Virus record (IMG/VR): IMGVR_UViG_3300036045_000028
Location: 1-42,625 of that record
Strand: one strand, 5' to 3'
Source of the DNA: a virus
DNA length: 42,625 bases
Positions within the stretch are counted from its first letter, which is position 1. Each line of letters opens with the position of its first letter. A program made the position numbers and the translations under genes. The notes beneath the pieces are model-generated. The model made no database searches and was not told the origin of the DNA. It was given only the letters and a program-made list of their open reading frames with translations. This document shows positions 1-42,625 of the stretch, piece by piece.

Positions 1-127
1 CACTATCAGCCAAGCGGAAAACAGCCTATTATCATTTTATGAGTGGGAGAAAAGCCACACACTTATACCGTTTTTTCTTGAAAAGTCGCTAGTGAGCGAT
101 AAACATAAGTTCGGCGGCAGTATTGAC
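1..127. repeat. Terminal identity with bases 42499-42625 (circle join)
   Basis: Bases 1-127 match bases 42499-42625 exactly, and the reading frame of the nuclease gene crosses the join without a break. The length of 127 is a common assembler k-mer size, so this is most likely an assembly overlap of a circular or circularly permuted genome and not a true terminal repeat. The unique circle is 42,498 bp. Confidence 0.93.
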
Positions 128-397
128 TGTTACGCCAAAATAGATGAAGATATGTGGCTTATCGACTTTAAGACGGGAAAATCTGTCTATGACGAAATGG
201 CAATACAGCTTGCGGCATATCGGCAATTGTTGCGGGAAAACGGCTACCCTGTTAAGGGGTGCAGGATTCTACGAATTGGGCGGAGCGAGGACGAAGGTTT
301 TGATGACAAGGTTTTCAGTGCTAGTTTCTTAGACAAGCAATGGGAAATCTTCAATCACTTACTTGCAATTTACTGGCTAAAAAAGGAGGTGGGTTAA
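2..397 (+). CDS. RecB/Cas4-like PD-(D/E)XK exonuclease, C-terminal part (gene continues from 42254)
   Basis: This is the 3' part of a gene that starts at 42254. Across the circle join the whole protein is 213 residues. The visible motifs are GGSID, then LIDFKTGK, then QLAAYRQL, which are the G..D, D.KTG and Q..AY elements of the RecB-type PD-(D/E)XK nuclease fold. It probably resects double-stranded ends to feed the adjacent Sak4-like and ssDNA-binding proteins in phage recombination. Its stop overlaps the next start (TAATG), which suggests translational coupling. Whether it acts 5'-3' or 3'-5' cannot be told. Confidence 0.82.
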   Translation, partial: TISQAENSLLSFYEWEKSHTLIPFFLEKSLVSDKHKFGGSIDCYAKIDEDMWLIDFKTGKSVYDEMAIQLAAYRQLLRENGYPVKGCRILRIGRSEDEGFDDKVFSASFLDKQWEIFNHLLAIYWLKKEVG

Positions 398-1047
398 TGT
401 CTCGCGTTATAGCCGTAGCTGGCGAATCTGGTGCTGGCAAGACAACTGCCCTGAGAACTCTTGACCCAAAAACCACATGCATAATTGATGCCGACCGCAA
501 AGGCTTGTCGTGGAAAGGCTGGAAATCGCAGTATAACAGGGAAAACAAAAATTATATTCAAACTAGCGATGTTGCTAAGATACGCGAAGCGCTAAAAGCC
601 ATCAACGAAAAAGCCCCACATATCAAAGTTATGGTTATTGACACCATTAACACAATTATGGTTGATGACGAAATGAAACGAATGAATGAAAAAGGCTTTG
701 ATAAGTGGCAGGACATGGCGCAGAGCGTTTGGGGATTGGTCAGCGAAGCACATTTATTCCGGGATGACTTGACCATTGTCTTTATGGCTCATACACAGAC
801 AGAGCGTGACGATAACGGCTTTACTTTTACCCGAATTAAAACAAGCGGCAAGAAACTGGACAAGATTGTTCTGGAAAGTAAGTTCACAACGGTATTAATT
901 GCTAAGTGTGTCAACGGCAAACACATTTTTGAAACTCAGTCTAAAGCATCTACCGCCAAAAGTCCTTTAGGAGCATTCAATGAGTTTGAGATAGACAACG
1001 ATCTGGATAACGTCATTAAAATATTGGAGGAATACGAGAATGCGTAA
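397..1047 (+). CDS. Sak4-like RecA-fold ATPase (ssDNA annealing/recombinase)
   Basis: The 216-residue protein has a Walker A motif GESGAGKTT at residues 8-16 and a Walker B-like strand VMVIDTINT near residue 85. This compact NTPase without other domains fits the phage Sak4/AAA_24 family, which promotes single-strand annealing together with a phage ssDNA-binding protein. It lies between a RecB-like nuclease and a DUF669-type protein, the usual Sak4 setting. The ATG at 397 is chosen because AAAGGAGG lies just upstream and it overlaps the previous stop. The longer in-frame start at 340 has no ribosome site. Assignment rests on motif and context. Confidence 0.8.
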   Translation: MSRVIAVAGESGAGKTTALRTLDPKTTCIIDADRKGLSWKGWKSQYNRENKNYIQTSDVAKIREALKAINEKAPHIKVMVIDTINTIMVDDEMKRMNEKGFDKWQDMAQSVWGLVSEAHLFRDDLTIVFMAHTQTERDDNGFTFTRIKTSGKKLDKIVLESKFTTVLIAKCVNGKHIFETQSKASTAKSPLGAFNEFEIDNDLDNVIKILEEYENA

Positions 1048-1558
1048 AATTGATTGGAGCAACGTCCCTGACCAACAAGAATACAAGCGCCTTATTCCTG
1101 GCGGCTATGTAGCTATTATTACTGGCGCAACAGATGTGCCTGATAAAGAATACATCAAAATTGAATACGATATTGCCCAAGGCGAATTTGCCGACCACTT
1201 CCAAAAACTATTTGATGCAAAGGGTTTTTGGGCAGGGAAATTTATTAAATCCTACAGTGAAAAGTCTCTGCCATTTTTTAAAGGGTTCCTAACCGCCATT
1301 CAAAACAGCAATCCCGGCTTTACGTTTGACAACAACGAGAAAAAACTGATTGGTAAGTTTGTTGGGATTGTATTAGCCGAAGAAGAATACCCAAAGAACG
1401 ATGGCGGTATTGGCGTTAGGTTGTATGTGGATAGGCCGAGAAGCGTAGAGCAAATTAAAAATGGCGAGTTTGAAGTACCGCCATTAAAGAAGCTGAAAGG
1501 CAACAGTAACAACCCTTTTGGCGGGACATTCGTTGAAGAGCCGATAGAGTTTTTTTAG
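1040..1558 (+). CDS. DUF669-type single-stranded DNA-binding protein
   Basis: The protein has 172 residues and overlaps the Sak4-like gene by 8 bases, with GGAGG upstream. It opens with I-D-W-S, then has a GGYVA strand, a WAGKFIKSYS block and a long strand ending V-G-I-V-L-A-E-E-E-Y, a layout I recognise from DUF669 proteins that accompany Sak4 or related annealing proteins and bind ssDNA. The C-terminus has N-N-P-F-G-G followed by an acidic stretch, reminiscent of SSB tails that recruit partners. It probably coats resected ends made by the nearby nuclease. Confidence 0.75.
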   Translation: MRKIDWSNVPDQQEYKRLIPGGYVAIITGATDVPDKEYIKIEYDIAQGEFADHFQKLFDAKGFWAGKFIKSYSEKSLPFFKGFLTAIQNSNPGFTFDNNEKKLIGKFVGIVLAEEEYPKNDGGIGVRLYVDRPRSVEQIKNGEFEVPPLKKLKGNSNNPFGGTFVEEPIEFF

Positions 1559-1596
1559 CACAACAGGCTCTAATTTAAATTTTAGGAGGAAAGATA

Positions 1597-1884
1597 ATGA
1601 ATAAAGCAGTTTTAAATTGCGCCGGAACATCACGCACAACAAGTAATCGTCTTATGGAACTATTTTCCGTTATAAATAGAATGGACAGCGAAAAAGACGC
1701 CTTAGAGCGAATTATCTACCGTCCAATGCCACAATGTGCAGAAATCGGCACACCCGCCAATAAACCCGAAACCATAGATGAAAACCTTGACGCTATGACT
1801 AGATATGTAGCTGATATTGCAGATCGCTTACATGTTATTAATTCTGAATTATCTGAACGACTTGGTGAAGCTAAGATTATCTAG
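1597..1884 (+). CDS. Small early protein, unknown function
   Basis: A 95-residue protein with a strong ribosome site (TAGGAGGAAAGATA) before the ATG. It is rich in charged residues and predicted mostly helical, with a helix-forming C-terminal half (residues 60-92) that could form a short coiled coil. No signal peptide or membrane segment is seen. It sits between the ssDNA-binding protein and RusA, so a role around recombination or replication is possible but not shown. Confidence 0.6.
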   Translation: MNKAVLNCAGTSRTTSNRLMELFSVINRMDSEKDALERIIYRPMPQCAEIGTPANKPETIDENLDAMTRYVADIADRLHVINSELSERLGEAKII

Positions 1885-1947
1885 GCACAAAACAAAAACA
1901 GGCGCGGCTAGGTGTCGCGCCTCCACATCAAAGAAAGGCGTGGTGTA

Positions 1948-2370
1948 ATGGCTGAAATTAGCTTCATTGTATACGGCGAACCTAAAGCGCAAGGTAGACC
2001 AAGGTTTAAGCGCAGGGGCAATTCTGTACAAACTTACGATGACCCTAAAAGCAATGAATATAAAGACACAGTATATTCTGTTGCTGTTCAGAATAAGCCG
2101 CCAGAACTTCTACAAGGCCCATTAAGCGTTGTAATCGTGTGCTTGCGTAGTATGACTGCGGCTATATTAAAATCTGCCCGTAAAACTACGTTGGCAGAAG
2201 CGGGAAAGATATTCCCACTTACTAAACCAGATGTTGATAATTACGCAAAAGGAGTAAAGGATGCGCTAAAGGGTGTAATTTGGCGAGACGATTCACAGGT
2301 TGTTGAGCTAACAGTAATTAAGCGATACAGTGAAACTCCGCGAGTTGAAATCACTGTAAGGGAGTTGTAG
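1948..2370 (+). CDS. rusA: RusA-like Holliday junction resolvase
   Basis: The 140-residue protein carries the RusA signature: an N-terminal GEPKAQGRPRF strand, then TKPDVDNYAKGVKDALKG near residue 90 and WRDDSQV near residue 112. The aspartates in D-V-D-N and R-D-D match the metal-binding carboxylates of RusA nucleases, which cut four-way junctions. It completes the recombination set and may also trim branches before packaging. The ATG at 1948 is chosen because the fold starts there; an upstream GTG at 1912 would only add unlike residues and lacks a ribosome site. Confidence 0.87.
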   Translation: MAEISFIVYGEPKAQGRPRFKRRGNSVQTYDDPKSNEYKDTVYSVAVQNKPPELLQGPLSVVIVCLRSMTAAILKSARKTTLAEAGKIFPLTKPDVDNYAKGVKDALKGVIWRDDSQVVELTVIKRYSETPRVEITVREL

Positions 2371-2373
2371 CAC

Positions 2374-2625
2374 ATGCGAACAAACACTCTAACCAAACGC
2401 TGCCACAACACTCCTGATGTAGCACAGCAGATAGGGGTGTATTTTAGATGTGAAGAAGCAAGGGGGCGGTTCCGCCATGGTGCTTACCAGTCGCTAGGAA
2501 AAGAAAACGGCATCTGTAAAATATGCGGCATGTATCTTGAAATTGTAACGCATAATCACGCCAACATGCATAATTATGTTGACAGGCAAGCGTTTAAGGA
2601 TTCGGGTAATATACGATGGCTCTAA
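2374..2625 (+). CDS. Small protein with CxxC motif, unknown function
   Basis: An 83-residue protein starting 3 bases after the RusA stop. It has the motif ICKICGMY (CxxC) near residue 50 followed by several histidines (T-H-N-H-A-N-M-H), which could bind zinc. No family was recognised. The tight spacing places it in the same transcript as rusA. Confidence 0.6.
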   Translation: MRTNTLTKRCHNTPDVAQQIGVYFRCEEARGRFRHGAYQSLGKENGICKICGMYLEIVTHNHANMHNYVDRQAFKDSGNIRWL

Positions 2626-2795
2626 CCAAACGCGAACAAGACGCATTAATTGACCTATATACCGAATGTCGCCACCTCATAATGCGTAATGGCGAGTGTT
2701 GGCCTAGCATGTGCATTGATTGTGCAAACAGGTTTTGTGATTTTAAGGAGGTTGGGAAGTTGGTGCATGAATATGAGAGGGAGGGGATGGGGTGA
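2616..2795 (+). CDS. Small cysteine-rich protein, unknown function
   Basis: A 59-residue frame beginning at ATG 2616 inside the end of the previous gene and ending inside the start of the radical SAM gene (TGA 2793-2795; next GTG 2792). It has C-X10-C, M-C-I-D-C and R-F-C-D-F, a pattern suited to a small metal-binding fold. The overlaps on both sides fit a translationally coupled gene. Because it is directly upstream of a radical SAM enzyme it could be a partner, but that is a guess. Confidence 0.55.
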   Translation: MALTKREQDALIDLYTECRHLIMRNGECWPSMCIDCANRFCDFKEVGKLVHEYEREGMG

Positions 2796-3631
2796 AGATT
2801 ATTCGGGTGTTCCCGCGCCGTACCAATTTAACACCCACCGACGAATACGCCTTTTATGATGTGCCAGGAATGTTTATCCCTAATCATGACGAGGTACATA
2901 TTTGCACCGTTTTTACGTGGGATATAAAACGTGGCGAGTGGTTGCGGGATAGCTGGCAAGACCACACAGACAAGCCTGTTAAACTAGGCGGGCCGATATA
3001 TGGCGACTATCACGATGATTTTATTCCTGGCATGTATCTAAAACCCGGCGTAACCTTCACAAGTCGAGGATGCAACAACCAATGTGGCTTTTGCTTGGTG
3101 CCTAGCCGAGAGGGTAAACTGCGCGAACTAACTCCAATTCATCCTGGCAATATCGTACAGGACAACAATTTTATGCAATGCTCAAAAGAACACCGCCGCA
3201 AAACGTACGACATGCTAAAAACACAGAGAAACATTGAATTTAGTGGAGGTATTGAAGCGGCTCGATTAACCGAGTGGGACGTTGAGCAAATGCGCGGTTT
3301 AAGAGTTAAACAGATATTCTTAGCCTGTGACACTAAAGCCGCCATAAAGTCACTAGAAAAGGCCGTGAAGATGCTACACGCAGGAGGATTTGACTTAACT
3401 AAACAGGGCGAGGCCGCAAGGAATAAAATTCGGTCGTATGTCCTAGTCGGTGACAATCGCCAAGAGAACGAGGAACGATTAAAACGGGTGTATGAAATAG
3501 GCGCACTACCTTTTGCCCAATTGTTTAAGCCAATAGAACCAATAACTTATTCCAAAGAATGGACACGATTTGAACGTACTTGGCAAAGGCCAGCGGCGAC
3601 AAGAGCATGCATGAAGGGAAGTACGCCATGA
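2792..3631 (+). CDS. Radical SAM enzyme of unknown substrate
   Basis: A 279-residue protein starting with GTG at 2792. The radical SAM cluster motif is RGCNNQCGFC (C-X3-C-X2-C) near residue 98, following K-P-G-V-T-F-T-S. Further conserved-looking blocks are IEFSGGIEA, a (beta/alpha) pattern with IFLACDT, SYVLVGD, and a final R-F-E-R-T-W-Q-R-P-A. I recognise this as a family of radical SAM proteins found in phages and prokaryotes with the same blocks; its reaction is not known to me. It lies in the early operon between rusA and replication genes, so modification of nucleic acid or of a host factor is conceivable. Confidence 0.83.
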   Translation: MKIIRVFPRRTNLTPTDEYAFYDVPGMFIPNHDEVHICTVFTWDIKRGEWLRDSWQDHTDKPVKLGGPIYGDYHDDFIPGMYLKPGVTFTSRGCNNQCGFCLVPSREGKLRELTPIHPGNIVQDNNFMQCSKEHRRKTYDMLKTQRNIEFSGGIEAARLTEWDVEQMRGLRVKQIFLACDTKAAIKSLEKAVKMLHAGGFDLTKQGEAARNKIRSYVLVGDNRQENEERLKRVYEIGALPFAQLFKPIEPITYSKEWTRFERTWQRPAATRACMKGSTP

Positions 3632-3711
3632 TCCACCTTGCCGCAACCCACCGCCAACACAACACACAAGCCACATTCACAGTATCATTCGCACTGTTCC
3701 TGCTGTGCTAG
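3628..3711 (+). CDS. Possible 27-residue peptide after the radical SAM gene
   Basis: ATG 3628 overlaps the radical SAM stop as ATGA, and the frame stays open to TAG 3709-3711. The C-terminal end is hydrophobic (S-F-A-L-F-L-L-C). The overlap is the only support, and it may be chance. Confidence 0.2.
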   Translation: MIHLAATHRQHNTQATFTVSFALFLLC

Positions 3712-3749
3712 CTACTACGGCGAGTTACCATAAAAAGAAGAGGTGAAAA

Positions 3750-4298
3750 ATGATGAGTGAATACTACTGGTGGTGCCCTAATTGCAAGCAAGCGATAGAC
3801 CCGCGCTGCGTAACATTTGAGGAATATCATGAGGACTGCGGTCACCCGGTGGAATGGATAACAGCCGAGGCAAGCGGTTTGGTGGACAACCTCCGCGCCA
3901 AACTCGCGGCCAAAGACGCCGATATAGCGCAGGTGACGGCAGAGGCGGCGGCAATGCGGTGTTGCGCTAATTGCGATTCGTTTTATGGCGTAAATTGCGA
4001 ATTAAGGCCGGAGGAAGTATGCGACAACTGGAGAAGTGATTCCACCGTCGGCGCGGTCCTGCTGGCCAGGATTAAGCGAATAGAAGGGGATTGTGCTGAA
4101 CTTGCGGGCGAATGCGGTGAGTGGAGAGATCGTGCCAAGGCAGCCGAAGTGAGGATTATAGAAATTAAACTAGAAGCCAAAGGCGCATTATGGCAATTAG
4201 AAGCTTTTTTAGACGGCGTTCTGGATGCTGACCGAGTTACTGTAAATAACGAGGTAATGGCAAGCCTTAGAAAGATTGTGGGTGAGGAAAGTGCCTGA
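3750..4298 (+). CDS. Zinc-ribbon and coiled-coil small protein, unknown function
   Basis: A 182-residue protein with GAGGTG six bases before ATG 3750 (an ATG follows directly at 3753). The first 40 residues hold WWCPNCK and E-D-C-G-H, a treble-clef-like metal site. Residues 45-70 form a helical segment (L-R-A-K-L-A-A-K-D-A-D-I-A-Q). A second cysteine cluster (C-C-A-N-C-D-S-F-Y-G-V-N-C near residue 71) follows, then a long helix to the C-terminus. Proteins of this build are common in phage early operons but I know of no defined function. Confidence 0.65.
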   Translation: MMSEYYWWCPNCKQAIDPRCVTFEEYHEDCGHPVEWITAEASGLVDNLRAKLAAKDADIAQVTAEAAAMRCCANCDSFYGVNCELRPEEVCDNWRSDSTVGAVLLARIKRIEGDCAELAGECGEWRDRAKAAEVRIIEIKLEAKGALWQLEAFLDGVLDADRVTVNNEVMASLRKIVGEESA

Positions 4299-4313
4299 AA
4301 AAATCATGCGGAT

Positions 4314-4553
4314 TTGCATCAATATCGCGTGAGACATGTTAGCAATGCGCCATCTGAGCAAATATGTGTTGATGTATGGCGTAAAAATAAGGGAGATGTA
4401 TCTGAGGCATGGGAATCGGTAGAGGTTTTTTCGGCGATATATGGCAATGCATTACAATTGTTTATCTTGGACACCGTTATCCGCGCCACCGCAGACGAAA
4501 CCACCATAGCCATGCTGCAGGCTGTGGTAAAGGCGGCGGAAGAATCACAATAA
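4314..4553 (+). CDS. Short frame, unknown; possibly the front half of a broken gene
   Basis: A 79-residue frame that could start at TTG 4314, but no ribosome site is seen there. The only good site nearby (GGTGAGGAAA) leads to GTG 4291 in another frame that closes after 13 codons. The C-terminal helix (A-M-L-Q-A-V-V-K-A-A-E-E) resembles the linker that often precedes a DUF551 domain, which follows in yet another frame. It may be the middle of a gene with frameshifts, or a coupled small gene. Confidence 0.4.
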   Translation: MHQYRVRHVSNAPSEQICVDVWRKNKGDVSEAWESVEVFSAIYGNALQLFILDTVIRATADETTIAMLQAVVKAAEESQ

Positions 4554-4558
4554 CTGGA

Positions 4559-4783
4559 TTGTGCGACGCCGCCTTGTCAGGCGGTGCTGATGGGTGGGTG
4601 AGTGTGGAAGATGGGCTTCCAGAGAAACTAACAATTGTCTTGGTGGATGGCCCTAATTATTCAGTGCGGTGCGCTTATTATCAAAACGGATTCTGGTCTT
4701 TCGCTTCAGGTGGGCATGTATTGGCGAAGGCAATCACCCACTGGCGACCACTCCCACCACCACCGAAGGAGGTAAAGGCATAG
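4559..4783 (+). CDS. DUF551 domain protein (start uncertain)
   Basis: The frame contains a DUF551-type domain: G-W-V-S-V-E-D-G-L-P-E-K at its start, a central Y-Q-N-G-F-W strand, and I-T-H-W-R-P-L-P-P-P-P at the end. DUF551 proteins are small phage and prophage proteins of unknown function. No ribosome site precedes any of the possible starts (TTG 4559, TTG 4574, GTG 4598). The frame is open upstream to ATG 4409, but that portion reads like out-of-frame sequence and overlaps the previous gene. Translation may depend on re-initiation after the TAA at 4551-4553, or the gene is broken. Confidence 0.6.
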   Translation: MCDAALSGGADGWVSVEDGLPEKLTIVLVDGPNYSVRCAYYQNGFWSFASGGHVLAKAITHWRPLPPPPKEVKA

Positions 4784-5034
4784 TGAAAAAGCATGATGTA
4801 ATCCGCTTTATAGGGCGATTCCCTGACAAAATCACCGACAAAAGCATAATGGATGTGGGGAAATGGTTTTGTAGTCACTGCGGCAAACCCAAGCCGAAAG
4901 GGAAAGAACCTTGCGAGTGCGGTAGTATATTCTGGTATAAACCAAAGGGTTGTAAAATATGCGGTGCGGAATTGGGGGTTAAAGAGAAGGTCTACTTTGA
5001 CACCTGCGCGGCTTGTGAAGATAAAGGGCAATAG
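4783..5034 (+). CDS. Zinc-ribbon protein with three CxxC-type pairs
   Basis: An 83-residue protein. GTG 4783 overlaps the DUF551 stop (TAGTG), with GAAGGAGGTAAAGGC just upstream. Cysteine pairs occur as F-C-S-H-C-G-K, C-E-C-G, C-K-I-C-G and C-A-A-C, enough for two zinc ribbons. The basic segment K-P-K-P-K-G-K-E between them suggests nucleic acid contact. Function unknown. Confidence 0.65.
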   Translation: MKKHDVIRFIGRFPDKITDKSIMDVGKWFCSHCGKPKPKGKEPCECGSIFWYKPKGCKICGAELGVKEKVYFDTCAACEDKGQ

Positions 5035-5064
5035 CCCCCATACTCAAATAAAGGAGGAAAAGCC

Positions 5065-5340
5065 ATGGAGATTAGAGAGTTGACCATAGAGCAGGCGAAG
5101 GAACTGTTGGCAAATGTTTGTGTGTTTGATTTTGACGATTTGCCTGGACTCCTTCGCCCTCTCCCAAAACGAGTGCCACACCTTAAACCGATTTTAGGCG
5201 TTAGTCTGTACGAATATGAAGCCGAGGCCATAGCCGCCTTGCTAGATAGACTAGACAGGCAGGTGCAAGAGATGCGGAATTGCGATAACTGTACCAAACA
5301 TTGCATGAAGGGGCCGTTAGAAAACGAAAGTAAAGGTTGA
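5065..5340 (+). CDS. Small early protein, unknown function
   Basis: A 91-residue protein with an excellent ribosome site (AAAGGAGGAAAAGCC) before ATG 5065. It is acidic in the first half and ends with a cysteine cluster (N-C-D-N-C-T-K-H-C) near residue 72. A central helix (Y-E-Y-E-A-E-A-I-A-A-L-L-D-R-L-D) is predicted. No family recognised. Confidence 0.62.
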   Translation: MEIRELTIEQAKELLANVCVFDFDDLPGLLRPLPKRVPHLKPILGVSLYEYEAEAIAALLDRLDRQVQEMRNCDNCTKHCMKGPLENESKG

Positions 5341-5376
5341 GTGTGTAAAGGTAAACGTAAGTAGGGGTGTGATAAA

Positions 5377-5847
5377 TTGAGACTAATAAGATGCAGAAAA
5401 TGCGGAACGGCAATATCATCTTTTGACAATTATTTTGAGCAGATGATACTTGCAATGGGTGAGTTAAATCAAAAGGCGTTGAAGTGTCATGGGTCAGATA
5501 GAAACCTGTACCTACAACAAATAGCACAGCTAAAAAGCATGATAAAACAGGTGCAGCACTTAAGCGGTCAAATTGAAGAACGAAAGACAACTGTTTTATG
5601 TGAATTGAGTGAGATTGTACATTTTTTAAGAGAAAACGTCGTGATTGCTGATTCGACATTAAGTTATTTAAAAGAGATTGGGCGCAAGAAAGCTAAGATT
5701 AAGAACCAACAAGACGAAGCCAAAATAAACGCTATATATGGGGATTTTGAAAATATTTTTACAAACAAGACTAAGCGCGATGAAACCGCGAATAGAGCAA
5801 TAGGCGCAACAGCTAAAGCAGCTAGAGAAGCTACAGGCGAGGGTTGA
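5377..5847 (+). CDS. Helical coiled-coil protein with N-terminal zinc-knuckle motif
   Basis: A 156-residue protein starting at TTG 5377 after AGGGGTGTGATAAA. It begins R-L-I-R-C-R-K-C-G-T, a single CxxC, followed by a long helix rich in Q, E and K (residues 20-110), then a lysine-rich stretch. It precedes the replication initiator in the same operon. Its job is unknown; a structural or DNA-associated role would fit the charge pattern. Confidence 0.6.
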   Translation: MRLIRCRKCGTAISSFDNYFEQMILAMGELNQKALKCHGSDRNLYLQQIAQLKSMIKQVQHLSGQIEERKTTVLCELSEIVHFLRENVVIADSTLSYLKEIGRKKAKIKNQQDEAKINAIYGDFENIFTNKTKRDETANRAIGATAKAAREATGEG

Positions 5848-5888
5848 GAGTGGGAAGGTAAGTGTTAGTAAGGGGTGAGCGCTGATAG

Positions 5889-6623
5889 GTGGAAGGAACA
5901 TATATTAAACTATACCGTGACTTGCTTAAAAAGCCAATTATGCAAAACCCAAAATTGTTGCAAGTGTGGATATGGTGTCTTTTAAAAGCAAGTCACTGTG
6001 AACATTTTCAAACAGTAGGACTACAAAAAATACATCTACTACCAGGACAATTTATTACAGGTAGATTTGCAGGAGCCAAAGAGTTAAACATCAACCCTTC
6101 GTCGTTTTGGAAATATTTAACATGGTTAAAGAATAATGAAAGTTTGGACATCAAAAGCAACAACAAGTTTAGTGTTATAACCCTTACAAATTGGCACTTA
6201 CACCAAATGGATACGCCTAAGGGTGACAGTAAAAATGACAACAAAAAGACAACAAAAAGACAACAAAATGACACAAACAATAATGGTAATAATGGTAATA
6301 ATAATATATCTCCTTACGGAGATATATCTAATGATTTAGCGCAGGTTGTTGATGCTTTTGTTGAAATGCGAAAGAAGATTAAAAAGCCCATGACAGATAG
6401 AGCGATTGCCATGATGTTAAACAAGCTGCATAAAATGGCGCAAACAGATTCAGTGAAATTAACCATACTTGAACGATCAATTATAAATAGTTGGCAGGAT
6501 ATATACGACTTGCCGGAGGTGAAGAATGGACAACCACAACAGCGAACTAGCGGTAATAGCAAGCCGAATTATGGCAAACATCCCAGTAAGACCGATTGGA
6601 ACAATGAACCAAACTCCTTATGA
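5889..6623 (+). CDS. Phage replication initiator (O/DnaD-like, winged-helix N-terminus)
   Basis: A 244-residue protein starting at GTG 5889. Residues 1-105 match the N-terminal replisome-organizer type: Y-I-K-L-Y-R-D-L-L, a W-I-W-C-L-L-K-A helix, PGQFITGRF, and a winged-helix region ending F-S-V-I-T-L-T-N-W. A low-complexity linker rich in N, K and T (residues 112-140) follows, then a helical C-terminal domain, probably for contact with the helicase loader. The linker DNA carries iterons and a hairpin that look like an origin. The last 98 bases overlap the DnaC-like gene. The layout resembles lambda O and P. Confidence 0.8.
   Translation: MEGTYIKLYRDLLKKPIMQNPKLLQVWIWCLLKASHCEHFQTVGLQKIHLLPGQFITGRFAGAKELNINPSSFWKYLTWLKNNESLDIKSNNKFSVITLTNWHLHQMDTPKGDSKNDNKKTTKRQQNDTNNNGNNGNNNISPYGDISNDLAQVVDAFVEMRKKIKKPMTDRAIAMMLNKLHKMAQTDSVKLTILERSIINSWQDIYDLPEVKNGQPQQRTSGNSKPNYGKHPSKTDWNNEPNSL
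6237..6327. other. Candidate replication origin inside the initiator gene
   Basis: Three 11-bp direct repeats of GACAACAAAA(A/T) lie at 6237-6247, 6248-6258 and 6259-6269, with a degenerate fourth copy at 6270-6280. They are spaced one helical turn apart. An AT-rich stretch with two TAATGG repeats follows (6281-6303), then a perfect 10-bp inverted repeat with a 4-base loop (6304-6313 with 6318-6327). Iterons plus an unwinding region within the initiator gene is the lambda-type origin layout. The repeats also encode the N/K-rich linker, so coding constraint alone cannot be excluded. Confidence 0.6.
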
Positions 6624-7212
6624 CTATCTTGCCCTTGAAAAACGAGGTGTATACAAGCGGTATTGGTATTGCACTATTGGGGAAATAGAAAAGCGCGGTA
6701 TACCTTCGCAGAATCAAGAGCAATGGCAAGAGGTAAAGAATTACACCGACAAACTGAAAACTAACATCACTGACGGTATCGGCTTAATCCTCAAAGGGCC
6801 GGTGGGCACAATGAAAACCACAATGGCAGTAGCGGTGTTAAGGCAACAAATTGACCATGGCGGCAGCGGTTACTTCGTGGGAATGGCCTCAATGCTTGAC
6901 AATATCTTTACCATGCAAAAGCGGAATATGCAGGAATGGCTTGATTATGAGGACAGGCTACGTAACACCCCTCTGCTGGTACTTGATGATTTAGGTGCAG
7001 AGTATCACCAGGAATGGGTGTTGTCAAAGGTAGACGCTATTGTATCAGAACGCTATAACCGCATGAAGCCGATTATTATTACAACGAATTTGAGTAGTGA
7101 GGATCTAAAGGGCAAGTATGCCGAGCGCATTATAGACAGGCTTAGAAGCGCATCAAAGGTTATCACGTTCAAAGGTAATAGTCTAAGAGAATCGCCGGGG
7201 AGCGTGAAGTAA
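6526..7212 (+). CDS. dnaC: DnaC-like helicase loader ATPase
   Basis: A 228-residue AAA+ protein with a good site (CCGGAGGTGAAG) before ATG 6526. The Walker A motif is GPVGTMKTT near residue 91, with methionine in place of the usual glycine. Walker B is LLVLDDLGAE near residue 148, and a sensor-like I-I-I-T-T-N-L and arginine-containing I-I-D-R-L-R-S follow. This matches DnaC/IstB-type loaders. No replicative helicase gene was found in the window, so it probably loads the host DnaB onto the phage origin with the upstream initiator. Confidence 0.88.
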   Translation: MDNHNSELAVIASRIMANIPVRPIGTMNQTPYDYLALEKRGVYKRYWYCTIGEIEKRGIPSQNQEQWQEVKNYTDKLKTNITDGIGLILKGPVGTMKTTMAVAVLRQQIDHGGSGYFVGMASMLDNIFTMQKRNMQEWLDYEDRLRNTPLLVLDDLGAEYHQEWVLSKVDAIVSERYNRMKPIIITTNLSSEDLKGKYAERIIDRLRSASKVITFKGNSLRESPGSVK

Positions 7213-7430
7213 TGGCACTAGCAAGCGATACCACATTACAAGAGCAATACAGAACCTTACACAAACAAGGACTAACTAATAAAGATATGATGCCGATATT
7301 GTGCGTGTGTTATACGGTTGTGCGTGATATTGGCAGGGCTGTAGGGCTTACACCAAACGGTGGTAGTGGATGGGGTGGTAAACGAGCGAATCATAGGGGG
7401 CGATTATCATTAAAAAACCCTGTCGCATAA
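7212..7430 (+). CDS. Small helix-turn-helix-like protein
   Basis: A 72-residue protein whose start overlaps the DnaC-like stop (TAATG). Residues 8-48 (L-Q-E-Q-Y-R-T-L-H-K-Q-G-L-T-N-K-D through V-V-R-D-I-G-R-A-V-G-L) have the spacing of a homeodomain-like helix-turn-helix. The tail is basic and glycine-rich. It could bind DNA, but no target or family is evident. Confidence 0.55.
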   Translation: MALASDTTLQEQYRTLHKQGLTNKDMMPILCVCYTVVRDIGRAVGLTPNGGSGWGGKRANHRGRLSLKNPVA

Positions 7431-7555
7431 AGTGCCAAAAAACCTGCCTAGAACCATGCCAAGCATATCTGGCGTGGTACTACTCAGATGAGCGTAGCAA
7501 AGAGGTTGATAAGGTGTTAGCTAGTGATGGTGTGCAGATGGAGGAGTGGGAGTAA
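7403..7555 (+). CDS. Small cysteine-rich protein, possible ATT start
   Basis: A frame of about 50 residues ends at TAA 7553-7555. It carries C-R-I-K-C-Q-K-T-C-L-E-P-C near its N-terminus and an acidic C-terminal helix. No ATG, GTG or TTG lies before the cysteine motif. A purine-rich site (ATAGGGGG) sits just upstream of ATT 7403, so an ATT start is the simplest reading. It overlaps the previous gene by 28 bases and would be the last gene of the early operon. Confidence 0.42.
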   Translation: MIIKKPCRIKCQKTCLEPCQAYLAWYYSDERSKEVDKVLASDGVQMEEWE

Positions 7556-7579
7556 AAGAAAAAGCCCTGATTGGGGGCT
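7553..7579 (-). terminator. Intrinsic terminator ending the leftward operon
   Basis: AGCCC (7563-7567) pairs with GGGCT (7575-7579). Read leftward the stem is followed by TTTTTCTTTT, a good U-tract. Rightward the tail (ATTTAAG) is poorer, but the site lies at the meeting point of two converging operons and may stop both. Confidence 0.65.
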
Positions 7580-7631
7580 ATTTAAGAAATTCTTTTAAGT
7601 TAACTATGTTTATGCTTGCCTGTTCTGTCAT

Positions 7632-7754
7632 TTAGCGGTAAATTCTCGCTGCCTCCGTATCGTTGATAATACTGGCTGATTCTTGGTAGTGTCTTAACAG
7701 GTTCTGTAGTGACAGTATTTCATTGTTAATCTTGGCTTCTCTATTCCAACTCAT
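7632..7754 (-). CDS. 40-residue peptide, last gene of the leftward operon
   Basis: ATG at 7754 is preceded by GAGTGAGGTG about ten bases upstream. The product is a charged, helical 40-residue peptide (starts M-S-W-N-R-E-A-K). Its stop overlaps another tiny frame of 17 codons (7631-7578, TAAATG) that runs to the terminator and may or may not be translated. No function can be given. Confidence 0.45.
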   Translation of the reverse strand: MSWNREAKINNEILSLQNLLRHYQESASIINDTEAARIYR

Positions 7755-7759
7755 CCCAT

Positions 7760-7936
7760 CTACACCTCACTCTCATTTTGCTTTCGCATTTGTTTTGTTG
7801 CATCTTCCAATGTCTTGTTATAGTGTTTGGTCACAGGGATGTTTAACTCAAAAACTTCTTCGGGTGTTAGTTGTATAAATCGTCCTTTGTTGTCGATAAT
7901 TTCCAAGTTGCCGTTGATTAGCCAACGATACTCCAC
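7760..7936 (-). CDS. 58-residue small protein
   Basis: GTG at 7936 has GAGGTG seven bases upstream. The protein begins V-E-Y-R-W-L-I-N-G-N-L-E-I and has a strand-rich first half and a helical, charged C-terminus. The L-T-P-E-E-V-F-E segment suggests a short helical cap. Unknown function, part of the leftward small-gene operon. Confidence 0.52.
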   Translation of the reverse strand: MEYRWLINGNLEIIDNKGRFIQLTPEEVFELNIPVTKHYNKTLEDATKQMRKQNESEV

Positions 7937-7952
7937 TATTTACACCTCACTT

Positions 7953-8135
7953 TCATTTTTTGTCAAAGTCACCGTTTAGCGTCTTGTAAAATGTCATTGC
8001 ACACGCTCTTGTTATTTCTTCTTCGGGGAGCGGCTCTTTCTTCCATACGCCGAACATGATGCGCTTCATCATTTCAACATCTTCGCCGCCTATAATGCAG
8101 ACTAGGGCGTCCTTATTAACTTTCAGTGTTTGCAT
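7953..8135 (-). CDS. 60-residue small protein
   Basis: The ATG at 8135 is chosen because GAGGTG lies directly upstream; a longer frame extends to 8201 without a ribosome site. The product starts M-Q-T-L-K-V-N-K-D and has a mixed strand-helix pattern. It is an isolated small phage protein with no recognised family. Confidence 0.5.
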   Translation of the reverse strand: MQTLKVNKDALVCIIGGEDVEMMKRIMFGVWKKEPLPEEEITRACAMTFYKTLNGDFDKK

Positions 8136-8160
8136 GTTACACCTCACGCTCGTTTTTGCG

Positions 8161-8286
8161 CTATTGGGCTGGACACTCTTCCGTGCTAAGTTTATCCGCA
8201 ACCTTATCTTTTACGACTAGCCCACATTTCTCACATCGACAAGTATCATATCCCCACCAATAAAACTCATGTGGATTGCTTGCCAT
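8161..8286 (-). CDS. 41-residue zinc-finger-like protein
   Basis: A very strong ribosome site (GGAGGAGAAAC) precedes ATG 8286. The peptide has C-R-C-E-K-C-G near its middle and a further cysteine close to the C-terminus, consistent with a minimal zinc finger. It overlaps the end of the upstream gene by 20 bases. Unknown function. Confidence 0.52.
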   Translation of the reverse strand: MASNPHEFYWWGYDTCRCEKCGLVVKDKVADKLSTEECPAQ

Positions 8287-8470
8287 GTTTCTCCTCCTTC
8301 TCCCTTAATCTCCGCACATACTCTTGCACTAGGGCTTTTTCTGTGGGGGTTAGGCGTGTTTTTAGGTAGTTCTGTTTTGTCTGATCGCTTTGGCCGTGGC
8401 GTTTTGTCCTTTGCACCTGTGGGGCGCCTGCACCTTCGCGAATACCGCCCCTGCCGCTGTGGTGGGGCAT
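8267..8470 (-). CDS. 67-residue basic protein
   Basis: CGGAGGTGTAAA precedes ATG 8470. The first 35 residues are glycine-, arginine- and lysine-rich and probably disordered (G-R-G-G-I-R-E-G-A-G-A-P). The second half (L-T-P-T-E-K-A-L-V-Q-E-Y-V-R-R-L-R) is a helix pair that could be a small DNA-binding or ribbon-helix-helix-type unit. Strongly basic overall, so nucleic acid contact is likely. Confidence 0.55.
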   Translation of the reverse strand: MPHHSGRGGIREGAGAPQVQRTKRHGQSDQTKQNYLKTRLTPTEKALVQEYVRRLREKEEKHGKQST

Positions 8471-8471
8471 T

Positions 8472-8687
8472 TTACACCTCCGTTAGTTCGTTGTGTGCGG
8501 CCATTATTATTGCGACTTCGGCAAATTCCTGTATTGTCCATTCCCTTTCCATTTTTGCTGCTTTTTCCTCTTCGCCGCGCTCGCGGCATTTAGCGGCAAT
8601 TTCCTTGCGTTTTTCGTTGTGTTTTTGAGTGGCGGTTTCAATGTCTTTGTAAGTGCAGTTGGCTAATTCAATTTCTAGCTTTTTCAT
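8472..8687 (-). CDS. 71-residue helical protein
   Basis: AAGGAGGAAGAAGG precedes ATG 8687. The protein is almost entirely charged helix (K-R-K-E-I-A-A-K, E-E-E-K-A-A-K-M-E-R-E-W), suitable for a coiled coil. Its stop lies two bases from the next start, so the pair is co-translated. Function unknown. Confidence 0.55.
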   Translation of the reverse strand: MKKLEIELANCTYKDIETATQKHNEKRKEIAAKCRERGEEEKAAKMEREWTIQEFAEVAIIMAAHNELTEV

Positions 8688-8744
8688 CCTTCTTCCTCCT
8701 TCGTCTTCCGGCCTTGTGACCGGCAGGCATTTTGTTCAGGTGGT

Positions 8745-8975
8745 TTATTCAATTGAGGTTTCTATGTTACTGATAGTCTCTTCCAGATTACTTACAGCCT
8801 CATAAAGATTGTCACAAGCTTCACTGGCTTTTTCGTACATCTCGGAACCTTGCAAATTTTCGGGCATGTTGTCGCGGTATTCTTCTTCCTCGTTCTGGAT
8901 TTCTTCCAGGGTATCCCGTATTGCGCCCAGTTGGTCTAATAGGGTTTGTAAGGCTTTTCTTCTTGGTTTGTTCAT
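8745..8975 (-). CDS. 76-residue acidic coiled-coil protein
   Basis: GGGAGGAATTACCT precedes ATG 8975. After a basic start (M-N-K-P-R-R-K-A-L) the protein is an acidic helical hairpin with heptad-like leucines and many glutamates. Small acidic helical proteins of this kind occur in many Firmicutes phages; some act as inhibitors or DNA mimics, but nothing specific can be claimed here. Confidence 0.58.
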   Translation of the reverse strand: MNKPRRKALQTLLDQLGAIRDTLEEIQNEEEEYRDNMPENLQGSEMYEKASEACDNLYEAVSNLEETISNIETSIE

Positions 8976-9017
8976 AGGTAATTCCTCCCTTAATTTAAAG
9001 TTGCTTAAAATACCAGG

Positions 9018-9266
9018 CTAAGATGCAAACCGGGGAACAAAGAAATTTTCTATTTTCCCCGTTTCGCGGTTTATGTGCCGCTGTATTCCGACAATATCGT
9101 GGGTAAAGTCGGAATTTTCGGCGCTTAATAACTCTTCAAGGCGCAAGGTAAATTCGTTGTCGGCGTTCTCTAAGTCCATGAGAAGGGTTAATCTACCCCC
9201 TACATTTATCCCCATTGCTTCGGCTCGTTTGGCTATTACTAGAAGAATTTCAAAACGTTCTTTCAT
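9018..9266 (-). CDS. 82-residue small protein (possibly DUF6874-like)
   Basis: GGAGGAAGTGCATA precedes ATG 9266. The sequence begins M-K-E-R-F-E-I-L-L-V-I-A-K-R-A-E-A-M-G-I, a pattern I loosely associate with DUF6874 phage proteins, and continues with an L-L-M-D-L-E-N-A helix and an H-D-I-V-G-I-Q-R-H strand region. The family call is weak. A GC-rich hairpin (9292-9311) lies just upstream of its ribosome site. Confidence 0.55.
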   Translation of the reverse strand: MKERFEILLVIAKRAEAMGINVGGRLTLLMDLENADNEFTLRLEELLSAENSDFTHDIVGIQRHINRETGKIENFFVPRFAS

Positions 9267-9291
9267 TATGCACTTCCTCCTTTAATTGCGT

Positions 9292-9311
9292 GGCCGGGGT
9301 TGTGACCGGCC
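9292..9311 (-). repeat. GC-rich hairpin upstream of a ribosome site (one of four in this operon)
   Basis: GGCCGG (9292-9297) pairs with CCGGCC (9306-9311) around an 8-base loop, 12-15 bases before the ribosome site of the gene at 9266. Weaker hairpins occupy the same position before the genes starting at 8687 (8708-8723, CCGG/CCGG), 10114 (10127-10144, GCCGA/TCGGC) and 10384 (10401-10411, CCCG/CGGG). The copies near 8715 and 9301 share TTGTGACCGG. Confidence 0.5.
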
Positions 9312-9368
9312 TCCCGCATTACGCCGGGATAACCCGGCTCACTCTGCGCTAGATTTTAACGATTTTCT

Positions 9369-9581
9369 TTAGTATTTTTCTATGTGTACCTTTGACTGAA
9401 CGAAGTTTATCGCTTCTGTAGACGCGTTATTTAAACGGTAAGAGTGGTTTCTGTTATCCCAAACAAATCCAAGTTTTTTAAGCATAGCTTTTTCTTCTTT
9501 GTCTGTTGGAGCCACAGCATGGGCCGCATTCCTTCGATTGTAAACCCTTAATTCTCCGTAACATAAAATCGCGCTTGTCAT
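9369..9581 (-). CDS. 70-residue small protein
   Basis: GGGAGTGGAGAGACA precedes ATG 9581. The protein has a strand-rich N-terminus (A-I-L-C-Y-G-E-L-R-V-Y), a K-E-E-K-A-M-L-K-K-L-G-F helix and W-D-N-R-N-H-S-Y-R-L, an arrangement that suggests a compact alpha/beta domain. No family recognised. Confidence 0.52.
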   Translation of the reverse strand: MTSAILCYGELRVYNRRNAAHAVAPTDKEEKAMLKKLGFVWDNRNHSYRLNNASTEAINFVQSKVHIEKY

Positions 9582-9612
9582 TGTCTCTCCACTCCCTTAC
9601 TGATGTATTGAT

Positions 9613-9747
9613 TTATTTCGCCGCCTGTTTGATCGCTACTAGAATCGCGGCTGTCTGGCCGCCGTGCTGTTCCGCTTGGGCTTTAAGTAGCTCGTATACG
9701 TAGAGTGGGCAATTAAATGTGATTTTAACCGTTGGTGTCGCTGCCAT
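9613..9747 (-). CDS. 44-residue ribbon-helix-helix-like protein
   Basis: GGAAGGAGATTAGATA precedes ATG 9747. The peptide starts A-A-T-P-T-V-K-I-T-F-N-C-P, a beta strand, followed by two short helices (Y-V-Y-E-L-L-K-A-Q-A and T-A-A-I-L-V-A-I-K-Q-A). Strand-helix-helix in about 44 residues is the ribbon-helix-helix DNA-binding build, so it may be a regulator of this operon. This is inferred from pattern only. Confidence 0.52.
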   Translation of the reverse strand: MAATPTVKITFNCPLYVYELLKAQAEQHGGQTAAILVAIKQAAK

Positions 9748-9769
9748 TATCTAATCTCCTTCCTGTGGG

Positions 9770-10114
9770 TTATATGCTGTTGACTAGATACGGATTGTCC
9801 CAGTCACATGCGTTGGATTCATCTTCGATGCTCGGCAGCGCCATTTCTTCCAGTTCCGCCAGCCGCTCGGCCTTTTCATCGCTGAAATCGTGACCAAACC
9901 GTTCTACCGCTTCCTGTTCCCGCTGCAGTTGGTCGTATTCTTGGGCGTTGTCCCAGGCTGTGGTCGTGAGCCAAATTACCTCATATTCATCGCCGTTTTC
10001 ATCCGTAGCCCTAGCGAAGTAGGCCACGCCGTCTTTGTAATTCTCGACATATGCTTGTTGTTCCAACTTGTAGGTTTTGCCCTCAAAGTTAACTGTTCCG
10101 TAATCGTTCATCAT
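9770..10114 (-). CDS. 114-residue acidic small protein
   Basis: GGAAGGAGAATC precedes ATG 10114 (a second ATG follows). The first half is a beta sheet pattern (Y-G-T-V-N-F-E-G-K-T-Y-K-L, V-A-Y-F-A-R-A, Y-E-V-I-W-L-T), and the second half a charged helix with many E and D. Homologous-looking small proteins occur in many phage early regions with no known role. The acidic surface could mimic DNA. Confidence 0.58.
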   Translation of the reverse strand: MMNDYGTVNFEGKTYKLEQQAYVENYKDGVAYFARATDENGDEYEVIWLTTTAWDNAQEYDQLQREQEAVERFGHDFSDEKAERLAELEEMALPSIEDESNACDWDNPYLVNSI

Positions 10115-10168
10115 GATTCTCCTTCCGCCGATATGGCCGTCGGCTCGGCTTGTGTGGTATTCCGCTTG

Positions 10169-10384
10169 TTAATAAGTACCGCTGTATTCTGTGGGTATGT
10201 ATTCCGCCTCGATTCCCATTGACTCTAATTCTTTTATTTCGGCTTTAGTAATAGGGGCGAGGTAACTTTGCCTCCCAATTACGTATCTGACGCTGCCGGA
10301 ATAACCATCAAGCGTTGTGTCCCATTTAGCTAATGCCATTACTTGGCCCTTGGTGATTTCCGTGTTTGTGTTGCTGATTAACAT
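10169..10384 (-). CDS. 71-residue protein, first gene of the leftward operon
   Basis: GGCGGAAGGAGTATCACA precedes ATG 10384. It is the first gene after the leftward promoter at 10436-10464. The product mixes short strands and helices (I-T-K-G-Q-V-M-A-L-A-K-W, Y-V-I-G-R-Q-S-Y-L-A-P-I). First genes of such operons are often the most strongly expressed. Function unknown. Confidence 0.55.
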   Translation of the reverse strand: MLISNTNTEITKGQVMALAKWDTTLDGYSGSVRYVIGRQSYLAPITKAEIKELESMGIEAEYIPTEYSGTY

Positions 10385-10435
10385 TGTGATACTCCTTCCG
10401 CCCGTTTCGGGTGGGCCAACCCTTTGCTTGATTCC

Positions 10436-10464
10436 ATCTTACCATACAGCCATACGGTTGTCAA
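10436..10464 (-). promoter_or_regulatory. Near-consensus sigma-70 promoter of the leftward small-gene operon
   Basis: Read leftward: TTGACA (10464-10459), a 17-base spacer, then TAAGAT (10441-10436). The spacer contains the near-repeat CCGTATGG / CTGTATGG, which could be an operator. The first gene starts at 10384 behind a good ribosome site. Confidence 0.78.
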
Positions 10465-10538
10465 TGGTAAAAATGAGATTTCATAAAAAAATATTTTTGG
10501 AGGTGTTTTAATCAGGAATGCGACATAGTAACTGATAT

Positions 10539-10568
10539 TTGATTTTGTCCGTTCCGGCTTGTGATAAT
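10539..10568 (+). promoter_or_regulatory. Rightward promoter for the 10.6-11.9 kb genes
   Basis: TTGATT (10539-10544), an 18-base spacer, and GATAAT (10563-10568) with an upstream TG forming an extended -10. It lies about 30 bases before the ribosome site of the gene at 10599 and diverges from the leftward promoter, so the two may share control. Confidence 0.6.
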
Positions 10569-10598
10569 ATGTAAAACGTAAAATAGGGAGGATTTTAT

Positions 10599-10802
10599 AT
10601 GCTTAATTGGCTGTTTAATAAAAGAGAACCGCAGTATAAACTTGGCGAAACGGTCTTTTATGGTATTTCTGACCTCAAAAGGGCGAAAGTGCTGGGGGTT
10701 AAAAAAAGCAATGGAGAATATGTGTACGCACTTAAGCCGGATGGCGTTGATGGTGTTTGGTGCTGGCGTGAACAGTATATATGGCCTTGCATTGACGAAT
10801 AG
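10599..10802 (+). CDS. 67-residue small protein, SH3-like pattern
   Basis: ATAGGGAGGATTTTAT precedes ATG 10599. The sequence Y-K-L-G-E-T-V-F-Y-G, then A-K-V-L-G-V and Y-V-Y-A-L and a tryptophan-rich end (V-W-C-W-R-E-Q-Y-I-W-P) suggests a small SH3-like barrel. Proteins of this type are common in phage early regions and their role is unknown. Confidence 0.58.
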   Translation: MLNWLFNKREPQYKLGETVFYGISDLKRAKVLGVKKSNGEYVYALKPDGVDGVWCWREQYIWPCIDE

Positions 10803-10815
10803 GGAGGTGCTTGCT

Positions 10816-11034
10816 GTGGTTACATATAGAGACACAATCGAGGCCGGCGCATTAATTCGCGGCGGTATTCGTCGTAATTTGGAGGAAATCAAGTTTTTAA
10901 CTGATGCTAATTTTGAGTGGCAAGAGACAAAATGGTTTTTTGAATCGAGGTTTTTGCTTAAAGCGACAGGTACACAAGAGCAGATAGATAAAGTCAAGGG
11001 ACATTTACGGCAGATGGCAAGGCATTATAGCTAA
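10816..11034 (+). CDS. 72-residue small protein
   Basis: GTG 10816 is chosen because ATAGGGAGGTGC lies upstream; an open frame extends back to 10642 but overlaps the previous gene. The protein has a helix (L-I-R-G-G-I-R-R-N-L-E-E-I-K) followed by W-Q-E-T-K-W-F-F-E-S-R-F-L-L-K-A-T, and a helical end. No family recognised. Confidence 0.55.
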   Translation: MVTYRDTIEAGALIRGGIRRNLEEIKFLTDANFEWQETKWFFESRFLLKATGTQEQIDKVKGHLRQMARHYS

Positions 11035-11051
11035 TAGGGAGGGGATATGTT

Positions 11052-11249
11052 GTGTTTATGGTTCATGCCAACGAAAAGGGAATGAATATAGCACACACTT
11101 GCAGCTGTGGGGAAAAACATAATTGGCCGATGTATGTATTTGCTCATTGGCAAGACGGTTTAAAACACACTTGTGAAAAGTGCGGATCAAAAACGTTTAT
11201 TTGCGAGGGTATATGTGAGCATGAGCCGGTATACAAGGAGGCCGATTAA
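11052..11249 (+). CDS. 65-residue zinc-binding-like protein
   Basis: GTG 11052 follows ATAGGGAGGGGATATGTT. The cysteines fall as H-T-C-S-C-G-E and H-T-C-E-K-C-G-S, with later C-E-G-I-C-E, so one or two metal sites are likely. It belongs to the set of small genes driven from the promoter at 10539. Function unknown. Confidence 0.55.
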   Translation: MFMVHANEKGMNIAHTCSCGEKHNWPMYVFAHWQDGLKHTCEKCGSKTFICEGICEHEPVYKEAD

Positions 11250-11317
11250 TGGACTATTGCCAACAAAACCGCAAAGCTGCTGAACGGCTGAACAATAATG
11301 GGGAGGTGTTTATATGA
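11249..11317 (+). CDS. Possible 22-residue leader peptide before the late regulator
   Basis: ATG 11249 overlaps the previous stop (TAATG), and its TGA overlaps the regulator start (ATGA at 11314-11317). The regulator's own ribosome site (GGGGAGGTG) lies inside this frame. Translational coupling is possible; the peptide itself has no recognisable feature. Confidence 0.28.
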   Translation: MDYCQQNRKAAERLNNNGEVFI

Positions 11318-11949
11318 ACGATGAAGGAGCAAAAAGGCTAATTGCCTCCATCCTCAAGCAGGCGCATGATGATATAGTGCAAACTAACGCTTGCCCTGAG
11401 TTTTGTCCGATGGTTGATACATGCAAAAACAAAGTATATGACAAAGATTATTGCGAGGCTAAAAGGTTTATACGCTCGGCTTGGTGTGCCACTCTTTGTG
11501 ATGGGCTAAACACGGAACATCAAATGTACGTTGACCAACTCATTAGGCGTAACAAACTATCAAAGGATATATATCGCTACATCGAATCAGAACTACGCAA
11601 CTATAAACAGTCCTGCCGAGAATTGGAAATATTGAAGCGAGATATTATTCTGGCAACACCGGAGAAGCAAGAGGGACACTCTACTAATATCAGCGATCCA
11701 ACATGCAGGGCAGCGTCTTTAGTTATGTTGGACAGAAGTATTAAACGATATGAAAAAATCGTACAAGCAATCAAGGTAATTTATGATCAATGCGATGAAC
11801 AAAAGAAAAAAATAATTGAAATGAAGTATTGGCAATCAAGATATAGGGACGAGGGAATCAGGTATCATATTGGTATAAGTAAAACAACATTTTACCGCTG
11901 GAAAGATGCAATTATCTTGGCAATAGCTGTTGAATTAGGATATTTATAA
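11314..11949 (+). CDS. RinA/ArpU-family late transcription regulator
   Basis: A 211-residue protein. The C-terminal 90 residues match the RinA/ArpU type: D-P-T-C-R-A-A-S-L, a helix with V-Q-A-I-K-V-I-Y, then I-I-E-M-K-Y-W, and a sigma-region-4-like helix-turn-helix with I-S-K-T-T-F-Y-R-W-K. These proteins switch on packaging and structural genes in phages of Firmicutes. The N-terminal part has a four-cysteine patch (C-P-E-F-C-P-M-V-D-T-C) that may bind metal. It sits immediately before the late promoter and the terminase genes, as expected. Confidence 0.82.
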   Translation: MNDEGAKRLIASILKQAHDDIVQTNACPEFCPMVDTCKNKVYDKDYCEAKRFIRSAWCATLCDGLNTEHQMYVDQLIRRNKLSKDIYRYIESELRNYKQSCRELEILKRDIILATPEKQEGHSTNISDPTCRAASLVMLDRSIKRYEKIVQAIKVIYDQCDEQKKKIIEMKYWQSRYRDEGIRYHIGISKTTFYRWKDAIILAIAVELGYL

Positions 11950-11966
11950 AAAGTTTTATTTTAAGT

Positions 11967-12009
11967 GGGACTTTTTCGGGACTTTTGAGGTCAACTTATG
12001 GTTTATAAT
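11967..12009 (+). promoter_or_regulatory. Late promoter with two GGGACTTTT repeats over the -35 position
   Basis: A perfect TATAAT lies at 12004-12009. With 17 bases of spacing the -35 would fall at 11981-11986, which is only GACTTT’s neighbour ACTTTT and matches no consensus. Instead two 11-base tandem units, GGGACTTTTTC (11967-11977) and GGGACTTTTGA (11978-11988), cover that position. A good -10, a poor -35 and tandem sites one helical turn apart are typical of an activator-dependent promoter, and the RinA/ArpU-like regulator encoded directly upstream is the natural candidate. Confidence 0.62.
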
Positions 12010-12021
12010 GATAACGTGGAA

Positions 12022-12054
12022 AGCTGTGAGGTAAAACTCATGGCTTTTTGTTTT
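12022..12054 (+). terminator. Terminator-like hairpin just after the late promoter
   Basis: AGCTGTGAG (12022-12030) pairs with CTCATGGCT (12037-12045), nine pairs including two G-U, followed by TTTTGTTTT. It would end transcripts of the regulator gene. Because the predicted late start is near 12016, it would also meet late transcripts within about 40 bases. Confidence 0.65.
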
Positions 12055-12075
12055 AGCAAATTTAAGTCAGGGAGG

Positions 12076-12159
12076 ATGATAATTATATATATTTATGAAA
12101 ATCATCTTGGTGGTTTTTATGCGATAACTTTAGCGAGTGATAAGCATGTACAACGGTAG
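12076..12159 (+). CDS. Possible 27-residue peptide, perhaps a decayed gene start
   Basis: The frame reads M-I-I-I-Y-I-Y-E-N-H-L-G-G-F-Y and closes at TAG 12157-12159. The site GGGAGG abuts the ATG and is better placed for the in-frame ATT at 12082. The Y-I-Y-x-N-H-L-G-G-F-Y pattern recalls the N-terminus of longer small phage proteins, so this may be a truncated remnant. Confidence 0.3.
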   Translation: MIIIYIYENHLGGFYAITLASDKHVQR

Positions 12160-12203
12160 AAACTTATCGAAGCGTCAAGTAAAGACTATGGGATGGAGGT
12201 AAG

Positions 12204-12290
12204 ATGCGAAGATTGTTGCAGATTATCAAGGCATGGCGGTTTATTTTAAAATCAACAGAAGATGAAGAAAACCGGAACAATCCTTTTTAG
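12204..12290 (+). CDS. Possible 28-residue amphipathic peptide
   Basis: GGATGGAGGTAAG precedes ATG 12204. The peptide (starts M-R-R-L-L-Q-I-I-K-A-W-R-F) has a basic amphipathic helix and an acidic end. The ribosome site is good, but the short length keeps this uncertain. Confidence 0.35.
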   Translation: MRRLLQIIKAWRFILKSTEDEENRNNPF

Positions 12291-12544
12291 TCTAAAACAC
12301 CATGAGGAACAAGATTAACCAGGTCTTTATCATGTTAACACGAACCAACTCAGACACAGAATAGTGAATTTGTATTGCCTATAGTGGACTTAGTAAGATG
12401 TTAAGGCATATTACTACTATGTAATGTCGGTGAAGCCCTGATAATACTGGATTGTTAGGTTACCATAATGAATACTATAGGACATTGTGTATGAATGTGG
12501 TGTTACTCAGGTGGTAGTGAATAACGAAATAGGAGGTGATATGT
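12291..12544. other. Non-coding stretch before the terminase genes
   Basis: No convincing gene is seen on either strand between the 28-codon frame and the terminase small subunit ribosome site (ATAGGAGGTGATATGT). Together with 11950-12203 it forms a mostly untranslated late leader. A packaging start site (cos or pac) would fit here, but no repeat or palindrome clear enough to name one was found. Confidence 0.45.
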
Positions 12545-12904
12545 ATGGCTGGAAAACAACAGGAAGCAAAAAAACCCAGAAAAATGAATCCTAATAGTTT
12601 GGCTAATCTTAGGGCAAATGCTAACCCTGGCGGCAGGCCAAAAGCGTCGGATGAGTATAAGGCGTTAGTAAAAGCTAATACCGTGCAGGCTATGCAAACT
12701 GTAATTGATTTGATGCGTAATAGCCCCAAAGAGGACATAAGGCTTAAAGCAGCACAAGAGGTAATCGATAGGGCATACGGTAAGGCAGCACAGCCGATAG
12801 TCGGCGACAAGGAATTTGATCCGATGCAAATTAATTATGCGGACGCCGCGCTGGTGGAGGCGAGAATAAATGAGCTTATTGCCAAGCGAAGCACTGGAAC
12901 TTAA
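12545..12904 (+). CDS. terS: Terminase small subunit-like protein
   Basis: A 119-residue protein with a near-perfect ribosome site (TAGGAGGTGATATGT) before ATG 12545. The basic N-terminus (A-K-K-P-R-K-M-N) followed by N-P-G-G-R-P-K resembles DUF5681 or small-terminase openings; helices follow, including V-I-D-L-M-R-N and D-I-R-L-K-A-A-Q-E-V-I-D-R-A-Y-G-K. Position directly before the large subunit supports the assignment. It would recognise the packaging site and load the motor. It overlaps the large subunit start by 35 bases. Confidence 0.68.
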   Translation: MAGKQQEAKKPRKMNPNSLANLRANANPGGRPKASDEYKALVKANTVQAMQTVIDLMRNSPKEDIRLKAAQEVIDRAYGKAAQPIVGDKEFDPMQINYADAALVEARINELIAKRSTGT

Positions 12905-13520
12905 GCGGCTCTTGGAATGGCAGGCGTGGAGTAAAGACCCCTGGCAATGGATAAAAGACTGTGTTATCACAATCGATGAAACAGACGGTACGCGAAAGCC
13001 TTTTCCTGATAAAGAATATTTTCCCTACGTGATAAATGCCTGGATGGAATCAAACATATTAGCAATACCAAAGTCACGTCGTATGATGGCAACATGGCTT
13101 TTTCTTGCGCTGCATCTGTGGGCGGCATTGTTTAGGGCCAACAGCGCGGTATTTATCCAAAGTCAAAAAGCCGAGAAATCCGAGTGGCTTGTAGGTGACC
13201 AGCGCATGTGGTTTATTTATAGCAACCTGCCGACAGAATATCCTTGGCCCAAGACTACCCGACTACTCAAGGGTAAGGGCGGGATAAGCCATGTAGTATT
13301 TGACAATGGCTCATACATCATGGCAATCGGCGAGGGTGCTGACCAGTTTCGGCAGTACACGGCATCGCATGTAATGTTGGATGAGGTGGCCTTCTGGGAG
13401 CGGGCAAAGGAATCATATACTGGGACGCTGCCGACTATACAGGGCGGTGGTAAGGTTGTGCTGATTAGTACGGCAGAGCCTGGGTTTTTTGAGCAGGTAG
13501 TAATGGGGAGGATGGAATAG
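12870..13520 (+). CDS. terL: Terminase large subunit, N-terminal ATPase half (split gene)
   Basis: This frame encodes 216 residues of the packaging ATPase. The Walker A-type segment is I-P-K-S-R-R-M-M-A-T-W near residue 67, Walker B is HVMLDEVAFW near residue 168, and the coupling-like V-V-L-I-S-T-A-E-P-G-F-F follows near residue 198. The frame then stops at TAG 13518-13520, where complete terminases continue into the nuclease domain. The missing half is encoded at 14139-14957 in the same frame phase, beyond an HNH endonuclease gene. The break falls between the ATPase and nuclease domains, so the halves may assemble into a working motor. Confidence 0.88.
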   Translation: MSLLPSEALELKRLLEWQAWSKDPWQWIKDCVITIDETDGTRKPFPDKEYFPYVINAWMESNILAIPKSRRMMATWLFLALHLWAALFRANSAVFIQSQKAEKSEWLVGDQRMWFIYSNLPTEYPWPKTTRLLKGKGGISHVVFDNGSYIMAIGEGADQFRQYTASHVMLDEVAFWERAKESYTGTLPTIQGGGKVVLISTAEPGFFEQVVMGRME

Positions 13521-14170
13521 TGGGGCACAAAAGACCATCACACATATTTATTGGTGATATTGAAATGAAAACGTGTAGTTTGTGTCGCAACACTAAATCG
13601 TTATTGGAGTTTAATAAGAGAAGCGACACGTGGGACGGGTTAAATGCAAAATGTCGTCAGTGCGACAATTTAAAAAGTCGCGAGTATCACGCAAACAACA
13701 TAGAAAAGAGTCGTTGCGCTAATAGAAGATGGCAAAAAACCAATATAAAGCGGGTCTTGGAATACCAGTCTAAATACCGCAAGGAAAACAGTGAAAAGGT
13801 TAATATGTGGAAAAGGGCATGGGAACAGAGAAACAAGCCAAAGCTGTGCGTGTCGCAGCAGCGGCATAGGCATAGACGTAAAAATCTTCCTGCGCTCTTA
13901 ACACCTCAGGATTTTGAAGAATGCTTAAAGTTTTTTGATTATAAAGATGCTTACACTGGTGAGCCGATGGATATTATTACTCAAGATCACGTCGTGCCAG
14001 TTATACAAAACGGCCACTATGTTAAAGGCAACATTATCCCATGCGACAAGAGAATAAATGCAAGCAAGGGGGGCAAGCGGCTGGAAGAATGGTATATTAA
14101 ACAGCCGTTTTTTAGTGCCCAAAGATTAGAAAAGGTTTATGAGTGGATGCGCCATGCAGGGAATTACTGA
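13520..14170 (+). CDS. HNH homing endonuclease inserted in the large terminase gene
   Basis: A 216-residue protein. GTG 13520 overlaps the ATPase-half stop, with GGGGAGG eight bases upstream inside that gene; ATG 13565 is an alternative start. The N-terminal part has a zinc site (K-T-C-S-L-C-R-N and K-C-R-Q-C). A basic helical linker follows. The nuclease motif is T-Q-D-H-V-V-P-V, then G-N-I-I-P-C-D and N-A-S-K-G-G, the H-N-N/H elements. The gene fills almost the whole insertion, and its end overlaps the start of the nuclease half, so there is no room for an intron core. It is thus a free-standing mobile endonuclease. Confidence 0.87.
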   Translation: MGHKRPSHIFIGDIEMKTCSLCRNTKSLLEFNKRSDTWDGLNAKCRQCDNLKSREYHANNIEKSRCANRRWQKTNIKRVLEYQSKYRKENSEKVNMWKRAWEQRNKPKLCVSQQRHRHRRKNLPALLTPQDFEECLKFFDYKDAYTGEPMDIITQDHVVPVIQNGHYVKGNIIPCDKRINASKGGKRLEEWYIKQPFFSAQRLEKVYEWMRHAGNY

Positions 14171-14957
14171 TTTTATAACGCCTCAGAAAGTCCGAGTAGT
14201 GCAAATACATTATTCGGCTGATCCCGATAAGCGCAGTCAGGAGTGGATAGACAAAGCCCATGAGGGCATGAGTAAGGCGATGTGGGAAAAGGAGATGGAA
14301 ATAAACTTTGCTGTTGTGCTAGGCAAGGCGTGGTTTCCTGAGTTTCGCAAAGGATTTCACGTCGCTCAATCTCACATAGAACCTATATCTGGGCGCCCTG
14401 TTTTTAGGGGATGGGACTATGGTCTAACCCCCGCCACCGTATTTGGACAGACAACGGCTAAAGGGCAACTATTGATACTTAACCCCGAATTGCAGTCATG
14501 GGATAACGGTATAACGGCCCACGGCCTTGTGGTGCAGACTGAGAGCGCGACATACTTTCCGGGGTATAAGTTTATTGATTACGGCGACCCGGCAGGCAAT
14601 CAGAGGGCGCAGACGGATGAGCAAAGCTGTAATGATATTCTGCGTGATAAATATGGCATAAACGTCCAGCCCGGCCCTGTAGCTGAGATGGCAAGGCATG
14701 AGGCCCTAAGGACGCTGCTGACCACACTGACGCCTGATGGACAGCCTATGATGCTGATTGACCCACGCTGTACGCTGTTAATCCAAGCGTTAGAGGGTGG
14801 GTATCAGCACAAAGAGGTGGCAGGCAAATACCTGGATATAGTAGCCGACAATAAATATACGCACATCATGGACGCCTTGATGTATGTGGCGGCAATGGTT
14901 AAGGTTAAGCCCAAGAAATGGGAAGATGCGAATATCCCACGGGCGGGGCGAATGTAG
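14139..14957 (+). CDS. terL: Terminase large subunit, C-terminal nuclease half (split gene)
   Basis: A 272-residue protein that starts at ATG 14139 (AGAAAAGG upstream) or at ATG 14154, both inside the end of the HNH gene. Native terminase sequence seems to begin at M-Q-G-I-T-D-F. The RNase H-like nuclease motifs are present: R-G-W-D-Y-G-L-T-P-A near residue 88, F-I-D-Y-G-D-P-A-G near residue 145, and N-K-Y-T-H-I-M-D-A-L near residue 247. This half cuts the concatemer. Removing the 642 bases between ATG 13512 and ATG 14154 would restore a single frame of about 481 residues, a normal length. Confidence 0.87.
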   Translation: MSGCAMQGITDFITPQKVRVVQIHYSADPDKRSQEWIDKAHEGMSKAMWEKEMEINFAVVLGKAWFPEFRKGFHVAQSHIEPISGRPVFRGWDYGLTPATVFGQTTAKGQLLILNPELQSWDNGITAHGLVVQTESATYFPGYKFIDYGDPAGNQRAQTDEQSCNDILRDKYGINVQPGPVAEMARHEALRTLLTTLTPDGQPMMLIDPRCTLLIQALEGGYQHKEVAGKYLDIVADNKYTHIMDALMYVAAMVKVKPKKWEDANIPRAGRM

Positions 14958-14967
14958 GAGGTAGAGC

Positions 14968-16872
14968 ATGGCAATAGACGGGGAAGTCCAAGGGACGCCA
15001 CCGGAGCAGCAGGACGAGATGCTGCTGGAGCGGCTTAAGATTGATATTGAAGAGGCTAACAGGCACTTTGAAAACGAGATTGAACCAATGTTGTTGACCC
15101 GCAACAAGGTCTACACTGGCGACAAAGACTATTATAAACAGATATATCCTGACCTGTCAGAGGTGTCAGACCTTGTTACCACGGATTTGGCCGACATTAT
15201 TGAGTGGTCTATGCCGTCACTGATGAAAGCCTATTTTGGTGGAGCCGATATTGTGTCTATTAAGGGTGTAGGCGCAGAAGACGAAGAACCGGCCAAAGTA
15301 ATGGAGGCATTAGTCAATTATCAGTTGACGAAGCTTAATAAATTTTTTGTTATCTGTTATGACTGGATAAAACAAGCCTTTATCGAAAACGCCGCGGCGA
15401 TTAAGTGTAGCTGGGCGCGAGAAACAAAGCGGGATAAGACATTTGTGGAGGTGCTGGCAGCTGAACAGGTTGAGGCGTTAAAGGCAACGCCTGGCGCTGA
15501 GGTTATATCTGCAGAACCCATTCCTGACGCTCTTGACCTATACAAAGTCGAATTCGCTACCCTGCGCCTGGCAAAAAATCATCCCACAGTTGAAAACATA
15601 TCTGCTTCTGAACTCAGGTTCTCGCCGGATGCCGTGGATTTTGACAAATGTCAGTTTGTGGCGCATCGTAAGATAGTAACGGTGGATTATATCCGCAAGC
15701 TGGAGAAAGAGGGCCTCTATAGCAACGTTGATGAGGTTGTGGAAAATCTTGGGGATGTGAAATATACCACGTCAGAGGAAGTCAATAACCCCGAAATCAA
15801 CACGCATTCCCGCAACCAAAGCCACATAGCCCGGAAAAAGGTTACTCTGTATGAGTGCTATGTCAAGGTTGATATGGACGGCGACCAGATACTCGAAGAC
15901 TGGATTATCACTGTTGCAAATAACGTAATTATCCGCAAAGAGCAAAACCCATATGACCGGCATCCGTTCTTTTTGCTAAGCCCGGTACGCGACCCACACC
16001 GTATTTGGCCCAAGAAAGGCATAGGCCAATTCGTCAGCGAGATACAAAGTCTTAAAACAGCTTTCCTCAGGCAGATTATCAATAACACGGCGCTGAATAA
16101 TGACCTGCCGGCCTTTGTGGACGAAAATAAAGTTAATATTATGGACGTTGTAGAGCGGCGCAAGACCATTCGGGTATCCGGCCAGCCTGGGCAGGCCGTA
16201 TCATTTCCGCCGCTGCAGCCCATGGCCCCCTGGACAATGAATTTCCTGGAGTATCTAGAGAGCGCCAAAGAGCAGGCCACAGGGGTAACGAGGTATAATC
16301 AGGGGCTGGACAGTAACAGCCTCAACAAAACGGCCACCGGCATATCCATCATCCATGAATCCAGCAACCAAAGGCTTGAGCTAGTTGCAAGGATACTCCT
16401 GGAAACCGCCCTGCAGCCGTTCTTTCGGTTCCTGATTAGTCTTAACCAAAGGTTTATTGACCAGCCGCAGGTAATTAGACTGGCCAATAAGCCGCTTTTG
16501 ATCCGGGGGGATGACTTGCAAGGCAACTTTGACCTGGAGATAAATGCTGCCTTGGGTGTAGGCTCTAAACAAAACGAAATTCAGTATCTCCAGATGTTGC
16601 TGGGCATGTATCCCCAGTTAATGCAGGTTGGCATTGTCCAGCCTCAGAACATTTACAACGCGGTGAAAAAGATGCTGGAAATCATGGGGTATAAGAACGC
16701 AGGTGAATTCATCACCGAACCGCAGCAGATGCAGCAATTCCCGCCCGAGGTAATACAAGTGGCTCAGCAGACAGGGATTCCACCGGAGCAGGTAATGCAG
16801 GCAATGATGGGAGGTGGCGGCAATGGACCAGGCACAGGCCCTGCGCCTGCAGGCCCAGTGCAACCAGGGTGA
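14968..16872 (+). CDS. Portal protein (short-tailed phage type)
   Basis: A 634-residue protein with GTAGGAGGTAGAGC before ATG 14968. The N-terminal E-A-N-R-H-F-E segment, T-D-L-A-D-I-I-E-W-S-M-P-S-L near residue 74, a central beta-rich wing, and the stem and crown region with S-L-K-T-A-F-L-R-Q-I-I-N-N-T near residue 360 and G-L-D-S-N-S-L-N-K-T-A-T-G near residue 445 are typical of P22/T7-type portals. The C-terminus is glutamine- and glycine-rich, like a portal barrel tail. It forms the dodecameric ring through which DNA is pumped. Confidence 0.87.
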   Translation: MAIDGEVQGTPPEQQDEMLLERLKIDIEEANRHFENEIEPMLLTRNKVYTGDKDYYKQIYPDLSEVSDLVTTDLADIIEWSMPSLMKAYFGGADIVSIKGVGAEDEEPAKVMEALVNYQLTKLNKFFVICYDWIKQAFIENAAAIKCSWARETKRDKTFVEVLAAEQVEALKATPGAEVISAEPIPDALDLYKVEFATLRLAKNHPTVENISASELRFSPDAVDFDKCQFVAHRKIVTVDYIRKLEKEGLYSNVDEVVENLGDVKYTTSEEVNNPEINTHSRNQSHIARKKVTLYECYVKVDMDGDQILEDWIITVANNVIIRKEQNPYDRHPFFLLSPVRDPHRIWPKKGIGQFVSEIQSLKTAFLRQIINNTALNNDLPAFVDENKVNIMDVVERRKTIRVSGQPGQAVSFPPLQPMAPWTMNFLEYLESAKEQATGVTRYNQGLDSNSLNKTATGISIIHESSNQRLELVARILLETALQPFFRFLISLNQRFIDQPQVIRLANKPLLIRGDDLQGNFDLEINAALGVGSKQNEIQYLQMLLGMYPQLMQVGIVQPQNIYNAVKKMLEIMGYKNAGEFITEPQQMQQFPPEVIQVAQQTGIPPEQVMQAMMGGGGNGPGTGPAPAGPVQPG

Positions 16873-17068
16873 TGCAGCAGAGGAAGCACAGCCGATAGTC
16901 GGCAAGGTGTTTGCCGAACTTAGAGCAGAAATATATCGGGCGCTGGAAGCGGAAAACGCTGATCCGGCGCTTTTGTCTATGCAACTTCAGGCAATGCGCA
17001 AGGTAGAGGACAGGTTGGCGGCCCATATTCGCGGTGGACAATTAGCCTTACACGAGTTAATAAAGTAG
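16823..17068 (+). CDS. 81-residue helical protein after portal
   Basis: ATG 16823 follows GGGAGGTGGCGGCA, within the end of the portal gene. The product is almost entirely helical and charged (A-E-E-A-Q-P-I-V-G-K-V-F-A-E-L-R-A-E-I). It contains an 18-base DNA segment also found in the small terminase gene (12788-12805 and 16886-16903). A head-assembly role is likely from position only. Confidence 0.58.
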   Translation: MDQAQALRLQAQCNQGDAAEEAQPIVGKVFAELRAEIYRALEAENADPALLSMQLQAMRKVEDRLAAHIRGGQLALHELIK

Positions 17069-17079
17069 GGGGGGAAAAT

Positions 17080-17340
17080 GTGTATCAATCAAGCAAGTGC
17101 CCGGTATGTCGGGCGACTGATTTAATCCGCACTGTGCAGACCGGCGAATATAAACCCGGCGAATGCGCGAACTGCCGCGCAGACCGCAGTATAGAAATGC
17201 CGATGGTGGATATGCCGGAACCCGGTGAACCACTTTCGGTTATTGAGAAATTACCAGGCGGGTGGTTTAAACTATCTAACGGCAAAAGGGTTCACGGCAA
17301 GGCCGCACTTGAGGCGGCTTTAAGTGGAGGTAGTGAATAA
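17080..17340 (+). CDS. 86-residue zinc-ribbon protein in the head gene cluster
   Basis: GTG 17080 follows TAGGGGGGGAAAAT. The first 35 residues have K-C-P-V-C-R and E-C-A-N-C-R, a zinc ribbon. The second half has G-G-W-F-K-L-S-N-G-K-R-V-H-G, a small strand-turn-strand unit. Its stop overlaps the next ATG. A structural-cluster protein of unknown role. Confidence 0.55.
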   Translation: MYQSSKCPVCRATDLIRTVQTGEYKPGECANCRADRSIEMPMVDMPEPGEPLSVIEKLPGGWFKLSNGKRVHGKAALEAALSGGSE

Positions 17341-17624
17341 TGAATGTTAACATCACATCAACGGTGGTAAATGCCGCGACTTCGTCTACTGCTGTATTGT
17401 CTGCCAACGCAAAACGCCGGTATGTCCTGATTATCAACGACAGCGACACGACCGTATATCTCTCTGTTGATGGAGCTAATGCCGCCGTAAATAAGGGTAT
17501 AAGGCTTAACGCTAACGGCGGCAGCTATGAAATGACATTCCCTCGGGGTAATGTGGTGTTTGGCGCTGTCAATGCTATTCATGGCAGTACTGGCAACAAG
17601 GTTTTATTAGTGAACGAGGGATAA
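17340..17624 (+). CDS. 94-residue beta-rich structural protein
   Basis: Start ATG 17340 overlaps the previous stop (TAATG), with GGAGGTAGTG upstream. The sequence is rich in N, A, V and T and alternates as a beta sandwich (R-R-Y-V-L-I-I-N-D-S, T-V-Y-L-S-V-D-G, G-S-Y-E-M-T-F). Small proteins of this type near the capsid gene often decorate the head, so a decoration or head-fibre role is possible. Confidence 0.58.
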   Translation: MNVNITSTVVNAATSSTAVLSANAKRRYVLIINDSDTTVYLSVDGANAAVNKGIRLNANGGSYEMTFPRGNVVFGAVNAIHGSTGNKVLLVNEG

Positions 17625-17625
17625 T

Positions 17626-17712
17626 ATGCCGCCAAATGGTGTGCTTATAGGTGACATGACCCTCTACCAGACTGACGAGGACGGACAAATGTTTGAACAG
17701 GAAGACGAATGA
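17626..17712 (+). CDS. Possible 28-residue acidic peptide
   Basis: ATG 17626 lies one base after the previous stop (TAAT-ATG). The peptide ends strongly acidic (D-E-D-G-Q-M-F-E-Q-E-D-E). It ends just before a hairpin. The ribosome site is modest (AACGAGGGAT), so support is moderate. Confidence 0.35.
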   Translation: MPPNGVLIGDMTLYQTDEDGQMFEQEDE

Positions 17713-17737
17713 AGCCAAATTGTAAAAAGAAGTAGCC

Positions 17738-17758
17738 CCGCCGATTGGCGGTATTTTA
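17738..17758 (+). terminator. Hairpin before the scaffold gene
   Basis: CCGCC (17738-17742) pairs with GGCGG (17747-17751) around GATT, followed by TATTTTAATTT. The stem is short, so it may be a weak terminator or an RNA processing or stability element that separates portal-side from capsid-side messages. Confidence 0.42.
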
Positions 17759-17799
17759 ATTTACGGGCCAAGCAGAAGCAGCCCGAGAGGAGAATGTAA

Positions 17800-18837
17800 G
17801 TGGAAAAATTCAAGTTTGATCTTCAATTGTTTAACGACAGCGGAGATACTGGGGCAACCAACCCGGACCCCGGTAAGGAAATGGTGGGCCTTGACGATCA
17901 AGGCAACGTAAAAATGTTCTATGACAACCAGGGCGAAGAGGACGATAATCTGGACGAAAGCGGACAAGAGGAACCGGAAACAAAGGATAATAAGCCTCCC
18001 GAATCGGAGCAAACTTATTATACTCCTGACGATGTGCGGTCAACCGATTTTGAAAAGCTTGACCCGTCGAAGATACCGCCTGAAATGGTTCCCTGGTATA
18101 AGTCGATGCAGGCTGGCTTTACCCGGAAAACTCAGGAGTTGGCCAACGAAAAGAAGGTTATCCATGAGTTTGCCAATGAACTGGCCGAAAGGCTAAAACA
18201 GCAGCCGGCAGAACAACCAAAGCAAATGGACGCCAAAACCTTCTATGCGCAGCAGCATGCCTTTTTAAGGGGTGAGGTTGCCAGCATGTTTGGCGTTGAC
18301 AGTGTGCTGTTGCCTGACAGCTTGAACGAGTGGCCGCCTGAAATGCAATTAGCCTACACCGATAAGCGGGCGCAGATGCAGGAAGAGAGTAAGCGGCGGC
18401 AGGAAGCCCATAATGAAGAGCAGCAGCGGTTACAGCAAGAGCAGGAAGCGATTAAGGCTTTTACTACCTACTCCAATGAAATAGAGCGGGATTTGCGCGG
18501 CATCGACAACGACGCCTATCTGTTCGCCATAGGCAAATTGAAAAACGGCGAAGTCCTAGAAAAAGACAAGGATGCGATCAAAAAAGCGCTGGTTAAGGGC
18601 GACAGAGACACTGTAATGAAGCACTTTGAAGGATTCCGCCAAGAATACCACGCCCAAAAAGCCGGTATTAAAACCGGCGAAAAAGCCAAGGACAAACCGA
18701 CTCCAGCCAAGCTGGAAAGCAGCGGCGCGGGGAAACAGGTTGAGACCAAGGCAAAGCCTGACTACTCCGAACTAGGTAAGCTTCAATCGTTTGATGAGAA
18801 GCTTGCCTGGATGAGGAAACACAATATTACACCATAA
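17800..18837 (+). CDS. Scaffolding protein
   Basis: A 345-residue protein starting at GTG 17800 after CGAGAGGAGAATGTAA. It opens E-K-F-K-F-D-L-Q-L-F-N, a start motif common in scaffold and capsid proteins of Firmicutes phages. An acidic, disordered segment (residues 30-75) is followed by long glutamine/glutamate-rich helices (residues 115-270), and a basic C-terminus with K-A-K-D-K-P-T-P-A-K and a short terminal helix, the part that usually binds capsid protein. Position directly before the capsid gene is standard. Confidence 0.8.
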   Translation: MEKFKFDLQLFNDSGDTGATNPDPGKEMVGLDDQGNVKMFYDNQGEEDDNLDESGQEEPETKDNKPPESEQTYYTPDDVRSTDFEKLDPSKIPPEMVPWYKSMQAGFTRKTQELANEKKVIHEFANELAERLKQQPAEQPKQMDAKTFYAQQHAFLRGEVASMFGVDSVLLPDSLNEWPPEMQLAYTDKRAQMQEESKRRQEAHNEEQQRLQQEQEAIKAFTTYSNEIERDLRGIDNDAYLFAIGKLKNGEVLEKDKDAIKKALVKGDRDTVMKHFEGFRQEYHAQKAGIKTGEKAKDKPTPAKLESSGAGKQVETKAKPDYSELGKLQSFDEKLAWMRKHNITP

Positions 18838-18853
18838 AAGGAGTGAATAAATT

Positions 18854-19169
18854 ATGGCAAGCCGTTCCTGGGAAATCGTCGGTTCTGTTGACGATTTAAC
18901 ACCCGTAATAACCAATATTTCCCCCTCAGTTACCCCGCTATTCTCCAAGTTTAGCCGGGTAGAGGTAAAAAACACCACTCATGGTGCGTTGACTGACGCT
19001 CTGCCTGTTGCCGTTATTCCTAATATTGCAGAGGGTTCTGACTTCGTGACCACCGCCGCCAACGCCCGGACGCGGCTGGATAACTATACTCAGATTTTTG
19101 ACCGTGGCTACTGGGTGACTGACACCGACGAAGCTGTCTTGAAGAAAGGTGTATCGTCTGAAATTGAGT
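18854..19169 (+). CDS. Major capsid protein, exon 1 (joined to 20007-20560)
   Basis: AAAAGGAGTGAATAAATT precedes ATG 18854. The first 105 residues (start A-S-R-S-W-E-I-V-G-S) resemble the DUF5309/SU10-type major capsid family, with N-terminal arm P-L-F-S-K-F-S-R-V and E-G-S-D-F-V. Unspliced, the frame runs into intron sequence and ends at TAA 19187-19189. The exon ends at T19169, where A-T-T-G-A-G-T pairs with intron G-C-T-C-A-A-T (19180-19186) as P1 with the usual U-G pair at the splice site. Spliced protein length is 289 residues (316+554 bases). Confidence 0.86.
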
Positions 19170-20006
19170 TAAATTGGTGGCTCAATTAAAACTTGACCAA
19201 ATGCTGGAACACCCTAAAGCCCAAACTACCGAAGTGTGAAAATGTGAGGGATGAGCAAATGCAAAATGGGCAATCAGCAGGTAAGAGTTTTGCCTATATA
19301 CTTGGAACATATTTAAGTGATGGATGTGTAACAAAAGAATATGGTAAAAATGTTTTTAGGTTAGAAGTTATGGACGAAGATTATGCCATAGCTTTTTTTA
19401 ATGCCTTGAAACGTTACGGTGTAAATCATCTCAAGAGTTACAAAATTAAAAACGAGAGATACAAGCGGGGCTACTCGTTCTTTGTTGTAACCAGAGATAA
19501 TGATTTATGCGAGCGACTACTACTAGAAACCAACAGAAAGAGTATAATTCCATCTTATGTATTTAAATGGGACAAGCACATAAAAAGGGAGTTTATTGCG
19601 GGTATGATGGATGGCGAAGGTTATGCGTCAAAACGCAAAAAGCCTCTTAGAAATGGCTCCCAAAATTATCAATTGGGAATAGGGATGGAATACAAGCTAT
19701 TAGAGCAGTTCAAGCGCATACTTCAATCTGTTGGTGTATCTGTTGGTAAGTTCACTTTTGCAAAGAAAGTAGTAAATAAACAAGTAGCATCCATATCACT
19801 TAACATCAAGTCTTGGCATGAGGCTGGATGTTATTTTTACATCCAGCGGCATCAATCCCGGATAAACGAGTATATACGCAATACTAACCTCAACGACTAT
19901 ACGTCGAGAGCGGTTTAATGCCGCTATGATATAGTCTGAACACTGACCGAAAGACAGTGAGGCAGGCAGAAATGGCCTGCCCCCGCGTAAGCGGAGTAAC
20001 AAAATG
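19170..20006 (+). mobile_element. Group I intron in the major capsid gene
   Basis: The 837-base intron interrupts the capsid gene. P1 is exon 19162-19169 with guide 19180-19187. P10 is exon ACC (20007-20009) with GGT (19176-19178). The core has GGGCAATCAGCAG at 19268-19280 (P4/P6 side) and ATGATATAGTCTGAAC at 19926-19941 (P7 side). After P7 come three hairpins (CACTG...CAGTG, GGCAGGC...GCCTGCC, CCGC...GCGG), a P9 series. The intron ends with G20006. Splicing T19169 to A20007 gives ...GAG-TAC-CAA-ATG..., which restores the capsid reading frame. Confidence 0.9.
19259..19918 (+). CDS. LAGLIDADG homing endonuclease in the capsid intron
   Basis: A 219-residue protein with two LAGLIDADG motifs: A-Y-I-L-G-T-Y-L-S-D-G at residues 12-22 and E-F-I-A-G-M-M-D-G-E-G at 111-121, so it acts as a monomer with two half-sites. 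It cuts intron-less capsid genes and drives intron spread. ATG 19259 has GAGGG upstream, but GTG 19244 and TTG 19193 are in frame. The 5' end of the gene overlaps the intron core (19268-19280), an arrangement known in phage introns, so translation and folding may compete. Confidence 0.88.
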   Translation: MQNGQSAGKSFAYILGTYLSDGCVTKEYGKNVFRLEVMDEDYAIAFFNALKRYGVNHLKSYKIKNERYKRGYSFFVVTRDNDLCERLLLETNRKSIIPSYVFKWDKHIKREFIAGMMDGEGYASKRKKPLRNGSQNYQLGIGMEYKLLEQFKRILQSVGVSVGKFTFAKKVVNKQVASISLNIKSWHEAGCYFYIQRHQSRINEYIRNTNLNDYTSRAV

Positions 20007-20560
20007 ACCAAATGGGCATTGCCATGAAAGCCATTGCCCTTGATGTTGAGTTGGCTATCGTCACCAGCGCCACTGCAACCAAACAAGACGGCACAAACAA
20101 TGGCAAGTTTGGCGGGATTCCGTATTTTAATACCTTGAATGCGAAGGATATGGCCAGTGCAGCTCTAACCGAAACTGCGTTCAATGATGCCATCCAAAAC
20201 GCCTGGAACAAAGGCGGCGTCATTGATACTGCGGTTGTGTCGGGTAAGAGCAAGCGAGCTATTTCGGCTTTTACCGCCGGGGCCCAGAAGACCAGGGACC
20301 AAAAGGAGAAGAAGGCGGTAAATGTTATTGACATTTATCAGTCGGATTTCGGTGAGGTTACGCTAATGGCTCACCGGCAGCAGGTGGACAGCCGCATCGA
20401 CATTATCGAATCCCAGTACTTCCGCATGGGCTTTTTAGTGCCTTTCCACAGGGAGGATTTGCCGAAGAAGGGGCACAAGATCGAGAAGGTTATTACCGGA
20501 CAGGTTACAATGGAATGTCGTTCGCGGGACGCCAACGCATCCATTATCAATATCGTATAA
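20007..20560 (+). CDS. Major capsid protein, exon 2
   Basis: The C-terminal 184 residues of the capsid protein. After splicing it continues E-Y-Q-M-G-I-A-M-K-A-I-A-L-D-V-E, the helical stretch expected after exon 1. It includes N-N-G-K-F-G-G-I-P-Y-F, V-V-S-G-K-S-K-R-A-I and the E-loop or P-domain-like strands near D-I-Y-Q-S-D-F-G. It could be read alone from ATG 20012, but no ribosome site is there, so it depends on splicing. A strong terminator follows at 20562. Confidence 0.86.
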
Positions 20561-20561
20561 C

Positions 20562-20591
20562 GAGAGCCGGAGTAATCCGGTTCTCTTCTTT
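20562..20591 (+). terminator. Terminator after the capsid gene
   Basis: GAGAGCCGG (20562-20570) pairs with CCGGTTCTC (20577-20585) around AGTAAT, nine pairs with one G-U, followed by TTCTTT. It probably reduces transcription past the highly expressed capsid gene. Confidence 0.65.
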
Positions 20592-20602
20592 GAGGTGAGA
20601 GA

Positions 20603-20920
20603 ATGCTGATTCATCAGAATTTGAAACTACGTCAAAACGGTGCGGTGGAGCTTCGGAATGTCACTGACGATGCCGTAGAGGCTCGCGCAGCGCATGAGCG
20701 CCGCAGGGAACACTACGAGGCCGGTAATCCGAAGGGCTGGTCTAAGGGCCGTACAATGCTTCACATGGCGCAAATACCGGAAGATGTATACCACTTTGAC
20801 CCGCTCTGCAGGGAGTATCAGCGCCTAAGGGCGGCAAATAATCCCGAAGAAGCCAAGCGAGTGATGAGGGTATTTCTTCAAATGAATCCGCAGTATCGAG
20901 CCTCGGAAGCTAGAATCTAG
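20603..20920 (+). CDS. 105-residue protein after capsid, unknown
   Basis: TTGAGGTGAGAGA precedes ATG 20603. The protein is basic and helical (A-R-A-A-H-E-R-R-R-E-H-Y-E, then E-Y-Q-R-L-R-A-A-N-N-P-E-E-A-K-R). It follows the capsid gene and precedes beta-rich proteins, so a head-completion or minor head role is likely, but no family was recognised. Confidence 0.58.
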   Translation: MLIHQNLKLRQNGAVELRNVTDDAVEARAAHERRREHYEAGNPKGWSKGRTMLHMAQIPEDVYHFDPLCREYQRLRAANNPEEAKRVMRVFLQMNPQYRASEARI

Positions 20921-20931
20921 GAGGTGAATTT

Positions 20932-21519
20932 ATGGATATTCTTTACGGACAGGGCCATCCTGATACAGTCAAACGCAACTTTAAAGCAACATACATTCCT
21001 CCTGCGGCTATTGGCGATTCTTCGGCGGCTGCCGGGACATTTACGGTGGCAGAAGCAAACGCACTGGCCGGTGCAGGCGTAACTAATGCCGACCTTGTAA
21101 AGCTTCGTTCTATAACTGTGCCTGCCGCTACGGTTAACCTGTTAGCGAATACTGATAGGGCCGTTAAGGTGAAAGTCGTTGCACTGGCTGCGGTGGATAC
21201 CGCTGGCGGTGTTTTTGCGTGGTCTCCGGGTGCGGCGGCGATTATTCAGAGGGTATTTCTGGACGTAACCACCAAGTCAACCGGCGCGTGTACTGTTGAT
21301 GTTGGTGTTGCTGCCAACGCCACTACATTGAGCGATATTTTGCTGGATGGCGTAGACGTTGGAACTGCTGCCGGTCTTTTTGACAATATCACGGAGAAAG
21401 GCACGAACGGCAGATCGCGTCAGCGTTGCGGCGCAACTCAATATGTGACGGGTTCTGTGGCGTCCGGTGCGTCTGCCGGTATTGTAGGCAATGCCTACAT
21501 CGAATATATCTTGATTTAA
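20932..21519 (+). CDS. 195-residue beta-rich virion protein (decoration or head fibre candidate)
   Basis: TAGGAGGTGAATTT precedes ATG 20932. After a short N-terminal segment the sequence is alanine-, valine- and threonine-rich with repeated strands (V-K-V-K-V-V-A-L-A, C-T-V-D-V-G-V-A, Y-V-T-G-S-V-A-S-G-A-S-A-G), as in capsid decoration or fibre proteins. It lies between capsid and tail adaptor genes. The exact location in the particle is unknown. Confidence 0.6.
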   Translation: MDILYGQGHPDTVKRNFKATYIPPAAIGDSSAAAGTFTVAEANALAGAGVTNADLVKLRSITVPAATVNLLANTDRAVKVKVVALAAVDTAGGVFAWSPGAAAIIQRVFLDVTTKSTGACTVDVGVAANATTLSDILLDGVDVGTAAGLFDNITEKGTNGRSRQRCGATQYVTGSVASGASAGIVGNAYIEYILI

Positions 21520-21532
21520 CGGAGGTGTAAAA

Positions 21533-21946
21533 ATGTTTAATGTTAACCATAAGGGTAATGTAATCGTAAACGTTACCACTGTAAACGGTAGTAAAACCGT
21601 TACCCCGGCAGCCATGACCGGCATTAAGCGCGGTCAGACGTTGGTTGCAACTGGTGTGCCTGCAGGCGCATATGTTGACCGGGTGGATACTACAACTATC
21701 GAAATAAGCGCAGCGGCCACCGCCAGCGCGACTGTTTCCGGTAGATTTGATACCCTGCCTGACGTTGTACTTGGCATCCCGGTTTATAAGTATAAGGGTG
21801 CATTTGCTGCAGACTATTCGACCCTTGGCCTCCCTACGCCGCCGTATGACTTTGCGCTGGCTGTCACCTATAACACCGATGACACCAATAAAGTCCGGTT
21901 GTATGTCTATGCATTTGGCGCATGGAAATACGAAGAGTTGAGCTAA
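21533..21946 (+). CDS. 137-residue beta-rich virion protein
   Basis: CGGAGGTGTAAAA precedes ATG 21533. Strand-rich sequence (G-N-V-I-V-N-V-T-T-V, Q-T-L-V-A-T-G-V-P-A-G, T-I-E-I-S-A-A-A-T-A) is followed by a tyrosine-rich end (V-R-L-Y-V-Y-A-F-G-A-W-K-Y). Likely a second head-surface or immunoglobulin-like virion protein, from composition and position. Confidence 0.58.
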   Translation: MFNVNHKGNVIVNVTTVNGSKTVTPAAMTGIKRGQTLVATGVPAGAYVDRVDTTTIEISAAATASATVSGRFDTLPDVVLGIPVYKYKGAFAADYSTLGLPTPPYDFALAVTYNTDDTNKVRLYVYAFGAWKYEELS

Positions 21947-21984
21947 TACTTTCCCAGCCAATCCTCCTGAAAGGAGGGGAAGAG

Positions 21985-22045
21985 ATGAAGCGTCGGCGCT
22001 AAATAAAAAATGGGGGCGGTCCTGGTGGACCGTCCTCTCCCTTTT
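21985..22045 (+). terminator. Five-codon mini-frame and terminator after the decoration genes
   Basis: AAAGGAGGGGAAGAG leads to ATG 21985 and the five-residue frame M-K-R-R-R (stop 22000-22002). Then GGGCGGTCC (22014-22022) pairs with GGACCGTCC (22027-22035) around TGGT, followed by TCTCCCTTTT. The hairpin is a clear terminator or processing site; the mini-frame may only be a ribosome-binding leftover. Confidence 0.55.
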
Positions 22046-22059
22046 GTGGAGGTGTTATT

Positions 22060-22752
22060 ATGACCGGACAAGAGATTTTAAACCAAGCTGCAAATATAAT
22101 CAAACGGCAAGACCTGGACAGGACCTTGTTGCTGTTCTTTGTTAATACGGTCCGCAGAGCGGTTTTGCGGGATAAAAAGGTAAAGAGATTCTATAAATAT
22201 CAGACCAACGTCACCCATTCCAGCGGCGTTATTGATATGACCGCACAGAAAATAAAAAATCCCCGCAAAGTGGAATGGCAGTATGTCGACGCCGGAGCCA
22301 CTAAGCAGGTTTTGCTTGCGGAGGTATACTCCTATCAGCAGGCAATGGACTTGTATTCTTCCCTGACCGCTACCGGCAGTCCCACAGGGTATTTAGAATT
22401 AGGGACTTCAATGTATATCCTGCCAGTGCTGACTACAGGACAGATTAACATATATGGGGAGTTTTGGCTGGATGACATTGCGGATACGGCGCTCTCAAAT
22501 GATATCACAACCGTGGAAATACCAGACGCCTTGATTTACTTGGGCGCTGCTGAATACTTTGATTATCTCCAGGAGGCCGACAAGGCTGGTTACTGGCGCA
22601 AGAAGGGCCTGGCATTGGTTGACGCCTATATTGCTCAATGGAACGCCCAAGAGTTCGACACAACTGACGCATGGAGGCGGCAACCGTTTGGGCGGCATAT
22701 AACTCAACGGCGCAAAGCCACGACAAATGATCTTGAGAAAGGGAAGTGGTAA
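22060..22752 (+). CDS. Head-tail adaptor/connector protein (P22 gp4-like position)
   Basis: TGGAGGTGTTATT precedes ATG 22060. The 230-residue protein begins with helices (G-Q-E-I-L-N-Q-A-A-N-I-I-K-R and R-R-A-V-L-R-D-K-K-V-K), has a central beta region, and a C-terminal helix with a polar tail. The build and its place between capsid and nozzle genes fit the adaptor ring below the portal in short-tailed phages. Confidence 0.6.
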   Translation: MTGQEILNQAANIIKRQDLDRTLLLFFVNTVRRAVLRDKKVKRFYKYQTNVTHSSGVIDMTAQKIKNPRKVEWQYVDAGATKQVLLAEVYSYQQAMDLYSSLTATGSPTGYLELGTSMYILPVLTTGQINIYGEFWLDDIADTALSNDITTVEIPDALIYLGAAEYFDYLQEADKAGYWRKKGLALVDAYIAQWNAQEFDTTDAWRRQPFGRHITQRRKATTNDLEKGKW

Positions 22753-22754
22753 TT

Positions 22755-23789
22755 ATGACCTGGCCTACCATAGATGCTGCTACTCCGGCAGGTACTGATA
22801 AGATAAAATTCGGGGACGATCAGATTCGCTCCACCAAACAGCATATTATCGATGCAGCACAGGCAATATCAAATTATACAGCAGCGGGGACCACACCGGC
22901 ACTTAAGACTACTGTATGGACTACAGCCGGTCGGCCAAGCGGGGCTAATCTGGTGGATAGGGTTTCGGGATTCAACAGCAGCTTGGGCTGTACTGAATAT
23001 TACGATTTGGCAACAACCACCTGGAAGCCGTTGGGACTTTCTGCCACGGGTATTAACATGACCGGCGCAATAAATGAAGCTAAAGGTGCTGATATTGCTT
23101 CTGCCACTACCACTGATATTGGTGCGGCAACTGGTAATTATGTTGTGATAACCGGGACTACTACTATAACCGGACTGGGAACCGTACAGGCTGGCACAGT
23201 GCGCACTTTAAGGTTTACCGAGGCGCTTACGCTTACCCACAACGCTACAAGTCTTATTCTCCCCGGCGCAACAAACATAACTACGGCTGCAGGCGATGCG
23301 GCGGAGTTTATCAGTTTAGGCAGTGGTAATTGGGTTTGTGTGGCTTACCAGCGGGCTTCGGGAATAATTCTGGGTGTGAATTTGGCTTCTGGTGCCGAAG
23401 CAATTGCAGGTACAGAAGCGGTTAAAGTAATAACCCCGGCCACGCTGCGCAGTGGAGTTAATGCTGCAGGAACCGCGCCTATATATGCCTGTAGGGTGTG
23501 GGTTAACTTTAACGGCGTTACGGGCGCTATTAGGGCAAGCGGGAATGTTGCGAGTATCACTAAAAACGGTACGGGGGATTACACGGTAAATTTTACTACG
23601 GCTATGCCAGATGCTAATTATGCTGTAAATGTAACGGCAGATCGGGCAGGAACCGACACATCGACATATAGCGACCATAACTATTTTTCCTCTGGGACGG
23701 CAGTATCGGCTTCGGCGTGTCGGGTTTTCACGCAAGGAACAACGTCCTTTGCAGATTGTGTCGTAGTTTCTGTCACTATTTATAAATAG
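22755..23789 (+). CDS. Tail fibre/receptor-binding protein
   Basis: ATG 22755 follows GAAAGGGAAG. The 344-residue protein has a short N-terminal domain (W-P-T-I-D-A-A-T-P-A, a virion-binding type), a low-complexity beta-helix-like middle rich in T, A and G, and a C-terminal domain with C-R-V-W-V-N-F-N-G-V, I-R-A-S-G-N-V-A-S-I and Y-T-V-N-F-T-T-A-M-P-D-A-N-Y, a motif set I know from many phage tail fibre tips. It probably binds the host surface. Confidence 0.77.
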   Translation: MTWPTIDAATPAGTDKIKFGDDQIRSTKQHIIDAAQAISNYTAAGTTPALKTTVWTTAGRPSGANLVDRVSGFNSSLGCTEYYDLATTTWKPLGLSATGINMTGAINEAKGADIASATTTDIGAATGNYVVITGTTTITGLGTVQAGTVRTLRFTEALTLTHNATSLILPGATNITTAAGDAAEFISLGSGNWVCVAYQRASGIILGVNLASGAEAIAGTEAVKVITPATLRSGVNAAGTAPIYACRVWVNFNGVTGAIRASGNVASITKNGTGDYTVNFTTAMPDANYAVNVTADRAGTDTSTYSDHNYFSSGTAVSASACRVFTQGTTSFADCVVVSVTIYK

Positions 23790-23812
23790 CGGAGGGGCAA
23801 GGCGGTGTTGTT

Positions 23813-25738
23813 ATGCAACAAAAAGCGATTATGGCCCCGGATAAGGGGATAAACAAATATCTGCCCAAGAACCTTATAGATGACCGGGCTTGGGCTGACG
23901 GTGACAACGTGCATTTTGGCGTGGGGTATGTGGAAAAGGTCGGCGGATGGAAGAAGTTTCTCAATCATCCCTCTGCGTGGACTGCTAATACGGTTTATAG
24001 TGCAGGCGCTTATGTTGTGCCGACTATTGCAAACAACCGTGTTTATAAATGCACTACCGCTGGCACAAGCGGAGGAAGCCAGCCCACGTGGCCCACTACT
24101 GCCGGAGGAACCGTAACAGATGGCACAGTTGTTTGGACCGAGGTGGGGTTTAATAAATTATCAGGAACGTTGATGGTAATGGACAATTATTATAAATACA
24201 ACGGTGACGCCTTTTTAATAGCCATTACCACGACCACATTCTATGTTTACGACCCGAATAACAGGACTTTCAATGATAAGACCGGGGGAACTTTAAGTGG
24301 TTTAACCACTCGCCCGGTAGTGACGGAAAACGCTCAGAATTATTTTGTGTTTACCAATGGTGTTGACCCGGTGAAGTATTGGGATAGCACCTGGGCGGCA
24401 ATTGAGAATTTACCCGGATTGTGGCAACCGAATACTTGGCAGGCTACTACAGCTTATGTTGTTGGCAACTATGTTCGGCCTACAGTTGATAACAACTTAA
24501 TGTATCGTTGCACTACGGCGGGAACATCTGGAAGCAGCCAGCCGACCTGGCCGACTACCGGAACAGTGACGGATGGGACTGCGGTGTGGACTGTGGCCGG
24601 GACATATAAGTCTCAGGGTGATGTTGTTACGGTAAAGTGCCAGACGCTTCTGTATTTCCAAAACTTCCTTATTCTCGGCAACACCTCAGAAGATGGAAAT
24701 CCAAGGCCGCAGCGGGTAAGGTGGTCATGTTTAGGCGATATAACGGCATGGAAAAACGTCAGTGGGGATATAACCAGGCAGGAAGCGGGCTTTGGTGATC
24801 TTACCGACAGTGTGGACTGGGTGCAGGCGCTGCGTCCGCTGGGCAGCTATGTTGTGGCTTATAAGGAGCGCAGTATTCAGCTGTTAAATTATGTGGGCGG
24901 CACGACGATATGGAATAAATGGCCTGCCATTATCGGTGTGGGTGTCATAGGCCCCAAGGGCATGGTTGACCTGGGGGATGAGCACATTTTTATAGGCAAC
25001 GACAATATCTATTCGTTCAATGGCCGTGACCCGGCCATCGCCGGTGATGATATCGCCAAAGAGTTTTTTCGGACGCTGGACCCGGATAAGGTTGAACTTA
25101 TCGCGGGTTTCTTTGTTGAGGAAGTGCCAGAACTTTGGTTCGGTTATGTCAGTGTCAATAGTTCTAATGGATTACCTGACCGGGCGATAGTCTACAACAC
25201 CGATACAAAGGCCTGGTCTTTCCGCGACATGCCGATGCTGGCCTTTGGCTACTACAACCAAAAAGAAGAGGGCGTATGGGACAACGACGAAAAAACATGG
25301 GATTCCAATTCTACTGAGTGGGATTCCAGTGTCAACCTGGCGAATGCGCCGATAAATCTTGCCGGTGATTCGGCTGGTAATATTTATGTATTTCAAGGCC
25401 AAAACAAGGACGGCGCCGCGATAAGCAGTTCGGTGACTACAAAACTTTTCGACTTCAATGCGCCGCACTTGGTAAAGCGATTGATGCGGATTCAGTTTAT
25501 GATTTCCCGCGAGGGGCCGTATAACCTTCCGGTATATGTCGGCACCGCGGCCAACGTGGATGAGCCTATTACCTGGCACGGGCCGTACAACATGAGTTTG
25601 GACCGTACCTATCCGCCATGGATTGATGTTGATATTTCGGCAAGGTACCTGTGTTTGCGGCTGGGGACTACGAACGCCGATGAGCCGTTCAAGCTGACAG
25701 GATATATCATGTATTATCACCTGAGGGGGACGGCATAA
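23813..25738 (+). CDS. Tail nozzle/DNA-stabilisation protein (P22 gp10-like) with two carbohydrate-binding-like repeats
   Basis: A 641-residue protein from ATG 23813. The N-terminal M-A-P-D-K-G-I-N and beta-propeller-like repeats through the length (for example L-G-D-I-T-A-W-K-N-V-S-G-D, G-P-K-G-M-V-D-L-G-D) resemble gp10/nozzle proteins that plug short tails. Two copies of a 51-53 residue unit are inserted at residues 56-108 and 209-259 (W-x5-Y-x-x-G...V-Y/M-Y-K/R-C-T-T-A-G-T-S-G...Q-P-T-W-P-T-T), similar to chitin-binding-type CBM5/12 modules. They may help attachment to cell-surface glycans. Confidence 0.72.
   Translation: MQQKAIMAPDKGINKYLPKNLIDDRAWADGDNVHFGVGYVEKVGGWKKFLNHPSAWTANTVYSAGAYVVPTIANNRVYKCTTAGTSGGSQPTWPTTAGGTVTDGTVVWTEVGFNKLSGTLMVMDNYYKYNGDAFLIAITTTTFYVYDPNNRTFNDKTGGTLSGLTTRPVVTENAQNYFVFTNGVDPVKYWDSTWAAIENLPGLWQPNTWQATTAYVVGNYVRPTVDNNLMYRCTTAGTSGSSQPTWPTTGTVTDGTAVWTVAGTYKSQGDVVTVKCQTLLYFQNFLILGNTSEDGNPRPQRVRWSCLGDITAWKNVSGDITRQEAGFGDLTDSVDWVQALRPLGSYVVAYKERSIQLLNYVGGTTIWNKWPAIIGVGVIGPKGMVDLGDEHIFIGNDNIYSFNGRDPAIAGDDIAKEFFRTLDPDKVELIAGFFVEEVPELWFGYVSVNSSNGLPDRAIVYNTDTKAWSFRDMPMLAFGYYNQKEEGVWDNDEKTWDSNSTEWDSSVNLANAPINLAGDSAGNIYVFQGQNKDGAAISSSVTTKLFDFNAPHLVKRLMRIQFMISREGPYNLPVYVGTAANVDEPITWHGPYNMSLDRTYPPWIDVDISARYLCLRLGTTNADEPFKLTGYIMYYHLRGTA
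23978..24589 (+). repeat. Duplicated 51-53 residue glycan-binding-like unit in the nozzle gene
   Basis: Two copies of the coding unit lie at 23978-24136 and 24437-24589. Both contain C-T-T-A-G-T-S-G-(G/S)-S-Q-P-T-W-P-T-T and end in D-G-T-(V/A)-V-W-T. The protein match is much closer than codon-level identity would need, so the copies diverged while keeping function. Confidence 0.65.
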
Positions 25739-26358
25739 TGGCTATTGTCCAATTACCGCAAACACCGAATGTAGGGCCGGAAACGCCAAACGACCTTTGG
25801 AAGTGGTTGATTGAATTGGGGAACAGGATAAGGGCGCTGATTGATAAGGCCAATACTCCTATTGGCGCAACTGAACCAACGGCGCATGCCGCAACGCATG
25901 CCAGCGCAGGGAGCGACCCGGTTACTCCTGCGGCCATTGGTGCTGCTGCGGCTTCTCATGTTGGAGCTGCTCTTGGCACCGGGGTTCATCCAATGCCCAC
26001 CTATAGTGATGTTGGTGCAGCTGCTGCAACACAGCAATCATGGCAAGCCCCTACGCTGCTAAATAGTTGGGTTAACTATGGAAGCACTCTGGCAACCGCT
26101 GAGTATTACAAGGATAGCATAGGGCGTGTACATTTAAAAGGAACCGTTAAAAACGGAGTGACCACCTCGGGAACAACAATGTTCACTCTCCCGGCTGGAT
26201 ACAGGCCAAACGCTTTACTGATTTTTACTACCATTGGGGGTAGTAGTCATGTTTTATCGCGTGTAGATGTTGATAGTGCCGGTAATGTAATGTTCAACCG
26301 TGGCGGGGACAATGCTTATCTGTCACTTGATGGGATTTCGTTTCGAGCGGAGGCTTAA
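25738..26358 (+). CDS. 206-residue tail fibre-like protein
   Basis: ATG 25738 overlaps the nozzle stop (TAATG). The N-terminal domain (residues 1-45) with P-N-D-L-W-K-W-L-I-E-L-G-N-R-I-R-A-L-I is helical, followed by a low-complexity A-A-T-H-A-S-A-G-S-D-P-V linker often found in fibres, and a C-terminal beta domain (V-H-L-K-G-T-V-K-N-G, F-T-L-P-A-G-Y-R-P) typical of distal fibre tips. Probably a second fibre or fibre tip. Confidence 0.66.
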   Translation: MAIVQLPQTPNVGPETPNDLWKWLIELGNRIRALIDKANTPIGATEPTAHAATHASAGSDPVTPAAIGAAAASHVGAALGTGVHPMPTYSDVGAAAATQQSWQAPTLLNSWVNYGSTLATAEYYKDSIGRVHLKGTVKNGVTTSGTTMFTLPAGYRPNALLIFTTIGGSSHVLSRVDVDSAGNVMFNRGGDNAYLSLDGISFRAEA

Positions 26359-26359
26359 T

Positions 26360-26698
26360 GTGAAAATATTCGAAATGCTTGTTGACTATTGCCGCCGCGT
26401 CCCAAAGACGATAACACCGGAACAGCTTGTAAGCCTGATTGAGAACAATCACTTCATTGTGGAGGATGATTGTTTTATTATTTTTGCAGCCTCGTTTGAC
26501 GAAATGCGCATTCTGTGTCCCTATGCTCCTCTGGGCAAGTCCATCGAACCACTGGGACGCAGGCTGGAGCAGATGGCCAAAGACAGGGGATTTAAGCGTA
26601 TCAGTATTATTACTGATCGTGGTGAAGCCTTTGGGCGCAAGTTCAAAGACTATAGCCCGGTGGCCGTTGTTTACGAGAAAAATCTGGAAAGGGAGTGA
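26360..26698 (+). CDS. 112-residue alpha/beta protein between fibre and ejection genes
   Basis: GTG 26360 follows GAGCGGAGGCTTAAT. The product alternates helices and strands (D-D-C-F-I-I-F-A-A-S, G-F-K-R-I-S-I-I-T-D-R-G-E-A-F-G-R) as a small alpha/beta fold, with an R-G-E-A-F-G-R-K segment. It is cytoplasmic-looking and not clearly structural. An acetyltransferase-like fold is conceivable, but key motifs are not clear. Unknown. Confidence 0.55.
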   Translation: MKIFEMLVDYCRRVPKTITPEQLVSLIENNHFIVEDDCFIIFAASFDEMRILCPYAPLGKSIEPLGRRLEQMAKDRGFKRISIITDRGEAFGRKFKDYSPVAVVYEKNLERE

Positions 26699-26702
26699 TA
26701 TA

Positions 26703-27443
26703 ATGGGCGATATATTCGGGGGAAAACAAAAATCCACAACTACGACAGAACCGTTTTCCGGTGCGCAAAAAGCACTGTACGAAGCTTTTCAGCCATATGT
26801 ATTTAACCGCGTGACCAATCCACGCAAATACACTGGCGACTTAACTGCAGACATGACCGACACGCAAAAACAGGCCATAGATAATTTAAGGGTTGGGGCG
26901 AACAATTCAATTATCAAAGACTACGCTGCTGGTAGTTATGTTGACCCCATGAATAATAAATATGTGCAGGATATGGCTAGTGTAATTACACAGACCGGGA
27001 AAGACGCCTGGGGCGAACAAGGTAAGCAGGTTAACTCCTTATTCAATAAAAACTCCTTCTGGGGCGGCAGCGCCCACCAAGACCAACTTGCCAAAACCGC
27101 CAAAGATATTAACCAGACCACCCAAAACGCTATCGCCGGTCTGTATAAAGACGCCTACGACACTGGTGTTAATCAGATGCTACAAGCTAAAACGGCGCAA
27201 CAGAGCGCTGATAATGCTCTTCTTAATGCCGGAAACACCGAATACGGCATACAAGATGCTGAGTTAACCCGTAAATATGAGGCATGGCTTAAAGAGCAGG
27301 GCCTGTCTGATAATGACATTGCAATGTATCTGCAGTATCTTGGCCTTGGTAAAAACCCGACGCAAACGCAAACGACGAAATCGAGCGGATTAGGCGGTGT
27401 AATGGGATCGCTGGCCGGTGGATGGGCGAGCACTTGGGGGTAA
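26703..27443 (+). CDS. Ejection (internal virion) protein, small
   Basis: GGGAGTGATATA precedes ATG 26703; a longer frame extends back to 26439 but overlaps the previous gene. The 246-residue protein is helical with Q- and A-rich stretches (Q-Q-S-A-D-N-A-L-L-N-A-G-N) and glycine-rich ends (S-S-G-L-G-G-V-M-G-S-L-A-G-G). It is the first of three consecutive genes that look like ejection proteins, which leave the head with the DNA and form a channel through the envelope. Confidence 0.62.
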   Translation: MGDIFGGKQKSTTTTEPFSGAQKALYEAFQPYVFNRVTNPRKYTGDLTADMTDTQKQAIDNLRVGANNSIIKDYAAGSYVDPMNNKYVQDMASVITQTGKDAWGEQGKQVNSLFNKNSFWGGSAHQDQLAKTAKDINQTTQNAIAGLYKDAYDTGVNQMLQAKTAQQSADNALLNAGNTEYGIQDAELTRKYEAWLKEQGLSDNDIAMYLQYLGLGKNPTQTQTTKSSGLGGVMGSLAGGWASTWG

Positions 27444-27462
27444 GAAGTGGGGGGTGTGAGGT

Positions 27463-28695
27463 TTGAACGATTTTAACAACGCTTTTATAGGGGCTTATCA
27501 AGCCGGGCTGCAGAGACGATGGGCAGAAGAGCAAGAAGCAAAGCGACGCAAAGAACAAGAGGATGAGGGAAACTCCTTGAAAAGCCTTATTCTTGGAGAG
27601 TTTGACCGCCGCAACCAAGCCATTATGGCCCCAAAGCAGCAGGCCGTTGATACCCATGCGCAAAATGCTCTTAGCGCAATGTTGGAGAATAGCGCATGGG
27701 GTACAGGCGAAGACTTAACCGATGAACAAAAGCAAGCCTATGCCCCTATAGGGCAGGCTAATTTTGAAAAGGCCAAAGCGCTGCAGACTGACTATAACCT
27801 TGCTAATTCAGTATTTGGCCCCGGTTTTGTCGAATCGCTCAATAAAATGGGTGGTGCGCAGTTTGCGAAGGTGCTGCCGTATGTTATGCAGCTTGACCAA
27901 AACCGAGTGGGGGATTATCAGCAACAGCAGAAGGTGCGGCAGTATAATGATGCTCTGGACGGGCTTGACCCCGAAACACAAGGACGGGCAAGGGCTCTAG
28001 CCGCTGGAGTGCCAGCGGCGGCGTTTAGGGAGAATAAACCTTTCTCTGTTGCGCCCGGAACAATGATACAAGACACCAAGACCGGGCAGTGGACGCAAAT
28101 AGGCACAGCGCCCAAACAAGAATTATCGGCATATGAAAAATACAAGATTGATAATGGCTTGGTTGAAGGACGTGGTGGCGGTTCCGCAAGTGATCGCCGG
28201 TCTAAAGAAGCCATGTTTAGATGGGCGAGCGGATACGATACTGTAGCTACCGATCAAGTTGATTGGCAAGGAAAGCCCATAACGACCCGCAAGCAACGCG
28301 ATCCACAACTTGCGGCAGCACTGGCGGCTGAATTAGGGTATGTTTCCCAGAACACTGACCAGCCGCAAGCAGGGCAACAACAAGCCATTATTGGGCAACT
28401 TCAAGCTGGAATAAACGCTGATTTGCAATCTGGAAAAACTAGGGAAGAAATAGCAGCTAAAATAATGGAAGATGCAGAAGTATTGAGGCAAAACGGCATT
28501 GACCCACAAAGGGTAATTGATAGTATACCAATGCCACAGGCGGCAGCTGCACCTAAGACCACTACCGCTCAATACATGGGTGAAACGGTTCAAGGGGCTC
28601 CGGTTGGTTATACGCCACAATTACCACAGCAAAATTATACCGCCCCTGGGGAAGACGAACAGATAGAGGCTTGGAGAAGAGTGTTGCGGAGGTGA
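27463..28695 (+). CDS. Ejection (internal virion) protein, medium
   Basis: A 410-residue protein from TTG 27463 (GGGGTGTGAGG upstream). It begins N-D-F-N-N-A-F-I-G-A-Y-Q-A-G, then is helical and glutamine-rich throughout, with charged heptad-like regions and Q-Q-Q-K-V-R-Q-Y near residue 155. This composition and position match the second ejection protein of short-tailed phages. No enzymatic motif was found. Confidence 0.62.
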   Translation: MNDFNNAFIGAYQAGLQRRWAEEQEAKRRKEQEDEGNSLKSLILGEFDRRNQAIMAPKQQAVDTHAQNALSAMLENSAWGTGEDLTDEQKQAYAPIGQANFEKAKALQTDYNLANSVFGPGFVESLNKMGGAQFAKVLPYVMQLDQNRVGDYQQQQKVRQYNDALDGLDPETQGRARALAAGVPAAAFRENKPFSVAPGTMIQDTKTGQWTQIGTAPKQELSAYEKYKIDNGLVEGRGGGSASDRRSKEAMFRWASGYDTVATDQVDWQGKPITTRKQRDPQLAAALAAELGYVSQNTDQPQAGQQQAIIGQLQAGINADLQSGKTREEIAAKIMEDAEVLRQNGIDPQRVIDSIPMPQAAAAPKTTTAQYMGETVQGAPVGYTPQLPQQNYTAPGEDEQIEAWRRVLRR

Positions 28696-28700
28696 TTTGA

Positions 28701-31700
28701 GTGGGATACTTAACCGAACAAAAGCCTGCGTCCACTGGCGGTTATCTTTCCGGCGGCGGATACTTGTCCGGGGGTAGTAATCCCTCTGGATACGTATCCG
28801 CCCCTGCTCAATCCGTAATGGATAAGACTTACACCGTGGGCGACATTCTAGCGGGTGTGGGTAAAATCGTTACCGCTCCCGCCGCCGCCGCGCTTGAAAC
28901 TATATCATACCTTGATAAGCCAAGGGGGGCAATAGCCGGAACAGTCAAGGCCGCACAAGAAGATAGCGACTTATGGGAAGGTGCTAAAAAGGGTTGGCGG
29001 GAAAACACCTCTTGGAAAGAGACTTTTAACCAAGATTGGGTTAAGGAGAATCCGACTACTGCGGCCATTGCTGGATTTGCTACAGATGTAGCATTTGACC
29101 CTTTGTGGTTTATTAAACCCGCAACAGTGGCAGGTAAAATTGCGGCAGGCAGTAAAGCCGTGGGGTTGACCGATAATGTGGTTACGCCTCTTGTAAACAA
29201 GGTTGCGGCAAGTAATATGGGGCAAAAAGTTACCGGATACCTTAGTGATGCTTTTCGACTTAACAACCCTGTCGAATCTGCGCAATTCGCTTATGATGCA
29301 ACAAAAGCAAGCTTAGTTGGGCAGACAAAAGAGGGATTAGAAAAGGTCGATAAAATTCTTACAGAAGCATTTCCCGCTTCCAGCAGGCTAGAGGTTGAAG
29401 GTATGGTCCAAAGGTTGGTAGAAGCCTACCCTGATATTGGCCAGTTTGCCCGTAGTGCCGACAAAGTTACAGCAAGAGATACCATAATCAATGCTTTGTT
29501 TAAAGACCTTGAAATGGCGCAAGGTGGATTAAAAGCAGCTAAAGAGGCTAGCAGTAAGGTTGGTGCGTTAACCACTGACGAAAGGTTAATAGCTGGGATA
29601 TTAGATGCTAATAAAATATCCATTGACAATATTGGTAGTGCTGTTAATGTGGCTCGGAATATGGGCGAAGTTATCCCGGAGGCCCGAAATATGGCGCAGG
29701 GAATTGATGAGCATATCAAGATTAAAAAAGCGGCGTACAAGCTCATACAATCGGGAAAAATTTCTAATGACGATTTACCGAAATTGCGCGGTCTATTTAG
29801 TGATGCCGAACTAGACGCAATGATGCCGGGATTAAAGGAGCGCATAAAAAACAGCCCTGCACTGCAAGCAGTTGAATCTGCTGTTGCTCCAGTTAATTCT
29901 CTTAGTATGACCACTTCTCCAAAGCTTAACATAGCTTCTGATGGTGTTTTGCCTAAAGTTCGTATTAATAACAAGCCGCAACCGACTGTTGACCTTGTCA
30001 ATATTACCGAAGACGGGCGTAGGTTACTGGTCAGCGTTGAAAACATCCCAGAGTTGGCGCAAAAAATTAAAACAGAACAAGATTTACAAAAGCAACTTAA
30101 TAAAGTACAGCGTGCAAGAGAAGCTATAGAGCGTGCTGACGTATCGCCAGAGAAGACCACACAGGTTTTAGATTCTGCCATGAAAGCCGGATATACCCCT
30201 GCGGAAGTAGAAAAGATGTTTAACGCTTCTGAAATCATGCGCGGTGTTAACCAAATAATGACTTCCGAGGCCATGAAGCGGGCACTTATCCCGCTAGAAG
30301 CTGTAGGAGAATTTAGTGGTGGTCGCCACCTGCGCAGAATGTATGCTGCGTTAGAAAACCCAGACCATCATTATAACAACCTTTTAAAGTCTGGTAATAA
30401 GGAAGTAGCAGATAAGTTCTGGGAGGCTTATTCAAAATTTGACGGGTTTATGAAGTCTAAGGGAATAAGCATTAACATGGGAACGTTTGAATCCAGAAAA
30501 CAACTCCCAAAAGAACTACAAAACCAATTAGGCCGACTGTATGAAGCCACATACCCTTTTGCTAAAGGGAATAAGATGGCCGCAGAGCAATACGCCAAAC
30601 ATGATTTTTTAAAAGAGGTTGCCGCAAAACACGGTTCAGATGTAATGAAGCCTGGATATAAAAAGGTTCCCGTTACCCCTGACGGTAAAATGGGTGCGTT
30701 AGAAGGACAATTTTTACCGGAGCGGGTTTATAAAGAGGCAATGTTCTCTGTGTCTAAGTTCGATAGAGAAATGGGGTCATGGGAAAAGAATGTTCAGCGG
30801 TGGAAAGCGTTGAAGCTGGCAAACCCAGCATCCATAGCCAGAAACATAATGTCTGGCGCAGTAATGACTAACGTGTTCGGCGAAGTGCCTTTTCAAAAAA
30901 TACCTGGGTTAATAGTTGACACAACAACGGATATGCGCAAAGGCACTGCTAGGTACTTGGCTGCCAGGGACAATGGTGTGTTTGAAGTAAACATTGCCAA
31001 GGCTGATACAGATGCTATTCTTAGTAAAGTGCGCGGAGAAAAACCGGGCGTTGTGGAGCAGTTTGATGCCCTGCTTGGATGGGGCATGGATGTATTTTCC
31101 AAGCCGGATAGTTTCTGGCGCATGGTGGTTTTCAATCACCATATGGACGCAGGTAAAACGGCGCAAAAGGCGGCGGTAATAGCTAAAAGGGCATTGCTTG
31201 ATTATCAGAATGTGCCCAAATTGGTTGAGCAATTGTCCCGGTCTGGTCTTGTCCCTTTTGCAAGGTTTCCGTTTTTAGCTACAAAAGAAACACTAAGAGC
31301 GTTATGGGAGCGGCCAGCGCAGGTAACAAAATACACTAAAGCACAAAACCAAGTCAATACTGATGATCGCGACAAAATTATGCCTGACTACCTGAGGGCT
31401 AAAACGTTGCTGCCTGTCGGCGAACAGACCCGCATAGTTAATGGTAAGCCTCAAAAAGTACAGGGTAATATTGATTTGTCGTATGTGCTACCGTTTGCCA
31501 ATGATATTAGTGTTGGCAACCCCATAATTGACTTGTTGCAGTTGCAACGCACCGGCAGGAACAGTATCGGCCAAGATGTGATTAAGCCGAGTATGACCGG
31601 AGAGGAAAGGGCCAAGGTGTGGGCGCAACAGTTTTGGAATGGTGTTGGCCCAGCATTCCCATTGCCGTATAACTATGCAGGGGAAAGGCTATACAATGCC

Positions 31701-32006
31701 GCGCAAGGCAACGTAGACAGCAAGGGCAGACAATACGATATGACGCAGGCGCTATTGCAAACTGTAGGCGGCATTAAAAATGTGCCCATTAATATTGATG
31801 AGTTATATCGCCAGAAAATGGGAGCTATCGCGCGGGAACACAATGATATAGTCGCGAGAATGCGCGAAATACAGCGCGAAAGCCTGAATGACAGGCAAAG
31901 GCAAGAGCGTATTACCGACCATCAAAGACAATTAAAAAACCTGGCTATTGAAGCTCGCAAGGTTGAAGAGGCATATCAACGAGAGAAAAAGAGGCAGGCG
32001 CAATAG
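28701..32006 (+). CDS. Large ejection (internal virion) protein
   Basis: An 1101-residue protein from GTG 28701 (GGAGGTGATTTGA upstream). The N-terminus has short glycine-rich repeats (T-G-G-Y-L-S-G-G-G-Y-L-S-G-G). Long helical regions follow, with a domain near residues 640-860 (Y-E-A-T-Y-P-F-A-K-G, L-A-N-P-A-S-I-A-R-N-I-M-S-G, S-G-L-V-P-F-A-R-F-P-F-L-A-T-K) seen in large internal virion proteins. The C-terminal end is a charged helix. It is the longest gene in the genome, as in other podoviruses. A stop overlaps the start of a terminator stem. Confidence 0.72.
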   Translation: MGYLTEQKPASTGGYLSGGGYLSGGSNPSGYVSAPAQSVMDKTYTVGDILAGVGKIVTAPAAAALETISYLDKPRGAIAGTVKAAQEDSDLWEGAKKGWRENTSWKETFNQDWVKENPTTAAIAGFATDVAFDPLWFIKPATVAGKIAAGSKAVGLTDNVVTPLVNKVAASNMGQKVTGYLSDAFRLNNPVESAQFAYDATKASLVGQTKEGLEKVDKILTEAFPASSRLEVEGMVQRLVEAYPDIGQFARSADKVTARDTIINALFKDLEMAQGGLKAAKEASSKVGALTTDERLIAGILDANKISIDNIGSAVNVARNMGEVIPEARNMAQGIDEHIKIKKAAYKLIQSGKISNDDLPKLRGLFSDAELDAMMPGLKERIKNSPALQAVESAVAPVNSLSMTTSPKLNIASDGVLPKVRINNKPQPTVDLVNITEDGRRLLVSVENIPELAQKIKTEQDLQKQLNKVQRAREAIERADVSPEKTTQVLDSAMKAGYTPAEVEKMFNASEIMRGVNQIMTSEAMKRALIPLEAVGEFSGGRHLRRMYAALENPDHHYNNLLKSGNKEVADKFWEAYSKFDGFMKSKGISINMGTFESRKQLPKELQNQLGRLYEATYPFAKGNKMAAEQYAKHDFLKEVAAKHGSDVMKPGYKKVPVTPDGKMGALEGQFLPERVYKEAMFSVSKFDREMGSWEKNVQRWKALKLANPASIARNIMSGAVMTNVFGEVPFQKIPGLIVDTTTDMRKGTARYLAARDNGVFEVNIAKADTDAILSKVRGEKPGVVEQFDALLGWGMDVFSKPDSFWRMVVFNHHMDAGKTAQKAAVIAKRALLDYQNVPKLVEQLSRSGLVPFARFPFLATKETLRALWERPAQVTKYTKAQNQVNTDDRDKIMPDYLRAKTLLPVGEQTRIVNGKPQKVQGNIDLSYVLPFANDISVGNPIIDLLQLQRTGRNSIGQDVIKPSMTGEERAKVWAQQFWNGVGPAFPLPYNYAGERLYNAAQGNVDSKGRQYDMTQALLQTVGGIKNVPINIDELYRQKMGAIAREHNDIVARMREIQRESLNDRQRQERITDHQRQLKNLAIEARKVEEAYQREKKRQAQ

Positions 32007-32014
32007 CCTGCCTC
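31991..32014. terminator. Two-way terminator between the ejection gene and the leftward moron
   Basis: GAGGCAGGC (31991-31999) pairs perfectly with GCCTGCCTC (32006-32014) around GCAATA. Read leftward it is followed by TTTTTCTCTC; rightward by TTACTTTCC. It ends both the virion operon and the 48-residue leftward gene. Confidence 0.75.
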
Positions 32015-32161
32015 TTACTTTCCTAAAAGGATGATAAATGGCGCAAGGAAAACGGTTAGTAATATTCCTATTGCAATACCTTCGTATCTTGCGTCATTTT
32101 CTTTTCGTTTTTTCTCGGCATATATTTCGGGCCAATATTTAGAGTCGTTCAAAACACACAC
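32015..32161 (-). CDS. 48-residue single-pass membrane protein (moron-like)
   Basis: GTG 32161 (or TTG 32152) follows TGGAGGAAAAAGGGGGG read leftward. A charged first half (Y-W-P-E-I-Y-A-E-K-K-R-K-E-N-D-A) is followed by one membrane segment (I-A-I-G-I-L-L-T-V-F-L-A-P-F-I-I-L-L). It is opposite to all neighbours, with its own promoter and terminator, the arrangement of a moron expressed from the prophage. It might affect surface properties or superinfection; unknown. Confidence 0.52.
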   Translation of the reverse strand: MCVLNDSKYWPEIYAEKKRKENDARYEGIAIGILLTVFLAPFIILLGK

Positions 32162-32177
32162 CCCCCCTTTTTCCTCC

Positions 32178-32206
32178 ACAATATACCACAATATTCCAAA
32201 TGTCAA
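32178..32206 (-). promoter_or_regulatory. Promoter of the 48-residue moron gene
   Basis: Read leftward: TTGACA (32206-32201), 17 bases, TATTGT (32183-32178); TATATT at 32185-32180 with a 15-base spacer is an alternative. It lies about 20 bases before the ribosome site. Confidence 0.6.
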
Positions 32207-32242
32207 TATGTCCACAGGTAACAAAGAAAGGTTGTGACAAAA

Positions 32243-32578
32243 GTGAATGAAGCCCAAGCCGTTTCCTCTGTCGCACAAAAAGCGATTGACCTGCCAATAA
32301 ACGCATGGATGGCAGCATTACCTATACTGTTTGTTGTTTTAGTTGTAGCAGTAATTATCTTTGCCTATAAGCTATGGGATAAATCATCTACCGAATCCGC
32401 AAAAAGAGAGGAAAGGCTAGGAGAGATTATCAACACAAGACTTCACGATCAAACCAGATGCCTTACCGATATAAATACCACACTGATTGGCATCAATACC
32501 GGCCTGTGTGAAGTAAAAGAAAGGGTAAGTGACATTGAGGATATAGTTGGTTTAAAGAAAGGTGGTGTTGCCGGTTGA
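32243..32578 (+). CDS. BhlA/UviB-like holin
   Basis: GTG 32243 has AAAGAAAGG upstream; GTG 32234 is too close to that site. The 111-residue protein has one membrane segment (A-A-L-P-I-L-F-V-V-L-V-V-A-V-I-I-F-A-Y, residues 28-46), then K-R-E-E-R-L-G-E-I-I-N-T-R-L, the charged coil typical of BhlA/UviB holin-like proteins. The longer helical tail contains V-K-E-R-V-S-D-I-E-D. Directly upstream of the endolysin, it probably times lysis. Confidence 0.7.
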   Translation: MNEAQAVSSVAQKAIDLPINAWMAALPILFVVLVVAVIIFAYKLWDKSSTESAKREERLGEIINTRLHDQTRCLTDINTTLIGINTGLCEVKERVSDIEDIVGLKKGGVAG

Positions 32579-33150
32579 GTTTATCAGACGAGCAACTTGC
32601 CCAGGAGATAGCCAAGGGCATTGGACAAACAGGCATAGAGGGCTTCTATAATAGTGTGTCCTGCTCCACTGCTGGTGATTATCCTAGCATGGGTATTAGC
32701 CAATGGGAGGGGGTAGGCGGCAGAGGCGATGACCTGCTAAACAGCATTGATGGTGGCGCACAATTCGCAGGTCGGACATACAGCGACATTCGCGACAATG
32801 AGGGTATAGGTGCATTACAGACGGTATTAGATTCTATTTCTGGCAGGGCAGCACAAGACAGGATTATAGCCTTTGACTGTTTAGCGCATTATGTTCCTTC
32901 TGTTAAAGAAGCGCTATCAAATGACCGCTGTATAATCTACGCTGGCATGTGGTGCCCGACTTCCCATCGAGTAGTCCGGCGCTTTTTATTAAATAGAGTA
33001 GACAGTTTTGACTTAAACAACCTTGATATATTACACGAACTTTTCCGGGACGCCTATTATATTGCCGCAAGTGTTGGTGAAGAATACGCCGTTGGATATG
33101 CCAACAGAGCAAACATTACATACGATTATGTTTTAACACTCAACATATAA
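32575..33150 (+). CDS. Endolysin (muramidase-like)
   Basis: A 191-residue protein. TTG 32575 overlaps the holin stop (TTGA). The first 60 residues carry G-I-E-G-F-Y-N-S-V-S, then Y-P-S-M-G-I-S-Q-W-E-G, a glutamate plus the S-x-G-x-x-Q-W pattern of glycosidase-type endolysins, with G-A-Q-F-A-G-R-T-Y-S-D-I following. The glutamate near residue 21 is the likely catalytic acid. No signal peptide is present, so it depends on the holin. No separate cell-wall-binding domain is seen. Confidence 0.68.
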   Translation: MSLSDEQLAQEIAKGIGQTGIEGFYNSVSCSTAGDYPSMGISQWEGVGGRGDDLLNSIDGGAQFAGRTYSDIRDNEGIGALQTVLDSISGRAAQDRIIAFDCLAHYVPSVKEALSNDRCIIYAGMWCPTSHRVVRRFLLNRVDSFDLNNLDILHELFRDAYYIAASVGEEYAVGYANRANITYDYVLTLNI

Positions 33151-33165
33151 AAAGGAGTGGTTATT

Positions 33166-34197
33166 ATTCCTTGGAGAGAGAGAGCAATAGAAATTTGGAA
33201 GGAAAATACACAAAGACCAAATTGGGGAATCATCACCGACAGGTTAATGCATGAATTCCAAACACACTTGCATCCTGAGACCGTTAGGAGCGCGATTAGG
33301 AACACCTGCGAGTATAAATCCCTCCGCGGAACAGAAAAACCCGTCCTGGGGCCTCCTGCGCACTCACAGACACACTGCGGCAAAACAGAGCGCAAAAGCA
33401 GACCGGAAACCGCAGTTTGGCATTTAACTGACATACACGAAGGTAAAAAAACAGATAGTTTTGACCCTGATGTACTAGAGGAAAGATTGCTCCGTGGAGC
33501 AAAAAGAATTGTTCTCATCACCCAAATACTAAAAAAGACTTATACGCTGGATAAGTTGGTTATTGCTATAACGGGTGACGTAATAGACAATGATAGTATT
33601 TACCCCAATCAACAATCGCATGTTTCTGAAAAGGCAAAGGCTGGCAGGCAACAGGTAAATCGCCTGACAGAGACAATGGCAATGGTCATTGATATATTAA
33701 AGCAGGAATATGCGATTATTGAGGTAGAATGTGTTTATGGGAATCATGGTAGAATCAGTAAGACAACCGACGAAAAGAATAACTGGGATTTAGTTTTCTA
33801 CGATCAGTTAAAAGCATACTACACAACCGATTCTAGTGTGACTGTCAATATATCCGAAAAGTTTTACAAGGTCGTGGACATACAAGGCCACGGCTTTTTA
33901 CTTTATCATGGTCATGCAATTAAAATGTCACATGGTATCCCTTGGTATGGAATGACAAAGCGTATAGGAGCATGGAAAACCAGTATAGGCGGCTTTAGAT
34001 ATGCTTTGGTTGGACATTTCCATACTATCGGCATGACACAGGCGGCAGGCGTGGACATATACATGGGCGGGTGTTGCCCTACTGGTGACGATTGGGCGCT
34101 AGAGGGACTTGGCACTAAATCAGACCAAAGGTATTGGTTCTTTGGTGTTCATGAAGAACAGGGCATTACATGGGAATATAAAATAGATTTACTGTAG
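33166..34197 (+). CDS. Calcineurin-like metallophosphoesterase with N-terminal helical domain
   Basis: A protein of about 343 residues with the full metallophosphoesterase set: L-T-D-I-H-E-G (D-x-H), T-G-D-V-I-D-N-D, Y-G-N-H-G-R (GNH), L-Y-H-G-H-A and V-G-H-F-H-T (GHxH). The N-terminal 50 residues (W-R-E-R-A-I-E-I-W-K to V-R-S-A-I-R-N-T) are helix-turn-helix-like. AAAGGAG lies just upstream, but GTG 33157 is too close to it; ATT 33163 or 33166 fits better. It could act on nucleotides or DNA ends. Its position between endolysin and DUF3310 genes is odd. Confidence 0.83.
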   Translation: MPWRERAIEIWKENTQRPNWGIITDRLMHEFQTHLHPETVRSAIRNTCEYKSLRGTEKPVLGPPAHSQTHCGKTERKSRPETAVWHLTDIHEGKKTDSFDPDVLEERLLRGAKRIVLITQILKKTYTLDKLVIAITGDVIDNDSIYPNQQSHVSEKAKAGRQQVNRLTETMAMVIDILKQEYAIIEVECVYGNHGRISKTTDEKNNWDLVFYDQLKAYYTTDSSVTVNISEKFYKVVDIQGHGFLLYHGHAIKMSHGIPWYGMTKRIGAWKTSIGGFRYALVGHFHTIGMTQAAGVDIYMGGCCPTGDDWALEGLGTKSDQRYWFFGVHEEQGITWEYKIDLL

Positions 34198-34210
34198 GAG
34201 GAAAAAGTTT

Positions 34211-34453
34211 ATGGTAGAAGGTTCCGCACAATCGTCTAAGCATTATCAAGTAGGCGATAAGCAACCAATAGAGATATTACAGGATTATTTAACGCCAGAA
34301 GAGTTTCAAGGGTTTTTAAAAGGCAATGTCTTGAAATACACCTTACGCTTTGGACGCAAGGACGATGTTGCTAAAGAATCTGCCAAAATAGAACAATACT
34401 CCAAGTGGCTTGCTGTCGCAGTAAACGGCGGCAAAATAAACCCGAGGGAGTGA
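34211..34453 (+). CDS. DUF3310 (SaV-like) protein
   Basis: AGGAGGAAAAAGTTT precedes ATG 34211. The 80-residue protein matches DUF3310: H-Y-Q-V-G-D-K-Q-P-I-E-I-L-Q-D-Y near residue 11, then E-E-F-Q-G-F-L-K-G-N-V-L-K-Y-T-L-R-F near residue 30, and a helix with K-I-E-Q-Y-S-K-W-L. Family members are linked to phage nucleotide metabolism, though the exact activity is unclear. Confidence 0.78.
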   Translation: MVEGSAQSSKHYQVGDKQPIEILQDYLTPEEFQGFLKGNVLKYTLRFGRKDDVAKESAKIEQYSKWLAVAVNGGKINPRE

Positions 34454-34457
34454 CAAT

Positions 34458-34784
34458 ATGGAATTAATACACAACGGCATAAAAGTCATTTACCCTGATA
34501 CAATGGATGGAGACGAAGCAAGAAAACACGCTGACCACGAAATCAAAATGTGGACACAGGAATATACACATAAACAACTTGGCACAGTGATAATTAGACC
34601 AGACAATGAAGATGCCGAGTATGTCAAGATTGAGGCAATAGAGAAAAGCCCCATAAGGCGCATAAGGCGCATCACCGGATACCTTGCTCCTATAACGGCG
34701 TTCAATGACGCAAAGTTAGCCGAACTAGGCGACAGATACGCTCATTTATCTGAAGATCAAAGAGCAATAAGGGAGACGTTTTAA
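34458..34784 (+). CDS. Protein with a class III ribonucleotide reductase-like C-terminal tail
   Basis: A 108-residue protein from ATG 34458. Residues 70-103 (R-R-I-T-G-Y-L-A-P-I-T-A-F-N-D-A-K-L-A-E-L then G-D-R-Y-A-H-L) resemble the glycyl-radical tail of anaerobic NrdD (R-V-C-G-Y-L...F-N-x-G-K-x-x-E...R-V-K-H-L), including the glycine that carries the radical. The NrdD body is absent from the phage. The N-terminal half is unrelated. It may be a stand-alone tail, in the manner of the small glycyl-radical protein GrcA/YfiD, or a protein that only shares the fold. Confidence 0.58.
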   Translation: MELIHNGIKVIYPDTMDGDEARKHADHEIKMWTQEYTHKQLGTVIIRPDNEDAEYVKIEAIEKSPIRRIRRITGYLAPITAFNDAKLAELGDRYAHLSEDQRAIRETF

Positions 34785-34820
34785 TGCTTGAACGGATTAA
34801 AAACTTTAAGGAGGGATAAT

Positions 34821-35165
34821 GTGGGACTACTGGAAGCCATTTTTAAAATGCGTCCACGGGAGGCGCCCTATACCAACAAAGCGCCAATGTCAGCCTTTGA
34901 ACAGATACTGGCGGATAATATGGCAAAGAACCCGAATGATATGTCGCTGGCTAGTCTTATTCCCCAGATGATGGAGGGCGGCAACATGCGAATGATGCCC
35001 ATTAACCAAAGCGGGCCAGACCCTAATACGCTGGCTGCAGTAAATGCAGCGTTGTCGGCGGTAAGCCCGGCTGCCGGCAAGCTGAAACAGGCCGAGCGCC
35101 CGGACGGACTGCTTAATCTTTACAACCTACTCAAAGACCGGACAATATACCGGAATACATGGTAA
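34821..35165 (+). CDS. 114-residue protein, unknown
   Basis: AAGGAGGGATAAT precedes GTG 34821. An 11-codon frame (34784-34819, M-L-E-R-I-K-N-F-K-E-G) ends just before and includes the ribosome site; it may act as a short coupled leader. The product is proline- and methionine-rich with helical patches (L-A-A-V-N-A-A-L-S-A-V). No family recognised. Confidence 0.5.
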   Translation: MGLLEAIFKMRPREAPYTNKAPMSAFEQILADNMAKNPNDMSLASLIPQMMEGGNMRMMPINQSGPDPNTLAAVNAALSAVSPAAGKLKQAERPDGLLNLYNLLKDRTIYRNTW

Positions 35166-35210
35166 TGTTTCGTCGGTTGATAATATTGGTTAATTAAAGG
35201 AGGAATATAC

Positions 35211-35387
35211 ATGAAATCACTTATTGACTGGCTACGGCATGTGGCTAATATTCTCGCCAGCAAAGCCGCCTGGCTTGAAGGGCTGGACGCCGACACCAAG
35301 GCCAGGGTAATGTGGCTTAAATGGCGTTATGGCGTTGTAGGGGCCGCTATGGGCTTTGTGGTGGGCCTTGTTGCTGGGGGTAAATAA
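35211..35387 (+). CDS. 58-residue membrane protein in the lysis region
   Basis: TAAAGGAGGAATATAC precedes ATG 35211. An amphipathic N-terminus (S-L-I-D-W-L-R-H-V-A-N-I-L) and a charged middle are followed by a C-terminal membrane segment (V-V-G-A-A-M-G-F-V-V-G-L-V-A-G-G). It ends directly before the overlapping spanin-like pair. A second holin or holin partner is a reasonable guess. Confidence 0.55.
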   Translation: MKSLIDWLRHVANILASKAAWLEGLDADTKARVMWLKWRYGVVGAAMGFVVGLVAGGK

Positions 35388-35390
35388 TGA

Positions 35391-35735
35391 GTGTTGAATT
35401 GGAGGGTGAGAACAATTGACGCGCTTAAAAACTATACTATATTGCTTCTTGCTGTGCTTGTTCTTGGGCTTGGCGTTTATGCCTACATGCAGCGCACAGG
35501 AGGCGACACAGCAGGAATTGACCAGGCTGTCCGAGATATTTCAGCAGCTAGAAGTGAACTCCAACAAGTTACTGTTGACCTTAGAGAAATCAGAAAAGCG
35601 ATTACTGATAGTCGAGCAGAACTTGCAGAAATCAGAAGCGAACTTGGCCAAGGCCGAGCAACAATTACAAGCGACCAACAGCTTATTGGAGAGGGCCAAC
35701 GAATCGTTGAATCAATCCAAAAAAGAAGTAAATAG
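35391..35735 (+). CDS. Inner-membrane spanin-like coiled-coil protein (overlaps the next gene)
   Basis: A 114-residue frame from GTG 35391; an ATT at 35415 next to GGAGGG would shorten it to 106. One membrane segment (Y-T-I-L-L-L-A-V-L-V-L-G-L-G-V-Y-A-Y) is followed by a coiled coil (A-A-R-S-E-L-Q-Q-V-T-V-D-L-R-E-I). This is the Rz-like build: anchored in the inner membrane with a periplasmic coil. It overlaps the next gene over 320 bases in another frame, as Rz and Rz1 do. Confidence 0.55.
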   Translation: MLNWRVRTIDALKNYTILLLAVLVLGLGVYAYMQRTGGDTAGIDQAVRDISAARSELQQVTVDLREIRKAITDSRAELAEIRSELGQGRATITSDQQLIGEGQRIVESIQKRSK

Positions 35736-35796
35736 TTTAAAATGGCAAAGGGACGGTCTAGTTGCCGCCCTTTTACTGTGTCTCATATTTAAATAG
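35416..35796 (+). CDS. Secreted coiled-coil spanin-like protein (overlaps the previous gene)
   Basis: TTG 35416 has GGAGGGTGAGAACAA upstream. The 126-residue protein begins with a signal peptide (C-F-L-L-C-L-F-L-G-L-A-F-M-P-T-C-S-A) with likely cleavage after C-S-A; the cysteine lies in M-P-T-C, a poor lipobox. A long coiled coil (L-L-L-T-L-E-K-S-E-K-R, L-Q-K-S-E-A-N-L-A-K) follows, and the end is hydrophobic (G-L-V-A-A-L-L-L-C-L-I-F). Signal-coil-membrane build fits an envelope-spanning lysis protein and implies an outer membrane in the host. Confidence 0.6.
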   Translation: MTRLKTILYCFLLCLFLGLAFMPTCSAQEATQQELTRLSEIFQQLEVNSNKLLLTLEKSEKRLLIVEQNLQKSEANLAKAEQQLQATNSLLERANESLNQSKKEVNSLKWQRDGLVAALLLCLIFK

Positions 35797-35810
35797 CGCT
35801 CCTCCTCTCC

Positions 35811-35845
35811 GCCCTCTATCTTCGGATAGGGGGCTTATTTTATTT
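35811..35845 (+). terminator. Strong terminator ending the late region
   Basis: GCCCTCTATC (35811-35820) pairs with GATAGGGGGC (35825-35834), ten pairs with one G-U, closed by a TTCG tetraloop and followed by TTATTTTATTT. It ends the late transcript. Confidence 0.85.
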
Positions 35846-35955
35846 CACTTATTCTTATAGATTAGTACGAATAAAACAACAATTGTGCTTACAAAAATTA
35901 GGGCGTGTGGTAGGCTTGAATCAATTTGATTTAGAAAGGAGAGAAATTCGAGCAT
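35845..35955 (-). CDS. 36-residue single-pass membrane protein (moron-like)
   Basis: AAAGAGGTGTTAATT precedes ATG 35955 read leftward. The peptide (start M-L-E-F-L-S-F-L-N-Q-I-D) has one membrane segment (A-L-I-F-V-S-T-I-V-V-L-F-V-L-I-Y) and a basic end. It has its own extended -10 promoter, faces the late genes, and ends next to the terminator hairpin. Another candidate moron. Confidence 0.5.
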   Translation of the reverse strand: MLEFLSFLNQIDSSLPHALIFVSTIVVLFVLIYKNK

Positions 35956-35974
35956 AATTAACACCTCTTTCCAC

Positions 35975-35983
35975 ATTATACCA
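35975..35983 (-). promoter_or_regulatory. Extended -10 promoter of the 36-residue leftward gene
   Basis: Read leftward: TGGTATAAT (35983-35975), a perfect -10 with the extended TGn. The -35 is poor. It lies close before the ribosome site of the 36-residue gene. Confidence 0.55.
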
Positions 35984-36098
35984 TGATTGGATAAAATTTA
36001 GTATAGATATTTTGCCCTATGACATAAGTTCTAATTGGAGGGGCTTTTGTTTTAGTGAAATAGGGACAGAAGTCACTATGCGGTAAATTCGGAAAATG

Positions 36099-36210
36099 TT
36101 AACATATAATTAACAATATCGTATACGGGTAGCGCAAAGGGGAGGAGGCTACAGTATGAATATTACTATAAACACATAACCGGCTACATTAGCCGGTATT
36201 TTTGTTTTTG
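36099..36210 (+). ncRNA. Candidate small transcript with a seven-residue frame
   Basis: A promoter-like TTAACA (36099-36104), 17-base spacer and TATACG (36122-36127) precede a strong ribosome site (GGGGAGGAGG), the seven-residue frame ATG 36156 to TAA 36179 (M-N-I-T-I-N-T), and a perfect terminator: ACCGGCT (36179-36185) with AGCCGGT (36191-36197), then ATTTTTGTTTTT. The predicted RNA is about 75 bases. It could be a regulatory RNA, a mini-peptide message, or a leader. Confidence 0.42.
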
Positions 36211-36291
36211 TCGAAAAACATAAGATAATGTTGTTTAGCGACCAAGAACCACGTGTTTGTAATAATTAACGTGATTAGGAGTTGACGCATT

Positions 36292-36519
36292 ATGACTAAC
36301 GCTGATATTGGCAAAAATATTCAGAGGGTTCGCCTGGATAGGAATGTTTTACCGAACGATTTATGTATTTTAATAAATAAGTCGGAACAATGGTTATATG
36401 ATCGCGAAACGGGCAATGCTATAATCGAGTTAAAAGACTTCATCGATATTGCAAATGCACTAGAGGTATCAGGCCGCGCATTTTTCTGTCTGCCCCCTGC
36501 GGATAGTGGTTGCGAATGA
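36292..36519 (+). CDS. Xre-like helix-turn-helix protein
   Basis: TTAGGAGTTGACGCATT precedes ATG 36292. The 75-residue protein has the helix pattern of the Xre/Cro fold (I-G-K-N-I-Q-R-V-R-L, then D-L-C-I-L-I-N-K-S-E-Q-W-L-Y-D-R-E, then L-K-D-F-I-D-I-A-N-A-L-E-V). It lies next to the possible attP, so it may be an excisionase-like or lysogeny regulator. Confidence 0.6.
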   Translation: MTNADIGKNIQRVRLDRNVLPNDLCILINKSEQWLYDRETGNAIIELKDFIDIANALEVSGRAFFCLPPADSGCE

Positions 36520-36520
36520 T

Positions 36521-36548
36521 TTTCTAACAAATTTTCTAACATTCTAAC
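36521..36548. repeat. TTTCTAAC repeats, cluster 1 (possible integrase arm sites)
   Basis: TTTCTAAC at 36521-36528 and 36533-36540 and ATTCTAAC at 36541-36548. A second cluster of three copies lies at 36750-36778, about 230 bases away, by the integrase 3' end. Paired clusters like these are typical of integrase arm-binding sites flanking attP. Confidence 0.5.
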
Positions 36549-36749
36549 TTGTCGTGGGTTCATTGAAATCGAAAAGAAAAAGTCCCCATAGAGAAAAAAT
36601 ACCGCGAAATAGGAATTTAGAGGAAATTCACACGTTCATTATTTTTGCACTTCAAAATTGGTAGACAAAAATATTTTTCTAAGATAAAAATCCGAGATAT
36701 CACTCCTGATATAGAAAAATCAATGATGCCTAGGTGTATCCGACGGCTT
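36549..36749. other. Probable attP region between the two repeat clusters
   Basis: About 200 bases without a convincing gene lie between the two TTTCTAAC clusters, directly behind the integrase stop. Phage attachment sites are usually here. No core identical to a tRNA end could be picked out by eye. Confidence 0.45.
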
Positions 36750-36778
36750 TTTCTAACGATTTCTAACGGTTTTCTAAC
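36750..36778. repeat. TTTCTAAC repeats, cluster 2, at the integrase 3' end
   Basis: TTTCTAAC copies at 36750-36757, 36760-36767 and 36771-36778. The last two fall in the final codons of the integrase gene (stop at 36763-36765 on the minus strand), so the repeats are partly coding. Confidence 0.5.
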
Positions 36779-37884
36779 AGGTGTCCATATTTGTTATCCA
36801 TTGCATCTGCCGAACGTCTTTTTACGGTCTCTTTGGCGTGGATATAAACCTTGCTGCAAAAATTTGGGTCGGCATGTCTGGCGGCTACCGATACGCCTTT
36901 ATCGTCAATTCCGGATTCATATAAATTACTGCAAAACGTGTGTCGCATGAAATGAGGTGAACCTTTTATCCCCAACTTGTCCAATAATGTTTTAAACCTA
37001 TCGGAAAGTTGTTTTGGTTTATATGGATTCCCATTGGGTTGCGCCCAAACATAATCTTCCGACTTGTTAAAATTCTTAACAGGGCGACTTTTATATTCGT
37101 CATCCAAATAGGAAACTACAATTTCCGGCAACGGTATATCTGCTGAACTATTGTCGGTTTTTAAATCAGTCAATTCATAGGTTTTTTTAATGGGGTCGCG
37201 TTGGTAATTGTGGCGTAAGTGGGCAACTCTTTCTTTTAAATCAATATCGCCCCAGCGAAGACCGCAAATTTCTGCCCGGCGCAAACCACAAAGGATGCCA
37301 AGCAAGGCGGGAATAAACAACTCTTTGCCATAAGTTGCTTTAAAAATTTTATCCACTTCTTCGTCCGTAAAGTATTTATCTGTTGGTTCAATATTATTTG
37401 AAACCTTGACAACTGAGCATGGATTTTTAGCAATGAGATCATGGGCAACGGCAAAATTTAAAGCATGTTCAAGAACATTCACACGTATACGTGTCGAAGA
37501 TGCCTTTCTACCACTCTTTAATTCAGAATTAATAAATTCTTTTACGGTAACAGATGTGATCTTCTCTAGGGGTAAATGTCCCATCTTTTTGTTAATCTTT
37601 CCGATGTGGCATTTGATGGCGTAAATTGTGTTAGGCTTAACATTGTTCTCTATTTCTAGTTCTAGCCATTTCTCAAAAAAAGCAGACAACTTTGTCTTTT
37701 TAGATAAAATCTCTTTACCAAATTCTAACTCACTAATCTTTTTACCCTCAAAAACGAGGGCTTTTTTTTGTTCTGGGTCATCAATTATTTTTGTTGCTTT
37801 AAACCATTTTTGTTTACGGTTTCCAAAAGCATCATGGTAGTCTAAAACTGAGTACCACCATTCTCCTTTTCGCTGAATGCTCAT
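36763..37884 (-). CDS. int: Tyrosine recombinase (phage integrase)
   Basis: A 373-residue protein. The N-terminal part has an arm-binding-like domain (E-W-W-Y-S-V-L-D-Y, a three-stranded sheet), residues 65-165 are the SAM-like core-binding domain, and the catalytic domain has R in G-L-R-R-A-E-I-C-G-L-R-W, K in L-K-T-D-N-S-S, H-F-M-R-H-T-F, A-R-H-A-D and the Tyr in K-V-Y-I-H-A. All five catalytic positions are present. ATG 37884 overlaps the repressor stop (ATGA), so the two are co-translated. It integrates and excises the prophage. Confidence 0.93.
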   Translation of the reverse strand: MSIQRKGEWWYSVLDYHDAFGNRKQKWFKATKIIDDPEQKKALVFEGKKISELEFGKEILSKKTKLSAFFEKWLELEIENNVKPNTIYAIKCHIGKINKKMGHLPLEKITSVTVKEFINSELKSGRKASSTRIRVNVLEHALNFAVAHDLIAKNPCSVVKVSNNIEPTDKYFTDEEVDKIFKATYGKELFIPALLGILCGLRRAEICGLRWGDIDLKERVAHLRHNYQRDPIKKTYELTDLKTDNSSADIPLPEIVVSYLDDEYKSRPVKNFNKSEDYVWAQPNGNPYKPKQLSDRFKTLLDKLGIKGSPHFMRHTFCSNLYESGIDDKGVSVAARHADPNFCSKVYIHAKETVKRRSADAMDNKYGHLLENR

Positions 37885-38204
37885 TTGGCATCGCCTTTCT
37901 TATTTTCGCTTGCGCGAATCGCCAATATGATTTGACGTTCTTTTTCCGTTAGTTCCATAGAATTTTCTTGATAATCAAGATTGGGGTGGTTTGTACGACA
38001 CATAAGCCAGTCGATAGATACATCATACAACACTGATAATTTATATAATTCTTCCGGCCTAGGCATGCTTATGCCGCTTTCATGGCCGCTTATCGTGCCC
38101 TTAGAGTTATAATTCAACTTTTCTTTTACTTCAACTTGAGTGAGGCCCGCTTTTTCCCTTGCCTGTTTTAACCGTTTACCAACGAGTATATATAAATCGT
38201 CCAT
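37881..38204 (-). CDS. CI-like repressor
   Basis: ATG 38204 has AAAAGGGGATAGAA upstream; a longer frame to 38246 lacks a ribosome site. The 107-residue protein has an Xre helix-turn-helix in residues 8-65 (V-G-K-R-L-K-Q-A-R-E-K-A-G-L-T-Q, then G-T-I-S-G-H-E-S-G, L-Y-D-V-S-I-D-W-L). The C-terminal part is a short helix with no peptidase domain, so induction is not by LexA-like self-cleavage; the antirepressor may supply that. It probably represses the rightward promoter at 38295. Confidence 0.83.
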   Translation of the reverse strand: MDDLYILVGKRLKQAREKAGLTQVEVKEKLNYNSKGTISGHESGISMPRPEELYKLSVLYDVSIDWLMCRTNHPNLDYQENSMELTEKERQIILAIRASENKKGDAK

Positions 38205-38234
38205 TTCTATCCCCTTTTTCTTTTTTATACCATG

Positions 38235-38262
38235 ATAATAACACATTTATTCTGAAATTCAA
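38235..38262 (-). promoter_or_regulatory. Repressor/integrase promoter
   Basis: Read leftward: TTGAAT (38262-38257), a 16-base spacer, TATTAT (38240-38235). TTCTGAA on the plus strand at 38250-38256 is the inverse of TTCAGAA found at the opposing promoter and beyond Cro, so it may be an operator half-site. Confidence 0.55.
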
Positions 38263-38294
38263 AAGATTTTTTTCGATTTTAATGAACTTTTGTG

Positions 38295-38323
38295 TTGACG
38301 TTCAGAAAAAACGAGATTACAAT
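38295..38323 (+). promoter_or_regulatory. Early rightward promoter (Cro side)
   Basis: TTGACG (38295-38300), a 17-base spacer, TACAAT (38318-38323), close to consensus. It drives the Cro-like gene and probably the whole early operon. TTCAGAA sits at the start of the spacer (38301-38307), where repressor binding would block RNA polymerase. Confidence 0.78.
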
Positions 38324-38366
38324 AGAGTTGTCAACAAACGCAAACTATATAGAAGGGAGGGGAAAC

Positions 38367-38561
38367 ATGGATAATTTGGGTGATAGAGTGCGAGAGGTAA
38401 GGTTATCTCGTGGCATTAAAGCTAAGTATGTAGCCGCACAATTAGGCGTTGCTGAAGCATGGGTAACACGCAGGGAAAAGGGATATGTGGATATTACTGT
38501 AAAAGAACTTAAATCAATTGCCGATGTATTAGGCGTATCAGCAAAAAATTTTTTTACCTAA
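38367..38561 (+). CDS. Cro-like protein
   Basis: GAAGGGAGGGGAAAC precedes ATG 38367. The 64-residue protein is a bare Xre fold (G-D-R-V-R-E-V-R-L-S-R-G-I-K, then V-A-A-Q-L-G-V-A-E-A-W-V-T-R-R-E-K-G, then K-S-I-A-D-V-L-G-V). Divergent from the repressor, it probably competes for the shared operators and favours lytic growth. Confidence 0.75.
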   Translation: MDNLGDRVREVRLSRGIKAKYVAAQLGVAEAWVTRREKGYVDITVKELKSIADVLGVSAKNFFT

Positions 38562-38563
38562 GG

Positions 38564-38580
38564 GTTCAGAAAAATTGAAC
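38564..38580. promoter_or_regulatory. Palindromic operator candidate after the Cro gene
   Basis: GTTCAGAAAAATTGAAC is a 17-bp sequence with GTTCA/TGAAC arms. TTCAGAA also occurs at 38301-38307 and, inverted, at 38250-38256. A third operator here would let repressor also control the antirepressor. Confidence 0.48.
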
Positions 38581-38663
38581 TTTAAGTAACCGATCATCCT
38601 TTCCAACCTGGGCGTATAAACAAACTTCGGTAAATATTTACAAATACCTTTTAAGGAGGTTTT

Positions 38664-39362
38664 ATGAACGAACTCCAACGGGTTTTTGAATATGGTGACA
38701 AGCAGATACGAACAGACTTGCGAGATGGTGAACCAATATTTTGCGGTAAAGACATTTGCGAAATTATTGACGTTACCACTGAGCAAATGCGGCGACTTGA
38801 CGAAGATGAAAAGGTGCTGCATTTAACGCAGACCCCCGGTGGTCAACAAGAAATGATATTCGTTACGGAGGCGGGAGTATATACCCTTATCCTTGGTAGC
38901 CGCAAAGCAGAAGCCAAACAATTCAAGCGGTGGGTGACACATGAAATACTCCCAGCCATCCGCAAACACGGTATATACGCCACAGATCAAACGGTAGACA
39001 AAATCCTGGCCGACCCAGACTTCGGTATCCAACTCCTAACCAAATATAAAGAAGAACGCATTAAGCGCCTGCAGGCCGAGCAAACCAACGCAATCCTGAT
39101 GCACGTTAATAAAACGTATACAGCAACAGAAATAGCAAAGGAACTCGGCTTTACTTCTGCCATTGCACTAAATAACTATCTACACAAAAACCGTATTCAG
39201 TACAAGCTGAATGCCACCTGGGTATTGTACAGTGACTACGCCAACAAAGGCTATGTGGAGCTAAAGCAGGAGGTTTTAAACGGCAGAGCGGTTTATCATC
39301 GACGCTTTACACAGTTAGGCAGGGAGTTCCTATTAAAACTCATCCAACCCAAAGGAGTATAA
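38664..39362 (+). CDS. Antirepressor (BRO-N and KilAC-type)
   Basis: TTTAAGGAGGTTTT precedes ATG 38664. The 232-residue protein begins with a BRO-N domain (V-F-E-Y-G-D-K-Q-I-R, F-C-G-K-D-I-C-E-I-I, F-V-T-E-A-G-V-Y-T-L-I-L-G-S-R). Residues 140-228 match the KilAC/ANT C-terminal domain (Y-T-A-T-E-I-A-K-E-L-G-F-T-S-A, then R-F-T-Q-L-G-R-E-F-L). Antirepressors inactivate the repressor and lead to induction. Confidence 0.83.
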   Translation: MNELQRVFEYGDKQIRTDLRDGEPIFCGKDICEIIDVTTEQMRRLDEDEKVLHLTQTPGGQQEMIFVTEAGVYTLILGSRKAEAKQFKRWVTHEILPAIRKHGIYATDQTVDKILADPDFGIQLLTKYKEERIKRLQAEQTNAILMHVNKTYTATEIAKELGFTSAIALNNYLHKNRIQYKLNATWVLYSDYANKGYVELKQEVLNGRAVYHRRFTQLGREFLLKLIQPKGV

Positions 39363-39389
39363 CCACACAACAGCGAGGAGGAGAGAAGA

Positions 39390-40391
39390 ATGAGTGAAGT
39401 TACTGTAAAAACCCAAAAGGATTGGGATGCCATACCTAACGATTTTAATGGCGTTATCTACATCAACGCCGCAAAAGAAACTATTATTATTGTTCGGGAG
39501 CGCAAGGGTTGGCGCGTAGAGGCTTGGGATAACTCCAGCGTAGAGGCTTGGGATAACTCCAGCGTAGTGGCTAGGGATAACTCCAGCGTAGAGGCTTGGG
39601 ATAACTCCAGCGTAGTGGCTAGGGATAACTCCAGCGTAGTGGCTAGGGATAACTCCAGCGTAGAGGCTTGGGATAACTCCAGCGTAGTGGCTAGGGATAA
39701 CTCCAGCGTAGTGGCTAGGGATAACTCCAGCGTAGAGGCTTGGGGGAACTCCAGCGTAGTGGCTTTTGATAACTCCAGCGTAGAGGCTTGGGATAACTCC
39801 AGCGTAGTGGCTAGGGATAACTCCAACGTAGTGGCTAGGGATAACTCCAGCGTAGAGGCTTGGGATAACTCCAGCGTAGTGGCTAGGGATAACTCCAGCG
39901 TAGCGGGGCAAGGAAACACCCAGATTTGCCAGTACTCCGACACCGCAAAAATTCAGACAATCGGCAATTCTCGAATTGTTTGGCCACCGCGTACGGTCAA
40001 AGAATACTGTGACTTTTACGGCGTTAAGGTACAAGATGGCCACGCAGTGCTTTATAAAGCGCTTTATAAAAGCGACGATAAATACATATCTCCGTATAAC
40101 AACAACTTCACCTACGAAGTCAACGAAATTAAAACATATGAATGTGATTCAAGAACTGAACGCGATTACTCTTTTGGCCTCCACGTCGCACATATGCCTT
40201 GGTGCATTGACTTAGGACGCGACTGGGACAACCTCGCTATATTGGAGTGCATTGTCCCACTTGATTGCATTGTTCTCCCCAAAAACACTAACGGTAAAGT
40301 TCGCACATCAAAATTAACCGTAGTCCGCGAAGTGCCGCCCAACGAATGGGGCATCTACGGGAAAGTATTCGCCAAGAGGACAAGACCATGA
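39390..40391 (+). CDS. Protein with sixteen 8-residue repeats and DUF7666-like C-terminal domain
   Basis: GAGGAGGAGAGAAGA precedes ATG 39390. The 333-residue protein has an N-terminal domain (W-D-A-I-P-N-D-F-N-G-V-I-Y-I), then at residues 43-170 sixteen tandem units V-(E/V)-A-(W/R/F)-(D/G)-N-S-(S/N), passing into three degenerate units. Evenly spaced hydrophobic and small residues suggest a solenoid or beta-helix. The last 140 residues look like a DUF7666-type domain. It has no signal peptide. Repeat copy number is likely to vary. Its role in the early operon is unknown. Confidence 0.7.
   Translation: MSEVTVKTQKDWDAIPNDFNGVIYINAAKETIIIVRERKGWRVEAWDNSSVEAWDNSSVVARDNSSVEAWDNSSVVARDNSSVVARDNSSVEAWDNSSVVARDNSSVVARDNSSVEAWGNSSVVAFDNSSVEAWDNSSVVARDNSNVVARDNSSVEAWDNSSVVARDNSSVAGQGNTQICQYSDTAKIQTIGNSRIVWPPRTVKEYCDFYGVKVQDGHAVLYKALYKSDDKYISPYNNNFTYEVNEIKTYECDSRTERDYSFGLHVAHMPWCIDLGRDWDNLAILECIVPLDCIVLPKNTNGKVRTSKLTVVREVPPNEWGIYGKVFAKRTRP
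39516..39899 (+). repeat. 24-bp tandem repeat array, 16 units, coding
   Basis: Sixteen units of 24 bp with near-identical DNA, of two main types (GTAGAGGCTTGGGATAACTC... and GTAGTGGCTAGGGATAACTC...). Because the unit is a multiple of three, changes in copy number keep the frame. The high DNA identity points to recent expansion or gene conversion. Confidence 0.92.
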
Positions 40392-40564
40392 CCTGCACAG
40401 CTAAATCCTGCATAGCTGACGGTACATACTGCACTTGGTATTATGTATGCGACCTACCCAAGAAACGTGTTTCTGTGGCAGAAAAATGCAAGGCGCAGCA
40501 CTTGACATGGAAAGAGATTATAGGCTGCATCCTTTTTGTGCTGTGGGGGAGTATCAATATTTAA
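40388..40564 (+). CDS. 58-residue cysteine-rich protein with membrane segment
   Basis: ATG 40388 overlaps the previous stop (ATGA). Five cysteines occur in the first 26 residues (M-T-C-T-A-K-S-C, T-Y-C-T-W-Y-Y-V-C), and the C-terminal end is a membrane segment (I-I-G-C-I-L-F-V-L-W-G). Unknown function. Confidence 0.52.
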   Translation: MTCTAKSCIADGTYCTWYYVCDLPKKRVSVAEKCKAQHLTWKEIIGCILFVLWGSINI

Positions 40565-40577
40565 GGAGTGAGTAACT

Positions 40578-40991
40578 GTGTTTGTGGACGTTCCCAAAGA
40601 GGTTGAATTGTCACACGCCGACAGGGCTTTTGCAGTTGTCAAAGAAATGTTGGCACTTGCTAGCGAGATAGATGAAATCCACGCCGCATTAACTGATGAT
40701 ATAACTGTTGCTGATCGCCAAACCCAAGACATATTACATGAAATTGAGTTTGGCAATTTTAATGCCGTTGAAGGTTATCACCTGGCTAAAAAAATTCAAC
40801 AAGTGCGCCAAAGCAGGCGAGAAGCTAAAAACCAACGTGAAGCCATTGCTTATTTTAAAAAGTTTGCTGATGACCACAAAAACACGCCTGTCCTGCTAGC
40901 TAAAATTCTGCAACAGATGAAGCAAGTTAAGCAAAATCAAGAAACACGAGTATACACGCCAAGAACGCAGGACGTTACGGAAGGGGCGTGA
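40578..40991 (+). CDS. 137-residue helical early protein
   Basis: TAAGGAGTGAGTAACT precedes GTG 40578. The protein is helical and charged with H-A-D-R-A-F-A-V-V-K-E-M-L-A near residue 13 and a strongly basic C-terminal half (K-K-I-Q-Q-V-R-Q-S-R-R-E-A-K-N-Q-R-E). Similar proteins occur in early regions of Firmicutes phages, with no known role. The basic coil may bind nucleic acid. Confidence 0.6.
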   Translation: MFVDVPKEVELSHADRAFAVVKEMLALASEIDEIHAALTDDITVADRQTQDILHEIEFGNFNAVEGYHLAKKIQQVRQSRREAKNQREAIAYFKKFADDHKNTPVLLAKILQQMKQVKQNQETRVYTPRTQDVTEGA

Positions 40992-40995
40992 TGGC

Positions 40996-41202
40996 GTGAT
41001 GCTATGCCACCGTGTAGCGACCGTCTGTAATGATGACGGCATTTACCGCAAGATTATTATTCGCCAGGATTGGTATTACACAGTGCGAGAAAAATTAGAG
41101 CAAGATGAAGAGTTTGCTAGGCTGTCCGGCGAGTGTCGCACATACAAAGTGTTACCAGAAGAGGCTGAGAGGATGATTACCAATGCAACTAAGCGACTTT
41201 GA
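40996..41202 (+). CDS. 68-residue small early protein
   Basis: GGAAGGGGCGTGATGGC precedes GTG 40996 (ATG 40999 follows). The product has a strand-rich start (I-Y-R-K-I-I-I-R-Q-D-W-Y-Y) and a charged helix. No family recognised. It overlaps the next gene by 20 bases. Confidence 0.52.
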   Translation: MMLCHRVATVCNDDGIYRKIIIRQDWYYTVREKLEQDEEFARLSGECRTYKVLPEEAERMITNATKRL

Positions 41203-41359
41203 CACTGGCTACAACTACGCCAAAGCCCATGCTAAGTTTTGGGACGTGCTTACTGATTCAGAGGTGATGGCATTAGCTGATTTATACTCGTCGCTTGGTA
41301 GTGGGTTTGGTCAGGGTATGGCGTGGTATGCGGCTGAGTATTTAGAGGGGAGGTGTTAG
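41183..41359 (+). CDS. 58-residue small early protein
   Basis: ATG 41183 lies inside the previous gene after GAGAGGATGATTACCA. The product is a helical peptide (S-D-F-D-T-G-Y-N-Y-A-K-A-H-A-K-F-W) ending G-F-G-Q-G-M-A-W-Y-A-A-E-Y. Unknown. Confidence 0.48.
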   Translation: MQLSDFDTGYNYAKAHAKFWDVLTDSEVMALADLYSSLGSGFGQGMAWYAAEYLEGRC

Positions 41360-41360
41360 C

Positions 41361-41537
41361 GTGTATCGGGTGTTTCAAGAGTGCACAACCGGCGATATTG
41401 CTCCCTTAGATTTAATGTTTGAATCTTTGTTAGATGCAAAGCGATGTGTTGATAACCCTAACCTCGCTGGTCTATCATGGGCCGTCTACGACAAATACGG
41501 CAAATGCTATTATGCAAGATTTCGAGGGGAGGAATAA
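41361..41537 (+). CDS. 58-residue small early protein
   Basis: GGGGAGGTGTTAGC precedes GTG 41361. It starts Y-R-V-F-Q-E-C-T-T-G-D and ends with S-W-A-V-Y-D-K-Y-G-K-C-Y-Y-A, a strand pair. Unknown function. Confidence 0.5.
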   Translation: MYRVFQECTTGDIAPLDLMFESLLDAKRCVDNPNLAGLSWAVYDKYGKCYYARFRGEE

Positions 41538-41540
41538 CAG

Positions 41541-41729
41541 TTGTTTAATTGGCTTAAAAGCCTAATGGCGCATTTTGTTGCGGACGCACCGGAAGAATGG
41601 ACGGGGCCGGTATGTCCATGTGGTAATACAGTCCCTATTGGCAGGCGTAAATACTGCACGGACTATTGCATGAACTTGGCGAGGAACAAAGCGAGAAGGG
41701 AGAGGGGGAGGAAACATGAGCAAGTTTAA
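41541..41729 (+). CDS. 62-residue zinc-finger-like protein
   Basis: GAGGGGAGGAATAACAG precedes TTG 41541. It has P-V-C-P-C-G-N near residue 24 and Y-C-T-D-Y-C-M-N near residue 38, a four-cysteine metal site, and a basic C-terminus (R-N-K-A-R-R-E-R-G-R-K). A small nucleic acid-binding protein is likely. It overlaps the next gene by 14 bases. Confidence 0.56.
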   Translation: MFNWLKSLMAHFVADAPEEWTGPVCPCGNTVPIGRRKYCTDYCMNLARNKARRERGRKHEQV

Positions 41730-42015
41730 TGTTGGTGATAAGGTGTGCATAATCGATTGTAGTTGGGCGCTAAGACTGTCTGACAATGAACTCACTACAT
41801 ACGGAAACGTAAAGTTTCATAAAGAGGAAGCGCGGGTAATAGCAACTGGTGTGATTGACCAAAGTCCACAGAGCCAATATCCAAACAATGTCATGATTCG
41901 CATTAGTGAGACAGGCGACATATTATTTATTCACGACGCTTTTCTTAAATCATGGCCTCAAAAATGCACTTGCAAGCCTTGTGTCTGCCCCGCATGCGGA
42001 GGTGTGCGCGAATGA
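41716..42015 (+). CDS. 99-residue protein, SH3-like with zinc-ribbon tail
   Basis: GAGGGGGAGGAAAC precedes ATG 41716. It begins K-F-N-V-G-D-K-V-C-I-I-D, an SH3-barrel-like strand, with further strands V-M-I-R-I-S-E and I-L-F-I-H-D, and ends C-T-C-K-P-C-V-C-P-A-C-G, a dense cysteine tail. Its TGA overlaps the next ATG. Confidence 0.56.
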   Translation: MSKFNVGDKVCIIDCSWALRLSDNELTTYGNVKFHKEEARVIATGVIDQSPQSQYPNNVMIRISETGDILFIHDAFLKSWPQKCTCKPCVCPACGGVRE

Positions 42016-42257
42016 ATATCACACCCGCCACAGCCGCTGCCGCATACCGCAAAGTTCAGCCCATATCAAAGATGCCACCTATACGTGATTATAGCGATAA
42101 ATACACATTTCACTTGACAGAGCATGAAATGTTGTACCTTGACAATGTACTGCAAGACGCTGAACGCAAGCACATGGAGACTGGCAAGGCGTTGAAGGAA
42201 CTCAGGCATTTATTTAATGTGCATATACTGCCCGGAAAATACAGGGGGTTAAGATGA
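42012..42257 (+). CDS. 81-residue protein before the RecB-like nuclease
   Basis: ATG 42012 overlaps the previous stop (ATGA). A longer in-frame extension to 41952 lies inside the previous gene. The protein has an H-L-T-E-H-E-M-L-Y-L-D-N-V-L helix and a charged C-terminal end. It overlaps the nuclease gene start by 4 bases, so it may be a partner. Unknown. Confidence 0.52.
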   Translation: MNITPATAAAAYRKVQPISKMPPIRDYSDKYTFHLTEHEMLYLDNVLQDAERKHMETGKALKELRHLFNVHILPGKYRGLR

Positions 42258-42625
42258 AAAACACCCGCGCACATACGCGCTACTATACTTCGGATAAGCA
42301 GCTAGTTCCTGGTGCAACAACAGTCCTTTCCCTGCTTGCCAAACCCGCCCTAATCAAATGGGCAAACAATCTAGGTTTACAGGGCATAGACAGCAGTAAG
42401 TATGTCGATGCTGCCGCACAGATAGGGACTTGTGCCCACTTACTTGTCCAATCGCATCTATCTAAAGAAACACCCAACCTATCTGCCTTTTCGCCCGACA
42501 CTATCAGCCAAGCGGAAAACAGCCTATTATCATTTTATGAGTGGGAGAAAAGCCACACACTTATACCGTTTTTTCTTGAAAAGTCGCTAGTGAGCGATAA
42601 ACATAAGTTCGGCGGCAGTATTGAC
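42254..42625 (+). CDS. RecB/Cas4-like PD-(D/E)XK exonuclease, N-terminal part (continues at base 2)
   Basis: The 5' part of the nuclease gene. ATG 42254 overlaps the previous stop (ATGA). The first 80 residues (start K-N-T-R-A-H-T-R-Y-Y) include P-G-A-T-T-V-L-S-L-L, a helix with A-L-I-K-W-A-N-N-L-G-L-Q and A-A-Q-I-G-T-C-A-H, which precede the catalytic core in many RecB-like phage nucleases. Bases 42499-42625 repeat bases 1-127, so the window ends inside the core. Full length is 213 residues. Confidence 0.8.
   Translation, partial: MKNTRAHTRYYTSDKQLVPGATTVLSLLAKPALIKWANNLGLQGIDSSKYVDAAAQIGTCAHLLVQSHLSKETPNLSAFSPDTISQAENSLLSFYEWEKSHTLIPFFLEKSLVSDKHKFGGSID
42499..42625. repeat. Terminal identity with bases 1-127 (circle join)
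   Basis: Second copy of the 127-base identity that closes the sequence into a circle; it lies within the RecB-like nuclease gene. Confidence 0.93.

Follow-up and report, generated by a model that had tools for sequence, protein, structure and literature searches.

A terminase large subunit probably encoded by two adjacent genes, with an HNH endonuclease gene at their junction

The window analyzed here is the whole 42,625-nucleotide stretch of IMG/VR virus record IMGVR_UViG_3300036045_000028. The terminase large subunit (TerL), a common marker gene, has been described as universal among tailed phages and is usually regarded as a single protein with two domains. In the window, the ATPase and nuclease motifs of TerL are carried by two separate adjacent ORFs, with an HNH endonuclease ORF between them (Table 1). 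The three ORFs listed in the preliminary description, with the last one given as 14139-14957, are all present, and their family matches are to TerL ATPase, HNH/endonuclease VII and TerL nuclease. Chain 1 is T4-like and has a P-loop variant, Walker B and motif III; the start of its gene is overlapped by the small-terminase-like ORF. Chain 2 has an RNase H fold and acidic catalytic residues, with the nuclease motifs WDYG, DYGDPAGN and the acidic residues of THIMDA. Its likely start is ATG 14154 (MQGITDF), which lines up with the starts of relatives, and ATG 14139 is a possible alternative. The ggggagg stretch at the 3' end of the ATPase gene resembles a Shine-Dalgarno sequence, as judged from similar purine-rich stretches that lie 5' of the nuclease start in relatives. 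The HNH ORF starts at GTG 13520 or, likelier, at ATG 13565, which gives 201 aa. NCBIfam held no model for either TerL half, and a DNA-level search of phage records gave no match. A 4,621-bp contig (L001) is identical to the window and has the same arrangement; since not a single difference separates the two, it may come from the same virus or assembly and is a weak replication.

Table 1. Positions of genes and motifs in the terminase region of the window.
Feature	Position	Strand	Basis
Probable small terminase, directly 5' of TerL	12536..12904	+	Weak PHROG matches phrog_10899, phrog_2538 (terminase small subunit)
TerL chain 1, ATPase core, 216 aa	12870..13520	+	Match to terminase large subunit in PHROG (E=1e-10); alignment of the family profile with T4 gp17
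Chain 1 PKSRRMM	13068-13097	+	Motif coordinates
Chain 1 Walker B MLDE	13371-13397	+	Motif coordinates
Chain 1 motif III ISTAEPG	13461-13484	+	Motif coordinates
ggggagg, Shine-Dalgarno-like, at 3' end of ATPase gene	13505..13511	+	Sequence
HNH endonuclease ORF	13520..14170	+	phrog_1035 endonuclease VII, E=1e-25; CxxC pairs and DH..N..N motif
TerL chain 2, 267 aa from ATG 14154	14154..14957	+	TerL nuclease family match; RNase H fold and acidic residues
Chain 2 final ATPase strands and lid, VVQIHYSADP	14196-14225		
Portal protein, SU10 type, directly 3' of chain 2	14968..16872	+	PF23899, E=5e-143

Relatives were collected from viral contigs, searched first with the individual halves and afterwards with profiles, from bacterial genomes, and from the class to which the Megasphaera genome belongs, where 10 of 301 genomes were positive. 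Thirty-three family loci were used for trees. The ATPase and the nuclease lie in separate ORFs in 26 of these, mostly metagenomic, and in one ORF in the other 7. The sister BcepC6B-type family, which shares the nuclease profile without this ATPase type, served as the control; 46 of its 47 loci have one ORF, and only L072 is broken. With BcepC6B-type TerLs as the root, the nuclease tree gathers the fused L030, L078 and L095 into one starred clade together with 21 split loci, and the three fused members are nested there under several starred nodes. The fused L079-L081 and L083 fall outside that clade, and the position of the split L088 is uncertain. An ATPase tree, which had no outgroup, needs 2-3 changes as well. 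The rooted tree is best and most simply read as one old fission with later re-fusion, a history in which the root of the whole family and the placement of L088 are uncertain. At the break, a variable linker of ~15-20 aa is present in fused members, and L095 keeps DVMQGVHEY where split relatives begin MQGITEY, which fits re-fusion.

The trees of the ATPase and nuclease halves disagree with each other. The window and L005 share 85% residue identity in the ATPase and 58% in the nuclease, while the corresponding values for L019 and L092 are 47% and 81%. The TerL halves have been exchanged independently of each other. The record of another split relative (L027, record G312) encodes part of a capsid protein 80% identical to that of the window and a terminase nuclease chain only ~56% identical, as in mosaic genomes. 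In L084 (4843-6357), the nuclease chain of the split TerL also bears an intein splicing domain (PF14890).

The break follows ATPase motif III by 12-20 residues; chain 2 therefore includes the end of the ATPase domain (its last strands and the lid) as well as the RNase H nuclease. For the fused L095 protein, AlphaFold gives a model with a mean pLDDT of 90, in which motif III lies at ~202-212, an acidic, low-confidence linker at ~222-236, strands at 240-253, lid helices at 264-282 and the RNase H domain from ~318. At the break, near residues 222-237 of this model, pLDDT dips to 62. The best PDB match of this model found by Foldseek was T4 gp17, whose ATPase domain alone aligns to it over 282 columns at 3.3 Å, past the break. 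Chain 2 of the window, modeled alone, is predicted to be compact with the same strands and helices, and its fold matches the terminases or nucleases of D6E, P22, SPP1 and G20c; at the sequence level, the nuclease profile matched nothing in the PDB. The lid of D6E TerL lies ahead of the linker that leads to the nuclease, and a P-loop arginine contacts a lid residue (PMC5727402). Taken with how far the Foldseek match extends and with this published anatomy, the secondary structure suggests that the lid belongs to chain 2. The contact between the P-loop arginine and the lid would then run between two polypeptides in the two-gene family.

The HNH gene has a GC content of 0.416, compared with 0.486-0.501 in its neighbors. 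Its HNH and zinc-finger motifs are intact and it occupies its own ORF in a gene junction. Besides L001, its sole close relative in the viral collection (L113, 42% identity) is free-standing beside other head genes. Its last codons overlap the nuclease start and are read out of frame, and both neighbors are thus still whole after the insertion. It resembles the free-standing HNH homing genes of the mobE type, likewise zinc-finger and HNH proteins in gene junctions, with its own homing activity being putative. These features indicate an ordinary free-standing homing-type endonuclease gene at a pre-existing gene junction, that is, a secondary passenger. The same junction holds other DNA in several relatives: two small ORFs in L007, ~1.3 kb in L082, a small basic ORF in L088, ~176 bp in L019, L020 and L103, ~170 bp in L084, and ~340 bp of conserved non-coding DNA in L104-L106 and L109. 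The insert of L082 (4571-5860) appears to contain two ORFs that are related to each other and end alike (IATAIEEKIRKLRFPGEPE, VATAIADQIRKLRFPGEPE). The gap in L104, L105, L106 and L109 contains a promoter-like TTGATA..TTACAAT, the palindrome GTGGTAAATATTACCA and a terminator-like hairpin, CCTCCAGGAGCAATCCTGGGGGTCTTTTTT. Rfam gave only sub-threshold matches on the conserved non-coding gap of L104-L109, which is possibly a small RNA or an attenuator.

According to the preliminary description, this phage had one TerL gene that the HNH gene divided, with fragments that reassemble in the manner of the ribonucleotide reductase split by an endonuclease gene. The HNH gene does lie exactly between the halves, and removal of 642 bases does join them in frame. 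Such a join is expected by chance in one case out of three, and it fails as evidence of a former single gene, since the nearest insert-free relative, L005, which has the closest ATPase and no HNH gene, still has two ORFs (VTGKLE-TGA-tatt-ATG-EGITDY) and since junction frames vary. The split is found at the same place without an insert in L003, L005, L006, L021, L022, L023, L024, L026, L027 and L091-L094, and other relatives carry the unrelated inserts described above. The junction reads TAATG in L003, L026, L094 and L087, TAGTG in L006, ATGA in L021 and, in frame, TAGATG (TAG-ATG) in L024; the two genes overlap by ~20-40 bases in L022, L023, L091 and L092. The comparison with split ribonucleotide reductase does not hold because insert-free relatives, which should have a single uninterrupted gene, are also split. 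In addition, the tree places the fission deep. If an HNH gene had instead split TerL long ago in the common ancestor, deep members should retain a remnant of it at the junction, and the junctions read contained none. The HNH gene was rejected as the cause of the split on account of the split, insert-free relatives, and we regard this origin as scarcely credible.

An insert that bears the HNH gene and is removed by self-splicing, as an intron, or skipped by ribosomal bypass would join the halves into one protein. This would agree with the frequent presence of HNH genes in introns, with the intron-like insert and LAGLIDADG-like ORF in the capsid gene of the same genome, and with the terL fragments of Jug phages that are joined by group I introns (PMC12363816). 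However, Rfam, run on the TerL junction of the window at gathering and relaxed thresholds, found no intron, even at E=5, in agreement with the earlier statement that no intron core or motifs are present there. Only ~50 bases lie outside the HNH ORF, and insert-free relatives keep separate genes in varying frames. A group I or group II intron in terL was rejected on the Rfam result and the ~50 bases of room, and splicing or bypass is very unlikely. A programmed frameshift or stop readthrough could also make the split only apparent by giving some fused TerL in insert-free relatives, where stop and start closely overlap and where the L024 junction is in frame. The relative frames at 22 split loci are 0 in 2, +1 in 7 and +2 in 13, as separate genes give, unlike programmed frameshifting, and the halves are 170-1,300 bp apart in the window, L007, L019, L082, L084 and L088. 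The varying frames and the long inserts at several loci argue against such recoding, to which we give very little weight. Decay of the window terminase to a pseudogene is the least credible of these alternatives. The HNH insertion and the truncation of two Negativicutes prophage relatives (L104 and L105) would be in line with decay, but every catalytic motif is kept in both halves, the neighboring packaging and head genes are present, and related split pairs are under purifying selection, with pN far below pS in both TerL halves of four pairs of relatives. The two truncated relatives resemble cryptic prophage remnants in which the nuclease gene ends after the lid and is followed by unrelated sequence.

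The best overall explanation, which we consider highly probable, is an old two-gene TerL family with an HNH gene inserted later at the existing junction. On this reading, TerL is encoded by two adjacent genes: chain 1 is the ATPase core as far as motif III, and chain 2 begins with the final strands of the ATPase, continues with the lid and ends with the RNase H nuclease. The HNH gene is younger than this old fission; as a free-standing gene, it entered downstream of the ATPase stop codon and upstream of the ATG of the nuclease and left both genes whole. The second gene is probably translated by coupling or re-initiation, because the two genes usually abut or overlap in relatives. The chains most likely reunite as a non-covalent heterodimer in which the lid of chain 2 closes over the ATP site of chain 1. 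The split itself is real, ancestral and probably functional; assembly of the halves, complementation by the lid and homing by the HNH protein are inferred. The preliminary description is thus upheld in part. Its two-piece terminase is supported: both halves have intact motifs, relatives show purifying selection on either piece, the split is common to many phages and no intron was found. The HNH gene as the cause is not supported, and the pieces are not a clean ATPase plus a nuclease.

Two-gene terminases are already known as a kind. In isolated Arthrobacter cluster AY phages (BillyTP gp2/gp3, BlueShadow gp2/gp3), TerL is encoded after TerS in two consecutive overlapping ORFs, an arrangement typical of most of the cluster (PMC12820723, PMC11920828). 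The likeness is that ATPase and nuclease are two consecutive genes. The AY break, however, is at the hinge between ATPase and nuclease, with a chain 1 of 359 aa that runs ~100 residues past motif III and a chain 2 of 198 aa, whereas the break in the window leaves the lid on chain 2. The window-family profiles did not match cluster AY TerLs, so the two are unrelated at the profile level, and the window was rejected as an AY-type two-ORF terminase on this result and the different break position. T4 gp17-type TerLs (Terminase_6N ATPase) share the core ATPase motifs and fold, but gp17 is one polypeptide. Among named phages, the closest nuclease domain (~30% identity) is that of BcepC6B-type TerLs, which differ in having one ORF of ~475-530 aa and a canonical P-loop in the ATPase half; the chain 1 profile does not detect this half. 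In Jug phages, where spliced reads join the fragments (PMC12363816), and in Campylobacter phage IBB_35, where terL has an intein and an intron (PMC3322345), terL is likewise read as several ORFs with endonuclease genes nearby. These are joined by RNA or protein splicing, and no such element was found in the window. The phrase "split terminase" was not found in the open-access literature searched, and within that literature the break position, the wide spread and the re-fusion appear to be new.

Length filters would overlook a widespread two-gene TerL family or class its members as fragments. Because the ATP-binding core and the lid lie on opposite sides of the break, the natural halves could be mixed, titrated or swapped to test models in which force comes from movement of the lid or domain within one chain, and close relatives with a fused TerL are ready controls. 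The importance of the split hinges on whether the ATPase core and the lid do work across a protein interface. In a naturally split motor of this kind, with core and lid on different polypeptides, the coupling of P-loop arginine and lid that is proposed to power translocation would act from one protein to another, and the nuclease/lid chain could be exchanged or be present at a different copy number from the ATPase chain. We put this forward tentatively, as possible but rather unlikely.

The major capsid gene of the window is also interrupted (18854-20560, + strand). Its parts, 18854-19186 and 20012-20557, match PHROG 1328 positions 14-116 and 123-305, and between them are the group-I-like motif GATATAGTCTGAAC and an endonuclease ORF of LAGLIDADG-like type (19193-19918). 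The capsid protein of relatives is a single frame of ~290 aa. The insert is probably a group I intron that Rfam scores weakly. Elsewhere in the window, a type-P5 twister ribozyme was found at 9294-9348 on the minus strand (62 bits).
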